49,622 nucleotides of DNA from an uncultured bacterium (GTDB taxonomy: Bacteria > Cyanobacteriota > Vampirovibrionia > Gastranaerophilales > Gastranaerophilaceae), in contig CASGEP010000020.1 of assembly GCA_949300515.1 (NCBI GenBank), positions 1-49,622 on the forward strand, given 5' to 3'. The position numbers and the translations under genes were made by a program. The notes under the pieces were generated by a model. That model worked only from the letters and a program-made list of their open reading frames with translations. It did no database searches and had not been told where the DNA came from. Position 1 is the first letter of the stretch. Each line of letters opens with the position of its first letter. This document shows, piece by piece, positions 1 to 49,622 of the stretch.

Positions 1-364
1 AAAGGGTGATATCGTAATAATGCTCTCTGACCGTGCAATTGACAGATGTACAACTTATGTAAGCGAAAATTCAACAGTAATTTACGACTCATCCGTTTGT
101 ACTAAGAAACCTGTTTGCAATGCTAAAAGCATTATTTCGGTTGAAGCAAATAAAATTGCAAATGAGCAGTTGAGCGCAAGAGTATTCAACATCATTGTTC
201 TCGGTGTATTGCTGAGTGCAACTAATGTTCTGCAATTGAGCGACATTAAAAACGCTATGGAAAAAGCTCTTGGCAAAAAATTCGACGCAAAACCCGAATT
301 AAGAGAACTTAACTACAAGGCTCTTGAAATGGGTATGGGTCTAATAGAGAAAGCAGGTGTATAA
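1..364 (+). CDS. 2-oxoacid:ferredoxin oxidoreductase gamma subunit, C-terminal part
   Basis: The gene is open at the left edge; reading begins at base 2 and about 120 residues are visible. The text matches the C-terminal half of the gamma subunit (POR/KOR gamma family) of enzymes that oxidatively decarboxylate 2-oxoacids to acyl-CoA and pass electrons to ferredoxin: a beta strand (DIVIML), a run of alternating strands, then the typical helix FNIIVLGVLLSAT and a C-terminal LNYKALEMG segment. The stop overlaps the next start (TAATG), so gamma and delta subunits are translationally coupled. Whether the substrate is 2-oxoglutarate, pyruvate or a branched-chain oxoacid cannot be told from this piece, because the alpha and beta subunits lie outside the window. 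Confidence 0.8.
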   Translation, partial: KGDIVIMLSDRAIDRCTTYVSENSTVIYDSSVCTKKPVCNAKSIISVEANKIANEQLSARVFNIIVLGVLLSATNVLQLSDIKNAMEKALGKKFDAKPELRELNYKALEMGMGLIEKAGV

Positions 365-618
365 TGACAACAACTCAACATAAAGCCGTAACGGTTAATA
401 ACGTTGCAAAAGGCAAAGCAGACTGGCATTTATTTACGGACTACTGCAAAGGCTGCGGTCTTTGTATCGTAAAATGTCCCAAAAAATGCTTAAACTGGTC
501 AAAAGAAGTCGGTATTTACCAAACTCCGGCTGTTGAACCAAATCCGGAAGAATGCATTGCCTGCGGCACATGCGAACTTGTTTGCCCTGATAATGCAATC
601 AGAGTGGATAAAAAATAG
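364..618 (+). CDS. 2-oxoacid:ferredoxin oxidoreductase delta subunit, 2[4Fe-4S] ferredoxin type
   Basis: This 84-residue protein carries two complete [4Fe-4S] binding motifs: C28/C31/C34 with C38 (CKGCGLC...KCP) and C64/C67/C70 with C74 (CIACGTC...VCP). The N-terminal 25 residues before the first cluster and the overlap with the gamma-subunit gene identify it as the electron-transfer delta subunit of a 2-oxoacid:ferredoxin oxidoreductase, not a free ferredoxin. It would carry electrons from the thiamine-diphosphate subunit to external ferredoxin in the cytoplasm. It is the last gene of its operon: an intrinsic terminator follows 23 bases after the stop. Confidence 0.85.
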   Translation: MTTTQHKAVTVNNVAKGKADWHLFTDYCKGCGLCIVKCPKKCLNWSKEVGIYQTPAVEPNPEECIACGTCELVCPDNAIRVDKK

Positions 619-640
619 CATTTGCCAAAAATAAAATTTA

Positions 641-667
641 AACACCCTCCCTGTGGGGGTGTTTTTT
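641..667 (+). terminator. Intrinsic terminator of the oxidoreductase operon
   Basis: AACACCC and GGGTGTT form a GC-containing stem around a short loop, followed by a run of T. It sits directly after the delta subunit stop. Confidence 0.85.
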
Positions 668-809
668 ATGTGCCCAATGCTGATAATACAGGTGTGTTGT
701 AATTGTTGTTTGCAACTTGATTTATGTTGATAAAAGTCCAGCTGAAAATAATTGTTGTCATTAGAACAATTGTGCAAACCATGCAGTTTGCAATTTTCTT
801 TTCATCCAT
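666..809 (-). CDS. Possible small single-pass membrane protein, 47 aa
   Basis: A 47-codon frame starts with ATG at 809-807 and ends at 666. Six charged or polar residues (MDEKKI) are followed by a hydrophobic stretch, VCTIVLMTTIIFSWTF, and a short polar tail: the plan of a one-helix membrane protein. A purine-rich sequence, AGGCGG, lies five bases before the ATG. No family is recognised. It is convergent with the oxidoreductase operon and its stop lies at the edge of that terminator. Being short, it could be chance. Confidence 0.35.
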   Translation of the reverse strand: MDEKKIANCMVCTIVLMTTIIFSWTFININQVANNNYNTPVLSALGT

Positions 810-866
810 TATAACCGCCTATTTTGAGAGAAGATTAAAATATAATATATAAGTTAAAATATAGCC

Positions 867-1196
867 CTAAGCCACACAGCTTATACTGCCTGATGCACCC
901 GAAGAAGCACCTGCACCTGCCGATACGGCACCGCCTGCGCTCACTGTACCTGCAGAGTCGCCTCCCGAGTAAGCCATAGTACCGGTTGTTTCTACACTGT
1001 CTGTATATGCCATAGTACCTGTTGTTTCAACAGAATTCATATTACTGGAATCATTAGTTGCGGTTTGCGAATTTTCTTGTGCAGCTTGAAATAGATTCGG
1101 CTGAGCTTTTTTGTTGCTTTGTGCCGCCATTAATGCCTGCGGGCTGATATTTTCATTATTTGCTAAAATTAAACTAGCGCTTGCACCGAGACTCAT
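867..1196 (-). CDS. Gly/Ser/Ala-rich small protein with duplicated decapeptide
   Basis: Not a recognised family. Of two possible starts two codons apart, the inner ATG (1196) is preferred because AGGAGA lies about eight bases before it and only about two before the outer one; this gives 109 residues. The N-terminus (MSLGASASLILANN) is short and weakly hydrophobic, the middle is Gln/Asn-rich, then SVETTGTMAY occurs twice in tandem, and the end is almost pure Gly, Ser and Ala with one Cys three residues from the end. Low complexity argues for a surface, structural or precursor peptide over an enzyme. No export or modification gene is next to it. Confidence 0.6.
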   Translation of the reverse strand: MSLGASASLILANNENISPQALMAAQSNKKAQPNLFQAAQENSQTATNDSSNMNSVETTGTMAYTDSVETTGTMAYSGGDSAGTVSAGGAVSAGAGASSGASGSISCVA

Positions 1197-1331
1197 AGTC
1201 ATTTCTCCTTGTGTAATACTGCTGCTCTTAAATCTCTACATATATATAAAAACGATATATTTTTTATGATTTCAGTATATACTCTTATTGTTACAATACT
1301 TAATATTTCTTGTAACATATTGAATACGTAT

Positions 1332-1838
1332 TTACGACTGTGTGATGTATGTAGGTGCGCTTTTGGGGCTATTGCCTTTTATTATGTTATGATAATACGC
1401 ATATGTCATCGGGGTGTCATCACTCAGTATTTCGCAGTCCTCGACACTTGCTATAAAAATTGTATGGGTAGAGGTTTCGGTTGTACTTATCAGCTTGCAA
1501 AGCAAATAAGCACAGCTATCCGTGCATACTGGTAAATCGCCCGCGGTTTTGTGGTTTACATTTGCAAATTTGTCGATGTCTTTTGCGCTTCTAAAGCCGA
1601 ATGTGCCTATTATAAGGGGGTTAGTTTTCTCCCCAAGTACGCAAACGGAAAACTCTTTTGTGTCTTTTATGCATTGATTTGTATAGTTGTCATGGTTTAT
1701 GCTGAGCGCGACGGTTGCAGGCTCTGCCGTTATTTGCATAAGCGAATTTGCAATACAGCCGCAAAAGCGGTTTTGTGCATCTTTTGTTCCTATCGCGTAC
1801 ATTCCGTAACTCAATTTTGTCAGAGCAAATTTATCCAT
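1332..1838 (-). CDS. Flavin reductase-like FMN-binding protein (flavoredoxin type)
   Basis: The 168-residue protein matches the FMN-binding split-barrel domain found in flavoredoxins and at the N-terminus of high-molecular-weight rubredoxins of anaerobes: MDKFALTKLSYGMYAIGT at the start, the CGCIANSLMQIT and PATVALSINHDNYT strands of the barrel, and the ending MTYAYYHNIIKGNSPKSAPTY. In the longer relatives a rubredoxin domain follows here; this protein stops four residues later and carries no rubredoxin cysteines. A role in FMN-mediated electron transfer or oxygen/NO detoxification is inferred from the family. A ribosome-binding site, GAGGTG, precedes the ATG by six bases. It is transcribed alone. 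Confidence 0.8.
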   Translation of the reverse strand: MDKFALTKLSYGMYAIGTKDAQNRFCGCIANSLMQITAEPATVALSINHDNYTNQCIKDTKEFSVCVLGEKTNPLIIGTFGFRSAKDIDKFANVNHKTAGDLPVCTDSCAYLLCKLISTTETSTHTIFIASVEDCEILSDDTPMTYAYYHNIIKGNSPKSAPTYITQS

Positions 1839-1879
1839 TTTATCACCTCTTTCAAAAATTATATAATATTATACCGAAA

Positions 1880-1907
1880 AAGTAAAAGCCTGCTTTTGGA
1901 GGCAGGC
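1880..1907 (-). terminator. Intrinsic terminator downstream of the TolC-family gene
   Basis: On the minus strand GCCTGC and GCAGGC form a stem with a 7-8-base loop, followed by TTTTACTT. It lies about 100 bases after the stop of the outer-membrane protein gene and just before the flavin reductase start. Confidence 0.7.
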
Positions 1908-2009
1908 GTTGTATTAATATGTATTTAGGGTTGTTAGGTATCTTTTATGCTTTTTTAAAACTCCTGAATTAGTGTATTTGCTACATTTTATAAAAAACTT
2001 TACATATCT

Positions 2010-3443
2010 TTACGGACTGTAATTTTTAAGAATTTCGCTTTTTGAGATTGTTCCGCTGTCAAAGAGCATTTGTACCTGTGCTATATTGTATCTTATTATC
2101 GAATTTACAAGTTCTACCCTTGTTCTTGTCTTAAATGTCTGTGCCTGTATGACATCAATCAGTATCCCCTCTCCCGCATCAAGCCTCAGTTCTGCAAGTT
2201 TAACACTCTGGGTTGCGTACTCTACCTGTTCTTGCGAGATTTTTATTCTGTCTTTTGATATCTTAGACTCATAGTAATCTTTTAAAATACTCTCTTTTAT
2301 ATCCCTCAGCGACTGTTCCAAATCAACAATAGTTTTCTCAATTTCCGCCTGTTTTGCCTTTGCCTGAGTAATTGTGCCCGCGCCCATATTTTGCCCCAAA
2401 TTCCAATCCGCATATACGCCAAGAACAATAGCGGGTCCTACCCCTACTTTTGCCGTACCTTGCCACTGTTCCTGTGCTATAATTCTGGGGCGCGGAACAA
2501 ATTGTGTATAAATCATCTTCTTTTCTTCCTTTAGCGCCCTTATGCGCGAGCGGATTTTTTTAATGTCCTCTCTTGCATAGCAGGCTATATCATATAAATT
2601 ATCAATTGTTTTATTCTCCTCTACCAGTGTATACTGCTGTGCCTCCATCTCAACAGGCATTAAACTTGACGTTATTTCAACACCCATAATATTTGCCAGA
2701 CGTGCCTGCGCGTATCTGAATTCTTCAAGAGCGTTCAGCAGATTTTGTTTTGCCTGTGCAAGTTCCGTTTTTGACCGAATAACGTCAAATTCCGTGCCAA
2801 GCCCCGCTTCTTTAAGGTTTTGTGTCTGCAGCAGCTGGGCGCAGCGCTCCCTGTAGTTTTTCTGGTAAATCTCTATGTCGAGTTTTGTCCTGAGCAGTTC
2901 ATAGTAATGCTTTGCACAGTACAGCAGCACTTCATTTCTTGTGTATTCAAGATTATGTCTTTGTGCAAATTTTAAGTATTTCTTCCCCCTTGCCTCAAAT
3001 ATCTGTTCTCCGCCCTTTGTTAAATGGTGTGTTCCTCTCAAATATACGGAGAGCGCAAGTTCGTTAAAGTTATCAAGTAATGCTGCCCCGACAAGTACTT
3101 GCCCGCTGTAAAATACCGAGTAATTACTTACTGAAAAATCGGGTAAAAAATTTGTGAGAGCGTTTTTGTATTCCCAGCCCGCCTTTTCGTAGTCATACTT
3201 TGCGCCCTTAAGATAAAAATTATATAATAGCGCTATTTCAAGGCACTCTTTTAAATTCACATATGTAGAACTTTCACCCAGATATTTTTTTACCTCTTCT
3301 TCAATATTAACGTCTTTAAGGCATTGCGCAAAACCGGTTGTAAGGTCTATTTCTTCCTCAAACGGTTCTTCTCTGCAATGGCAAATCTTTGCAGCGCCCA
3401 AGATTGCAGCTGTTAAAAAAAGCACAATTATACCTTTTTTCAT
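2010..3443 (-). CDS. TolC-family outer-membrane efflux protein
   Basis: 477 residues. A signal peptide (MKKGIIVLFLTAAILGAAKICHC) is followed by the TolC/OEP fold: helical NLKECLEIALLYNFYLKGAKYDYEKA near residue 62, the long coiled-coil helices EYTRNEVLLYCAKHYYELLRT and the GLGTEFDVIRSKTELAQAKQNLLNA motif, then the second repeat ending SVKLAELRLDAGEGILIDVIQAQT. Such proteins form trimeric channels across the outer membrane for ABC or RND exporters, so the cell is diderm. The possible lipidation residue (C21 or C23) is not in a clear lipobox. No pump partner gene is adjacent. It is longer at the N-terminus than the family core by about 40 acidic residues. Confidence 0.85.
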   Translation of the reverse strand: MKKGIIVLFLTAAILGAAKICHCREEPFEEEIDLTTGFAQCLKDVNIEEEVKKYLGESSTYVNLKECLEIALLYNFYLKGAKYDYEKAGWEYKNALTNFLPDFSVSNYSVFYSGQVLVGAALLDNFNELALSVYLRGTHHLTKGGEQIFEARGKKYLKFAQRHNLEYTRNEVLLYCAKHYYELLRTKLDIEIYQKNYRERCAQLLQTQNLKEAGLGTEFDVIRSKTELAQAKQNLLNALEEFRYAQARLANIMGVEITSSLMPVEMEAQQYTLVEENKTIDNLYDIACYAREDIKKIRSRIRALKEEKKMIYTQFVPRPRIIAQEQWQGTAKVGVGPAIVLGVYADWNLGQNMGAGTITQAKAKQAEIEKTIVDLEQSLRDIKESILKDYYESKISKDRIKISQEQVEYATQSVKLAELRLDAGEGILIDVIQAQTFKTRTRVELVNSIIRYNIAQVQMLFDSGTISKSEILKNYSP

Positions 3444-3540
3444 ATCAAAAGATTAATCAGATTTTGCACAAAAAATAATACGCTTTATGGGCTAATACTT
3501 TTGTGATAAATTATTGTTGTAGTTATAATTCGAGGATAAA

Positions 3541-6128
3541 ATGGACAATTTGCAAATCCAAAACATGGCAACAACGTATGAAGCAAGAAAGACTGAGGAA
3601 GAAATTTATAAGTTTTGGGAAACAAACGAGTGTTTCAAGGCTGACGCCAAGTCGAAAAAAGAGCCTTATTCAATCGTTATCCCCCCGCCAAACGTCACGG
3701 GTGTTTTACATATGGGTCATGCTCTGGATGGAACCCTGCAGGATATTTTAACCAGATACCACAGGATGAGAGGTTATGAAGCTCTCTGGCTCCCGGGGTG
3801 TGACCATGCGGGAATTGCCACTCAAAACGTGGTTGAAAAACAACTTGCAAAAGAAGGCAAAAGCCGCCATGACATAGGGCGCGAAGAATTTGTCAAAATA
3901 ACCTGGGACTGGGCAAATGACCACAAAAGTAAAATCTTAAACCAGTTTAAAAAACTCGGTGCCTCTTTTGACCTGTCGCGTGCCCGTTTTACGCTTGATG
4001 AGGGCTGCTCGCGCGCCGTTAAAAAAGTTTTTGTGGATTTGTACAACAAAGGATTAATTTATAAGGGTTCATATATTGTAAACTGGTGCCCCCGCTGCCA
4101 GAGTGCCATTTCTGACATTGAAACGCAGTATGAAAACGAAGAGGGTAAATTATGGGAGATTTCATACCCTCTGAAAGACGAAATGGGCGCAATTGTTATT
4201 GCAACTACCCGTCCTGAAACAATGTTTGGTGATGTTGCGGTCGCCGTTAACCCGAATGACTACAAATACAAGGATTTAATAGGCAAAAAATGCGTAATTC
4301 CCCTGACGGGACGTGAAATCCCTATTATTGCAGATGAATACGTTGATAAAAGTTTCGGTACGGGCGCACTTAAAATTACTCCCGCCCATGACCCCAACGA
4401 CTTTGAAGTCGGCAGGCGCCACGGTTTAAAATCAATTAAAGTAATTGATGAACAGGGCAGAATGATTGCATGCAGCGAGGTTCATCCGGAACTGCACGGC
4501 AGGGACAGATATGACGCGCGCGAGAGAACTTTAAGAATGTTAAAAGACCATCAGGTTCTGGTGCGCATAACCGATCACCCGCATGCCGTGGGAAAATGCC
4601 AGCGCTGCAATACAACAATCGAGCCTCTGCTTTCCGAGCAATGGTTTGTTAAAATGGAGCCTCTGGCAAAAGCTGCAATTGAAAAGGTTAAGGACGGCTC
4701 AATAAAATTTGTTCCTTCCCGCTGGGAAAAGAATTATTTAATGTGGATGGAAAATATACGCGACTGGTGTATTTCCCGCCAACTCTGGTGGGGGCACCAA
4801 ATTCCCGCTTATTACCATAAAAAAACGGACGAGATGGTTGTAGCGCTTGAAAATCCTGACCCCGATAACTACAGGCAGGATACGGACGTTTTAGACACAT
4901 GGTTTTCTTCAGGCTTGTGGCCTTTTGAAACAATGGGCTGGCCCGATACAAATTCTGATGATTACAAAAAATTCTACCCGACAACAACGCTTGTTACAGG
5001 TTTTGACATTATTTTCTTCTGGGTGGCAAGAATGATTACAATGGGGCTTGAATTTACAAAAGTTCCGCCGTTTTCCACCGTTTATATCCACGGACTTATA
5101 AGAGATGAAAACGGACAAAAAATGTCCAAGTCAAAAGGCAACACCATTGACCCCGTTGAAATTATTGAAAAGTACGGGTGTGATGCCATGCGCTTTACTT
5201 TAACTTCGCTCTGCACATACGGCGGACAGGATATCAAGCTTTCAAACGAAAGGTTTGAGTACGGCAGAAATTTTGCCAATAAAATCTGGAATGCTTCACG
5301 CTTTGTTTTAATGAATTTAACAAAGTCGGGTAAAGATTTAAAACTTGACCCTAAAGACTTCTCAATTGCCGACAGGTGGATTTTAAACGAGTTAAACAAA
5401 GTAATAAAAGAAGTAAATGAAAATATCGAAAACTACAGAATAGTTTCTTCTGGAATTATTACTGTGACTGGTATGTAGAGCTTTCTAAAATCGAAAAAAA
5501 TGAAGCCGTTATGGCGTATGTGCTTGAACAGTCTTTAAAACTGCTGCACCCCATTATGCCTCATATTACGGAGAAAATCTGGCAGTTAATGTCTGTTGAA
5601 AAAAGTGAAGTCGCCCTTATGAAAACGGATTTTCCCGTATATAATAAAGAATTTGAGTTTGAGTATGAGTCCGAACAAATGCAAAATGTCTTTGAGGCGA
5701 TTAAGTCTTTGAGAAACCTAAGGGCGGATTTTAATATACCGGTAGGCTCAAAAATAAATATTAAAATCGACGGGGATGAGGATTTGTTTTCAAAAATTAT
5801 CCCCTACATAAAACGTCTTGCGCGCGTTGAAAATGTTGAGTTTGAAAAGAATTCAAAGGATGAAAAACACTGCGCGTATTGCAGTGTGGGCGATACCAAA
5901 ATAGTCGTTCCGCTTGAGGGCTTAATTGATATTAACAAGGAAATTGAGCGTCAAAACAAGAAAATTCAGAAATTTGAAGCAGAACTTAACTCGCTTAACG
6001 CCAGATTGAACAATGAAAAATTTGTAAATTCGGCGCCAAAGGAAGTGGTTGAGCAGACAAGGGCGCGCACAAAAGAGATAAAGACGGAAATTTCAACAAT
6101 ATCTGAACTGATAAGTAAGTTATCATAA
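3541..6128 (+). pseudogene. valS: Valyl-tRNA synthetase, reading frame interrupted near codon 634
   Basis: The enzyme charges tRNA-Val. The first frame (3541-5478, 645 codons) holds the HIGH-type motif PNVTGVLHMGHAL (about residue 50), the editing insertion and the KMSKS motif (residues 527-531). It leaves the family text after NIENYRI at about 5442 and ends in unrelated residues. The family sequence resumes in another frame at about 5445 (FFWNYYCDWYVELSKI) and continues through the anticodon-binding domain and the C-terminal coiled coil to 6128. Compared with typical ValS about seven residues are missing at the junction, which fits loss of about 22 bases. As valS is normally single and essential, this is a sequencing or assembly fault, a fresh mutation, or a decayed second copy. 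The start has GAGGA five bases upstream. Confidence 0.9.
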
Positions 6129-6133
6129 TAAAT

Positions 6134-6168
6134 TAACCGCCCCGACAGATTGAGGGCGGTTTTTTTAA
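6134..6168 (+). terminator. Intrinsic terminator after valS
   Basis: AACCGCCC and GGGCGGTT pair around an 11-base loop and are followed by seven or more T. It lies six bases after the valS stop and in front of a convergent gene. Confidence 0.9.
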
Positions 6169-6175
6169 ATTTTAT

Positions 6176-6796
6176 TTAATTGCCGCAGGCGCTGTACATT
6201 TTACATCCGCAATCACATGGGAAATGAGGCTGCATGCAATATTTTGCAAGTTTTTTCATTTTCTTTTTTTCCATACGGTTAAATTTATTAAAACATTTGA
6301 TTTGATCTCTGCACAGCTGTGCTTTTATTTCTTTTGAAAAACATTTATACTGCTCTTTTGCTTCGTTTTTAATGTCGTTCAGTTCGTTTTTTTGCGCTCT
6401 TATTTCGGAATTTGATGCACAGTTGTTAATCATATGACAGAGTTTTTCCTGTCTGCTCTGCGCTTGATTGTGCAGAATTTGCATTTGATTTTTGTATTTG
6501 TCGTAAATGCAGTCTATTGCTGTATTTTGCTGCTGACTTAAGCACAGGAGTTTTTTCATCTGTGCAAACTGATTGTCAAAAAAGCACTCTGTATTGCTTT
6601 TTGCTCTGTTGTAAGATGTTTTGTTGCTGCGGGCTTCGCACATATCATCTTCGCAGCCTGTGGGCGCAGAGTATTGTTTACAGTTATTCGGGCAATCTGG
6701 TTTGTTTTTGTACGGCTTTGTAATGTCGCACGGGGCTGCCAATGTGCAATTGCATATAAAAATAGTTGCCGCAAGCATGAGTAAAGTTTTTTTCAT
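6176..6796 (-). CDS. Secreted cysteine-rich protein with Spy/CpxP-like helical core
   Basis: 206 residues with a signal peptide (MKKTLLMLAATIFICNCTLAA). The mature part has 18 cysteines. Its centre, LCLSQQQNTAIDCIYDKYKNQMQ followed by long charged helices, has the layout of LTxxQ-motif periplasmic chaperones (Spy, CpxP) that sense or protect against envelope stress and metal. The cysteines are placed regularly along those helices and clustered at both ends (PCDCGCKMYSACGN at the C-terminus), which suggests disulfide stapling or metal binding; this is inference. It is a single gene convergent with valS. Confidence 0.6.
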   Translation of the reverse strand: MKKTLLMLAATIFICNCTLAAPCDITKPYKNKPDCPNNCKQYSAPTGCEDDMCEARSNKTSYNRAKSNTECFFDNQFAQMKKLLCLSQQQNTAIDCIYDKYKNQMQILHNQAQSRQEKLCHMINNCASNSEIRAQKNELNDIKNEAKEQYKCFSKEIKAQLCRDQIKCFNKFNRMEKKKMKKLAKYCMQPHFPCDCGCKMYSACGN

Positions 6797-6950
6797 GGCT
6801 TTTCCTTTCTTGTGTATAAGTTTAATATTATATGAATTTTGCCTTTTTAAATAACCCGAAAGAGTAGGTACAATGCGGCTATTTTATTTTTTTAAAAAAG
6901 TGTTTGACGTAAAAGTTTGTTCTTGTTATATTGAATAAGCAGTTGAAGTT

Positions 6951-7018
6951 CGTCTGTAGCTCAAGTAAACGAGCGTAGCGAGGTTAGCGGCGAGTCCGCA
7001 CAAACTACCTGCTGAGCT
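6951..7018. repeat. Partial direct and inverted copies of tRNA-Lys 5' sequence
   Basis: Bases 6951-6963 (CGTCTGTAGCTCA) are identical to the start of tRNA-Lys at 7093-7105. After 41 unrelated bases, 7005-7018 carry CTACCTGCTGAGCT, the exact reverse complement of tRNA-Lys D-arm bases 7099-7112. The piece therefore looks like a tRNA gene cut after the D-stem, with an insert and an inverted return copy. The rest of the 6797-7091 gap holds only AT-rich DNA and the tandem repeat listed separately. Confidence 0.8.
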
Positions 7019-7090
7019 GTAGATATGACAATTGAATAAAGTTTAGGTTCTGCTGAGCTGTAGATATGACAATTGAATAAAGTTTAGGTT
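7009..7090. repeat. Tandem 41-bp direct repeat immediately upstream of tRNA-Lys
   Basis: Two identical 41-bp units, 7009-7049 and 7050-7090, each start CTGCTGAGCTGTAG (overlapping inverted tRNA sequence) and end in AATAAAGTTTAGGTT. The tRNA begins two bases after the second copy, so the repeat occupies the place where its promoter should be. Confidence 0.9.
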
Positions 7091-7091
7091 T

Positions 7092-7164
7092 GCGTCTGTA
7101 GCTCAGCAGGTAGAGCACTCCCCTTTTAAGGGATAGGTCATGCGTTCGAATCGCATCAGACGCA
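7092..7164 (+). tRNA. tRNA-Lys (anticodon TTT)
   Basis: A full cloverleaf can be drawn: acceptor GCGTCTG/CAGACGC, D-stem GCTC/GAGC, anticodon loop CTTTTAA with anticodon TTT, T-loop TTCGAAT with stem ATGCG/CGCAT, discriminator A. The top pair of the anticodon stem is a C-T mismatch. CCA is not encoded. The upstream region is rearranged. Confidence 0.92.
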
Positions 7165-7206
7165 AATTTTTGTATTTTTTAACGTTTTTTGGCGATTCGA
7201 ATAAAT

Positions 7207-7281
7207 TTTGCGAAACCGCTTTTACACGCTGTCGCGTGTAAATTCTGCGATACCACATTTGTACGCGTTGAGCGTGCAAAT
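7207..7281. repeat. Two tandem REP-like hairpin units
   Basis: Units at 7207-7242 and 7243-7280 are diverged copies of one sequence (TGCGA-ACC..TTT..ACGC..GCGTG.AAA). The first contains a perfect 9-bp stem TTTACACGC/GCGTGTAAA with a 4-base loop; the second a 10-bp stem ATTTGTACGC/GCGTGCAAAT with one G-T pair. No T-run follows, so they are not obvious terminators. The rest of the 7165-7467 gap shows no gene. Confidence 0.65.
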
Positions 7282-7467
7282 AGTCACAATCAACTCGCAC
7301 TATGTGTGTCGTAAATGTGAAAAATGAACAATATTTTTTGTGAATATATCGAAATTTCGCTCTTATTTTATTACAATATGTAAAGATAATTGACACATTT
7401 TCTTGTGCTAAACTTCCTTTCTTATTACAATTGCGTTTGTAGTAGTTGTTAATGCGAGGTATTGATA

Positions 7468-8001
7468 ATGAGAATTTCAGGAATTTCCCCTTACAGGTAT
7501 GGTGTACAAAACGCTAAAAGCGCAGCAAATAATAAAAAAGCTGACGTAAATTTTGGTATATTTAAAGACGAAAAAGCAAAGCAGCTTGTAGCAAAAACTT
7601 ATGCTGACGGTCATTACAATGAATATTTAATAGATTTATACATAAACCATTATGACGAAACAAAAGTTCTTGAGTTCAGTACAAATGAAGAAGGCAAAGT
7701 TCAGGTAAAAGCATTAATCTCTGATGAGCCTTACTACGAGGACACCCCGATTTATCCTTATGACAGGACAAAAACTTTTGATGACCTGTGTGCATATCCA
7801 TGCAGATTGTATGCTCTAAATTATGAACTTTGCAAGACGGAATGGATGGTAGAAAACGGCGGCGAATATCCGAAACTGGGTTGGGATGAAGACAAAAATC
7901 GCACCGGTAGCAGTACGAATCGCGATACGTGGGGCGAATCCGACAGTTTTGCCACTCAGCGTGCGGAAGAGCTTGCCTATGACATCATTTATATCGGCTA
8001 G
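7468..8001 (+). CDS. Hypothetical protein with lineage-type DVNFG N-terminus
   Basis: 177 residues from the ATG at 7468; GAGG lies eight bases upstream and supports this start over an in-frame TTG two codons earlier. No known domain is recognised. The N-terminus (MRISGISPYRYG, then Asn/Ala/Lys-rich residues and DVNFG) resembles that of other unknown proteins in this window. The remainder is soluble, acidic and rich in Tyr and Asp, with YPYDRTKTFDDLC and an Asp/Asn-rich loop DEDKNRTGSSTNRD that could bind a cation. It is transcribed alone, directly before another protein of the same N-terminal type. Confidence 0.7.
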   Translation: MRISGISPYRYGVQNAKSAANNKKADVNFGIFKDEKAKQLVAKTYADGHYNEYLIDLYINHYDETKVLEFSTNEEGKVQVKALISDEPYYEDTPIYPYDRTKTFDDLCAYPCRLYALNYELCKTEWMVENGGEYPKLGWDEDKNRTGSSTNRDTWGESDSFATQRAEELAYDIIYIG

Positions 8002-8094
8002 AGCTTTATAATTTTTCACATATACTTTTTTCGGGGCAATTTTTGTTCTTCAGGTGTTTTTTCACAGCGTGTGAGTTTAAATAGCATATTTAGT

Positions 8095-10119
8095 ATGAAT
8101 ATTACCCCGAAAATTATTAATAAAAACGTGCCTGCTTTCGGTTCGGCTTTGCCGAGCGCAGATGATATGCAGGCACTTTCGCGCTTTGTTTCCTGCTCTC
8201 TTAATAATCTTTATGATGATGCGGTTGAAGTCACAGAGAAAAACGCGCCCGAACTTATCGAGAAAATCGACAGGTATTCATATGTTCACGACGACTCCGC
8301 GTTAAGGACCGCAAAATATTCGCTCAGGTCGCTTTTGACCATGCCCCTTGATGCGCTTGATTTTATCATTCAAAAATTCCCTAATTCACGGTTAAATAAT
8401 CTTGAATTTTTAAAAAAACACAGGGAAGCAAATAAGGCCCAAGATATTGTTAACGCCCTTCGCGGCATGCAGAGTAACGGATTTGACTTTATAAAAGAAG
8501 CAATGCCCAAAGGCGGCGTTTACCCTACAGGTAAGAAGTGTACTCCTTATTGCACGTCAATTTGTTCCAAAATAACAGAAAATTTTGCAAAACTGGTAAA
8601 CGGGCAAATGCGCTATGATGTCGCCAATTACGATACAAAACGCGAAAGGTTTGTAACGCGTATTGTATCGGGCTTTACCGCAGCACTGTTTTTGGGGAAC
8701 GATTTTTATAATAAAGCAATTCAAAAAGGCAGAAGCCAACAGGAGGCGCAAAAAGAACAGCGCCTGAAACAGGGGCAGGAAATAAAAGAGAATATCTGTG
8801 AAGCACTGACCCAGTTTGCGGTATTGTCTTGCTTTTCAAAAGCCGCAAACTCAAGTGTCTGGGCTACTGCACTAATCAGCACGGTTATAGGGCTTGTTTC
8901 AAGGGTTGTTTCAAGATTGTCGTCAAATATGCCAATCGGTAGAATAGAAGTGCCCGAAGGTAACAAAAAATCCTACATAAAAATGGAAGATTTTCTAAAC
9001 TCCGCAAAAGAAGGCAAGACTCCGGACATTAAACAAGATGGCGCAATAAACGCAGACAAAAACAAAAAACCGGTCTTGAGCTTAAGAAATATTCTTGCCT
9101 TCTGTGCCTTGAGTATCGCAGGCGGATATGCCGCAAAAGGGCTGTCAAAACATACGGATTTTGGCAGAAAAATTTCCGATCTCTTTAAAAAATATTCAGA
9201 TATGCTGAATAAGGGCACCATGAGAGATGTCGTTATTACAAAAGATGACTACAGCGTGTTTCACGACTGTTTATTTGTAAAAGGCAATCAAAAACTAATA
9301 GATACGCTCGCATCGAAAATCAAGGAAAAAGGAATAGGCGAAGACGGTTTTGTAATCGGCAAAGATTTTGTTACAAAAAAACTTCCCATAATAGGTCTTG
9401 AAGTCAGACTTAAGGATTTGCGCGAGCTTATGAGTGCTCCGCTGAGATTTGTAAAAGAACTTGTTATGTATCCCTACAAAATAGCTCATAAACTTGAAAA
9501 CGCCATAAAAAATGCCGGCGCAAAGCCCGCGGGCAGGGCAAAATTTTTGAAATACGATGAAAATGACCCTTATCATGTTTTGAATTTATATAACAGATTT
9601 TTGGACTATAGGGCAAAATACGGCGATAACAAAGAAAAACTCATAGATGAGTTTAATAAATATGTAAGAAAAATGGAAGTACTGTCAAACAACAATATTA
9701 CATCATCCAAAGGAAACAATTCAAAAATTGCCGTTATTGCGCAGACTCTGGGCACCCTTACGGGCATGTGGTTTAATATGAATGACGAATTTAACGCTTC
9801 TGTCAGAAACGGAAGCACCAAAGAGCAGGCTGAAAAAGATGCAAGACTAAGAGGAATTAATAAATTCTTCAGAATGTGCGTTCAGGTAATTATCTCAGGC
9901 TCGCTTAACAACCTTTTTGTAAAACAATATAACGAATCACTTTTGAACTCGGGTCTTGTTGTAGCGGCAAGTACGGTGCTCACCGATGCGGGCTCAAGGG
10001 TTTTAACAGGCATGCCTGCACGAAAAATGACTAAAGAAGAACTTGAAAAATACCAAAAAGACCACAAAGAAGGCTTTATGTCGTGGTATTACAAGTTAAT
10101 TGATAAACTCGCTTCATAG
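8095..10119 (+). CDS. Large hypothetical membrane protein with internal domain duplication
   Basis: About 674 residues from the ATG at 8095; an in-frame GTG at 8071 is also possible and neither has a good ribosome-binding site. The ATG was chosen because it gives the MNITPK...VPAFGSA N-terminus typical of its neighbours. Hydrophobic segments are visible near 185-200, 230-275, 335-355, 545-565 and 590-640. Two segments of about 88 residues (roughly 197-285 and 561-648) look alike: a ND-x-(F/Y)N-x-G-x-S/T-x-(Q/E)-A-(Q/E)-K-R-L block, then a hydrophobic hairpin ending SRV(V/L)..MP. The middle is hydrophilic and Lys-rich. No family or function is recognised; a membrane-anchored role is inferred. 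Confidence 0.75.
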   Translation: MNITPKIINKNVPAFGSALPSADDMQALSRFVSCSLNNLYDDAVEVTEKNAPELIEKIDRYSYVHDDSALRTAKYSLRSLLTMPLDALDFIIQKFPNSRLNNLEFLKKHREANKAQDIVNALRGMQSNGFDFIKEAMPKGGVYPTGKKCTPYCTSICSKITENFAKLVNGQMRYDVANYDTKRERFVTRIVSGFTAALFLGNDFYNKAIQKGRSQQEAQKEQRLKQGQEIKENICEALTQFAVLSCFSKAANSSVWATALISTVIGLVSRVVSRLSSNMPIGRIEVPEGNKKSYIKMEDFLNSAKEGKTPDIKQDGAINADKNKKPVLSLRNILAFCALSIAGGYAAKGLSKHTDFGRKISDLFKKYSDMLNKGTMRDVVITKDDYSVFHDCLFVKGNQKLIDTLASKIKEKGIGEDGFVIGKDFVTKKLPIIGLEVRLKDLRELMSAPLRFVKELVMYPYKIAHKLENAIKNAGAKPAGRAKFLKYDENDPYHVLNLYNRFLDYRAKYGDNKEKLIDEFNKYVRKMEVLSNNNITSSKGNNSKIAVIAQTLGTLTGMWFNMNDEFNASVRNGSTKEQAEKDARLRGINKFFRMCVQVIISGSLNNLFVKQYNESLLNSGLVVAASTVLTDAGSRVLTGMPARKMTKEELEKYQKDHKEGFMSWYYKLIDKLAS

Positions 10120-10149
10120 TAACAGGGTTTAAATTTTATCTGCAAAACA

Positions 10150-10181
10150 AAAAAAGTAAGCTTTGTGCTTACTTTTTTTGT
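10150..10181. terminator. Bidirectional intrinsic terminator
   Basis: A run of A, a stem GTAAGC/GCTTAC with loop TTTGT, and a run of T form a symmetric terminator between the rightward membrane-protein gene and the leftward tRNA-Gly. Confidence 0.85.
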
Positions 10182-10215
10182 TTAATTATTTATTAAATAA
10201 CCGTTTTGTTAATTA

Positions 10216-10290
10216 TGGAGCGGGAGACGAGGCTCGAACTCGCGACATCTTCCTTGGCAAGGAAGCATTCTACCACTGAATTACTCCCGC
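10216..10290 (-). tRNA. tRNA-Gly (anticodon GCC)
   Basis: The minus strand gives acceptor GCGGGAG/CTCCCGC, a short D-arm ATTC/GAAT, anticodon stem CTTCC/GGAAG with loop TTGCCAA, T-arm GCGAG/CTCGT (last pair G-T) with loop TTCGAGC, discriminator T and an encoded CCA. Confidence 0.95.
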
Positions 10291-10306
10291 AAACAGCGAT
10301 AAATCT

Positions 10307-10334
10307 ATAATACATGTTAAAAAAAATATTTCAA
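10307..10334 (-). promoter_or_regulatory. Promoter of tRNA-Gly
   Basis: Reading leftward, TTGAAA (10334-10329), a 16-base spacer and TATTAT (10312-10307) form a sigma-70 type promoter. It ends 17 bases before the tRNA, the expected distance for a short leader. Confidence 0.6.
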
Positions 10335-10403
10335 GTATTTTTTTATTTTAGCTGCATTCCGCACATGCTGCAAGGTTTTTGACCTATTCTGCAGCGGTAT
10401 ATT

Positions 10404-10787
10404 TTATTTTTGCTCCATGTTGTCTTGTTTTTTGCTCATGTTAAGTGCAATAATTGCTGCGCCGGATAACAGCGAAACTGCTCCGCCAAGAATTTTAAGC
10501 GGCAAATTTTGCCCTCTTAAAGTTTTTTTTGCACCTTCTTGATTTGATACAACATATTTGCGGCCGGTTGCGGCAAACAGTGTTAAAACCGTTCCCAGAA
10601 CGCTTCCCGCCGCAAGCGATGAATTTACTTTTGCTTTTGTGCTCTCATTAGAATTTACAAAAGTATCTCTTATTTCAAAAGCCTTAACCTTTGCATTTTC
10701 AAGCAAGCCGGCCTGTGCCTTTACTGCTGTATCTGTATTTTGGGTACTTTGTATAACTGTTGTTTGAGGATTAATTCCCTGTGTCAT
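10404..10787 (-). CDS. Hypothetical protein with two C-terminal membrane segments
   Basis: 127 residues from the ATG at 10787, which has AGGAG ten bases upstream; an in-frame TTG nine bases earlier overlaps that site and is rejected. The N-terminus (MTQGINPQTTVIQSTQNTDTAV) is Gln/Thr-rich and polar. Two hydrophobic segments follow, SSLAAGSVLGTVLTLFAA and ILGGAVSLLSGAAIIALN, joined by a basic loop. The tail is KKQDNMEQK. No family is recognised; a small inner-membrane protein is inferred. It lies between tRNA-Gly and pfp and is divergent from pfp. Confidence 0.65.
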   Translation of the reverse strand: MTQGINPQTTVIQSTQNTDTAVKAQAGLLENAKVKAFEIRDTFVNSNESTKAKVNSSLAAGSVLGTVLTLFAATGRKYVVSNQEGAKKTLRGQNLPLKILGGAVSLLSGAAIIALNMSKKQDNMEQK

Positions 10788-10941
10788 AATTATCAACTCC
10801 TAATTATTTCTTAAGTTTAAAGTATACTGAAAATTTTTTTTGTACATTTTTAAAAAAATTTTACATTTCTTAATTTTTGCTTGTTTTGCTTGTTTGTAAT
10901 AAAATGTTACTCAGCAATGGAGCTAAATAAGGAGATAATTT

Positions 10942-12624
10942 ATGCGTGAATGTTCACCTCTGCACAAAGAAAGATTGAATTATAAACCAAAGTTAGCGGG
11001 AGTGCTTGCTAACGGCATTAAAAATATTAAAATTAACTACGGAAACACTACAACGGCAGTTAAAGATGCCGGTGAAATCCAAAAACTTTTTAAAGATGTA
11101 TACGGTCAGCCCCTTGTAAGTTTCGGAAATGACGGCGAGGCTTTGAATTTCAATCAGAAAAACGTAGGCGTTATTTTATCGGGCGGTCAGGCTCCAGGCG
11201 GACACAACGTTATAGCAGGTCTTTATGATGCGCTCAAAGCGGCTAATCCGAACAATATTCTATACGGTTTTTTGGGCGGTCCTTCAGGAATAATTGAAAA
11301 TAAATATGTAAAATTTGACGATGAATTTATTAATAAATTCAGAAATACCGGCGGTTTTGATATAATCGGCTCGGGTAGAACAAAACTTGAAACGGAAGAA
11401 CAGTTTGAAAAAGCGCTGCAAAACTGCAGAGCGTTAAATATTAACGCAATTGTTATAATCGGCGGCGACGATTCAAACACTAACGCCTGCATGCTGGCTC
11501 AGTGGCTAAAAGCTAAGGGAACGGACATTCAGGTAATAGGCTGCCCCAAAACAATTGACGGCGACTTGAAAAACGACCAGATTGAAATCTCTTTCGGTTT
11601 TGATACCGCAACAAAAACATATGCTGAACTTATCGGAAATATTCAAAGAGATGCAAATTCAGCTAAAAAATACTGGCACTTCATTAAACTTATGGGAAGA
11701 AGCGCAACTCATGTGGGTCTGGAAGTTGCTTTGCAGGTTCAGCCCAATATTACCCTTATTTCGGAAGAAGTGGAAGCAAAACAAATGTCCCTTGAGAGCA
11801 TTGTTGACTATATTACGGACATCGTCGTTAAGCGTTCGCAAATGGGTAAAAACTTTGGTGTGGCTTTAATTCCCGAAGGTCTTATCGAGTTTATTCCCGA
11901 AATGAAAACCATGATTTCAAACCTCAACGACCTTCTTGCGGTTCTTGAAAAAGACGAAAATTTCGTTAATGCGCCAAATTCTCAAAAGTATCAAATCATT
12001 GAATCAAGGCTTGAAGGTCAAAATGCAAAAGTGTTTAACTCTCTGCCCGATATGATTAAAGCTCAGCTGCTTATGGACAGAGATCCGCACGGCAACGTTC
12101 AGGTTTCAAAAATTGATACCGAAAAGCTTTTGATTGAAATGGTAAAACAAAGATTAAAAGCACTTAAGGCACAAGGCAAATATAACGGTAAATTCTCCGA
12201 TCAGGCACATTTCTTCGGTTATGAGGGAAGATGTGCAATGCCTTCAAACTTTGATGCCGATTACTGCTATTCCCTTGGCTATAATGCTTTTGCCCTTATT
12301 CAGGCAGGTCTTACGGGTTACCTTTCATCCGTTAAAAACCTTACCGCTCCTGCAAGCGAATGGAAAGCCGGCGGCGTGCCGTTAACAATGATGATGAACA
12401 TGGAAAAACGCCACGGAGTTATGAAACCCGTTATTCAAAAAGCACTTGTTGACCTTAATGGCCCTGTCTTTAAGGCATTTGAACAAAGAAGGGAAAAATG
12501 GGCGCTTAATGACTGCTACGTATTCCCGGGTGCCATTCAGTACTTCGGACCATGTGAAGTATGCGACGTTACAACGCTTACTTTACAGCTCGAGCAGCAA
12601 AAAGTTCCTGTAGGTACAAACTAA
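10942..12624 (+). CDS. pfp: PPi-dependent 6-phosphofructokinase (pyrophosphate-fructose-6-phosphate 1-phosphotransferase)
   Basis: 560 residues, the size of the long PPi-dependent clade. It reversibly phosphorylates fructose 6-phosphate with pyrophosphate, saving ATP in fermentative glycolysis. Visible motifs are the phosphate-binding [14 protein letters not shown] (about residue 74), GGDDS at about 174 (the second Asp replaces the Gly of ATP enzymes and marks PPi use), PKTIDGD at about 202 with the catalytic Asp, and the substrate motif [16 protein letters not shown] lies eight bases before the ATG. A strong terminator follows, so it is a single-gene unit. The absence of an ATP-type motif makes the PPi assignment firm. 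Confidence 0.93.
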
Positions 12625-12631
12625 AAATTTT

Positions 12632-12665
12632 GGCGCACAAGACAATGTAGACTTGTGCGCCTTTT
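12632..12665 (+). terminator. Intrinsic terminator after pfp
   Basis: GGCGCACAAG and CTTGTGCGCC make a perfect 10-bp stem with a 10-base loop, followed by TTTT. Confidence 0.9.
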
Positions 12666-12689
12666 GCACTCTTTAAAAAAGGATTAATG

Positions 12690-13787
12690 ATGTTAAAAGC
12701 CGGTATTGTAGGACTTCCCAACGTTGGTAAATCAACTCTGTTTAATGCGCTCACTCTTTCAAAAAATGCACAGAGCGCAAACTATCCGTTTTGTACAATT
12801 GAACCGAATGTCGGTGTTGTAACCGTGCCCGATGAAAGATTATACAAGCTTCAGCCGCTTGTAAAGACGGATACCGTTATACCGACGGCTATTGAATTTG
12901 TTGACATTGCGGGGCTTGTAAAAGGCGCAAGCAAGGGTGAGGGTCTCGGTAACCAGTTTTTGCATAATATTCGTGAAGTTGATGCCATAATTCAGGTTGT
13001 AAGATGTTTTGATGATGAAAACACAATACATGTTAACGGCAAAATTGACCCTATAGACGATATTGAAACAATTAACACTGAGCTTGCTCTTGCCGATATA
13101 TCCACCCTTGAAAACCGCCTCAAAAGAATTTCAAAACAGGTAAAAGGCGGTGATAAAGAGGCTGTCCTTGAAAATTCAATTATCGAAAGACTTATGCCTT
13201 ACCTTGAACAGGGCAGATTTATTAACGTCAAAGAGTTATTTAATGAAGAAGAACAAAAATGCCTGCACCATTTTCACCTTCTTATGACAAAGCCTGTAAT
13301 ATACTGCGCAAATGTCGCTGAGGGCGACCTAGCGGGCGGAAATGAGCATGTGGAGCGTGTTAAAAAGTATGCAGAGCAAAGCGGCGCACAGGTTGTTATG
13401 ATATGTGCGGGCATTGAATCAGAGCTTGTCGAATTGGGCGAAGCAGAGTCTAAAAACTACTTAAAAGAGCTTGGCGCCGACTCCTCGGGAATTGAAAAAA
13501 TGATTAAGTCAGTCTATGACCTTCTGGGGCTCAGGACATATATTACCGCGGGAGAAAAAGAAGTGCGCGCATGGACAATTACAAAAGGCACAAAAGCTCC
13601 GCAGGCGGCAGGCGTTATACACACAGACTTTGAAAAAGGCTTTATTAAAGCGGAAGTTGTGTCCTATAATGATTTTATTGCGGCGGGTTCCTGGGCAGCA
13701 GCAAGAGAAAAGGGAACGGCAAGACTCGAGGGTAAAGACTACGTGGTGCAAGACGGCGACATAATGCTTTTCAGGTTTGCGAACTAA
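12690..13787 (+). CDS. ychF: Redox-regulated ATPase/GTPase YchF (OLA1 family)
   Basis: 365 residues, the usual length of YchF. The P-loop GLPNVGKST opens the protein, [21 protein letters not shown] is the G3 region, and the base-recognition motif is NVAE (ANVAEGDL) instead of NKxD, which in this family shifts preference to ATP. The C-terminal TGS domain ([19 protein letters not shown]...GFIKAEVV) is intact. Two ATGs are adjacent; the second (12690) has AGGA at six bases and the first only at three. YchF associates with ribosomes and stress responses. It follows the pfp terminator and stands alone. Confidence 0.93.
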
Positions 13788-13890
13788 ACTTTTTAATATA
13801 TTAAAAAAAATACTGCTATTAACGCTTGACTAAGTAATTTTTTTTGTGCTAGTACAACCATGTAATGTAATCATGGAAGGTTGGTTTTAT

Positions 13891-14250
13891 ATGAAAGTAG
13901 ATAAAATTGCCGCCGAGGCAGTATACTTTTCTCATGCCGGCTATGAAAACGACATGCAGACAAGCGATGCACGCGACGTGATAGGCGATGATTCCAGAAT
14001 TGACGATAAAATGGATGAAACCATGAAGTATTTAAATGCACTGTCTGATGAAAAAAAGTGTGATTTATCCGTTAAACTCGACTATGACCCGCGCACAAAA
14101 ACAGGCGAGATTACGGGTGAAATAAAAGATAGGGAAGGTAATAAACCTCCTCGCCAAGTAAGAGTTGCCATAAACTCGGATAACGAAAACAGTGTTATAA
14201 GCCATATTAACCAGTTTAAAAACAGCTGCAGCGCGATAATACGCTCTTAA
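13891..14250 (+). CDS. Hypothetical protein, 119 aa
   Basis: No family is recognised. The ATG at 13891 is preferred because GGAAGG lies about ten bases upstream; in-frame ATGs at 13846 and 13873 lack such a site. The protein is soluble and acidic: MKVDKIAAEAVYFSHAGYEND, a helical segment DDKMDETMKYLNALSDEKKCDLSV, then alternating strands (LDYDPRTKTGEITGEIKDREG, RQVRVAINSD) that suggest a small beta sheet. Its stop overlaps by three to four bases the stop of the gene on the other strand (shared TTAA). Confidence 0.6.
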   Translation: MKVDKIAAEAVYFSHAGYENDMQTSDARDVIGDDSRIDDKMDETMKYLNALSDEKKCDLSVKLDYDPRTKTGEITGEIKDREGNKPPRQVRVAINSDNENSVISHINQFKNSCSAIIRS

Positions 14251-14750
14251 TCCGCAATATATTCGATATATCTCTCAAGGGCTTTATATCCGTCGTAAAA
14301 TTCCCCCACTGCGGTAGAGTAGTTACTTGCCCTTAAGAATTTCAACTCTTTAACACGGATTTCAAAGATTTCATCCGCATAGGCTTTTACGTAGGTGTCT
14401 GCGGAATTTGACCAGATTTTCAGCTGTTCAAGCTGGTGGTTAATCTGTGATATGGTTGAATTTTCAAGCAAATCAAAGCCGTACTTTTTTAAAATAGAGC
14501 GTTCATAGTTGTTAATTCTAGAATGCAGCACGCTAAAGCCGAAAATCCTTTTAATTACCATATAGTTTGCGGCAATCTGTCTGTGTTTTTGAGGTATTTG
14601 ACCGCGTGCAATGAGGGATGACATGCTAAGATTGTCATACCTGCTGTATGAATTTCTCTCTGTATCGTTTCTGTACATTTTTTTGGAAAATTTTTGAAAC
14701 ACTTTTTCTATTCCATCTGCTCCCAAATCAATTATAAAATAAAAATCCAA
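14247..14750 (-). CDS. Hypothetical protein, up to 167 aa
   Basis: No family is recognised. The longest frame starts with TTG at 14750; an internal GTG (about residue 17) and ATG (residue 25, MYRNDTERNSYSRYD) are alternatives, and none has a strong ribosome-binding site, so the true N-terminus is unsettled. The protein is predicted all-helical and charged (ILKKYGFDLLENSTISQINHQ, ADEIFEIRVKELKFLRASNY), without signal peptide or membrane segment. It is convergent with, and overlaps the stop of, the preceding gene. Confidence 0.55.
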   Translation of the reverse strand: MDFYFIIDLGADGIEKVFQKFSKKMYRNDTERNSYSRYDNLSMSSLIARGQIPQKHRQIAANYMVIKRIFGFSVLHSRINNYERSILKKYGFDLLENSTISQINHQLEQLKIWSNSADTYVKAYADEIFEIRVKELKFLRASNYSTAVGEFYDGYKALERYIEYIAD

Positions 14751-14890
14751 AACGGGCTTTATTCTTAATCAAAAGTTACATTAAGTTTAACCTGCTTGTA
14801 AACAAATGTAAATATTTATTTGTATTAATGTCATATTTATAATTTACTTGTTTTGTAAGTTTATAGTTACAAGAAAGGAATTAAACAGTT

Positions 14891-15589
14891 ATGATTACCC
14901 CTATCGGTTCATCGCAACCCGTAAACTCTACAAATTTTACATCCAAATTTAAAAATAAATACGGCTGCTCTCACAAAGAAGCTGATAAAAACACATCTTC
15001 AACTTCTCTGCCTTCCGTTTCTACAAATGCATATTTCGGCATAAACGGTGAGAGAAATAACTTTAGAGATGCTATGAAAAATATGACATATGCAGAGCTA
15101 TGTGGCATTGAAAGCAAACTTGCCGCAGGAGAAGAAGGTTATAATGACGAAAACTCCGCACTAAAGCTTTATGATGTAAGGGACGTAATATACAGCAGAA
15201 TACGCCACCAGGGTAAATTTGGCGAATTTATCGTTAATCCGTTCTACCCCTCACTGAGCGATGTTTTCGGTGAAGATGTGCTTCGCGGTCACAGTGCGGC
15301 TGCCGCAAAGCTGCGCATTAAGGATAAAAAAGACAGCGGCGATTTACATGCATTGAATAATTCAGCCAAATACAAGGCTTTAGAAAGATTCTTTGAAGTT
15401 AAAGATGCAATTTCCGCTTTGTCAAATGCACAATTGAACGATTTGCTTGACAATGCACAGGTACAGGAAGACAGATTTGTTGCAGATGCAAAAGTAGGGC
15501 GCGATATGAGCGATTATACATGTATGGCAACTTACCAGATAGAAGCAATAAAATCCGAACTTAATGACAGGAAAGTCTACGGATTTTAA
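14891..15589 (+). CDS. Hypothetical protein with lineage-type NAYFG N-terminus
   Basis: 232 residues; AAAGGA lies 12 bases before the ATG. No known domain. The first 50 residues are Ser/Thr/Asn-rich (MITPIGSSQPVNSTNFTSKF ... STNAYFGING), matching the N-terminal style of the 7468 and 8095 proteins. The rest is a helical, charged domain with NMTYAELCGIESKLAAGEEG and LSNAQLNDLLDNAQVQEDRF, which look like two repeats of a helix-loop-helix; a central PFYPSLSDVFGEDVLRGH segment separates them. A strong terminator follows, so it is a single unit. Confidence 0.65.
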   Translation: MITPIGSSQPVNSTNFTSKFKNKYGCSHKEADKNTSSTSLPSVSTNAYFGINGERNNFRDAMKNMTYAELCGIESKLAAGEEGYNDENSALKLYDVRDVIYSRIRHQGKFGEFIVNPFYPSLSDVFGEDVLRGHSAAAAKLRIKDKKDSGDLHALNNSAKYKALERFFEVKDAISALSNAQLNDLLDNAQVQEDRFVADAKVGRDMSDYTCMATYQIEAIKSELNDRKVYGF

Positions 15590-15619
15590 TCAGTTTTAGG
15601 TATAGAGAATATTATTTCC

Positions 15620-15650
15620 GGCGCGCACCACTCGGCTTGCGCGCCTTTTA
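15620..15650 (+). terminator. Intrinsic terminator
   Basis: GGCGCGCA and TGCGCGCC form a perfect 8-bp GC-rich stem with a 10-base loop followed by TTTT, 30 bases after the stop of the preceding gene. Confidence 0.88.
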
Positions 15651-15715
15651 CTATACAAAAAGCTGCTTTTGTGCTTTAATTAAACATGCCAGATACTTAT
15701 GGAGGATTGGTTAAA

Positions 15716-17659
<1,944 letters not shown>

Positions 17660-17799
17660 ATTATAATTATATACGAAATTTGAAAAAAAAGTAAGGTGCA
17701 ATTTCTCCGCTATACTAAAATTTCTTAATATTATGATTGACTTTATACTTTGTTTGTTGTGAAATATAAGGTACATAATACTAACAATAAGGGGAAAAT

Positions 17800-18174
17800 A
17801 TGCCAACTATAAATCAACTGGTAAAAAATGAAAGAAAAAAGAATATAGATAAAACTAAGTCGCCCGCGCTTACAAACTGTCCGCAAAGACGCGGCGTTTG
17901 TACGAGGGTTTATACAACCGCACCTAAAAAACCGAACTCTGCAATGAGAAAAGTTGCTCGTGTAAGACTTACAAACGGTTTTGAGGTTACATCATATATT
18001 CCCGGTATCGGACACAATCTTCAAGAACACTCTGTTGTGCTGATCAGAGGCGGTAGGGTTAAAGACCTTCCGGGTGTCAGATACCACATTATTCGCGGTA
18101 CGCTTGATACTGCGGGAGTTGCAAACAGAACGCAAAGTAGATCTAAATACGGCGCAAAGAGAGCAAAAAAATAA
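17800..18174 (+). CDS. rpsL: Small ribosomal subunit protein S12
   Basis: 124 residues, standard length. The conserved decoding-centre text is complete: [30 protein letters not shown] (the lysine whose change gives streptomycin resistance is present as wild type) and the second loop [25 protein letters not shown]-containing ribosome-binding site precedes the ATG. It is 18 bases upstream of rpsG, as in the classic str operon. Confidence 0.98.
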
Positions 18175-18192
18175 GAAAGGTTAATAAAATAA

Positions 18193-18663
18193 ATGTCAAG
18201 ACGTTCTAAACCGGCAAAAAGATTACCATCGCCGGATCCTATATATAACAGTGTAGATATAGCTAAGTTTATCAACCGCCTTATGAAAAAGGGTAAAAAA
18301 TCGATTGCACAAAAGATTTTTTACTCTACTATGAGCAAAGTTGAAGAAAAAACAAAAACAGAACCGATGGAAGTGTTTAAAAAGGCGCTTTCAAACGCTA
18401 CTCCGCTTATTGAAGTTAAAGCTAGACGTATCGGCGGTTCAACTTATCAGGTGCCCATCGAAGTTAAGGCTGACAGAGGTCAGGCGCTCGGTTCTTGCTG
18501 GATTATTGAAGCTGCAAGAAAACGAGGCGGCAAATCAATGGTTGAAAAACTTACAAACGAGATTGTAGATGCTTCAAACGGTATAGGCGCTGCTTGCAAA
18601 AAACGTGAAGATACCCACAAAATGGCAGAAGCAAACAAAGCATTTGCACATTACAGATATTAA
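18193..18663 (+). CDS. rpsG: Small ribosomal subunit protein S7
   Basis: 156 residues, standard length. SRRSKPAKRLPSPDPIYNS, the beta-hairpin GGSTYQVPIEV and the C-terminal KKREDTHKMAEANKAFAHYRY are all typical; S7 nucleates 16S rRNA 3'-domain assembly. The usual next genes of the str operon, fusA and tuf, do not follow: a terminator and an unrelated enzyme come instead. Confidence 0.97.
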   Translation: MSRRSKPAKRLPSPDPIYNSVDIAKFINRLMKKGKKSIAQKIFYSTMSKVEEKTKTEPMEVFKKALSNATPLIEVKARRIGGSTYQVPIEVKADRGQALGSCWIIEAARKRGGKSMVEKLTNEIVDASNGIGAACKKREDTHKMAEANKAFAHYRY

Positions 18664-18676
18664 TTTTTAAATTCAT

Positions 18677-18706
18677 AAAAAACGCCTTCGTATAGAGGGC
18701 GTTTTT
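18677..18706 (+). terminator. Intrinsic terminator after rpsG
   Basis: AAAACGCC and GGCGTTTT pair around a short loop and a T-run follows. It closes a two-gene rpsL-rpsG unit. Confidence 0.85.
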
Positions 18707-18722
18707 GTTGTAAAATAATTCC

Positions 18723-19631
18723 ATGACACAACCAAAACCTTTTATAGATTTTTTGATAACTCAAAATTGCAACTATCGCTGCGAATACTGTTCGCAGTCA
18801 AAAGCAAATTCGACTCTGGAAGATGCGAGTAACGAGGTTATAGACGGATTTTTAGCCGCACTTGAGAGGTTGCCGCGTGATTTTGAAGTTACTATATCGG
18901 GCGGCGAGCCGCTTTTGCACAAAAGATTTTTTGGAGTTATTGAAAAAATAAAAGATATGGGATTTTTTACATGTATTGTTTCAAATTTTTCCCTGCCGCT
19001 TGATAAATACGAAAAAATAGTAAATATCCTTGGTGATAAGTTTTCTTTTTTAATGCTGTCTTACCATGATGTGTCAGTTAAAAATATAGATGATTACATT
19101 GATAAAGTCTTAAATTTAAAAAAAATAATCCACCCTTCAACAAAAATGCGAATTTGTGCGCCTCTGTGGAGAGGAAATCTGGATAGACTGCGCTATCTAA
19201 AGGATAAATTGACACCTTTTGGAATTGAATTTGAGGCGCAGCACATAAGGATAAGAAATGAATTTATAAAATATAATGCGCAGGAGTGCAAGTTTCTTGA
19301 TGAGAATAATGGCGCGCCGAATAAGAATTTTACATCTTTTGGAAGAATTTGCCATGCCGGAGTGAAATCTGCGGTAATTTATCAGGACGGAAACATTTAT
19401 CGCTGTTACAGCTCCAGACTTGTTAAATCGCATTACCTCGGCAACGTTAAAGATGGCAAAATTGATTTTTATAAGTCGCCCCGCCCCTGTCCGCTTTTAA
19501 AATGCACATGTCCAAAACCCTTTAATTACAACATGATTTGCCATGATACAAACTATACGCGCGCAGCATTTGAGCTGGTGTTAATTTTTTTGTATTTACC
19601 CGCAAAATTAATTAAAAAAACCTTGCGATAA
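18723..19631 (+). CDS. Radical SAM protein with SPASM-like C-terminus
   Basis: 302 residues. The [4Fe-4S]/SAM site is CNYRCEYC (Cys16, Cys20, Cys23), with the SAM-binding ISGGEPLLH at about residue 59. The C-terminal third has a SPASM-type cysteine set: C in GRICHAGV, C in GNIYRCYSSR, then CPLLKCTCP and a later MICHD. SPASM enzymes use auxiliary clusters in peptide or sugar modification; the substrate here is unknown and no precursor peptide or glycan cluster is adjacent. The last 30 residues (AAFELVLIFLYLPAKLIKKTLR) are amphipathic and may touch the membrane. It follows the rpsG terminator by 16 bases. Confidence 0.8.
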   Translation: MTQPKPFIDFLITQNCNYRCEYCSQSKANSTLEDASNEVIDGFLAALERLPRDFEVTISGGEPLLHKRFFGVIEKIKDMGFFTCIVSNFSLPLDKYEKIVNILGDKFSFLMLSYHDVSVKNIDDYIDKVLNLKKIIHPSTKMRICAPLWRGNLDRLRYLKDKLTPFGIEFEAQHIRIRNEFIKYNAQECKFLDENNGAPNKNFTSFGRICHAGVKSAVIYQDGNIYRCYSSRLVKSHYLGNVKDGKIDFYKSPRPCPLLKCTCPKPFNYNMICHDTNYTRAAFELVLIFLYLPAKLIKKTLR

Positions 19632-19664
19632 TAATTTTTTTTGTTATATTATTGTTGTTATACG

Positions 19665-19874
19665 TAGTGTCGGGCTCAAGCGCACGTTTTGTGCGTCAAG
19701 CACAGAACAAACAGTTCATATCCAAGCTGCGCCCGATGAGTTGAAAATTTAATAGTATTGATTTAGTGTCGGGCTCAAGCGCACGTTTTGTGCGTCAAGC
19801 ACAGAACAAACAGTACATATCCAAGCTGCGCCCGATGAGTTGAAAATTTAATAGTATTGATTTAGTGTCGGGCT
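19665..19874. repeat. Tandem 99-bp repeat containing tRNA-Pro fragments
   Basis: Two units, 19665-19763 and 19764-19862, differ by one base; a third copy is cut after TAGTGTCGGGCT (19863-19874). Each unit starts with GTCGGGCT, the 5' end of the adjacent tRNA-Pro. It then has a CGCAC-GTTTT-GTGCG hairpin and the sequence CAAGCTGCGCCCGA, the reverse complement of a shortened tRNA 5' end (TCGGGC plus GCAGCTTG). It ends in AT-rich DNA. The units fill most of the 19632-19879 gap, and no gene is seen there. Confidence 0.9.
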
Positions 19875-19879
19875 GTTGT

Positions 19880-19956
19880 CGGGCTGTAGCGCAGCTTGGT
19901 AGCGCACCACCTTGGGGTGGTGGGGGTCGCAGGTTCAAATCCTGTCAGTCCGACCA
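19880..19956 (+). tRNA. tRNA-Pro (anticodon GGG)
   Basis: Acceptor CGGGCTG/CAGTCCG (one G-T pair), D-stem GCGC/GCGC with loop AGCTTGGTA, anticodon stem CCACC/GGTGG with loop TTGGGGT and anticodon GGG, T-arm GCAGG/CCTGT with loop TTCAAAT, discriminator A and encoded CCA. The prophage integrase gene ends inside its 3' half, so this is the attachment locus. Confidence 0.94.
19935..19956. other. Probable left prophage attachment site within the tRNA-Pro 3' end
   Basis: The last six sense codons and stop of the leftward serine recombinase are read from the T-arm and acceptor strand of tRNA-Pro. This is the layout expected when a phage carrying a copy of the tRNA 3' end recombines into the gene and leaves the tRNA intact. 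The exact crossover dinucleotide and the matching right site, which must lie beyond base 49622, cannot be seen. Confidence 0.6.
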
Positions 19957-21464
19957 TTTTTATTTTTATTAAAATCTAGCACACACTTAAAGACTGAACG
20001 CAGTTCGTAGTGTGTGTTTTGTTCATTGCATGAAAGGTTCGAACACACGATATTTATTATTTCGCGTTTTTTGTCGGTATTTTGCTCAATATACCATCCT
20101 GCAAGGTTTTGAGTGAGTTCTAACATGATTTCGCTCGTGTTTAAAATATCATCGCTGTTTTTTGACAATTCTTCGTTTATTTCTGCTAGTTCTTGCAAGC
20201 GTTCTTGCCATTCTTGCCGCTGTTCTTTATATGTGAGTGCGTCTATTTCATCCTGTGCACGCATTATTAATAGTTTTTTCAAACGTTCCCGCAGAGTTTT
20301 TGTTTCTTTTTCTATTTGCGCAATTCTTTCCATGTTGCTGGCATGGGCGTTTTCAAGTTCAAATCTGATGGCTTCACGCACTTTTGTGCAGTATTCATCA
20401 GGTATAACCAGCCTTTTTAAAATGTCTATAAATTCGGCTTCAATTTTATTTTCATTGGTATATTTTTTAGTTTTTGCGCATTTTCCGCCTTTATTGCCTG
20501 TACACCTGTAATAAATGTATTCTTTTTGGGTTCCGTTTTTAAATTTTTTTATTTTATGTTCGCCAACGTACGCACATCCGCAATGCTCGCATTTAATAAG
20601 CCCCGTAAATAAGAAGTTATGCTTGTATTGTTTGGGTTTATTATTTTTATTTATTATGTTTTGAACCTGTCTGAAAAGCTCCCTTGATACTATTGCTTCA
20701 TGTTTTGCATTCTCGTAATATTCACCCTTAAAAATAAAGTCGCCCATATAAATAGGATTATTTAAAATATGCTCAACCGTGCTTTTTAAAACGGGTTGCG
20801 TGGGTGACTTTACAAAACCTTCTTCGCGCAGCTTCTTGGCAAGAGTTTTGTATGAGTACAACCCCGTGGCATAAAGGTTAAAAGCTCTTTTTATAAGCGG
20901 TGCCTTGGTTTCATCAATTTTTAAATAACTCTTTTTTCCTACTTTTTCACCCTTGTAGCCATAGACTGCTTTTTGCGGGTAGTGCCCCTCGGCCGCTTTT
21001 TGTTTGTATCCGTTTTTAACGTCGATTGATAAGTTTCTCGGGTACATCGAGGCCATGGAGCAATTCATGTTAAAAATCGTAAATTCAAAAGGTTTTGAAT
21101 CTTTATTTAAAACCATTCCGTCTTCAACAAAATGAAAATTTAAATCCGTTTTAAGTGCAAGGTGAATAATATTTGCTGCGTCTACCTCATTACGACAGGA
21201 GCGGTCAGTTTTTTTAAAAATAATATGCTTGATATTTTTATTTTTTTTAACATGTCCAAGCATTTCATTAAATACTTTACGCCCCGGCTCTTTTGCGCTT
21301 TCAGAGCAATTGTAGACCTTGTTTACAATAAAACCCTTGCCCACAGCATAAGCACGGTTTGAGCTTTCCTGATATTCGATTGAATACCCCTCCTGCCTCT
21401 GCTCATCGCTTGAGGTGCGATTGTATATGACGCATTGTTCAACAGTTGGTTTAATTAGTGCCAT
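19935..21464 (-). CDS. Large serine recombinase (prophage integrase)
   Basis: 509 residues. The N-terminal resolvase domain has the nucleophile in YNRTSSDEQ (Ser18) and the catalytic arginine motif DRSCRNEVD. The recombinase domain (GYKGEKVGKKSYLKID to NNPIYMGDF) and a zinc ribbon (CEHCG...YRCTGNKGGKC) follow, then a coiled-coil segment (MERIAQIEKETKTLRERLKK) as in phiC31/Bxb1-type integrases. It would integrate and, with a directionality factor, excise the prophage. Its 3' end lies inside tRNA-Pro. It starts two bases after the stop of the exonuclease-BRCT gene, so both are on one leftward transcript. Confidence 0.93.
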   Translation of the reverse strand: MALIKPTVEQCVIYNRTSSDEQRQEGYSIEYQESSNRAYAVGKGFIVNKVYNCSESAKEPGRKVFNEMLGHVKKNKNIKHIIFKKTDRSCRNEVDAANIIHLALKTDLNFHFVEDGMVLNKDSKPFEFTIFNMNCSMASMYPRNLSIDVKNGYKQKAAEGHYPQKAVYGYKGEKVGKKSYLKIDETKAPLIKRAFNLYATGLYSYKTLAKKLREEGFVKSPTQPVLKSTVEHILNNPIYMGDFIFKGEYYENAKHEAIVSRELFRQVQNIINKNNKPKQYKHNFLFTGLIKCEHCGCAYVGEHKIKKFKNGTQKEYIYYRCTGNKGGKCAKTKKYTNENKIEAEFIDILKRLVIPDEYCTKVREAIRFELENAHASNMERIAQIEKETKTLRERLKKLLIMRAQDEIDALTYKEQRQEWQERLQELAEINEELSKNSDDILNTSEIMLELTQNLAGWYIEQNTDKKREIINIVCSNLSCNEQNTHYELRSVFKCVLDFNKNKNGRTDRI

Positions 21465-21466
21465 AT

Positions 21467-22843
21467 CTACACTCTTGCAATTTCTTGCATAATTTCAAAA
21501 AAGTTATCTTCAATTAATATGTCAATACCTATTTCGCGAGCTTTCTGGAACTTGGTTCCGTAGCTGCCATATGCAAATTTATCACACTCCAGCCCTCCGA
21601 CAACTAAAATATCGGTTCTTTTTGTAATATTTTTGTCGACAATTCCGCCTTTTTGTTCAATTAACTCTTTTATATCCTCTTTTGAGCCGTGTTTAAAATT
21701 GCCGCTGAGACAAATATGCTTTTTAGGTATTGATAATAGTTTTTTACTTAAATTTTCAATCGGATTTAACACCTTATCTATCTCGCATATTAAATGCTCT
21801 GATTCATCTTTTGTAATAACGCCATCATCCATGTGTTTTTCAAATAGTGACAATACTGTGTTATACGGCTCGCGCCCGTCTAAATAGTTATTTTTATAAA
21901 GCCAATTTAATAAATTTCCACCTTCAAGCGTCAATATTTTATTGTCAGTAATAATACCTTTTAAAATTCCTCTTAGCTCGTTTATTGAATTGGTTGTAAG
22001 TGAGCATTTTACTGTATTGCAATAACGCCTTACACATATTTTTAATTCATTTAGCTCGTCTATTGTTATAATTCCGTCATCAAGTATTTTGTCAAGTGTG
22101 TAAAAAACATCTTTAAACTCGGGCATAGAAGAGTATTGCGAATTTTTATTTCTCCAGTCTTTTATATATTCAATTTCCTCATCCTGAACTTTATGATCAA
22201 GACTAAAACCTTCAATTAAACCGTAAAATTCATACATAGAATATTTTAATCTGTTGTCTGAAACATAAGTTACATAATCTTTTGCATTTTTTGGTACAAA
22301 AAGTTTAATATAGCTGTTCAGGTCAATATTGTATTTGTCTGTTAAGAGCTTAAATAAATCGGCAGTTGCGCAAGCGTCACCAAAGGCGTCGTGGTGATTG
22401 TCTAAATCTATATTGAAATATTTGCATAAAGCTTCCAGGGTATACTTGTTATCGGGAGTATTCGGTGCGACATTTCTTACTATCTCAAGAGTGTCGATGT
22501 AATACAATTGCGGTAATTCTATATTATATCTTGCACAAGATTTTGCCAGTGCCGACAAATCAGACGATGCAACATTATGCCCGACTATAACAGAGTCGGT
22601 AAAATAATCTTTAATGTCATTCCACACATCTTTAAAATTTGGGCAATTTGCAACCATTTCAGGGGTTATACCGTTAATTTTAATACAGGCGGGGTGAAAA
22701 CCGTCTTCGGGGTTAATTAAAATATCCTTTTCAGGAAATAACGGTTCGCAGCTCGGATAAGCTTCCCCTAATATGCCAATCTGACAAATTGATTTATTTT
22801 GCATATTTGCAAACTCAACATCAAAATATAATATGTCTTTCAT
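21467..22843 (-). CDS. DnaQ-like 3'-5' exonuclease with C-terminal BRCT domain
   Basis: 458 residues. The N-terminal 180 residues are a DEDDh exonuclease: D8/E10 in YFDVEFAN, D95 in HNVASSDL, and H151/D156 in HHDAFGDA, all five catalytic positions present. The middle holds two copies of a helical repeat marked by DDGIITIDE and DDGVITKDE. The C-terminus (from about 375, KKHICLSGNFKHGSKEDI...GGIVDKNITKRTDILVVGG) is a BRCT domain like that of bacterial DNA ligase. It probably trims or repairs DNA ends bearing the structure the BRCT domain recognises. It lies between repressor and integrase, all leftward, so it may be expressed in the lysogen. Confidence 0.85.
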   Translation of the reverse strand: MKDILYFDVEFANMQNKSICQIGILGEAYPSCEPLFPEKDILINPEDGFHPACIKINGITPEMVANCPNFKDVWNDIKDYFTDSVIVGHNVASSDLSALAKSCARYNIELPQLYYIDTLEIVRNVAPNTPDNKYTLEALCKYFNIDLDNHHDAFGDACATADLFKLLTDKYNIDLNSYIKLFVPKNAKDYVTYVSDNRLKYSMYEFYGLIEGFSLDHKVQDEEIEYIKDWRNKNSQYSSMPEFKDVFYTLDKILDDGIITIDELNELKICVRRYCNTVKCSLTTNSINELRGILKGIITDNKILTLEGGNLLNWLYKNNYLDGREPYNTVLSLFEKHMDDGVITKDESEHLICEIDKVLNPIENLSKKLLSIPKKHICLSGNFKHGSKEDIKELIEQKGGIVDKNITKRTDILVVGGLECDKFAYGSYGTKFQKAREIGIDILIEDNFFEIMQEIARV

Positions 22844-22895
22844 AAAAACCCCTTATTATTATAATTATTTACTTGCTGCCTTTTCTTGTGCTTAG

Positions 22896-23507
22896 CTACA
22901 ATCTCACTCTGGGTATAATTCTGCCAAAGACCTGAAAATCTACATCGCGTTCAATGAAAAACGGTTCATAGTCTTTATTAACCGATATGCATTTGATTTT
23001 GTTGCCTGCGCGGTTTATTTCTTTTACGTAGCACTGTCCGTCGTACCTGAAAGCGTAAATTTGTCCGTCGGTCAAATTTTTATCGGATTCGTCAATAATC
23101 ACCCTGTCGCCGTGGTGATATTCGGGAAACATTGAATTACCGCTAATACGCACTAATTTGCAATTTTTAGGGTCAACGCGCATGCCTCTTTCTGACATTA
23201 AAAATTGCGAATCGATTACAACATAACTATACTCTTCATCGTGCACCTCAACGCCATAACCCGCCGATAAAAATACATTGGGAAAATACTTAATTTGTGG
23301 GGCGTTTAATAAAGTGCGCTCATTATTAAGCAAACTTATGCCAAGTTTATTTTCTAATTGTTGTATATTTTTCAACTTGATATCGCTGCCTATTTTTTTC
23401 TTTTTACTGTAGCTTGTTTCATCCATTCCCCATACCTGTGCTATTTCTCGCCCAGAAATTTTGATGTTTTTTTCTTTTAATATTGTATTAAGTTCGTTAA
23501 TGTTCAT
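22896..23507 (-). CDS. Phage repressor, LexA/CI type with S24 peptidase domain
   Basis: 203 residues. An N-terminal helix-turn-helix (ISGREIAQVWGMDETSYSKKKKIG) is followed by a linker and the S24 autoprotease: scissile Ala82-Gly83 in FLSAGYG, nucleophile Ser125 in SGNSMFPEYHHGD and general base Lys162 in CYVKEI. It should repress the rightward early promoter and be inactivated by RecA-stimulated self-cleavage after DNA damage, so this prophage is probably SOS-inducible. It is the first gene of the leftward lysogeny operon and diverges from the early genes. Confidence 0.92.
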   Translation of the reverse strand: MNINELNTILKEKNIKISGREIAQVWGMDETSYSKKKKIGSDIKLKNIQQLENKLGISLLNNERTLLNAPQIKYFPNVFLSAGYGVEVHDEEYSYVVIDSQFLMSERGMRVDPKNCKLVRISGNSMFPEYHHGDRVIIDESDKNLTDGQIYAFRYDGQCYVKEINRAGNKIKCISVNKDYEPFFIERDVDFQVFGRIIPRVRL

Positions 23508-23715
23508 TTGTCACTTTCTTGGTATTTTAAAATTAATACTTGACATTTATTTGGTATTTTGTAATAATAAACACATAACAAAATTTTAATTCATTTATTA
23601 ATACTTTATTTAACTTAACTATATCACACCTGCAAATTTTATTTGCAGTACGTGGTGTCTTTGTTTACAAAAATTTAATTGTAAATGCAAATTGTAATAC
23701 AAATGAGGTCATAAA
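23508..23715. promoter_or_regulatory. Divergent lysogeny/early control region with repeated operator half-sites
   Basis: Between the repressor and the rightward early genes, TTGGTATTTT occurs twice in direct orientation (23519-23528 and 23551-23560, 32 bases apart). A rightward promoter is suggested by TTGACA at 23540-23545 and TAATAA-type sequence at 23562-23570, with the second repeat lying between them, where a bound repressor would block it. The remaining DNA is AT-rich without a gene. Confidence 0.5.
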
Positions 23716-23895
23716 ATGGAGTACTACAACGTAGAGCAGGCGGCAAGCAAGCTCGGTCTGTGCAGGGAAACCGTCAGAAGATGGGCCAGAGTCGGAAAGA
23801 TACCGAACGAGCGCAAGGGGCGTAAGTTCAGGTTTTTAAAACACATAATTGATAATTTCTATGTACCGCAAGAGGTTTTAAACAATGCAGAGTAA
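23716..23895 (+). CDS. Small MerR-type helix-turn-helix protein (excisionase or Cro-like)
   Basis: 59 residues starting at the ATG at 23716. The sequence YNVEQAASKLGLCRETVRRWARVGKIPNERKGRKFRF is the DNA-binding helix-turn-helix plus wing of the excisionase/HTH_17 family, which recognises short inverted DNA sites. Being the first early gene opposite the repressor, it could act as Cro-like antirepressor or as the directionality factor for the serine integrase; the sequence does not decide. It overlaps the next gene by 11 bases. Confidence 0.8.
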   Translation: MEYYNVEQAASKLGLCRETVRRWARVGKIPNERKGRKFRFLKHIIDNFYVPQEVLNNAE

Positions 23896-24037
23896 AGAAG
23901 AAAAAGAAGTGTATGAACTCTATACACAGGACGGCAAAAACATAAAATACTATGTGTCATTCAGCAGCGAGCCGCCCGATTTCAGGTATCTTGCAAAGCT
24001 GCTTACAATGCGCCTTAAAGACAGAGGGTTAATTTAA
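23885..24037 (+). CDS. Small early phage protein, 50 aa
   Basis: A 50-residue frame overlapping the HTH gene. The protein is charged: MQSKEEKEVYELYTQDGKN, a strand-like IKYYVSFSSEPPDF, then a basic helix RYLAKLLTMRLKDRG. No family is recognised. The overlap, same strand and continuous coding character support it as a real early gene co-translated with its neighbour. Confidence 0.55.
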   Translation: MQSKEEKEVYELYTQDGKNIKYYVSFSSEPPDFRYLAKLLTMRLKDRGLI

Positions 24038-24118
24038 TTCTTTAATATGAGCTCTTGAGATAAAAGATTTTTCTAACCTAACCTTTTTTAAGGTTACTTC
24101 CGAAAAGGCAATACTACG

Positions 24119-24172
24119 TGCGGGGTTCATCACTTTCCTACACCTAACAATCTGGTACCCCGCATTTTTTTT
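24119..24172 (+). terminator. Early-region terminator with long loop, preceded by a perfect palindrome
   Basis: TGCGGGGT (24119-24126) and ACCCCGCA (24157-24164) pair across a 30-base loop and are followed by eight T. Just upstream, TAACCTT and AAGGTTA (24079-24096) form another stem. The pair separates the two first early genes from the rest and could be a point of transcript attenuation or antitermination. Confidence 0.6.
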
Positions 24173-24191
24173 AAAAGAGGAATTAAAAAAG

Positions 24192-24338
24192 ATGGATGAA
24201 AACGACATTTTTAATCAAATTTTAAAACTGAGTTTCAGCGAAAAAATAATTGTCATATCAAGCGGCCTGTTATTTTTCGCAATGTTTTACGTATTACTTG
24301 TGTGTTTGTGCATTCTTGCGCAGGCATGCGGAGGCTAA
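24192..24338 (+). CDS. Small single-pass membrane protein, 48 aa
   Basis: 48 residues: a charged N-terminus (MDENDIFNQILKLSFSEK), one long hydrophobic helix (IIVISSGLLFFAMFYVLLVCLCILA) and a short QACGG tail. AGAGGA lies upstream and the start of ssb follows nine bases after the stop behind its own AAGGAG. No family is recognised. Its place in the early region suggests host takeover or exclusion, but this is inference. Confidence 0.6.
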   Translation: MDENDIFNQILKLSFSEKIIVISSGLLFFAMFYVLLVCLCILAQACGG

Positions 24339-24347
24339 GGAGAACTT

Positions 24348-24716
24348 ATGGCACACTACAACAAAATTATTCTACAGGGGCGCCTTGGGCGTGAGCCTGA
24401 GCTTAAAAGCACAACGGGCGATAATCAAAAATGCACGTTTACCGTTGCATCAAACGAGTATATGGGCGCTGACAGAAACGACCAGACGCACTGGTTTAAC
24501 GTCGTCGCATACAATTCGCAGGCAAAGTATATAAGCGAATGGGCACATCAGGGCGATGAAATAGTTATCGCAGGGCGCCTTCGAGCCGACAAATATCAAA
24601 ACGCACAAGGACAAGAACAGGTTTATAACTACATAAAGGTCGAACAGATTATTAATATAAGAGCTAAAAAACAGCAGAAGGAGGAAGCTTATGACGGTTC
24701 AGGAACCCAATATTGA
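24348..24716 (+). CDS. ssb: Phage single-stranded DNA-binding protein
   Basis: 122 residues. The OB-fold of bacterial SSB is evident: YNKIILQGRLGREPELKST, KCTFTVASNEY, THWFNVVAYNSQAKYISEWAHQGDEIVIAGRLRADKY and YIKVEQI. The long flexible tail is short and the usual acidic DDDIPF tip that recruits host repair proteins is missing (it ends DGSGTQY), which is common in phage versions. AAGGAG precedes the ATG. It overlaps the next gene by 26 bases. Confidence 0.93.
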   Translation: MAHYNKIILQGRLGREPELKSTTGDNQKCTFTVASNEYMGADRNDQTHWFNVVAYNSQAKYISEWAHQGDEIVIAGRLRADKYQNAQGQEQVYNYIKVEQIINIRAKKQQKEEAYDGSGTQY

Positions 24717-25050
24717 TTTTTTAGGACTGCTTAACACGGTAAAAGTCCGCAATTCATCAGACAAGCAAAAAAAATTAGGCGATTGTATCGAGCAGGAATT
24801 GCAAGAGGTTTTATTAAAAGTCTTTGAATATAAAAAAGACGGAGAAATTAAAATAACTCTTAAAATCAAGGCGGAAAACGGTAACGAGCTTAATATTTTG
24901 GGCAATGTAGACAAAAAAGCGCCAAAAGGGCAAATCAAACAAAACATTTTTTATCAGGATTCAAGGGGCAAATTATACCTTGATGACCCCAACCAGATGA
25001 AAGTTGTAAAAAATTTAGATGACTATAAAATACAGGAGGCAAAACAGTGA
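24691..25050 (+). CDS. Early phage protein of unknown function, 119 aa
   Basis: No family is recognised. AAGGAGG lies just upstream within the end of ssb. The protein has a helical N-terminal half (KKLGDCIEQELQEVLLKVFEY) and then strands (GEIKITLKIKAENGNELNILGNVDKK). It is small and charged, without membrane segments. It overlaps ssb at its start and the DUF2303-like gene at its end (GTGA), so the three are translationally coupled and probably act together on replicating or recombining DNA. Confidence 0.65.
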   Translation: MTVQEPNIDFLGLLNTVKVRNSSDKQKKLGDCIEQELQEVLLKVFEYKKDGEIKITLKIKAENGNELNILGNVDKKAPKGQIKQNIFYQDSRGKLYLDDPNQMKVVKNLDDYKIQEAKQ

Positions 25051-25859
25051 GCATTTGTTTAGATAAAGACTCAATTAAATTAATTCAAGACATGCAGGCA
25101 TGCGAGAAGGCACAATTTCTTGAATACGGCAATTACGGTACAAGGGTACTGGAGGGTCTTTTGGACCACAAAACCTTTACATGTAATGTGAGAGAACAAA
25201 AACATAAATTTAGAGTAAGCAATATTAAATCATTTATAACGTTTGTAAAAGAGGAGCTTAACAGGCGCGATAATCCCGAGGGCAGTTTTGCAAGCGTGAC
25301 TTTTGACAATGCGGGCGGGCGCTTTTTTGCGGATGACGATTTTTGCGAAGGTGTTTGTATATTTGAGCGTAGCCTCTCGCAACAATTGCAGGTGTTAAGC
25401 GGCATAGTCAACAAAACGCTTGACCACGAGTCATTTTTACATGCTCTTTGCTCGCTTAAAGCCTCAATTCCGATGTTTAATGAACTTTATCACGATTATG
25501 CAAGATTAAGAATAATAGGCAAAAGTGAACTAAATTCAGAACCTACATTTTTTCAGGGCGAATCAATAAACGGATATAAAATTAAACATACAATTGCATG
25601 CGGCTCATCGGGCGACGAGGAGGAGGACTGCGTACCTGCGGATTTTTCGCTTAGTATTCCCTATGCAAAAAATTCAAGCAGGCACTACTGTGTGAACATT
25701 GAAACGCTTTTTGTAAACACACAAAATAATAAAATAGCAATTAAAATAATCTGCCCGGAATTTGAACAGACAGAGGAGCAGGCAATTTTGGATGAAGTAA
25801 AACTCTTTAGAGAGGAGCTAAAAGAAGCTTCAAAGCTTTTAATCCTGGAAAACTTTTAA
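25047..25859 (+). CDS. DUF2303 (YfdQ)-like phage protein
   Basis: 270 residues beginning with GTG overlapping the previous stop. The layout resembles the YfdQ/DUF2303 family of phage early regions: FRVSNIKSFITFVKEELN near residue 55, an SVTFDN strand, a Gly/Phe turn, then the central HESFLHALCSL domain and a final sandwich (ADFSLSIPYAKNSSRHYCVNIETLF ... LDEVKLFREELKE). The family has no proven biochemical role. A GGDEEED acidic loop is seen at about 190. Placement after ssb agrees with the family's usual neighbourhood. The assignment is by pattern, without an alignment. Confidence 0.5.
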   Translation: MSICLDKDSIKLIQDMQACEKAQFLEYGNYGTRVLEGLLDHKTFTCNVREQKHKFRVSNIKSFITFVKEELNRRDNPEGSFASVTFDNAGGRFFADDDFCEGVCIFERSLSQQLQVLSGIVNKTLDHESFLHALCSLKASIPMFNELYHDYARLRIIGKSELNSEPTFFQGESINGYKIKHTIACGSSGDEEEDCVPADFSLSIPYAKNSSRHYCVNIETLFVNTQNNKIAIKIICPEFEQTEEQAILDEVKLFREELKEASKLLILENF

Positions 25860-25884
25860 CGATACTATCCCCTATATTAACTCC

Positions 25885-25906
25885 GGGGGGCGGTAAGCCC
25901 GTCCCC
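25885..25906 (+). terminator. GC-rich hairpin between early operons
   Basis: GGGGG-CGG and CCCG-TCCCC pair with one bulged G around a TAAGC-type loop, followed by TTATTTT. It may be a weak terminator or an RNA-stability element between the DUF2303-like gene and the next operon. Confidence 0.4.
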
Positions 25907-25927
25907 TTATTTTAAAAAGGTAAAAAC

Positions 25928-26197
25928 ATGACAGATGAAAAAATTATCAAGCTTTGGGACATAGGATTTGACGAGCAGGCCGTAAAAAACTGTATAAAAA
26001 TTATTGATAGAATTCTAGCGGATAAAAACAAAGAATGTGACAAAATATGTGCGCAAATCGGCAAAGAAAGCATAATTGCGGGCATAACGGATATGACAAA
26101 ATTCTATGAAGCAAAAAAACTTATCGACACTATAGAAATATTAAAAGGAATTAAAGAGGAGCTTGAAGGAAGTGAAGAAAAACCCGTCACCTATTGA
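25928..26197 (+). CDS. Early phage protein of unknown function, 89 aa
   Basis: No family is recognised. The protein is helical and charged (IDRILADKNKECDKICAQIG, FYEAKKLIDTIEILKGIKEELEG), with no membrane segment. AAAAAGG precedes the ATG. Its end overlaps the start of the HTH protein gene by about 26-35 bases. Confidence 0.6.
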   Translation: MTDEKIIKLWDIGFDEQAVKNCIKIIDRILADKNKECDKICAQIGKESIIAGITDMTKFYEAKKLIDTIEILKGIKEELEGSEEKPVTY

Positions 26198-26540
26198 GCA
26201 CATGCGTAATTTTATCAGAGAGGCTTGTGTATTGGGCATTGAGGACGAAAAAAACCTTAAAGAAATATTAGACATGTTATTTTGTAAAAAAAATTTTAAA
26301 GTTGTTTCGGACAGATTTTATATTTTAAAAACAATTCTTACGGATACCGAATACAAAATTGCAAAATATGTCGCGGATAAAAATTTTACCTTAAGAGAGT
26401 GCGCAAAACATCTTAATTTTTCCTATAGCACCGTAGTAAACACTATGAGTAAAATTTATGCCAAAACAGCGGATTTTATCGACTATCGCGGACACAATAC
26501 AAAAATAGAGAGTTTTAAAAAATTTTACAGAGGAAATTAA
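26163..26540 (+). CDS. HTH DNA-binding protein (LuxR/sigma-like C-terminal helix-turn-helix)
   Basis: Up to 125 residues. Its C-terminal half, LTDTEYKIAKYVADKNFTLRECAKHLNFSYSTVVNTMSKIY, is a typical LuxR/sigma-4 helix-turn-helix: LT-x-(T/R)-E, hydrophobic repeats, then the recognition helix. The N-terminal half is helical with no known domain. The start is uncertain: TTG 26163, GTG 26172 (with GAAGGA close by) and ATG 26202 are in frame. It directly precedes the replication initiator and may control it. Confidence 0.6.
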   Translation: MKEVKKNPSPIEHMRNFIREACVLGIEDEKNLKEILDMLFCKKNFKVVSDRFYILKTILTDTEYKIAKYVADKNFTLRECAKHLNFSYSTVVNTMSKIYAKTADFIDYRGHNTKIESFKKFYRGN

Positions 26541-27374
26541 ATGCAGGAAGACAAAAACGGTTTTTTGCTTTATACAAACTACCTTGAATGTATCGGAGAT
26601 TTAAGCCGGGAAGAAAAAGGAGCACTTTTTGAGGCAATATTAATTTATGAGTCAACGGGCGAAATAATCGAACTTGATTGCGCGGTAAGGATTGCTTTTA
26701 GTTTTATTAAAAAAGACCTTGACCTAAATCGCGAAAAATACATAAAAAAGTGCGAGAGAAATCAACAAAATTCAAAACTTGGCGGCAGACCAAAAAACGA
26801 CAATTCGCAAAACAAAGAAAATTTTGAAGCAAAAAACCGAATGGTTTTTGAAAAAACCGAACGGTTTGAAAAAAAACCGAATGGTTTTTTAGAAAACCAA
26901 ACGGTTTTAAAAAAACCCGATAATGATAATGATAATGAAGATGATAATGATTTTTCTTTTTTAAAAAAAGAAAAAGATGCGCAAACTTCAAAATTGTTTG
27001 ATCCTTATTGCGGTGAATACATTTTGCTGTTTGAAAAGCTCTACAAGGAGGTTACAAAGAAGCCCTTTGTACCTGACAAAGAGCAACGCAAGACCTTAAG
27101 CGGTTATCTTGCGACACTCTTGCAGGATTGCGGCAAAAGCGGTATAAAAGAGGCAATTTTAAGGGTTTTAAACATTTTAAACAAGCTTACATTTGATATG
27201 AAAAAGCCTTATTTGCCCTGGCTTTTAAAGGACGGGAATTTTTTGAAGGTGTACAGCGGTGAATACGACTACATTTTGTGCGCTAATCCCGACGATGATG
27301 TCGGAAGCGACAGCATAGACGAGTTTATACGCAAAAAATTGGAGTGCGACGATGCAAATCAAGACTTATGCTGA
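26541..27374 (+). CDS. Phage replication initiator/replisome organiser, DUF6291 N-terminal domain
   Basis: 277 residues. The N-terminus (GFLLYTNYLECIGDLSREEKGALFEAILIYESTGE ... FIKKDLDLNREKYIKKCERNQQNSKLGGRPKN) matches the DUF6291 domain of phage and mobile-element replication proteins. A low-complexity linker (about 85-145), rich in Lys, Phe, Asn and Asp, is encoded by the iteron array, and a C-terminal helical domain (YILLFEKLYKEVTKKPFVPDKEQRKTL) follows, like the helicase-loader contact domain of DnaD/O-type proteins. It should bind the iterons inside its own gene and start theta replication. It overlaps the next gene by 23 bases. Confidence 0.75.
   Translation: MQEDKNGFLLYTNYLECIGDLSREEKGALFEAILIYESTGEIIELDCAVRIAFSFIKKDLDLNREKYIKKCERNQQNSKLGGRPKNDNSQNKENFEAKNRMVFEKTERFEKKPNGFLENQTVLKKPDNDNDNEDDNDFSFLKKEKDAQTSKLFDPYCGEYILLFEKLYKEVTKKPFVPDKEQRKTLSGYLATLLQDCGKSGIKEAILRVLNILNKLTFDMKKPYLPWLLKDGNFLKVYSGEYDYILCANPDDDVGSDSIDEFIRKKLECDDANQDLC
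26831..26968. other. Probable phage replication origin: four 20-bp iterons plus AT-rich segment
   Basis: The palindrome AAACC-GAAY-GGTTT occurs at 26834-26847, 26854-26867, 26874-26887 and, with one change, 26894-26907: four copies spaced exactly 20 bp, with a decayed fifth at 26913. An AT-rich tract with GATAAT repeats and A/T runs follows to about 26968. Because 20 is not a multiple of three, each copy is read in a different codon phase, so the conservation cannot be for protein sequence. The layout equals lambda ori within gene O. Confidence 0.75.
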
Positions 27375-27855
27375 GTTTTTCGGTGTGCTTTTAAAACTGT
27401 ACCCGAACAGCTTCAAGCAGACAAAAGAAGTACAAAACCGCGACACATGGTACGATGCGTACAAAACGGTTCTCACAAAACGCGCTTTAAACTACGACAG
27501 GATGTACGAGCTTGTGGTTAGTGAATGGGAGTCAAAAGACTTCGCACCGCCGCCGCAATGGTTTGTAAAAAGGATTGGTCAAGCCCTTTTGTACACTCCT
27601 GAGGCGACGAAGTACAAAACGGTTGAAATTCTTGATACAAAAAACCCTAACAAGTACTACCCAAAGGGAATTATCACGCAGTTTGCAATCCCAGAGTATT
27701 CAAGTGCGTACGAGCTTGTCAGCAAATTGAATGAAGCACACCCATGGCGTTGGCGTTGTTTAACACCCGAGGAGGAAGCAAACAAGGATTTATTAAGGTC
27801 AAGCCTGTTTTTTAGCACAAAATACGATGATGTCGGGGACATCAAAAAAATATAA
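27352..27855 (+). CDS. Possible helicase loader-like phage protein
   Basis: 167 residues, overlapping the initiator gene by 23 bases. The first half (YAEFFGVLLKLYPNSFKQTKEVQNRDTWYDAYKTVLTKRALNYDRMYELV... FAPPPQWFVKRI) has the helical layout of G39P-type helicase loader/inhibitors: a LYPNSF start, a Trp-Tyr helix, and a PPPxW turn. The second half has no known match and no Walker motif, so it is not a DnaC/P-type ATPase. Position right after an O-like initiator mirrors lambda O-P. The call rests on gene order and faint pattern. Confidence 0.4.
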   Translation: MQIKTYAEFFGVLLKLYPNSFKQTKEVQNRDTWYDAYKTVLTKRALNYDRMYELVVSEWESKDFAPPPQWFVKRIGQALLYTPEATKYKTVEILDTKNPNKYYPKGIITQFAIPEYSSAYELVSKLNEAHPWRWRCLTPEEEANKDLLRSSLFFSTKYDDVGDIKKI

Positions 27856-27870
27856 AAAGGAGCAAAAAAA

Positions 27871-28074
27871 ATGATTATAAAAATTTGCCCGTATTGCGGT
27901 TATGTGAACTGCTTCACCCGCGATGACAGACAAAAATGCTATTGTTGCGACTTCCCGCTTAATGATGTGTCAGAGGAGGAAGTCTGGCAGCAGAAAATCA
28001 ACTTTGACACCAAAAACAGTACAACAAAAACAGAAACAAAAAGAGGTAAAAATGAACGACAGATTAAAATTTAA
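27871..28074 (+). CDS. Small zinc-ribbon phage protein
   Basis: 67 residues. CPYCGYVNCFTRDDRQKCYCC gives two CxxC knuckles (with an extra Cys between) that would bind one zinc. A basic, low-complexity tail (TKTETKRGKNERQIK) follows. AAAAGGAG precedes the ATG. Such ribbons in phage early regions often contact nucleic acid; no specific family is claimed. Its last codons overlap the start of the YopX gene. Confidence 0.65.
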   Translation: MIIKICPYCGYVNCFTRDDRQKCYCCDFPLNDVSEEEVWQQKINFDTKNSTTKTETKRGKNERQIKI

Positions 28075-28540
28075 AGTATGGGATAAGAAAAATAAAAAAT
28101 TTGATAGCGTGCAGTTTTTTATAGACTGCGACGGTGATTTATTCTTTGATAGTTGGGATGACGGACTTGTCGAAGCAGGCCGCAATTACAAAGTTGTACA
28201 ATGTACGGGTCTTAAGGATAAAAACGACAAGCTGATTTTTGAAGGAGATATATTTGTAAAAAAATATTTTTATCCTTACTATAACTACAAAAACGAAGAG
28301 GAGAAAGCGCAGAGCCTGGACGATACAAACGGCGAAATTAAAGGAGAGCCTGAGCTGTGTTGTGCGGGTGTTGTAGAACAGGACGAAGACGGTTTTTGTT
28401 TTAAACTTCATCATACAAATGAGCGCTACAATAACAGGCTGACTCAGCTTTATATAGAACTTGACGCAGATACTGCAAGCGAGTGCGAAGTAATCGGGAA
28501 TATTTTTGAAAATTCGGAACTGTTAAGAGGTGAAAAATGA
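28052..28540 (+). CDS. YopX-family phage protein
   Basis: 162 residues from the ATG at 28052, which has AGAGGT nine bases upstream; the frame is open further upstream but runs through the zinc-ribbon gene. LKFKVWDKKNKKFDSV at the start, the VVQCTGLKDKNDKLIFEGDIF core and CEVIGNIFENSELL at the end are diagnostic of the YopX family, common in phages of gut bacteria and of unknown function. The middle carries an acidic insertion (about residues 75-100). It overlaps the next gene (ATGA). Confidence 0.88.
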   Translation: MNDRLKFKVWDKKNKKFDSVQFFIDCDGDLFFDSWDDGLVEAGRNYKVVQCTGLKDKNDKLIFEGDIFVKKYFYPYYNYKNEEEKAQSLDDTNGEIKGEPELCCAGVVEQDEDGFCFKLHHTNERYNNRLTQLYIELDADTASECEVIGNIFENSELLRGEK

Positions 28541-28875
28541 CTAAAGAACTGTCAAAAGAGCTCTGTGAGCTGTGTGGGATTGAACCAAAAATCAGATATC
28601 ACGTAATGGAAGCGGCAGGGGTAAAACCTGAAATTATAACAGATTATGAGCTAAATGAATATTGCATTTATCCCGCCTTTACGCCTGCAAAGCAGCTTGA
28701 ATTGATTAAGTTGTTGGCTGAGAGAATGAGTTACGGTTATATAGGCGGGCAAATAGACTATTTTACAGGAACAGAAGCCTTAGTCTTTGATGAAGCAATT
28801 GCGCAAATAATTTCAAATGCAATATCAAGCAAAATTTTAGATAAATCAGAAGTAAGGAGGATATTAAGCGAATGA
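28537..28875 (+). CDS. Early phage protein of unknown function, 112 aa
   Basis: Starts in the YopX stop (ATGA). The protein is soluble and mostly helical: LCELCGIEPKIRYHVMEAAG, an aromatic YELNEYCIYPAF stretch, then FTPAKQLELIKLLAERMSYGY and FDEAIAQIISNAISSKI. It is reminiscent of small phage proteins that accompany YopX, but no named family is claimed. The next gene overlaps by four bases behind AAGGAGG. Confidence 0.6.
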   Translation: MTKELSKELCELCGIEPKIRYHVMEAAGVKPEIITDYELNEYCIYPAFTPAKQLELIKLLAERMSYGYIGGQIDYFTGTEALVFDEAIAQIISNAISSKILDKSEVRRILSE

Positions 28876-29450
28876 GAGATAAAGAAAAAAACAACTCACT
28901 AAAAAATCAAGACAAAAATTTTAATGAGAATTTCACTCAGGAAAAAGAACAGATAATGATTGACGGTGTGGATGTAAATAAATGTGAAAGGCACTGTTCA
29001 GATAATTATAACACACCTAATATGTGTTATAGCGATATAACCCGTGGGTACCGTCATTGTAACCCAAAAGAAAATCAATGTGATTTTTATATAACCTCTA
29101 TAGAAGAGCAACTCGCCCGCAAAACACAGGAGTGCGAGAATCTGAAAGAGAGTGTTGATAAAATTAAAAATTATGTAAAAAATCAGATGTTTGATGTCGA
29201 TTGCAAAAATTGGTTTGACCGTTTTATCTACACGTTTAAGGATTGGAAAAAGTCAATATGTGAAGCCAACGACCGCTACCGCAAGGCTCTTGAGGAGATT
29301 GAGGGATTAGTTAAGAACTTTTGTAAAGATTGCGACGATTATGAAGATTGCAATTGGGATAAAGAAGGTTGCTATTATTCACTTATTCCAAATTTAAAAG
29401 ACATCATCAACAACGCAAAAGGAAACAACAATGAAGCTAACAAAGATTGA
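28872..29450 (+). CDS. Cysteine-containing coiled-coil phage protein, 192 aa
   Basis: A polar N-terminal 30 residues are followed by a Cys-rich segment (DVNKCERHCSDNYNTPNMCYSD ... HCNPKENQC), a coiled coil (IEEQLARKTQECENLKESVDKI), and a second Cys cluster (NFCKDCDDYEDCNWDKEGCYYS) in an acidic context. The coil plus clustered cysteines suggests a small oligomer with metal or disulfide sites. Proteins of this plan recur in phages of gut bacteria without known function. AAGGAGG lies upstream. The end overlaps the LuxR-type gene by 20 bases. Confidence 0.6.
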   Translation: MRDKEKNNSLKNQDKNFNENFTQEKEQIMIDGVDVNKCERHCSDNYNTPNMCYSDITRGYRHCNPKENQCDFYITSIEEQLARKTQECENLKESVDKIKNYVKNQMFDVDCKNWFDRFIYTFKDWKKSICEANDRYRKALEEIEGLVKNFCKDCDDYEDCNWDKEGCYYSLIPNLKDIINNAKGNNNEANKD

Positions 29451-29628
29451 AAAAGAAATCGCAAAGCTTGTGACAAGAGGGCACACAAACAAAGAAATCG
29501 CCCTTAGAGTCCATTTATCGCTGCAAGGGGTCAAATGGAACCTTGCAAAGATTTACAAAAAGGCGGGTGTTAAAAACAAAATACAGCTTGCGGCGTTATA
29601 TGCTGCGCTTGAAGCGCTCAGGGAGTAA
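29431..29628 (+). CDS. Stand-alone LuxR-type HTH regulator, 65 aa
   Basis: The whole protein is one GerE/LuxR DNA-binding domain: LTKIEKEIAKLVTRGHTNKEIALRVHLSLQGVKWNLAKIYKKAGVKNKIQLA, with the conserved E, the NKEIA helix and the V-K recognition helix. It has no receiver or ligand domain, so it is probably a constitutive DNA binder of the phage early-to-late switch. The promoter and attenuator 150-290 bases downstream are plausible targets. Confidence 0.85.
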   Translation: MKLTKIEKEIAKLVTRGHTNKEIALRVHLSLQGVKWNLAKIYKKAGVKNKIQLAALYAALEALRE

Positions 29629-29737
29629 AAGTTTTTATAACTTCGTCAAGATTTAATTTTAGTGCGCGTGCTTTTTTTATAAATTCGGCCTCCGCGTAAG
29701 ATACTCTTATTTGCTTATCGGCTTTATTACAACACAA
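29618..29737 (-). CDS. Possible small leftward protein or remnant, 39 aa
   Basis: Starting with TTG right after an in-frame stop, the frame encodes a charged helical peptide (DKQIRVSYAEAEFIKKA, then LKLNLDEVIKTFTP) with normal protein composition. No ribosome-binding site is seen and it overlaps the end of the LuxR-type gene by 11 bases. It may be a truncated DNA-binding or antitoxin-like gene. It is the only leftward candidate in the early region. Confidence 0.25.
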   Translation of the reverse strand: MCCNKADKQIRVSYAEAEFIKKARALKLNLDEVIKTFTP

Positions 29738-29777
29738 TTATTGATTATGTCAACAATTTCAATAAAATATTTAAAAT

Positions 29778-29849
29778 TTAGACTTTGGTCTAATTATTTT
29801 AATAAAATTTAGACCAATGTCGGTTAAAGTCTATGTTATAATAATAGAC
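29778..29849 (+). promoter_or_regulatory. Extended -10 promoter with overlapping palindromic operators
   Basis: TGTTATAAT (29834-29842) is a consensus extended -10 element. It lies inside the palindrome GTCTAT...ATAGAC (29829-29849). Upstream are the perfect palindrome TTAGAC-TTTG-GTCTAA (29778-29793) and the repeated half-site TTTAGACC (29808-29815). A regulator binding these GTCTA-type sites would cover the promoter. No good -35 element is visible. Confidence 0.6.
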
Positions 29850-29875
29850 ATAGCAAGTAGTTGAAACTTGTTTTT

Positions 29876-29918
29876 AGCTCCGCTTGCCTGTAGGTTCCCT
29901 CGGGCGTGGGGCTTTTTT
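29876..29918 (+). terminator. Leader terminator/attenuator upstream of the 29937 gene
   Basis: AGCTCCGC and GCGTGGGGCT-type bases (29876-29883 and 29906-29913) pair in an 8-bp stem with two G-T pairs, followed by six T. It stands about 35-70 bases after the extended -10 promoter and before the first codon, so read-through would need antitermination. A smaller stem CAAGT/ACTTG (from 29854) precedes it. Confidence 0.55.
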
Positions 29919-29936
29919 AATACCGGGGATTTAAAA

Positions 29937-30476
29937 ATGAAATTTTTTTGTTGCAAAAGAGATTTTTTTACAGGCAAACCGCAGGATTTAATATATTTTG
30001 ATAAAAGTATTATTAATTCGACAAACAATATAATTTTATCGTCACAGCGATTTATAGAATCATTTCAAGAGGGGCACAGATACTGGGCTTGTAAATATTT
30101 CGGATGCAACAAAAAAGAATGGGGGCACTATAGAGAGAGAAAAATAACCCGCAGAGAAATATATAGTTTTTTTTGTCCCGTTTGCGGGTGTGTAAAAGTT
30201 AAAATCATTGATTTTGCAACCGTGTTAAGCCGTAAATTAAAACTCAGAGTAATTGAGTTGTCAGGGCAAAGCGCGGAGCAGTTTTTAAAGTTGAGTTATG
30301 ATTTAAGGCAAAGCTGTGAAATTAGCAAGGCAGGCGGATTTTACGAGTCAAAGACAATACCTTTTGTGTACGGCAAAGCAATTTCACCCATAGAGCAAGG
30401 TGCAAGATACATAAACGACAAAGGATGGCGCGAAAAACACGTGCATAAAAGCTTAGTTGCAAATGTTCAGGCATGA
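29937..30476 (+). CDS. Phage protein of unknown function with zinc-binding cysteines, 179 aa
   Basis: The start at 29937 follows the terminator-like leader; an open frame further upstream runs through that leader and is rejected. Cys pairs occur as FFCCKRD near the start, YWACKYFGCNKKEWG at about 51 and FFCPVCGC at about 80; the last two could make one zinc site. A basic region (GHYRERKITRREIYSF) lies between. The C-terminal half is helical. No family is recognised; a nucleic-acid-binding role is inferred from composition. It overlaps the next gene by four bases. Confidence 0.6.
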   Translation: MKFFCCKRDFFTGKPQDLIYFDKSIINSTNNIILSSQRFIESFQEGHRYWACKYFGCNKKEWGHYRERKITRREIYSFFCPVCGCVKVKIIDFATVLSRKLKLRVIELSGQSAEQFLKLSYDLRQSCEISKAGGFYESKTIPFVYGKAISPIEQGARYINDKGWREKHVHKSLVANVQA

Positions 30477-31234
30477 ATTTTACAGTATCAAACAAAAAGT
30501 ATCTTAAAAAGGTTCTGGGGCATATCCTTGCTAAATACAGAGAAAAAAGCATTGTAAATATTTCTTTTGAGGAGGTTAAAAAAACAAAAACAAAAAAGCA
30601 GCTCGGATTTATTTTCGGCGGGATAATTAAAGCGCTAATCAGTTATTTTAATTCGTTAGGGTATGATTACGACACGAATATAATAAAATACTGGCTGTAT
30701 TATTCCTGCGGGGTGTATAACGAAAAGCAAGCACCGGACGGGAGCATAATTTATATGCCTGTCACATTGTCGCAAATGGACATAAAACAAGCGAGCGACT
30801 TTATTAACAGAGTGATTTATTTTATCGACACAACGCCCATATTAAAAGGGGACAAGGACAACAGGGGATTTTGTTTAACGCCTGATTTAAGGTATTGCTG
30901 GACACGGCACGTGAGCGGGTTTGAGATTAATGAAGCGCTTAAGGAAAAAAAGCCGCAGTATGATGAGAGTTATTTAAGGTATCAGAGAAGAAAAAATTGC
31001 ATATATTGCGGGGGTTTAGGTAATGAGGTGCACCACATTAAAAGAGGGTCGGGACTCGGGCGCAAAAATCCCGACTGGTTTACCATTCCCCTGTGTGAGA
31101 GGTGTCATAAGTTATTGCATGATGAAATAGGGGAGGCTGAATTTTTAAGAGGATTAAGCGGAGTATTAAACGGTCTTGATATAAAAGAATTCTGTGCGTT
31201 GTGCTATAAAAGATTTAAACTGCATTTGGAATAA
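30473..31234 (+). CDS. NinB-like recombination protein with C-terminal HNH/DUF968 (Ref-type) domain
   Basis: 253 residues. The N-terminal 150 residues resemble NinB: VNISFEEVKKTKTKKQLGFIFGGIIKALISYF, with a helix that presents Lys residues to single-stranded DNA. The C-terminus has a zinc-HNH: CIYCGG, then VHHIKRGSGLGRKNPDWFTIPLCERCHKLLH, the text typical of Ref/DUF968 nucleases (HH, PLC, H-x3-H). The two activities are usually separate genes in lambdoid phages; here they look fused. It ends the early region; hairpins follow. Confidence 0.6.
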   Translation: MNFTVSNKKYLKKVLGHILAKYREKSIVNISFEEVKKTKTKKQLGFIFGGIIKALISYFNSLGYDYDTNIIKYWLYYSCGVYNEKQAPDGSIIYMPVTLSQMDIKQASDFINRVIYFIDTTPILKGDKDNRGFCLTPDLRYCWTRHVSGFEINEALKEKKPQYDESYLRYQRRKNCIYCGGLGNEVHHIKRGSGLGRKNPDWFTIPLCERCHKLLHDEIGEAEFLRGLSGVLNGLDIKEFCALCYKRFKLHLE

Positions 31235-31297
31235 TAAAAGCGGCAGATGTCGCCCTCTTTTTGGTTTAATTGACGTACTCGGTAAATTCAAAACAGT

Positions 31298-31470
31298 CAC
31301 GGGCAGCGCAAGTTTGCCCGTGTTTCCTTAAGCCTGTTTTTGTGTAAAGCCTACAATGGTACGGGCAGCCGCGCATTGCTGCCCGTTTTCTTTAGGCTTG
31401 TTTTATTAATATATTCTGAGTTCCTTTCTTTTTTGTGTTCTTTGCCCCGCGGACAAAAGAGTCTGCGGGG
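31298..31470 (+). ncRNA. Three consecutive hairpins in the early-late junction
   Basis: The 269-base gap between the NinB/HNH gene and the HNH gene holds three strong stems: CACGGGCA/TGCCCGTG (31298-31322), ACGGGCAGC/GCTGCCCGT followed by TTTT (31361-31386) and CCCCGCGGAC/GTCTGCGGGG (31445-31470). The first two are near copies with the same arms and are each followed by AAGCCTG- or AGGCTTG-TTTT sequence. They may be tandem terminators, a processed leader, or a small structured RNA. Type assignment is tentative. Confidence 0.45.
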
Positions 31471-31503
31471 TCTTTAAAGTTTTAGAAGGTTTGCGGGGAG
31501 CGG

Positions 31504-31806
31504 GTGGCAAAAGATTACGCGAAAAGTTTTTATAATTCATCGACCTGGCGAAGGACGGCTGCCGCCTACAAGGCAAGCAAGTACGGAGTGTGCGAGCGCT
31601 GCGGGCGCCCGTATGGCAGGATAGTGCACCATAAAGTGCACATAACGCCTGAGAATATTAACGATGTTGATGTGGTGTTGAATTGGGATAATTTAGAGCT
31701 TTTGTGCATTGATTGCCACAACAGAGAACACTTTAAAAAAAACCTGTCGACCCGCGAGGGTCTTAAGTTTGATGAGTTAGGATATTTGATTAAGGCGAGC
31801 GTGTAA
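31504..31806 (+). CDS. Free-standing HNH endonuclease (terminase-associated)
   Basis: 100 residues starting with GTG behind GGGGAG. The HNH fold is complete: CERCGRPYGRIVHHKVHITPENIND, then LNWDNLELLCIDCHNREHF, with the two CxxC zinc knuckles and catalytic HH. HNH proteins directly before terminase genes are common in HK97-type phages, where they assist packaging cleavage at cos or pac sites. The terminase genes start about 300 bases downstream. Confidence 0.9.
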   Translation: MAKDYAKSFYNSSTWRRTAAAYKASKYGVCERCGRPYGRIVHHKVHITPENINDVDVVLNWDNLELLCIDCHNREHFKKNLSTREGLKFDELGYLIKASV

Positions 31807-31978
31807 GAGCAACCAATGTAAGGGCGACCGCGGCAAGAACTGCTGTATGGATGAGCGCCGCCAGAGCTGCCAATGTGAGCACCACCGCCGCAAAAGCCGC
31901 CGCTTGGGCAACCGCCGCAAGATGAGCGCCGCAGGGGTGAGCGATGTGAGTATCGCCGCCGCAAGAGCTGCCGCGGAA
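31806..31978. repeat. GC-rich degenerate 27-30-bp repeats
   Basis: About six imperfect units built on AAGAGCTGCC-x-ATGTGAGC-x-CCGCCGC fill this stretch, whose GC content is far above its surroundings. Read rightward in one frame it gives an Ala-rich text (TAARTAVW, SAARAANV, AAKAAAWATAAR) with no start codon before a stop. On the other strand it lies in a 112-codon frame of repetitive Ala/Val/Leu. Neither is convincing as a gene. From 31979 to 32111 there is only a C7 and a G6 run able to pair across 75 bases, and the terminase start. Confidence 0.6.
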
Positions 31979-32111
31979 CCCATACCCCCCCAAAAAAAAT
32001 AACAACTCACCCCTCCCAACACCGCATGCCCCACTTATGTGTGATGTTGAAGTCGTTCCATGGGGGGTGTAGTAACAAATAAAATCTATCTTATATCTTT
32101 TGAGGTGTATT

Positions 32112-32525
32112 TTGTCCAGAAAAACCAAATATGACGACGTTTTAAACGAAACTACGGGCGCCTTTTACAGCGGAAGACAAAAAGACAAGCTTATAAAAGA
32201 GCGCCTTAAAAAACTGAGCGAAATTTTCGACACCTGCGACATCGACAAAAACAAGCGTGACATCGCGCAGCCTTTAATCGAGCAAGCCGCTTTTATGTCG
32301 GTCGAGTTATGCGATTTAAAAGAGCAGATAAAACGCGACGGCTGCGTTGAATTTTACCAGAACGGCGCGAACCAAAAAGGCAGAAAACGAAGCGCCGCCG
32401 TAGATGTCTACAACACCATGATTAAAAATTATACCTCCGTGACAAAGCAACTTATAGACTTAATACCTAAAACTGACATGCTCGCGGATGACGGTTTTGA
32501 TGATTTTTTGAATGACTCCGATTGA
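32112..32525 (+). CDS. Terminase small subunit
   Basis: 137 residues from TTG 32112, which has GAGGTG six bases upstream; an earlier TTG at 32100 overlaps that site. The protein has the composition and layout of P27-type small terminases: basic N-terminus, helical DIAQPLIEQAAFMSVELCDLKEQI, a QKGRKRSAAVDVYNTMIKNYTSVTKQLIDLIP core and an acidic tail (DDGFDDFLNDSD). It recognises the packaging site for the large subunit. It overlaps terL by 14 bases. Confidence 0.8.
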   Translation: MSRKTKYDDVLNETTGAFYSGRQKDKLIKERLKKLSEIFDTCDIDKNKRDIAQPLIEQAAFMSVELCDLKEQIKRDGCVEFYQNGANQKGRKRSAAVDVYNTMIKNYTSVTKQLIDLIPKTDMLADDGFDDFLNDSD

Positions 32526-34200
32526 TGAAAAAACAAACCCGATATTTCAATACTATAGCGAAATCCAATCCGGCAAAATAATTGTTTCGACAAAAGTTAA
32601 ATTATTTTACAAACATTTAACCGAAGACCTGCTTGATGAAAATTCAAAATACTACTACTGCGAAAAGAAGGCAAACCGTGCACTGACATTTATTCAAAAA
32701 TACTGCAAACACATAAAAGGCAAATTTGCACGAAAGCCCTTTTTATTGGAACTATGGCAAAAGGCGCTTGTATGCGCTCTTTTTGGCGTATTAAACAAAG
32801 AAACAAATCTAAGGCGTTTTGTAAAAGTCTTTTTACTTGTCGCAAGGAAAAACGGCAAATCGATGCTTGCCTCGGCTATAGCGCTCTATTGCCTTGTTGC
32901 CGATAACGAACCCGGCGCAGAATGCTACGCCGTTGCGACAAAACGCGACCAGGCAAAAATAATCTGGAGCTGCGCGGTGGATATGGTTAAAAAATCCCCT
33001 GCTCTGAATAAAAGACTCAAATGTCTTGTTTCAAGCGTAAAATACGAAAAAACAAGCAGCTTCTTTGTACCGCTTGGAGCCGACTCCAACAAGCAGGACG
33101 GCTTAAACCCTCACATCGCAACAATTGACGAAATTCACGCTTTCAAAGATAAAAATTTGTACGATGTTGTAATAGACGGTATGGGCGCACGCGAACAGCC
33201 TATAATTTTCATAACAACAACCTGCGGGACAATTCGGGAAGGCATTTTTGACATCGAATACGACGAAGCGACAAGCGTAATCGACGGTTACCGTGACCCC
33301 GACAAATACCAGGACCCGACGTATTTGCCCCTTTTATATGAACTTGACTCAAAAAACGAATGGACAAACGAAAAATTCTGGCAAAAAGCAAATCCAAATC
33401 TTGGTGTTTCAAAATCCCTCGAATACCTAAGAAGTAAATACAAAAGGGCGCAAAATGATGCAAGAAACCGCAAAAACTTCCTTACTAAAGATTTAAACGT
33501 AAGGGAAAACAACGGCGAAGCCTGGCTGAGTTTTGACGAAGTCGTTAACAGTGCAAAATTTGATATCTCATTGCTTAAGCCTGACTATGCAATAGGCGGC
33601 GTTGACCTTTCGCGCACAACCGACCTTACAAGCGCCTGCATAATTTTCAGACTTAAAGACGACCCCATACTGTATGCGCAGCATATGTACTGGCTTCCTG
33701 AGGATGTATTTGAAAAAAGAATACAGGAGGACAAAATACACTATGACGTTTGGCACAAACAAGGCTTTTTAAGACTCTGCCCCGGCAACACCATAAGGGT
33801 GGAAGACGTAAAAGACTGGTTTTGCGAAATGTACGAGCAGTACGACATTTATTTACCCTATTGCGGTTATGACAGTTGGAGCAGCAGGCACTTTGTAGAC
33901 ATTATGAAAATAAGCTTTGGTGAACAGTGTATGGAGCCTGTCATACAAGGCAAAAAAACGCTCTCACTCCCCATGCAGCAGATGGGAGCAGACTTAAAAG
34001 CAAAGCTTATAAATTACAACGACAACCCCATAACCCGTTGGTGCTTATCAAATACAAGCGTTGATATAGATAAAAACGGCAATATTCAGCCCGCAAAAAC
34101 ATCGAATTCAAAGCTCAGAATAGACGGCACGGCGGCGCTTCTTGATGCATATACGATTTATTTAAAAAGACAAGAAGAATACATGGCACTTATCACATGA
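32512..34200 (+). CDS. Terminase large subunit
   Basis: 562 residues. The ATPase has Walker A VARKNGKSM (about 110-118) and Walker B with catalytic Glu in IATIDEIHAF (about 201-211), then coupling motif IIFITTTCG. The nuclease half begins at GGVDLSRTTDLTSA (about 365) with the metal-binding Asp, and later GYDSWSSRHFVD. This is the Terminase_1/HK97 group. It pumps DNA into the prohead. Small-subunit overlap and the portal overlap (ATGA) show a tight packaging operon. Confidence 0.95.
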   Translation: MTPIDEKTNPIFQYYSEIQSGKIIVSTKVKLFYKHLTEDLLDENSKYYYCEKKANRALTFIQKYCKHIKGKFARKPFLLELWQKALVCALFGVLNKETNLRRFVKVFLLVARKNGKSMLASAIALYCLVADNEPGAECYAVATKRDQAKIIWSCAVDMVKKSPALNKRLKCLVSSVKYEKTSSFFVPLGADSNKQDGLNPHIATIDEIHAFKDKNLYDVVIDGMGAREQPIIFITTTCGTIREGIFDIEYDEATSVIDGYRDPDKYQDPTYLPLLYELDSKNEWTNEKFWQKANPNLGVSKSLEYLRSKYKRAQNDARNRKNFLTKDLNVRENNGEAWLSFDEVVNSAKFDISLLKPDYAIGGVDLSRTTDLTSACIIFRLKDDPILYAQHMYWLPEDVFEKRIQEDKIHYDVWHKQGFLRLCPGNTIRVEDVKDWFCEMYEQYDIYLPYCGYDSWSSRHFVDIMKISFGEQCMEPVIQGKKTLSLPMQQMGADLKAKLINYNDNPITRWCLSNTSVDIDKNGNIQPAKTSNSKLRIDGTAALLDAYTIYLKRQEEYMALIT

Positions 34201-35384
34201 TTAATTTATTTAAAAACATAAAAAATAAGATATCGCCTAAAAAAAGCGTGTACGGCGTAAAGTTAATGCAACAGAATACATACGCTAACACTTTCAGCTA
34301 CGACGGGCAAATTTATCGCTCCGATATCGTGCGCGCCTGCATAAGACCGTTTGCAAATGCCATAAGTAAACTCTATGCAAAACATATAAGATTAAGTGCA
34401 AACAACATCTTAGTATACCCCGAACCCTATATAAAAGCACTGCTTGAACAGCCTAACCCCTATATGCACGGGCAAATGCTTTTGTATAAGCTTGCAATAC
34501 AAACAAAACTCAACTCAAACGCTTTTGCGCTTATATACAGAGATGAAAACGGCTGCCCTTCGCAAATCTACCCTATCCCCGCCGTAGCTGCCGATGCGCG
34601 ATACGATGATTACGGCTATTTATGGATTGAATTTCTTGTCAAAAACGGAAATAAATTTACTTTCCCATACCGCGATTTAATACATTTGAGGCAAGACTAC
34701 AACGAAAATGATATTTTTGGCGAATCGCCCTCAAGAACGCTTGTTGATCTTATGGATATTGTCGCAACAACTGATTCGGGTATTAAAGGCGCCATTATAA
34801 ATGGCGGCACGCTTCGATGGCTGCTCAAATTTAATCAGGTTGTAAAACCCGAAAAACTCAAAGAAGAAGCGCTCAGATTTATGAAAAATTATTTGAGCAT
34901 AACAGATACCGCGGAAGACAATAATATTGTGGGTGCCATTGACAACAGGGCAGTGCTCGAGCAGCTCAAAACAGACGATTATGTGCCAAACGCCACTCAA
35001 ATGGATAAAACCATAAATCGTATTTACAATTTTTTTGGCACAAACGAGAAAATTATACAGGCAAAATACACGGAAGACGAATGGAATGCATATTCTAAAA
35101 GCGAGATTGAACCGTTTGCGCTTCAACTGCAAAACGAGTTCACATCTAAATTATTTACACCCCGCGAGCGCGCCTGTGGCAATAAAATCGTTTTTGAAGA
35201 GGCGTCTTTGCAGTGTGCGAGCATATCAACAAAATTAAATTTGCGCGAAATGGTAGACAGGGGCGCAATGACACCGAACGAGTGGCGCGCTGCGTTTAAC
35301 CTGCCGCCAATTGACGGCGGTGACAAACCGCTAAGACGGAAAGATACGGGATTCGCCCAAGAAGACAGCGGAGGTAATAATTGA
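34197..35384 (+). CDS. Portal protein (HK97 family)
   Basis: 395 residues. IVRACIRPFANAISKLYAKHI, the LLEQPNPYMHGQMLLYKLAIQTKLNSNAFALIYRDE segment, FPYRDLIHLRQDYNENDIFGESP and the C-terminal REMVDRGAMTPNEWRAAFNLPPIDGGDKP are standard for the Siphophage/HK97 portal family. Twelve copies form the DNA entry ring. It overlaps terL and the protease gene. Confidence 0.95.
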   Translation: MINLFKNIKNKISPKKSVYGVKLMQQNTYANTFSYDGQIYRSDIVRACIRPFANAISKLYAKHIRLSANNILVYPEPYIKALLEQPNPYMHGQMLLYKLAIQTKLNSNAFALIYRDENGCPSQIYPIPAVAADARYDDYGYLWIEFLVKNGNKFTFPYRDLIHLRQDYNENDIFGESPSRTLVDLMDIVATTDSGIKGAIINGGTLRWLLKFNQVVKPEKLKEEALRFMKNYLSITDTAEDNNIVGAIDNRAVLEQLKTDDYVPNATQMDKTINRIYNFFGTNEKIIQAKYTEDEWNAYSKSEIEPFALQLQNEFTSKLFTPRERACGNKIVFEEASLQCASISTKLNLREMVDRGAMTPNEWRAAFNLPPIDGGDKPLRRKDTGFAQEDSGGNN

Positions 35385-36139
35385 TGAATACAATTGAAGA
35401 CAATTTAGACCAATTTTTGCAGGTGCACAATGTCACAAAAAACAGTGCAGACCTTTATTTTTACGGTTATATCGTTTCCTCTTGGTGGGGTGCACTTGAT
35501 GAGTGCGACCAGTACCCTGCGAGTGTTAAAAATTTCTTAAACTCGGTTAAGGGAAAAAATTTAAACATATATATAAACTCGGGCGGCGGCAATGTTTTTG
35601 CAGGCATGGCGATATATAACATGCTTAAACGTCACGAGGGCTACAAAGTCGCATACAATGACGGCGTTATGGCTTCAATATCAAGCGTAATCCCGCTTGC
35701 GGCGGATAAAGTTATAATGCCCGAAAATTCGCTTTACATGGTACACAAACCAATGCTCAATATTTCGGGCAACGCAGATACAATGCGAACCGCCGCAGAT
35801 ATTCTGGATAAAACTCAGGAATGCATTTTGCAGACATATATGCAATACGCAAAGCCCGGTATAACAAAAGAGGCAATCAACGATTTAATGAACGCTGAAA
35901 GCTGGTTGAGTGCACAAGACACTCAACAATATTTCAATTTTGAGATATCCGCGGCAAATAAAGTAGTCGCAAGTGCACAATACAGCGGATTTAGCAAGAA
36001 TATTGAAAACTCTTTTGTAGATAACGCCCTGAATATAAGAAAAACGGAATTAATTGAAGCACAAAATATAAAAAATAAAAAGATATTGCAGACAAAATTA
36101 AATTTTATAAGGATGAAAGGAGTAAATAAATGTCTTTAG
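35384..36139 (+). CDS. ClpP-like head maturation protease
   Basis: 251 residues from the ATG at 35384 (GGAGG ten bases upstream; a TTG one codon earlier is in frame). It is a ClpP/S14-type prohead protease: NIYINSGGGNVFAGMAIYNML, the nucleophile in DGVMASISSV (Ser98), the His in NSLYMVHKP (His121) and DLMNAESWLSAQDTQQYF. It would cut the N-terminal delta domain of the capsid protein. The usual Ala-Ala-Ser-Ala-Ala stretch is MASISS here. It overlaps the capsid gene start by ten bases. Confidence 0.92.
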   Translation: MNTIEDNLDQFLQVHNVTKNSADLYFYGYIVSSWWGALDECDQYPASVKNFLNSVKGKNLNIYINSGGGNVFAGMAIYNMLKRHEGYKVAYNDGVMASISSVIPLAADKVIMPENSLYMVHKPMLNISGNADTMRTAADILDKTQECILQTYMQYAKPGITKEAINDLMNAESWLSAQDTQQYFNFEISAANKVVASAQYSGFSKNIENSFVDNALNIRKTELIEAQNIKNKKILQTKLNFIRMKGVNKCL

Positions 36140-37380
36140 CTGAAAACTACAAAGCACAAAGAGGGGAGCTTGAAACACGCGCGCAGGCTCTTATTGACGA
36201 AAACAAGGCGGATGAAGCACAAAACGTACTCGACGAAATTAAAAAGCTTGATGAGGAGTTTGAAAACGCGGCAAAAATACAGGCAAACCTAAATTCAATC
36301 AAAGACAAGCCGGCTGTTAATTTCCAAAATGCTCAAAAGCCTTCGCAAAATGCTCCCGTAATTGATAATTTTACTCATAGTGATGTCAAAGACGAGGTAA
36401 AATTGTACGAAACGGCTTTTGCAAAGAACCTTATGGGGCAACCCCTAAACAATTTAGAAAATGAAATTTTTGACAAAGTTAATCTTGATTTTAAAAATGC
36501 TGCCCAAACAACAGAACAGCATGGAGTGTTGGTGCCTAAAACGGTACAAGAAAAAATATTCAGAAAAATAAGTGAGCTGCACCCTGTTCTTGCTGATGTA
36601 ACAGGTTTTGGCGTTAAAGGCGACTTAACTTTTCTTGTTGATGAAGCAACAACCGACGCGGCAAATAAAGACCTCTGGACAAACGAAGCAACCGAAACAC
36701 CCGACAGTAAAGACGCTAATTTTAAAGAAATCACTTTAAGCGGCTGTGAATTGGTCAAAGGCACCACTCTGAGTTGGAAATTGAAGAAAATGTCAATAGA
36801 CGACTTTTTAAATTACGTTATTGAAAAATTGTCGGAAAAAATGGGCAATGCACTTGCCTACGCATTTTTTAACGGCAAAGGAAAACCTGGCGACTCGGAT
36901 AACTTTAAGGCGCAGCCCTTAGGCGTTATAACCGCCCTTAGCAAAGAAACTTCAACGCCCCGTATAGTTACATATACAGATACCGACGACCTTGAAGTAA
37001 AAGTAAGAAATACAATTGCAAAAGTAAAAAGCGGCTACGGCAAACTCGCCTGCATTTACGCAAACAATGATTTTGTCTGGAATACGCTTGCAAACATTAA
37101 AGACAAGAACGGCAGGGCGTATTTTGTAACCGATTACAACTCAGGCGGTGTCGGCAGGATTTTTGGGCTTGTGGTCAAAGAAGAGGATGCGGTACCAAAC
37201 GATAATATGGTAATAGGCGCATTTAAAAAATGCTATACGTACAATACAAATGAACCCATGTCGATTACTTCGCAAGATGAAACAAGAAAGCGCCAGACAT
37301 TCTACAGCGCATATTCAATCATTGACGGTGCACCCCTTGACCTTGACGGCTTTGCACTCTTAAAAAAAGCACAGTCGTAA
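36130..37380 (+). CDS. Major capsid protein (HK97 fold)
   Basis: 416 residues. The N-terminal 60-100 residues are an acidic coiled-coil delta/scaffold domain (LAENYKAQRGELETRAQALIDENKADEAQNVLDEIKKLDEE), expected to be removed by the protease. The mature part has AAQTTEQHGVLVPKTVQEKI, the E-loop/P-domain text (DLWTNEATETPDSKDANFKEI), and LAYAFFNGKGKP, all typical of HK97 capsids. AGGAG lies eight bases before the ATG. The last codons before the stop (TTA AAA AAA GCA) form a slippery run followed by a strong stem, and the -1 frame stays open for 98 more codons (separate entries). Confidence 0.94.
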   Translation: MSLAENYKAQRGELETRAQALIDENKADEAQNVLDEIKKLDEEFENAAKIQANLNSIKDKPAVNFQNAQKPSQNAPVIDNFTHSDVKDEVKLYETAFAKNLMGQPLNNLENEIFDKVNLDFKNAAQTTEQHGVLVPKTVQEKIFRKISELHPVLADVTGFGVKGDLTFLVDEATTDAANKDLWTNEATETPDSKDANFKEITLSGCELVKGTTLSWKLKKMSIDDFLNYVIEKLSEKMGNALAYAFFNGKGKPGDSDNFKAQPLGVITALSKETSTPRIVTYTDTDDLEVKVRNTIAKVKSGYGKLACIYANNDFVWNTLANIKDKNGRAYFVTDYNSGGVGRIFGLVVKEEDAVPNDNMVIGAFKKCYTYNTNEPMSITSQDETRKRQTFYSAYSIIDGAPLDLDGFALLKKAQS

Positions 37381-37435
37381 GCTCAGGGGATAACAGCGGC
37401 GAAGAGGATACAGCCCCCGCACTGGAGCTTACGGC
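37362..37435 (+). promoter_or_regulatory. Probable -1 ribosomal frameshift signal at the end of the capsid gene
   Basis: The heptamer A AAA AAA (37362-37368), in the zero frame of the capsid gene, is followed after five bases by the stem GTCGTAAGCTC (37374-37384) with GAGCTTACGGC (37425-37435): 11 pairs with one G-T. GGGG and CCCC inside the loop can extend it. The capsid stop codon lies within the 5' arm. No T-run follows, so it is not a terminator. Confidence 0.75.
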
Positions 37436-37664
37436 GTTAAAAACAATGTGCGGTAAATTCAGCATCGAAACAACAGACGATGATACGGTAGAAACAATAA
37501 AAACAAAAGTGGCGGCGCAAACTTTTGAGCAAACAGCACTTGAAGAAAGCACGGTATTAAAAGAGGACCTGCAGCAAATTGCTCTGTGCTTTGACTGCCA
37601 GATAACGCAATCAAACACTAAAGCCGAGCTTGTGGAAATGATAATCGATGCACAAACTGTGTAA
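37368..37664 (+). CDS. -1 frame C-terminal extension of the major capsid protein
   Basis: In the -1 frame the reading is open from 37347 to the stop at 37662-37664, entering from the capsid frame at AGC 37368. It adds 98 residues: a Gly/Ser/Glu linker (STVVSSGDNSGEEDTAPALE) and a small helical domain ending NTKAELVEMIIDAQTV, similar to HeH/SAP-like domains found at phage structural proteins. An ATG inside (37446) could start a separate 72-residue protein, but it has no ribosome-binding site and the only GGAG upstream is 18 bases away and buried in the stem. Expected product: a 511-residue minor capsid form. Confidence 0.6.
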   Translation, partial: STVVSSGDNSGEEDTAPALELTALKTMCGKFSIETTDDDTVETIKTKVAAQTFEQTALEESTVLKEDLQQIALCFDCQITQSNTKAELVEMIIDAQTV

Positions 37665-37672
37665 GGTAAAAA

Positions 37673-37960
37673 ATGCTTGATGACATAAAACAATACCTCC
37701 GTGTTACACACAACCTCGATGATGAAATGCTTAACGGATTAATTTTAATCGCAAAGCAGCTTATTGTCGAAAAAACGGGCATAGAATACAAGGAAGGGGA
37801 CGGCGCATATTTAATGCTAATTCGCTTCCTTGTCGCCCATTTTTATGAAAACAGAGAGGCAGTGGGTGAAAAGGCAATGTCTGAAATGCCCTACACCATT
37901 CAGCACTTAATGGTGCATATCGCACTGAGGGGGGACTATGACCAACAGGGGCAAGTATAA
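37673..37960 (+). CDS. Head-tail connector (gp6-like)
   Basis: 95 residues. MLDDIKQYLRVTHNLDDEMLNGLILIAKQLIVEKTGIEY followed by LMLIRFLVAHFYENREAV is the gp6/DNA-packaging connector family of HK97-type phages, an all-helical ring under the portal. The end (PYTIQHLMVHI) is typical. It overlaps the next gene by 23 bases. Confidence 0.88.
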   Translation: MLDDIKQYLRVTHNLDDEMLNGLILIAKQLIVEKTGIEYKEGDGAYLMLIRFLVAHFYENREAVGEKAMSEMPYTIQHLMVHIALRGDYDQQGQV

Positions 37961-38297
37961 ATATCCCGTCGATATAATCGATACTCAGGGCGAAACGGGC
38001 AAAAAAAATAAACTCAGTGAAAACGTTCTGGGCGAAATCGTTGTTGCAAAAAACGTTTTTGCAAACATCGAAACCCGTGCGGGCTCACTGCTTGCGGGCA
38101 GGGCGGCGGATACCGTTATGTCAAAAGTTACTCACAAAATAACATACCCTTATCAAAATTACCCCGTGCGCCTCATACCGTCAAAACATAAAATAAGATA
38201 CAAAAACGTCGATTTCAGTGTTGAGTATTTTTTAAATGAAGCTCTGAGGGATGTTGAAGCACAGGTTTTTGTATCCGAAGATACGAAAGGACTCTAA
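37938..38297 (+). CDS. Head closure/head-tail adaptor protein
   Basis: 119 residues, mainly beta: YPVDIIDTQGETGKKNKLSE, LGEIVVAKNVFANIETRAGS, then SKVTHKITYPYQNYPVRLIPSKHKIRYKNVDFSVEYFLN. This is the SPP1 gp16/head closure (phage head-tail adaptor) layout, with the conserved T-H-K-I-x-(Y/I) strand. It sits between the gp6-like connector and the gp10-like protein, the normal order. Confidence 0.85.
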   Translation: MTNRGKYKYPVDIIDTQGETGKKNKLSENVLGEIVVAKNVFANIETRAGSLLAGRAADTVMSKVTHKITYPYQNYPVRLIPSKHKIRYKNVDFSVEYFLNEALRDVEAQVFVSEDTKGL

Positions 38298-38298
38298 A

Positions 38299-38748
38299 AT
38301 GTGCGCTAATTTAGCTTCCGACGGTTTTTTCTACGACGAACTGTCCGACTACAGGAAACAATTATTACATGAAGCTGCAGACTTGTTTCCGGATGAAACG
38401 GAGAATTTTTTAAAAGATTGTGCAAAAGAAGCAAGCAAGATACAAAAGAGAATTGCGCGAAGCGATGTCGGTACATCAAAAGGCAAAAAGAAAAAATGGA
38501 CGGCTGCAAAATCTTACCACAAAAGGTTTAAAGTCGGCAAAATATACCTTTACGAAGGTGCCAGGGCAATTAGAGCCTACAATTCGGCGCGGCACGCCCA
38601 TTTAATAGAGGACGGGCATTTTGCCAAAAACGGCAAATTTGTGCCCGGACGTCACGTTATGAAGTCCGCAGTGAATGAATTTCGCCCGAAATTTCACAGC
38701 GAAGTTGAAAAATTTTTATTTAATTTCTTTTCTGATATAGGCAAATAA
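38299..38748 (+). CDS. HK97 gp10-like tail completion protein
   Basis: 149 residues from the ATG at 38299 with AGGA seven bases upstream; the upstream open frame belongs to the overlapping adaptor gene. A helical start (LSDYRKQLLHEAADLFPDETENFLKDCAKEASKI) is followed by a basic segment and the family hallmark HAHLIEDGHFAKNGKFVPGRHVMKSAVNEF. It helps join tail to head. It overlaps the next start by one base. Confidence 0.88.
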   Translation: MCANLASDGFFYDELSDYRKQLLHEAADLFPDETENFLKDCAKEASKIQKRIARSDVGTSKGKKKKWTAAKSYHKRFKVGKIYLYEGARAIRAYNSARHAHLIEDGHFAKNGKFVPGRHVMKSAVNEFRPKFHSEVEKFLFNFFSDIGK

Positions 38749-39239
38749 TGTTATATCTTACGGATTTTTACAGAGCTATAAAAAAAGTACTGGAAAGCAA
38801 TTTTAAAAACATCCCGGTACAGATAAAAGATAAGAAAAACCCGCGCCCGCCCTGCTTTTATATTCAGGTTTTGACCCCTTCAAGCACCCAAAGCGCCGCC
38901 GAGTACAAAGAGCAGATTTTTACTTTTGTCATAACTTATTTTTCAAAAGACGAAACGCTTATAGATTTACTTGAAATTCAATCAAAACTTGAGGAATTTT
39001 TTGAAAATCCGCTTTCAGTGGGCAAATTTGAGCAGGAGGACTTATTTTTTGTTGAGGTAAACGAATTAGATTTTGCGCTCAATGAGGATGATTACATTCT
39101 TGAGTGCACGCTTACATACAACATAATTCAACACCTTGAAAAAGACCAACACGACAGATATGAATATCCGGACGACTACAAAGGTATTCCTCAGGATTCA
39201 AAAGAGTATATCGAAGAATTAAAACAAAATTATAAATAA
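38748..39239 (+). CDS. Tail terminator protein (DUF6838-like)
   Basis: 163 residues. YRAIKKVLESNFKNIPVQIKDKKNPRPPCFYIQVLTPSSTQ, a strand-rich EQIFTFVITYFSKDETLIDLLEIQSKLEEFF centre and ECTLTYNI are typical of the tail terminator family of PBSX-like elements, which caps the tube and sheath. Position between the gp10-like protein and the sheath agrees. A charged C-terminal tail of about 35 residues extends beyond the core. Confidence 0.8.
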   Translation: MLYLTDFYRAIKKVLESNFKNIPVQIKDKKNPRPPCFYIQVLTPSSTQSAAEYKEQIFTFVITYFSKDETLIDLLEIQSKLEEFFENPLSVGKFEQEDLFFVEVNELDFALNEDDYILECTLTYNIIQHLEKDQHDRYEYPDDYKGIPQDSKEYIEELKQNYK

Positions 39240-39251
39240 GGAGTAAAAAAA

Positions 39252-40337
39252 ATGACAGCGACAACACTTGAAGATTTAAAAGCACCGTTGAGAGTCATAT
39301 TTGAACAGCGCGTTGCAGACTTAATCGAAGTTGGCAACAAGGGCAGAGTTTTGTTTTGCAAAAAAAATGAAAATCTGAGCGAAAGCGAAGGCTACAGACT
39401 CAGCGAATTTGACAGCGCAATTTTTGAACTTAGCGAGGAAGTGTACGGCGATGACTGCAAAGACCTTGAAACGCAAATAAAACAAGTATTTAGGGGAAAT
39501 CCCTTAAGCGTTGTACTGCTTGAATACAAAACGACTTTTGCAAGTGTTGTTAAAGTCGTAAAAGAGCAGCTGCAATGGGATTGGGCGTTTAATACGGATT
39601 CCGCCGCACAGAGTGATATGGCGGCACTTGGCAAAGAAGTCAAAAAATTTGTTTTAACCTATAACCAAAAGGCTGATTCAATTTATGTATGTTCGATTTC
39701 AAACCCGTCTGCCAAACTCTCGGGCGGAGTTCAAATCGCAAACTCAAGCACGATTGAGGCAGAAGACCTTTTGCCTATAGTTGCAGGTGTTTGTGCAGGC
39801 TGCCCCTATAATATGTCAATAACCTATAAAATATTTGACGAGCTTGAAAGTGTTGAAATGCCCGAAACGATAAGCGAAGGTCAAATAATCCTTGAAAATA
39901 CGCAGGAAGGGGTAAGGGTCGCAACTCCCGTTACTACCCTTACAACAACAAATACTCAATATAGCGAGGATATGAAATCTATCACAATAGTTGAGGGAAT
40001 GATACGTTTTGAAAGCGACATTTTATTTGCTTTTAACAACGGTTACAAAGGCAGATACAAAAATAAATACGACAATCAGGCGCTTTTATTCTCGGCAATT
40101 GAAGGCTATATAAGAGAGCTTGAAGAACTTGACGTTTTAGATCCCGAATACAGCAACAATGCAAATGTCGACATCGAGGAGCAGCGCGAAATGTGGAAAG
40201 CAGCAGGAAAGGATGCCGACAAATGGGACGATTTAACGGTTAAAAAAACAACCTACAAAAATATTGTAAATGCCCTCTGTGACGTGAAATTTTTGAACGC
40301 AATGGAGGGTATGATTATGCGGGTAAAAATGTTTTAA
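39252..40337 (+). CDS. Contractile tail sheath protein
   Basis: 361 residues; AAGGAG precedes the ATG. The N-terminal handshake-type domain is present (LRVIFEQRVADLIEVGNKGRVLFCKKNENL), the centre has an LSGGVQIANSSTIEAEDLLPIVAGVCAGCPYNMSITY segment with the domain order of XkdK-type sheaths, and the C-terminal MIRFESDILFAFNNGYKGRYKNKYDNQALLFSAIEGYIRELEELDVLDPEYSNNANVDIEEQR closes the family match. A sheath makes this a myophage. The following gene is the tube protein, as expected. Confidence 0.88.
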   Translation: MTATTLEDLKAPLRVIFEQRVADLIEVGNKGRVLFCKKNENLSESEGYRLSEFDSAIFELSEEVYGDDCKDLETQIKQVFRGNPLSVVLLEYKTTFASVVKVVKEQLQWDWAFNTDSAAQSDMAALGKEVKKFVLTYNQKADSIYVCSISNPSAKLSGGVQIANSSTIEAEDLLPIVAGVCAGCPYNMSITYKIFDELESVEMPETISEGQIILENTQEGVRVATPVTTLTTTNTQYSEDMKSITIVEGMIRFESDILFAFNNGYKGRYKNKYDNQALLFSAIEGYIRELEELDVLDPEYSNNANVDIEEQREMWKAAGKDADKWDDLTVKKTTYKNIVNALCDVKFLNAMEGMIMRVKMF

Positions 40338-40370
40338 CGCTTGACAAAATTTTATTGAAGGAGATTAAAA

Positions 40371-40799
40371 ATGCAAGAAAAGGAAATATTTAACGGGACA
40401 AACGGCGCCTTGTGGATAACAACGGACGACGAGGAGATACAGGTAGGCGAAATTCAGTCTTTTGTTATGACACAAACTAACGAGTACGAGGAGTTTTCAA
40501 AAGCGGGAGAATACGGCAAATACCAAAAATTTCTCGGTTTTTCGCTTGCGGGCACCATATCAAAATACAAAATCAACAATAAAATGCTTAATATAATATA
40601 TCAATATTCTCTCGGCGAAAGCCCTGCAATCAGCATTATAGGAAAAGCTGAAAACCCAAACACGGGCAGCATGCAGCGTATTAAATTTTCAAATGTTACA
40701 CTTGACTCTCTTGATTTGATAAATTTTGAACAAAAAGTTGCAACAAAAGAGGAAATACCTATAAAAGCAGCTAAATATACATTTTTAGATAACGATTAG
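40371..40799 (+). CDS. Tail tube protein (XkdM-like)
   Basis: 142 residues. FNGTNGALWITTDDEEIQVGEIQSF begins a beta barrel, followed by GTISKYKINNKMLNIIYQYSLGESPAISIIGKAENPNTGSMQRIKFSNVTLDSLDL: the XkdM/phage tail tube family of PBSX-type contractile tails. AAGGAG precedes the ATG. It lies between sheath and tail chaperone. Confidence 0.9.
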   Translation: MQEKEIFNGTNGALWITTDDEEIQVGEIQSFVMTQTNEYEEFSKAGEYGKYQKFLGFSLAGTISKYKINNKMLNIIYQYSLGESPAISIIGKAENPNTGSMQRIKFSNVTLDSLDLINFEQKVATKEEIPIKAAKYTFLDND

Positions 40800-40812
40800 T
40801 CAAGAGGCAAAT

Positions 40813-41193
40813 ATGACAGAGAAAAAAGAAAAACTTACGGTTGAAAAAATTCTGCAGCAGAAAAAAATATTTGATAAAAAGTTAAACACCCCTTATTTTT
40901 GTCAAATTCTTGATTGCGAAATTGATATAGAGGAGCATTCCATAAGCAAAGTAAGCGCAATAATTAACAAAGAATACGACGACCCCATGCGCGCTGATTT
41001 AGAGTTGATTTACGCTTTTTGCTCCATTTTTCGCTCAAAAAAACTGCAGGAAGAACTCGGTGTTGAAGACCCGATTGACACGGTCGAGCTGTCACTCGGG
41101 CACAATATAACGGAAATAAACGCTCTTGTGAAGCATATTCTTGCCCGCTACGGACTCGGGGAGGATAAAATACAGAAAATAAAAAAGCAATAG
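40813..41193 (+). CDS. Tail assembly chaperone (XkdN-like, G-type product)
   Basis: 126 residues. LTVEKILQQKKIFDKKLNTPYFCQILDCEIDIEEHSISKVSAIIN and ALVKHILARYGL are typical of XkdN-type chaperones that hold the tape measure during tail assembly. The gene ends AAA AAG CAA TAG, a consensus -1 slippery site, and the other frame continues with chaperone-type sequence (separate entries). Confidence 0.82.
   Translation: MTEKKEKLTVEKILQQKKIFDKKLNTPYFCQILDCEIDIEEHSISKVSAIINKEYDDPMRADLELIYAFCSIFRSKKLQEELGVEDPIDTVELSLGHNITEINALVKHILARYGLGEDKIQKIKKQ
41158..41187 (+). promoter_or_regulatory. Probable -1 frameshift site of the tail chaperone
   Basis: A AAA AAG (41181-41187) sits in the chaperone frame two codons before its stop; this is the most efficient -1 heptamer in bacteria. 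GGGGAGG (41158-41164), about 16 bases upstream, could act as an internal Shine-Dalgarno stimulator. No strong downstream stem is evident. Confidence 0.75.
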
Positions 41194-41372
41194 AGAGTGA
41201 CGACGACTTGTTTTTGATACACTACTGGCTTAAAACAAAGTCTTTTGACGAAATTTTAAGTTGGAGCCATTTTGAAAAACAATTCGCGTTCGCTTCAATG
41301 CTTTTAAACCTTGAAAAAGAAAATTACTACGTTAAAAACCTTGTAACACTTCTCGGGGGAAAATATGAGTAA
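41187..41372 (+). CDS. -1 frame extension of the tail chaperone (T-type domain)
   Basis: From GCA 41187 the -1 frame reads 61 residues to TAA 41370-41372: ESDDDLFLIHYWLKTKSFDEIL, then SHFEKQFAFASMLLNLEKEN and LVTLLGGKYE. It has no start codon or ribosome-binding site at its beginning, fills an otherwise empty 170 bases, and overlaps the tape measure start by eight bases. The W-LKTKSFDEIL-W-F-ASM pattern is what follows XkdN-like chaperones in other contractile tails. Expected fusion: 186 residues, the counterpart of lambda gpGT. Confidence 0.75.
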   Translation, partial: AIESDDDLFLIHYWLKTKSFDEILSWSHFEKQFAFASMLLNLEKENYYVKNLVTLLGGKYE

Positions 41373-42888
41373 AACAATCGGCGTTGTTATGTCGCTTACT
41401 GACAGGGTAAGCCCGCAGGTTAAAAAAATAGCCAAAGAGTTCAAACTTGAAGAGCAGGAAGCAAAGAGGTTAAACACTGCGGTTAAAAAACTCAGCAGAG
41501 GACTGGCAGCGGATTTTAAAAAAGCTTGTCAGGCGGGAACCGTGGCGCTTGCCGCCGTGTCGGGCGGCACCGTCGCGCTTATCAAAAGAGCGCAGGACGT
41601 TGCGGACAGAATTGACGATATGTCAAATAAAATCGGCATATCGCGAAAAGGCTTTCAGGAGTGGGACTACCTTTTAGGGCAAAACGGCGCAAAAATAGAA
41701 TCACTGCAAATGGGATTTAAAACGCTTTCGAAACAAATTGTAAGTGCATCAACGGGCGTAAAAACATCGGCTAAAATATTCGATACGCTCGGGATAAGCG
41801 TTTACGACACAAACGGAAAGTTAAAAAATCAGGAGCAGGTATTTAACGAAGTTGTCACAGCCCTTCAAAAAATGCCCGAAGGCGCACAAAAGGCAAAAAT
41901 TGCAAATGACTTGCTCGGGCGCTCAGGTTCCGAGCTTATGCCGCTTTTTAACGCGACAAGCGAACAGCTTGCACGTCAGAGGGCAGAATATAAAAAACTC
42001 GGTATTGAAATAAGCGACGAAGCAATAAATGCGGGTAACAAATTCGGCGATTCGATGGAAAAAATAAACTCGGCTGCAGCTTCTGCCGCTGCCATGCTCG
42101 GCGCCGACCTGCTGCCCGTTGCAACTGAGATTGTTAATTATCTTGTTGCAAATATGCCGCAGATAAGAGAAACTATAACACCAATATTAAAAGGAGTCGG
42201 CGGAATTGTAAAATTTTGCGTTGACCATATAAAAGGGCTTACTATTGCGGCGGGTGCCGCAGTGGGCGCTCTGGCTGCTTTTAAAACTATCGGTTTTGCA
42301 ATAGCTCTGTTTAAAGGGCTGACATACGCCGTAAAAGGTGTCACGGTCGCGCAAGTTTTGTGGAATAAGGCAATAAAAGCAAACCCTTTGGGTGTTGCAA
42401 TAACACTTGTAGGCGCTTTAATAACGGGCGTTGTATTGCTCGCTAAAAATTGGGATGCTGTAACGGGCGCAGTTAAAAAAGCAGCACAGGCTCTAAAGGA
42501 TTTTTTCAAATTAGATAAAAATACAAACAAAAACAATCATCCTAAAACCAATACCCCCGGAAGCAACAACGATGTACCCGCAGGCGGCGTTGTTTCATCC
42601 GCGGCGGGTGCCGCTATAAAACCCGCGGTAATTAAAAAAGCTGCGACAGGTACGCAATTTTCAAGCGGAGGTCCGACCCTTGTCGGAGAATTCGGGCCCG
42701 AAATAAGAAACCTGAAAAAAGGTGACAGCATTACCCCCGCGCGCGAGAGTGCGCGCATATTGAGCGGCAATCAAAATATAACCGTAATTCTTAATATCGC
42801 AGGCAATTTAATAGGTAACAGCGAATTTATAAATCAATTAAAGCACGTTTTAGCGCTCGAGCTTAAAACGGCAATGGCAATAAGATAA
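41365..42888 (+). CDS. Tail tape measure protein
   Basis: 507 residues, short for the family. The N-terminal coiled coil (SPQVKKIAKEFKLEEQEAKRLNTAVKKL), a core with DVADRIDDMSNKIGISRKGFQEWDYLLGQNGA...LPVATEIVNYL, and hydrophobic segments near 295-355 (LTIAAGAAVGALAAFKTIGFAIALF, GVAITLVGALITGVVLLAKNW) are typical. The ending ATGTQFSSGGPTLVGEFGPEI, a G-P-x-L-V-G-E-x-G-P-E motif, is common at tape measure C-termini. At about 1.5 angstrom per residue it implies a tail of roughly 70-75 nm (inference). Confidence 0.92.
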   Translation: MSKTIGVVMSLTDRVSPQVKKIAKEFKLEEQEAKRLNTAVKKLSRGLAADFKKACQAGTVALAAVSGGTVALIKRAQDVADRIDDMSNKIGISRKGFQEWDYLLGQNGAKIESLQMGFKTLSKQIVSASTGVKTSAKIFDTLGISVYDTNGKLKNQEQVFNEVVTALQKMPEGAQKAKIANDLLGRSGSELMPLFNATSEQLARQRAEYKKLGIEISDEAINAGNKFGDSMEKINSAAASAAAMLGADLLPVATEIVNYLVANMPQIRETITPILKGVGGIVKFCVDHIKGLTIAAGAAVGALAAFKTIGFAIALFKGLTYAVKGVTVAQVLWNKAIKANPLGVAITLVGALITGVVLLAKNWDAVTGAVKKAAQALKDFFKLDKNTNKNNHPKTNTPGSNNDVPAGGVVSSAAGAAIKPAVIKKAATGTQFSSGGPTLVGEFGPEIRNLKKGDSITPARESARILSGNQNITVILNIAGNLIGNSEFINQLKHVLALELKTAMAIR

Positions 42889-43397
42889 TGAATATAACTT
42901 TTGCAAATATTACGGGCACGCAGACTCTTGTTGTGCCATACGTTCCGCCCGACGGGGTCAAAATTTCACACGGCGCAAAAAATGAAACTCAGGAAACCGT
43001 TAACGGGGATATAAGACTTACAGGTTCCGCAAATCTTACGGGTTTGAGCTGGTCGAGTTTTTTCCCCGTTAACAAACAATACCCTTTTTGTGCCTCAGGT
43101 TACGACACAAACGGCTACAATTACATAGATTTTTTAGACAGCTCAATAATTTATGAAGTACCTATAAGAGTAGTTATTACGAGCATTGACAAGTATTCAA
43201 TAAAAAACGGATTATTTACCATAGACAGTTTTGAATACAGTATCGACAAAGTTGGTGACATAAACTACTCTATCGCCCTTACAGAGTTTAACCGCGACAT
43301 ATGGGAATATTTGAACTCATCCCCCAAAGCTCAAACGTATGCACGTTCAAACGGCATATATTCAAGTTCAAATTTGAGTCAATACGGACTTATATAA
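42888..43397 (+). CDS. Baseplate-proximal protein, XkdP-like without LysM
   Basis: 169 residues. VVPYVPPDGVKISHGAKNETQETVNGDIRLTGSANLTGLSWSSFFPVNKQYPF matches the N-terminal domain of XkdP, including the S-S-F-F-P motif; DINYSIALTEFNRD is the family's second landmark. XkdP normally ends in a LysM peptidoglycan-binding module; here the C-terminus is a short Ser/Tyr/Asn tail instead. It overlaps the tape measure stop by one base. Confidence 0.8.
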   Translation: MNITFANITGTQTLVVPYVPPDGVKISHGAKNETQETVNGDIRLTGSANLTGLSWSSFFPVNKQYPFCASGYDTNGYNYIDFLDSSIIYEVPIRVVITSIDKYSIKNGLFTIDSFEYSIDKVGDINYSIALTEFNRDIWEYLNSSPKAQTYARSNGIYSSSNLSQYGLI

Positions 43398-44339
43398 ATG
43401 TACGAATATTACATAAACAATAAAATCGTAAAAAATATAATCAATCCGTCTTATTCAGATGACCTTGAAACCTATGCAAACGCTTTTTCATTTTCGACTG
43501 ATTTTGAAATTGAGGCGGGTTCAATTTTTGAAATAAGAAGCCCCGAAGAAAACAAAACCGTGTTAAAGGGTGTTATTACGGACTATTCGCAAAACAGACG
43601 AGATATTTTAAGCTACAGCGGATATGATTTTGGATTTTATATCAATCAAAATGAAGTTATAGAGCAGTTTTCAGATATGAAAATATCTGATGCAATAAGC
43701 AAATTATGCCGCAGTTATCAAATCCCCTGCGGCACAATCCCCCAAACCCAAGCCCGTATAAAAGATATTTACAAAGACAGGCGTTTATCCGAAGTTTTTA
43801 GCGAATTAATCGCGCTTGCGCAGAAAAAAGGCGAATACAAAGACGTCTATTTTACATGTTCAAGCGGAAAGTTTGAGATTTTAAGCTATGAGCGAAAGAG
43901 TGATTTAAGTGCAATAATGAGCGAGGCGCTCAAAACAAGCATAGATAATACAATAAACAGCTTAAATATTAAAGTATCCATGAATGAGCTTAAAAATAGT
44001 GTCGTAATCGCCGATAACAAGGAAAATTTATCCAAAAAAGTCACGGTTCGCGATGATGAGAGTATTAAAAAGTACGGATTTTTGCAAACCGTTGAAGTTC
44101 TTGACATGTCAACAACAAACAATATTCAAAAACTCGCTCAGAATATGCTAAAAGACTTAAACAAGCTTATATGTTCAATTGAATTAAGCGTACTTAGCGA
44201 CTACAGACTTCACAAAGGGGTCATCATCCCGATAAATTTGCCCGTTTATAAAATTTCGGGCGACTTTTTAGTTACATCGAGCACACATAACATAACAAAA
44301 ACAAAAGAAAGCGTTACCGTAGCGCTTAAAATGGTGTAA
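43398..44339 (+). CDS. Baseplate hub protein (XkdQ-like)
   Basis: 313 residues. FSFSTDFEIEAGSIFEIRSPEENKTVLKGVITDYSQNRRDILSYSGYDFGFYINQNEVIEQF is the XkdQ/T4 gp27-like hub start, followed by KISDAISKLCRSYQIPCGTIP and the C-terminal LAQNMLKDLNKLICSIELSVLSDYRLHKGVIIPI barrel. It starts directly after the XkdP-like stop. Confidence 0.88.
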   Translation: MYEYYINNKIVKNIINPSYSDDLETYANAFSFSTDFEIEAGSIFEIRSPEENKTVLKGVITDYSQNRRDILSYSGYDFGFYINQNEVIEQFSDMKISDAISKLCRSYQIPCGTIPQTQARIKDIYKDRRLSEVFSELIALAQKKGEYKDVYFTCSSGKFEILSYERKSDLSAIMSEALKTSIDNTINSLNIKVSMNELKNSVVIADNKENLSKKVTVRDDESIKKYGFLQTVEVLDMSTTNNIQKLAQNMLKDLNKLICSIELSVLSDYRLHKGVIIPINLPVYKISGDFLVTSSTHNITKTKESVTVALKMV

Positions 44340-44340
44340 A

Positions 44341-44844
44341 ATGGCGGATATTATTACAGAAATCGCAAAAGGTTTAAAAGAGCGTGACAATCCGAAAGAC
44401 TTAAAAAGTGCAATTATAGCGCAGGTTGTCAAAATTGAACCCAAAATAAGTGTTGCATATTGCGAGAATAAAATAATTTTGAACGAAGACGAGGAGCTTA
44501 TAATTTCCGAGTGGTTCCGCTTTCGCTGCAACATAGATAAAACCGAAGCACTATCACAAAATGTTCCCGATAACCTCAATAATGCGCTGCAAAATGCGCA
44601 AAATGCAAAACTTGTTACGGAAACTCACAGCTACGGCGGTGCACCTTGTCAAATGCCAAACGCAATAAGCCATATATATAACGCGATAAACAATCTTAAA
44701 GGTGCAATAAATTCGATAAACAACGAACTTATAGCACTTAAATGCAATTTGAATATAGGTGATGAGGTTGTTATTGTGAGTCTGGAGGAGAAAAATAAAT
44801 TTGTGCTCATAGATAAAGTTTTAAACATTCAAAACGGAGGTTGA
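44341..44844 (+). CDS. DUF2577 (XkdR-like) baseplate protein
   Basis: 167 residues. The N-terminal helix (MADIITEIAKGLKERDNPKDLKSAIIAQVVKIEPKISV) and the barrel ending LNIGDEVVIVSLEEKNKFVLIDKV are typical of DUF2577 proteins, thought to line or cap the hub. The middle 60 residues are Asn/Ala-rich and longer than in PBSX XkdR, ending in a coiled coil (NAINNLKGAINSINNELIAL). Confidence 0.82.
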   Translation: MADIITEIAKGLKERDNPKDLKSAIIAQVVKIEPKISVAYCENKIILNEDEELIISEWFRFRCNIDKTEALSQNVPDNLNNALQNAQNAKLVTETHSYGGAPCQMPNAISHIYNAINNLKGAINSINNELIALKCNLNIGDEVVIVSLEEKNKFVLIDKVLNIQNGG

Positions 44845-44845
44845 T

Positions 44846-45313
44846 TTGTTTCCTACAGTTTTAGATGATACAATACAGCAGGACAATTCGGAGCAAAAAA
44901 AGCCCATTTCTACATCTGCTCAATTAGCGGATGTATTTTTGTATAACTGGGACAAAAAAGAACATGAATTAGTCGACGGTACCGTTAAAATCATTCATGA
45001 TATCGAAGCGATTAAGCAGTGGATTGTGCTTTTTATAAAAACCCCGAGAGATATGTACAGGATTTACGAGGGCACATATTTCGGTACTTCAATCCGCAAA
45101 CTTTTTGGCAGGAAAAGGTTAAATAACGGCTATGAGGAGTCGCAGGTTGAGCGCGAAATAAAAGAAGGTTTGCCGCTGTGTCCCGCAATAAGACGTGTAA
45201 GCGGGTTTAATATGAAAAAAGAGGGCAAAAATTTACTTGTATATGTTCAGGCGGAACTGTACGACGGCACGTTTGTTGATGTAACGGTTGATGACATTTA
45301 TATAATTTGGTGA
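44846..45313 (+). CDS. DUF2634 (XkdS-like) baseplate wedge protein
   Basis: 155 residues starting with TTG; CGGAGG lies six bases upstream and no ATG exists nearby. KIIHDIEAIKQWIVLFIKTPRDMYRIYEGTYFGTSI...EIKEGLPLCPAIRRVSGFNMKKEGKNLLVYVQAELYDG is the DUF2634/gp25-like wedge family. It joins hub to wedge in contractile tails. Confidence 0.9.
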   Translation: MFPTVLDDTIQQDNSEQKKPISTSAQLADVFLYNWDKKEHELVDGTVKIIHDIEAIKQWIVLFIKTPRDMYRIYEGTYFGTSIRKLFGRKRLNNGYEESQVEREIKEGLPLCPAIRRVSGFNMKKEGKNLLVYVQAELYDGTFVDVTVDDIYIIW

Positions 45314-45317
45314 TTAT

Positions 45318-46601
45318 ATGTTTATAGATATAGAAAAAAACGAGGAACAGATAGCGGCGGACATTTTAGCGCAAGTCCCCGAAACTTACCAAAAAAGCGC
45401 AGGCTTTTTTACATGGGATTATTCGCGCGCAATTTCTTTTGAATTAAAGCGCCTCTGGGATAAACTCGCATACTTGTGCAAACTCGGCGATTTAAACAAT
45501 TACGAGTACGACGATTTAGTAAAATTTGTATATCAAAGGCGCGGTATAGTCGCGACAAAAGAAACTTTTGCCACAGGCTCAATAAAAGTCGCAAACGGCT
45601 CGGGGCTTATAACCGTAAATGACATTTTTGAAACTCAAAGCGGACTGCAATTTGTATCGCTTGAAACAAAAGAAGTAAATACGGGCGATACTTTTATGGC
45701 TCAGTGTTTAACGGCGGGCAGTGCGGGAAATGTACCCGCCGATACGGTTGTAAAAATGCCCTACACTATCCCCGGCATAGTTGAAATTACAAACGAGGCG
45801 CCATTTAGCGGAGGGTACGAAAAAGAAACAAAAGAGCACCTTATACAAAGATATTTGGACGATTTGCAAAAGCCCATCGCTTCGCTTAACATCTATCACT
45901 ATGAAAAATGGGCAAATGAGTGCCCCGGGGTCGGAAGGGCGATTGTAAAACCGACATGGAACGGTAATTTGACCGTAAAAATATTAATCGTAAATGCCGA
46001 ATACGAAGCGGCGGACAATGCTCTTATTAACCTTGTGCAGCGCTACATTGACCCCTTCGGGTATAAAGTTGCCGCAGGTAATGCAACAGGGTATGTGCAA
46101 ACCGCGGGCAGCGCGGGGCAGGCATGCGCAAACGGAGAAATTGTATATACTGATTTCACCCTTGCGACTCAAAAAGCGACCGCAAACGGGTCGGATTACA
46201 TTTATCAGAGTACCACGGCGGAAGGATGGGGCGAAGGCAACGGGCAAGCGCCAATTGGCGCACGCTGCACGGTCGCGAGTATGACAAATAAAAACATATC
46301 CGTAAGTCTTAAAATAAAAATGAAACAGGGCGGGGTATGGGACGACGTCCAAAGTGCCGCAAAAACAGTCTGTGAGGAATATTTCAAAGAAGTAATACAA
46401 ACGCTTTCGAGAAATACAACAAGCTACTTGAGTTATGCAAAAATCAACACTGCCATTATGGGCGTTGATGATATTCTTGACATCAGTGAATTAAAAGTTA
46501 ACGGCGGGGTTAACAACGTCGAGCTTTTAAACACCGCTCAAAGCGTTGAAATTCCGTATTTGAGCAGCTTTGAAGCAATCCGGGACACAAGCGGACAATA
46601 G
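45318..46601 (+). CDS. Baseplate J-like protein (XkdT-like)
   Basis: 427 residues. The family core is clear: ILAQVPETYQKSAGFFTWDYSRAISFELKRLWDKL, LVKFVYQRRGIVATKETFATGSIKV, VPADTVVKMPYTIPGI, APFSGGYEKETKEHLIQRYLDDLQKP and EKWANECPGVGRAIVKPTWNGN. Between YIDPFGY (about 253) and GNGQAPIGARCTV (about 308) lie some 50 Gly/Ala/Thr-rich residues not expected in the family, where the core normally continues almost directly. The C-terminus overlaps the upstream part of the next frame. Confidence 0.9.
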   Translation: MFIDIEKNEEQIAADILAQVPETYQKSAGFFTWDYSRAISFELKRLWDKLAYLCKLGDLNNYEYDDLVKFVYQRRGIVATKETFATGSIKVANGSGLITVNDIFETQSGLQFVSLETKEVNTGDTFMAQCLTAGSAGNVPADTVVKMPYTIPGIVEITNEAPFSGGYEKETKEHLIQRYLDDLQKPIASLNIYHYEKWANECPGVGRAIVKPTWNGNLTVKILIVNAEYEAADNALINLVQRYIDPFGYKVAAGNATGYVQTAGSAGQACANGEIVYTDFTLATQKATANGSDYIYQSTTAEGWGEGNGQAPIGARCTVASMTNKNISVSLKIKMKQGGVWDDVQSAAKTVCEEYFKEVIQTLSRNTTSYLSYAKINTAIMGVDDILDISELKVNGGVNNVELLNTAQSVEIPYLSSFEAIRDTSGQ

Positions 46602-46605
46602 AAAA

Positions 46606-47235
46606 ATGAACTTTTTTCAAAACATAATAAATTATTTAAACGAGGTCTATAAAACAGACAAATATACTGAGGTCCTAAGTGCTGCTATTGCCGCCGTATT
46701 TGAAAATATAGCCGTAATATTTGACAAATTTAAGGCAAATTTCTTTTTTGATACGCTCAACGAGGACGGCGCGAACTGGTGGGAAAACCTTTTAAGCATC
46801 AAGACGGATACTACAAAAAATTTGAGCACACGAGGGGCGCAAATTCAAGCCAGATGGCAGACAAAAAACGAGCGCACAAAACTCGATACGCTGCAAAATA
46901 TTGTTGAACAGTTTTTTCCGCAAAACGGCAAAATTACATTTTCAAATGACAAGTTTTTGCTTAATCTCGGGATCAAAAATTTATCAAATACAACCGCACT
47001 TATTGAAAATCTCGAGGAAGTAAAGCCCGCGCATATTATGCTTGAAGCACAGGCAATTGACGAGAGCACGGCAAATTTGTACACGGGCGCATACTGTGTG
47101 GTTGAACGTGAAATTGAACTTTTGCCCGAAATGGGTATGGAGCTTATCTGGAACGATTTTTATGGCAATCACTCCCAAAGCGTTTGGGCAGATGAGGACA
47201 ATAATACGGATAATGACGGATATTGGAGTTTTTAA
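46606..47235 (+). CDS. DUF2313 (YmfQ/XkdU-like) baseplate protein
   Basis: 209 residues from the ATG at 46606, just after the baseplate J stop; an in-frame TTG at 46570 would overlap that gene and add 12 atypical residues. YKTDKYTEVLSAAIAAVFENIAVIFDKFKANFFFDTLNEDGANWWENLLSI is the DUF2313 hallmark, followed by ARWQTKNERTKLDTLQNIVEQFF and VKPAHIMLEAQAID. It is the last PBSX-like baseplate gene before the fibres. Confidence 0.88.
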   Translation: MNFFQNIINYLNEVYKTDKYTEVLSAAIAAVFENIAVIFDKFKANFFFDTLNEDGANWWENLLSIKTDTTKNLSTRGAQIQARWQTKNERTKLDTLQNIVEQFFPQNGKITFSNDKFLLNLGIKNLSNTTALIENLEEVKPAHIMLEAQAIDESTANLYTGAYCVVEREIELLPEMGMELIWNDFYGNHSQSVWADEDNNTDNDGYWSF

Positions 47236-47238
47236 AAT

Positions 47239-48183
47239 ATGAGTGATGAACAAATTTACGTACCGCAGCTCACGCAATACGGTATTAATTTAATTGAAGA
47301 GCATTCGCTTGCGGGCAATACGCCTTTTATAACCGACGGGTGGTATATCGCGCTCGGCACGGGCGAGCTTGTGCCCGATTTAAACACGGCAGCGCTTGTT
47401 AATCAAGTCTTTGACAAAAATTCGCCCGGATATATGGCAATAACTTTCGGCCATGAAGAAGGTCGCGGAAGGTTTGCGCAGCTTGAAATTCCAACGAGCT
47501 TAACAGGCATGGTAATAAGCGAGCTTGGATTATTTGATGAAAACAACAAGCTTGTAATTTGTCAAAAAACGCACATTGATTTACTTTTAACGCAATCAAC
47601 GGGCATAATAAATAAAATCAAAGTTAAATTGTATTTGCACGCAATTCCCGCTCAAATAGGTTTTGTAAGCGTTAATACCTCTTTTTCTTATCCCACAAAA
47701 GAAGAAGTTCAAGAGATAATGAGCACGGGTATTTCAGCGCATAACCTTGATACGGATGCGCATACATACCTTGCGCGCCTGAATGGTAACGAAGGACAGA
47801 ATTTTAAAGTTGCGCAGGCGCAAAATAATGACGAAGCCGTTAACCTCGGGCAGCTTAACGGCATTTTAACCGATAAAAAAACCGTTACAAACCTCGGGAA
47901 TGTTTCAGGCTCCGTAACACTTCAATATGACAAGTTATACAAAGCACAGCTTGCGGGCGACACTACAATTGTTTTGGCGGAACCTGAAAACAATAACGAA
48001 TTGTACAATACTTTTTTTAGCTTCACAAACCCTAATGCACAGTACACTTTGACACTTCCGCAAAACGTGCAGTACAACAATGCGATATCCCCGAATTATA
48101 AAGTGACAAATCAGCAAAGAATAATCTTTGAAACAATCGACAGAGGTGAAACTGTGACCGCATATTACGGCAAAAGAGGTTAA
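47239..48183 (+). CDS. Tail fibre/collar protein with DUF3751-like N-terminus
   Basis: 314 residues. The N-terminal 150 residues (YVPQLTQYGINLIEEHSLAGNTPFITDGWYIALGTGE ... SELGLFDENNKLVICQ) match the phage tail-collar/fibre N-terminal domain that plugs into the baseplate. A short SAHNLDTDAHTYLAR motif (collagen-free fibre repeat) and FKVAQAQNNDEAVNLGQL follow, then a beta-rich tip. It sits three bases after the DUF2313 gene. Confidence 0.82.
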   Translation: MSDEQIYVPQLTQYGINLIEEHSLAGNTPFITDGWYIALGTGELVPDLNTAALVNQVFDKNSPGYMAITFGHEEGRGRFAQLEIPTSLTGMVISELGLFDENNKLVICQKTHIDLLLTQSTGIINKIKVKLYLHAIPAQIGFVSVNTSFSYPTKEEVQEIMSTGISAHNLDTDAHTYLARLNGNEGQNFKVAQAQNNDEAVNLGQLNGILTDKKTVTNLGNVSGSVTLQYDKLYKAQLAGDTTIVLAEPENNNELYNTFFSFTNPNAQYTLTLPQNVQYNNAISPNYKVTNQQRIIFETIDRGETVTAYYGKRG

Positions 48184-48185
48184 AA

Positions 48186-48767
48186 ATGCTCAATTATCCT
48201 TTTGAATGTACAAAGTACTCGGGCGCGGTGTTTTCTCATCCCGCTTTTTCCGGTTGGAGTTTTTACGCGGGCGTGCGCTGCAGCGCAAACGCTTCGATAA
48301 TTCAAGCCTCATGCTCATATCCTTACTACGGTTCGCAGGGCGCAGGTGCAAATGCAGCTCTTGCACATTTAAACGAGGGCACGGTAGAGTTTTCAAGCAC
48401 CCTTGCAAGCACATACAACTCTGGCGCTTCCGCCGTTACGGGGTCGCTTTCAATAACAATATGGAATAGGTTAACAATCACAAGCTCAAACGCGCAAATA
48501 TATACAAACGGAGCATGGCAAACGGTTATAAGCGGGCTGAATATTTATTCATCGCTCGGCGCTCCAAAAAGCTTTAGCGTAAAAGCTTCATCAAGCGAGC
48601 TTGTAATAGTTACGGGCGGGGTTGAAAAACGTGCGGTCTATGAACCGCTTGAAGGAATGACAAATAATATAAGTTTTAACGTTATGTGTGACGCCGCATA
48701 CAACGGCGTTCACTATGCGACAAATGCCGCTATTTACGCACCTGGCGAAATAAAAATTACAACATAG
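48186..48767 (+). CDS. Beta-rich tail fibre-associated protein, 193 aa
   Basis: No named family is recognised. The protein is Ser/Thr/Ala/Tyr-rich with repeated strands (SLSITIWNRLTITSSNAQIYTNGAWQTV, SFSVKASSSELVIVTGGVEKRAVY) and no long helix, as in fibre tips or small adhesins. AAGAGGT lies upstream and it starts three bases after the fibre gene. Receptor binding is inferred from position. Confidence 0.6.
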   Translation: MLNYPFECTKYSGAVFSHPAFSGWSFYAGVRCSANASIIQASCSYPYYGSQGAGANAALAHLNEGTVEFSSTLASTYNSGASAVTGSLSITIWNRLTITSSNAQIYTNGAWQTVISGLNIYSSLGAPKSFSVKASSSELVIVTGGVEKRAVYEPLEGMTNNISFNVMCDAAYNGVHYATNAAIYAPGEIKITT

Positions 48768-48779
48768 AGGAATAAAAAC

Positions 48780-49622
48780 ATGACAAATCAAATTCCGTAT
48801 ACTTTTGTTGCAGGTACAAAAGCCGTAGCAACTCAGGTTAATGAAAATTTTACATATGTTCTTGATACAATTGAGAGCATAAAAAACACTCTGAATAATC
48901 AAATAGCGCAATTGCAGGGAAGTATAACCGATATATCAAATCAAGGGGGCGATACGATTTTACATCTTAATGACATCACCTCTCTAATTTCCTTTTCATC
49001 TGCCGTACTTACAATCTCAAGCGGGCTTAGTGTTCAAATCCCAAACGGATTAAGCGCGGCAGATGATGACGGCACAAGCGAAAGTCAATATTTAAGCTAT
49101 ACTCTGGCTGCTCCCGTTACAAAAACCTATACAACTGCTGCCTCAAATTCTGTGCTTACAATAGATAATCAGGGCGAGGTCCATGAATATCTAAGTTACA
49201 CAGAAGCTGCAGCAGAGCCGACAGGCAGCGCTCCTTTGATTTATCTTAATACGACAGATAATAAAATGTATAAAAAACTGAGCGCTGAGGATACTTTTAT
49301 ACAGTGCTTTGAAGCAAAAATCGCAGACGGTTTTACAAGGGGCGAGGACGGCACAATAACCGCGATTAACTCCTTAATCTCCCCCATTGTCGCGCTTAGC
49401 GCCGACACGGTACATACGGCACAGATAAAAGTAAATGCACTGCTTAATTTACCCGAGCTTGAAAATGATAATAATTTTGTAAACACAATGCTTGAATTCA
49501 CAATCGAGAGCGGCATAACTTTAACCCTTCCCGCAAATGTCAGCTGGCAAATCGGCGAAGTGCCCGAGATTGTGGCGGACGGGGTGACAATAAATCGCTT
49601 AATCTTTGATACGACATCAGGG
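48780..49622 (+). CDS. Phage tail fibre or tail-associated structural protein, 5' part
   Basis: Open from ATG 48780 (TAGAGGA upstream) to the window end, 281 codons visible. The start, QIPYTFVAGTKAVATQVNENFTYVLDTIESIKNTLN, is the common phage fibre N-terminal pattern in which a FVAGTxA-x-QVNxNF turn leads into a trimeric coil. The rest is a low-complexity Ser/Thr/Leu-rich beta region (SYTLAAPVTKTYTTAASNS and TLPANVSWQIG). It is the third fibre-region gene. Its C-terminus and any chaperone lie outside. Confidence 0.75.
   Translation, partial: MTNQIPYTFVAGTKAVATQVNENFTYVLDTIESIKNTLNNQIAQLQGSITDISNQGGDTILHLNDITSLISFSSAVLTISSGLSVQIPNGLSAADDDGTSESQYLSYTLAAPVTKTYTTAASNSVLTIDNQGEVHEYLSYTEAAAEPTGSAPLIYLNTTDNKMYKKLSAEDTFIQCFEAKIADGFTRGEDGTITAINSLISPIVALSADTVHTAQIKVNALLNLPELENDNNFVNTMLEFTIESGITLTLPANVSWQIGEVPEIVADGVTINRLIFDTTSG

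Follow-up and report, generated by a model that had tools for sequence, protein, structure and literature searches.

The major capsid gene of what seems to be a prophage in an uncultured member of the Gastranaerophilaceae very probably ends in a programmed −1 ribosomal frameshift, which would add a 98-residue acidic, helical domain to a fraction of the capsid subunits. This reading is favored by the association of a slippery heptamer with the extension in related loci, the spelling of that heptamer, covariation in the stem, the stability of the downstream RNA, selection in the −1 frame, the lack of a Shine-Dalgarno (SD)-like motif in the extension, and the layout of the same region in Lactobacillus phage A2. 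The sequence studied, hereafter the window, is a stretch of 49,622 nucleotides (contig CASGEP010000020.1) from a draft genome that consists of 57 contigs and is 94.6% complete.

Capsid locus and candidate frameshift site

The head genes of the apparent prophage stand in the usual order. A gene at 19935-21464 (region 19880-21464), which by eye we take to encode a recombinase, abuts a tRNA-Pro (GGG) gene; this junction is probably the left end of the prophage, with the other end lying outside the contig. The features of the head region are as follows.

32512-34200: terminase (Pfam/PHROG profile scans, head gene order)
34197-35384: portal protein (head gene order)
35381-36139: ClpP-type protease (head gene order)
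36130-37380, plus strand: major capsid protein, zero-frame product of 416 aa with HK97 fold (PF05065, 1.8e-30; phrog_10 major head protein, 2.8e-50)
37362-37368, plus strand: slippery heptamer A AAA AAA in the zero frame, first base 16 nt before the stop (read directly; conserved in carriers)
37369-37373, plus strand: 5-nt spacer GCACA (read directly)
37374-37384, plus strand: 5' arm GTCGTAAGCTC of an 11-bp stem, the proposed stimulator (pairing with covariation in four sequences)
37378-37380, plus strand: zero-frame capsid stop TAA, within the 5' stem arm (read directly)
37425-37435, plus strand: 3' arm GAGCTTACGGC of the 11-bp stem (pairing with covariation in four sequences)
37368-37664, plus strand: −1 frame extension, 98 codons and TAA (open frame, AF2 model, dN/dS)
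37673-37960, plus strand: gp6-like head-tail connector, starting 9 nt past the extension stop (PF05135, 2.2e-8)

An AF2 model of the capsid protein (mean pLDDT of 70.5) matches HK97-type capsids in the PDB, the best being a GTA capsid (E 1.3e-10). The 3' end of the gene reads TTA AAA AAA GCA CAG TCG TAA, with three sense codons between the A7 run and the stop, while the −1 frame is open across 37347-37664, 98 codons of which follow the shift. The two stem arms form 11 bp, one of them G-U. The coordinates of heptamer, spacer, stem, and −1 frame given in the original prediction were exact to the base, and its 511-residue capsid form agrees with the length that we computed for the predicted long form (413 + 98 residues). 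The predicted junction runs GFALLKK into STVVSSGDNSGEED, and the predicted masses of the two uncleaved forms are 46.2 and 56.5 kDa, a difference of about 10.3 kDa. By analogy with A2, whose record has a mat_peptide, maturation may cleave off the N-terminal portion of capsid proteins of this kind.

Signal in the window sequence

By itself, the window sequence makes a moderate, suggestive case. A7 runs are frequent, with 91 on both strands of the window, which is below the shuffled mean of 136. A gapless stem of at least 11 bp (G-U allowed) starting 3 to 10 nt downstream was found at 49 of 3000 random plus-strand sites within 24000-49000. The 82-nt fold gave a z of −1.72, and 13 of 200 shuffles were equally good. 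When upstream sequence was included (201 nt), z was −1.71 and the 11-bp stem was not part of the minimum free energy structure, in which 37334-37355 pairs with 37369-37389; a ribosome at the slip site would cover the upstream part that competes with the stem. A search of Rfam with 37300-37700 gave no match up to an E of 1. No SD-like stimulator was found upstream of the window heptamer; 7 of 24 carriers (loci with both heptamer and domain-bearing extension) have a 4-nt SD-like motif in the 20-nt stretch ahead of the heptamer, and 7 of 60 noncarriers have one at the equivalent place.

The original prediction held that the combined signal was more than a chance overlap. The single sequence only suggests as much, and it is the comparison with relatives that carries the case far beyond chance. 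Chance overlap is rejected because of the stem covariation, the selection in the −1 frame, the association of heptamer and extension, and the Lys-Lys spelling, as set out below.

Heptamer and extension in related capsid loci

Capsid relatives were gathered from several sources. Among 383 genomes of the window's order/family, 11 had a match, the window's own included, and a search in 15 genomes of its genus returned the window's own copy only. One homolog, L002, is on a single genome-contig record (98% identity). A tblastn search with the window capsid at 1e-5 found 37 GenBank phage records, of which 12 were fetched; A2 is absent from these 37 and was added by accession. The IMG/VR capsid loci came in overlapping sets of 63, 10, and 62; some single-protein scans of viral contigs gave no relative, and another gave 10 loci. 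The full set held 131 loci, of which 122 were usable and 84 remained after dereplication. The nine left out were two that run off the contig (L065 and L066), five that duplicate other loci (L096-L100), one false match (L010), and one without an extension (L012).

The original prediction had proposed that the heptamer be sought in relatives, where A AAA AAA or A AAA AAG was indeed found ahead of homologous −1 frame extensions. In L002, L003 and L026/L027 (both 52% identical to the window in the capsid), L004 (42%), L005 (35%), and L009 (25%), it lies 10 to 16 nt before the stop, and the extensions reach 83 to 97 codons past the stop. In L090-L092, which are 68% identical to L009, it lies 7 nt before the stop. 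Another kind of extension was found in 13 dereplicated loci, 8 of which were scanned, all of them matching CBM_X2 (E 1.1e-6 to 2.5e-20), with two matched stretches in L029 and three in L045. The extension of L056 matches Rho_N over the cutoff (4.6e-9), and that of L058 (4182-4697) is a helical domain split by a Baseplate_J-like piece (1.6e-16), which makes the −1 extension itself modular. Three further loci (L059, L060, and L067) are near-identical to L058 at the junction.

The raw count over the 84 loci was 24 with heptamer and extension, 5 with the heptamer only, 5 with the extension only, and 50 with neither (Fisher p of 1.4e-11, on rows that are related to one another). The heptamer-only loci are L014, L018, and L082, in which the −1 frame is closed, and L019 and L021, with 20 aa. 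The extension-only loci comprise L081, L124, and L129, where by eye the open stretch is the next gene, L008, where the frame is unrelated, and L022, which is HeH-like. For the tree, L008, L081, L124, and L129 were labeled as having no extension by hand and A2 was left out, giving 83 rows: 23 with both traits, 3 with the heptamer only, 1 with the extension only, and 56 with neither. A heptamer 7 to 16 nt before the capsid stop was therefore present in 23 of 24 loci with a domain-bearing extension (A AAA AAA or A AAA AAG) versus 3 of 59 without one, any XXXYYYZ being counted. The 31 loci L101-L131 served as a control, and in none of them does a heptamer coincide with an open −1 frame; past the stop, the −1 frame of 29 stays open for 24 codons at most, and the long stretches of L124 and L129 were read as the next gene.

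Because only four independent pairs lie on well-supported branches, a pair test alone cannot reach significance; the heptamer goes with the extension in a mean of 3.4 of the four pairs (median p of 0.25). The tree was made by a quick method, A2 sits on a very long branch, and recombination is likely. Subject to these limits, the tree without A2 requires 6 changes of the trait, which disfavors a single origin of all carriers.

The spelling of the heptamer gives a further comparison. Lys-Lys occurs within the last ten codons of 37 dereplicated capsids, 23 from carriers and 14 from noncarriers. In every one of the 23 carriers it is written NNA AAA AAR, the NNA codon being TTA, CTA, TCA, GTA, or ATA, whereas 11 of the 14 noncarriers use nonslippery spellings such as CGT AAG AAA, ATC AAA AAG, or GTT AAA AAA, and the slippery spelling of the other three goes with a closed −1 frame in each (Fisher 4e-7, on rows that are not independent). 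Counted from where the heptamer begins, the distance to the stop is 7 to 16 nt in all 23 carriers, and the stop is TAA in 8, TGA in 8, and TAG in 7.

The one HeH-like −1 extension that lacks a heptamer belongs to the distant L022 (Enterococcus gallinarum phage phiEG37K), where 3586-3801 holds, by eye, a 50-aa HeH-like −1 stretch with no XXXYYYZ. The stop is flanked by GGGGGAG on its 5' side and by CCCCTA/TAGGGG repeats on its 3' side, and this is possibly another type of shift site.

Conserved RNA structure downstream of the heptamer

Compensatory changes in the stem, which the original prediction had suggested looking for among relatives, were found in the window's subgroup. The 11-bp stem, preceded in each case by a 5-nt spacer, is present in the window, L002, L003, and L026, where 44 of 44 cells are paired and 6 of the 11 pairs have changed on both sides. 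The covariation over these four sequences is 0.712 versus 0.33 ± 0.09 when shuffled (0/500) and 0.015 to 0.152 when slid, and RNAalifold recovers the same stem unprompted; the alignment did not extend to the remaining helical carriers. A hairpin of another shape occupies the 77 nt after the heptamer in the CBM_X2 carriers L029, L030, L048, L053, and L055, in which a one-sided gap of 9 nt separates the outer stem (12 pairs) from the inner one (8 pairs). In this sample (5 of 13 dereplicated carriers, picked for gapless alignment), 92 of 100 cells are paired and 9 of 20 pairs show two-sided change. A similar one-sided gap of 15 to 16 nt is predicted in L003 and L026. Over the 85 nt after the heptamer, the 24 carriers (A2 included) have a mean z of −2.43, with 15 below −2 and 9 short of it; in A2, L056, L058, and L090, which are among the 9, this RNA is no more stable than shuffled sequence. 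In the window's subgroup, a conserved RNA structure is present a few nucleotides 3' of the heptamer, where it may stimulate the shift.

These data bear on the strongest rival to ribosomal frameshifting, slippage of RNA polymerase on the A7 run. A base would be added or dropped, some mRNAs would encode the fusion in one frame, and the product would be near-identical. The heptamer is A7 in 22 of the 23 carriers, as slippage by the polymerase would have it, and excerpts of PMC5009743 indicate that both kinds of shift are possible at some sites. However, L004 uses A AAA AAG and A2 uses C CCA AAA, A7 runs are common in the window, and a stem that covaries and stays 5 nt from the heptamer is typical of a ribosomal stimulator. 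A run of seven is also short for polymerase slippage. We consider this alternative improbable.

The extension as a conserved protein domain

The original prediction held that the extension reads as real protein, and this is borne out by the pattern of substitutions and by structure prediction. Between the window and L002, dN/dS of the extension is 0.145 in the −1 frame versus 0.70 and 2.3 in the other frames (stops skipped), and between L003 and L026 it is 0.074 in the −1 frame. The extension is conserved as a protein, and in the −1 frame it evolves under purifying selection. The part before the first ATG (37368-37445) has three nonsynonymous and no synonymous changes, too few to judge dN/dS. 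The window and L002 differ at 98 capsid codons and by 19 substitutions in the extension, with the last 14 capsid codons identical; since the connector gene is almost identical between the two (dS of 0.017), rates near the junction may be blurred by recombination.

An AF2 model built from eight homologous extensions (mean pLDDT of 88.2, pTM of 0.77) has a low-confidence acidic linker at residues ~1 to 20, followed by helix-loop-helix units at 21-30/41-50 and 65-74/85-96 and a short helix. The model of the window extension consists of helices only, and the extension has no Ig-like Pfam match, nor any significant match to Pfam as a whole; a search of the annotated-phage collection gave no match at an E of 0.01. 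Profile scans of the relatives gave Rho_N matches below the cutoff in L009 (1.2e-3) and L091 (1.1e-3), an HeH match below the cutoff in L058 (2.4e-4), a value of 0.056 for HeH/Rho_N in L004, and no such match in L003, L026, or L005. Foldseek comparison of the predicted fold returned 30 PDB matches, none with an E of ≤0.001, and 144 BFVD matches, none significant, of which the best (E 0.5) is annotated HeH/LEM. The best match of the extension profile to PDB sequences, the Mu-like gp35 (2out; E 0.034), was not significant. These weak leads hint at a tandem domain distantly like HeH/Rho_N, and we call it HeH-like rather than HeH. The 20 extensions measured (of 24) are all acidic, with net charges of −2 to −45. 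Because of this acidity a DNA-binding role is disfavored, and outward display seems likelier.

It is highly improbable that the extension is instead an independent small gene, with translation beginning at a start codon of its own or resuming past the capsid stop by reinitiation. A free HeH/LEM gene does adjoin the capsid gene in Streptococcus phage vB_Sags-UPM1, according to excerpts of PMC10221047, and in at least 8 of 24 carriers (L005, L025, L029, L030, L043, L046, L048, and L049) one or more of the first six start codons inside the extension is accompanied by a 4-nt SD-like motif. The window extension has no such motif at any of its start codons, in line with the ribosome-binding site that the original prediction had reported missing, although its "only ATG" has to be corrected: there are two ATGs, at codons 26 and 90 (counted from 0), and three GTGs. 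The first of these ATGs (residue 27) would cut the predicted helix 1 (residues 21-30), and the extensions of L003, L026, L004, L005, and L009 lack an ATG among their first 50 codons. A separate gene would also leave the spelling of the heptamer unexplained. Start positions, the missing SD-like motif, and heptamer spelling together thus disfavor an independent gene. The original prediction had named a free-standing copy of the extension as evidence against itself, and a search of the 383 genomes of the window's order/family with the domain profile found the domain in four genomes (E < 1e-28), each time as a −1 frame extension of a capsid gene and never as a free gene; all four were already in the query alignment. 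A further 9 matches were weaker (E 1.6e-4 to 8.6e-4).

A sequence or assembly error, by which one base more or less would put capsid and extension into a single frame in every subunit, might be entertained for a draft genome of 57 contigs. On the same contig, what we take by eye to be a valyl-tRNA synthetase-like gene (valS) is split between frames (3541-5478 and 5511-6128, the frames changing near 5440-5510); because of this split, which is either a real lesion or an assembly indel, indels may exist in the window genome. An error at the capsid gene is nevertheless rejected as having next to no chance of being right, since both the A7 and the stop recur in L002, which lies on a contig of another record and differs in 98 codons of the capsid gene, and all 23 carriers keep the heptamer and a nearby stop, of which there are three different kinds.

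Proposed mechanism of frameshifting

Under programmed −1 frameshifting, most ribosomes at TTA AAA AAA would read three more codons to the stop and release the 416-aa capsid protein. The stem 5 nt downstream, whose pairing is supported by covariation, would pause a fraction of the ribosomes with two tRNA-Lys on AAA AAA. Both tRNAs would slip back one base, again onto AAA AAA, and the −1 frame would then be read for 98 codons, yielding a capsid protein of 511 aa that ends in an acidic helical domain. By analogy with T7 10B and A2 gp5B, the long form would be a minority subunit that is coassembled and shows its domain on the head. One tRNA-Lys (UUU) was found among the 30 of 32 host tRNA loci that were read; the two unread loci, of 87 to 88 nt, have the size of class II tRNAs. 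The efficiency of the shift is expected to be modest, going by what excerpts of PMC5009743 give for E. coli.

A 126-aa open reading frame (40813-41193) contains a second candidate heptamer, A AAA AAG at 41181-41187, 10 nt ahead of its stop, and the −1 extension runs for 60 codons (41181-41372). This is likely a second −1 frameshift, in what gene order suggests to be the tail assembly chaperone. Excerpts of PMC5009743 describe frameshifting in tail assembly chaperone gene pairs as widely conserved in long-tailed phages.

A constant heptamer with varying domains

Known capsid frameshifts are, to our knowledge, single cases, several of them with Ig-like domains. Frameshifting to −1 in capsid genes is itself already described (A2, T3/T7, and A118/A500). 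Three points seem to be new: the use of a predicted capsid frameshift to deliver a tandem helical HeH-like domain, the covariation support for the stems in the window's capsid family, and the combination, within a single capsid family, of a constant heptamer with a varying domain. An HeH domain placed on a capsid by frameshifting was not found in the open-licensed literature searched. Long forms of this kind may be missed by annotation, as the extension has no match among annotated phages and three Lactobacillus capsids (below) were deposited without a join.

The domains found behind the heptamer are tandem HeH-like, Rho_N, one to three copies of CBM_X2, and HeH-like with a Baseplate_J-like insert. 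The constant part is the heptamer and not the added domain, which differs among related phages. We hypothesize, at even chances of being right, that the slip site is an exchangeable "decoration socket" of a large capsid family, in which domains are swapped behind an A AAA AAA heptamer that is retained or reacquired, usually along with a long downstream stem. If so, phages could change the decoration of the head and its dose with the capsid lattice unaltered. With the signal in 23 dereplicated loci and two unrelated kinds of domain (helical HeH-like/Rho_N and CBM_X2, or three kinds if the Big_2 domain of A2 is counted), this one capsid family lets one ask which element is fixed and what the displayed domains do.

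Comparison with known systems

The proposed extended capsid would, on sequence grounds, fit the type of A2 gp5B and T7 10B, an extension on an HK97-type major capsid protein. Phage A2 is reportedly a capsid frameshift case published by Garcia in 2004. Its gp5A/gp5B pair resembles the window in having a heptamer 10 nt before the capsid stop, an 86-aa −1 extension, and the gene order portal-protease-capsid. It differs in that its heptamer is C CCA AAA rather than A AAA AAA and its extension matches Big_2, whereas that of the window is predicted to be helical. Excerpts of PMC5009743 describe the A2 case as a −1 frameshift with an Ig-like extension on the major head protein.

Close to A2 in their heptamer are the Lactobacillus phages PLE2, iA2, and P2.4 (L019, L020, and L021; ~3709-3783), whose capsids are homologs of the window's (33%) and have C CCA AAA 10 nt before the stop. 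Unlike in the window, the −1 extension is just 20 aa and is followed by a gene with, by eye, an apparent ribosome-binding site, and the capsid coding sequences are those deposited without a join. This looks like a capsid shift site that lost, or never gained, a domain.

The precedents named in the original prediction, T7 10A/10B and Listeria phages, are indeed described in excerpts of PMC5009743. These, with excerpts of PMC13370021, report a minority capsid form made by −1 frameshifting in the 3' region for T7 10A/10B, T3 gene 10, and K1F 10b, the extension of T3 being Ig-like and that of T7 not (PMC5009743). The likeness of T7, T3, and K1F to the window, a capsid extension reached by a −1 frameshift, is drawn from these descriptions. 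The same excerpts of PMC5009743 report capsid gene frameshifts in Listeria phages A118/A500 (−1) and PSA (+1). Also compared by description, PSA differs from the window in shifting +1 at a proline codon with a pseudoknot.

The added domain has its own parallels. Ig-like domains are described in excerpts of PMC5009743 as moving by nonhomologous recombination and landing in or out of frame. The phage proteins with HeH/LEM and Rho_N domains resemble the predicted structure of the window extension in their helix-loop-helix kind of domain; in vB_Sags-UPM1 the HeH/LEM domain is a free gene (excerpts of PMC10221047), whereas the HeH-like domain of the window would be fused to the capsid protein by the predicted frameshift.
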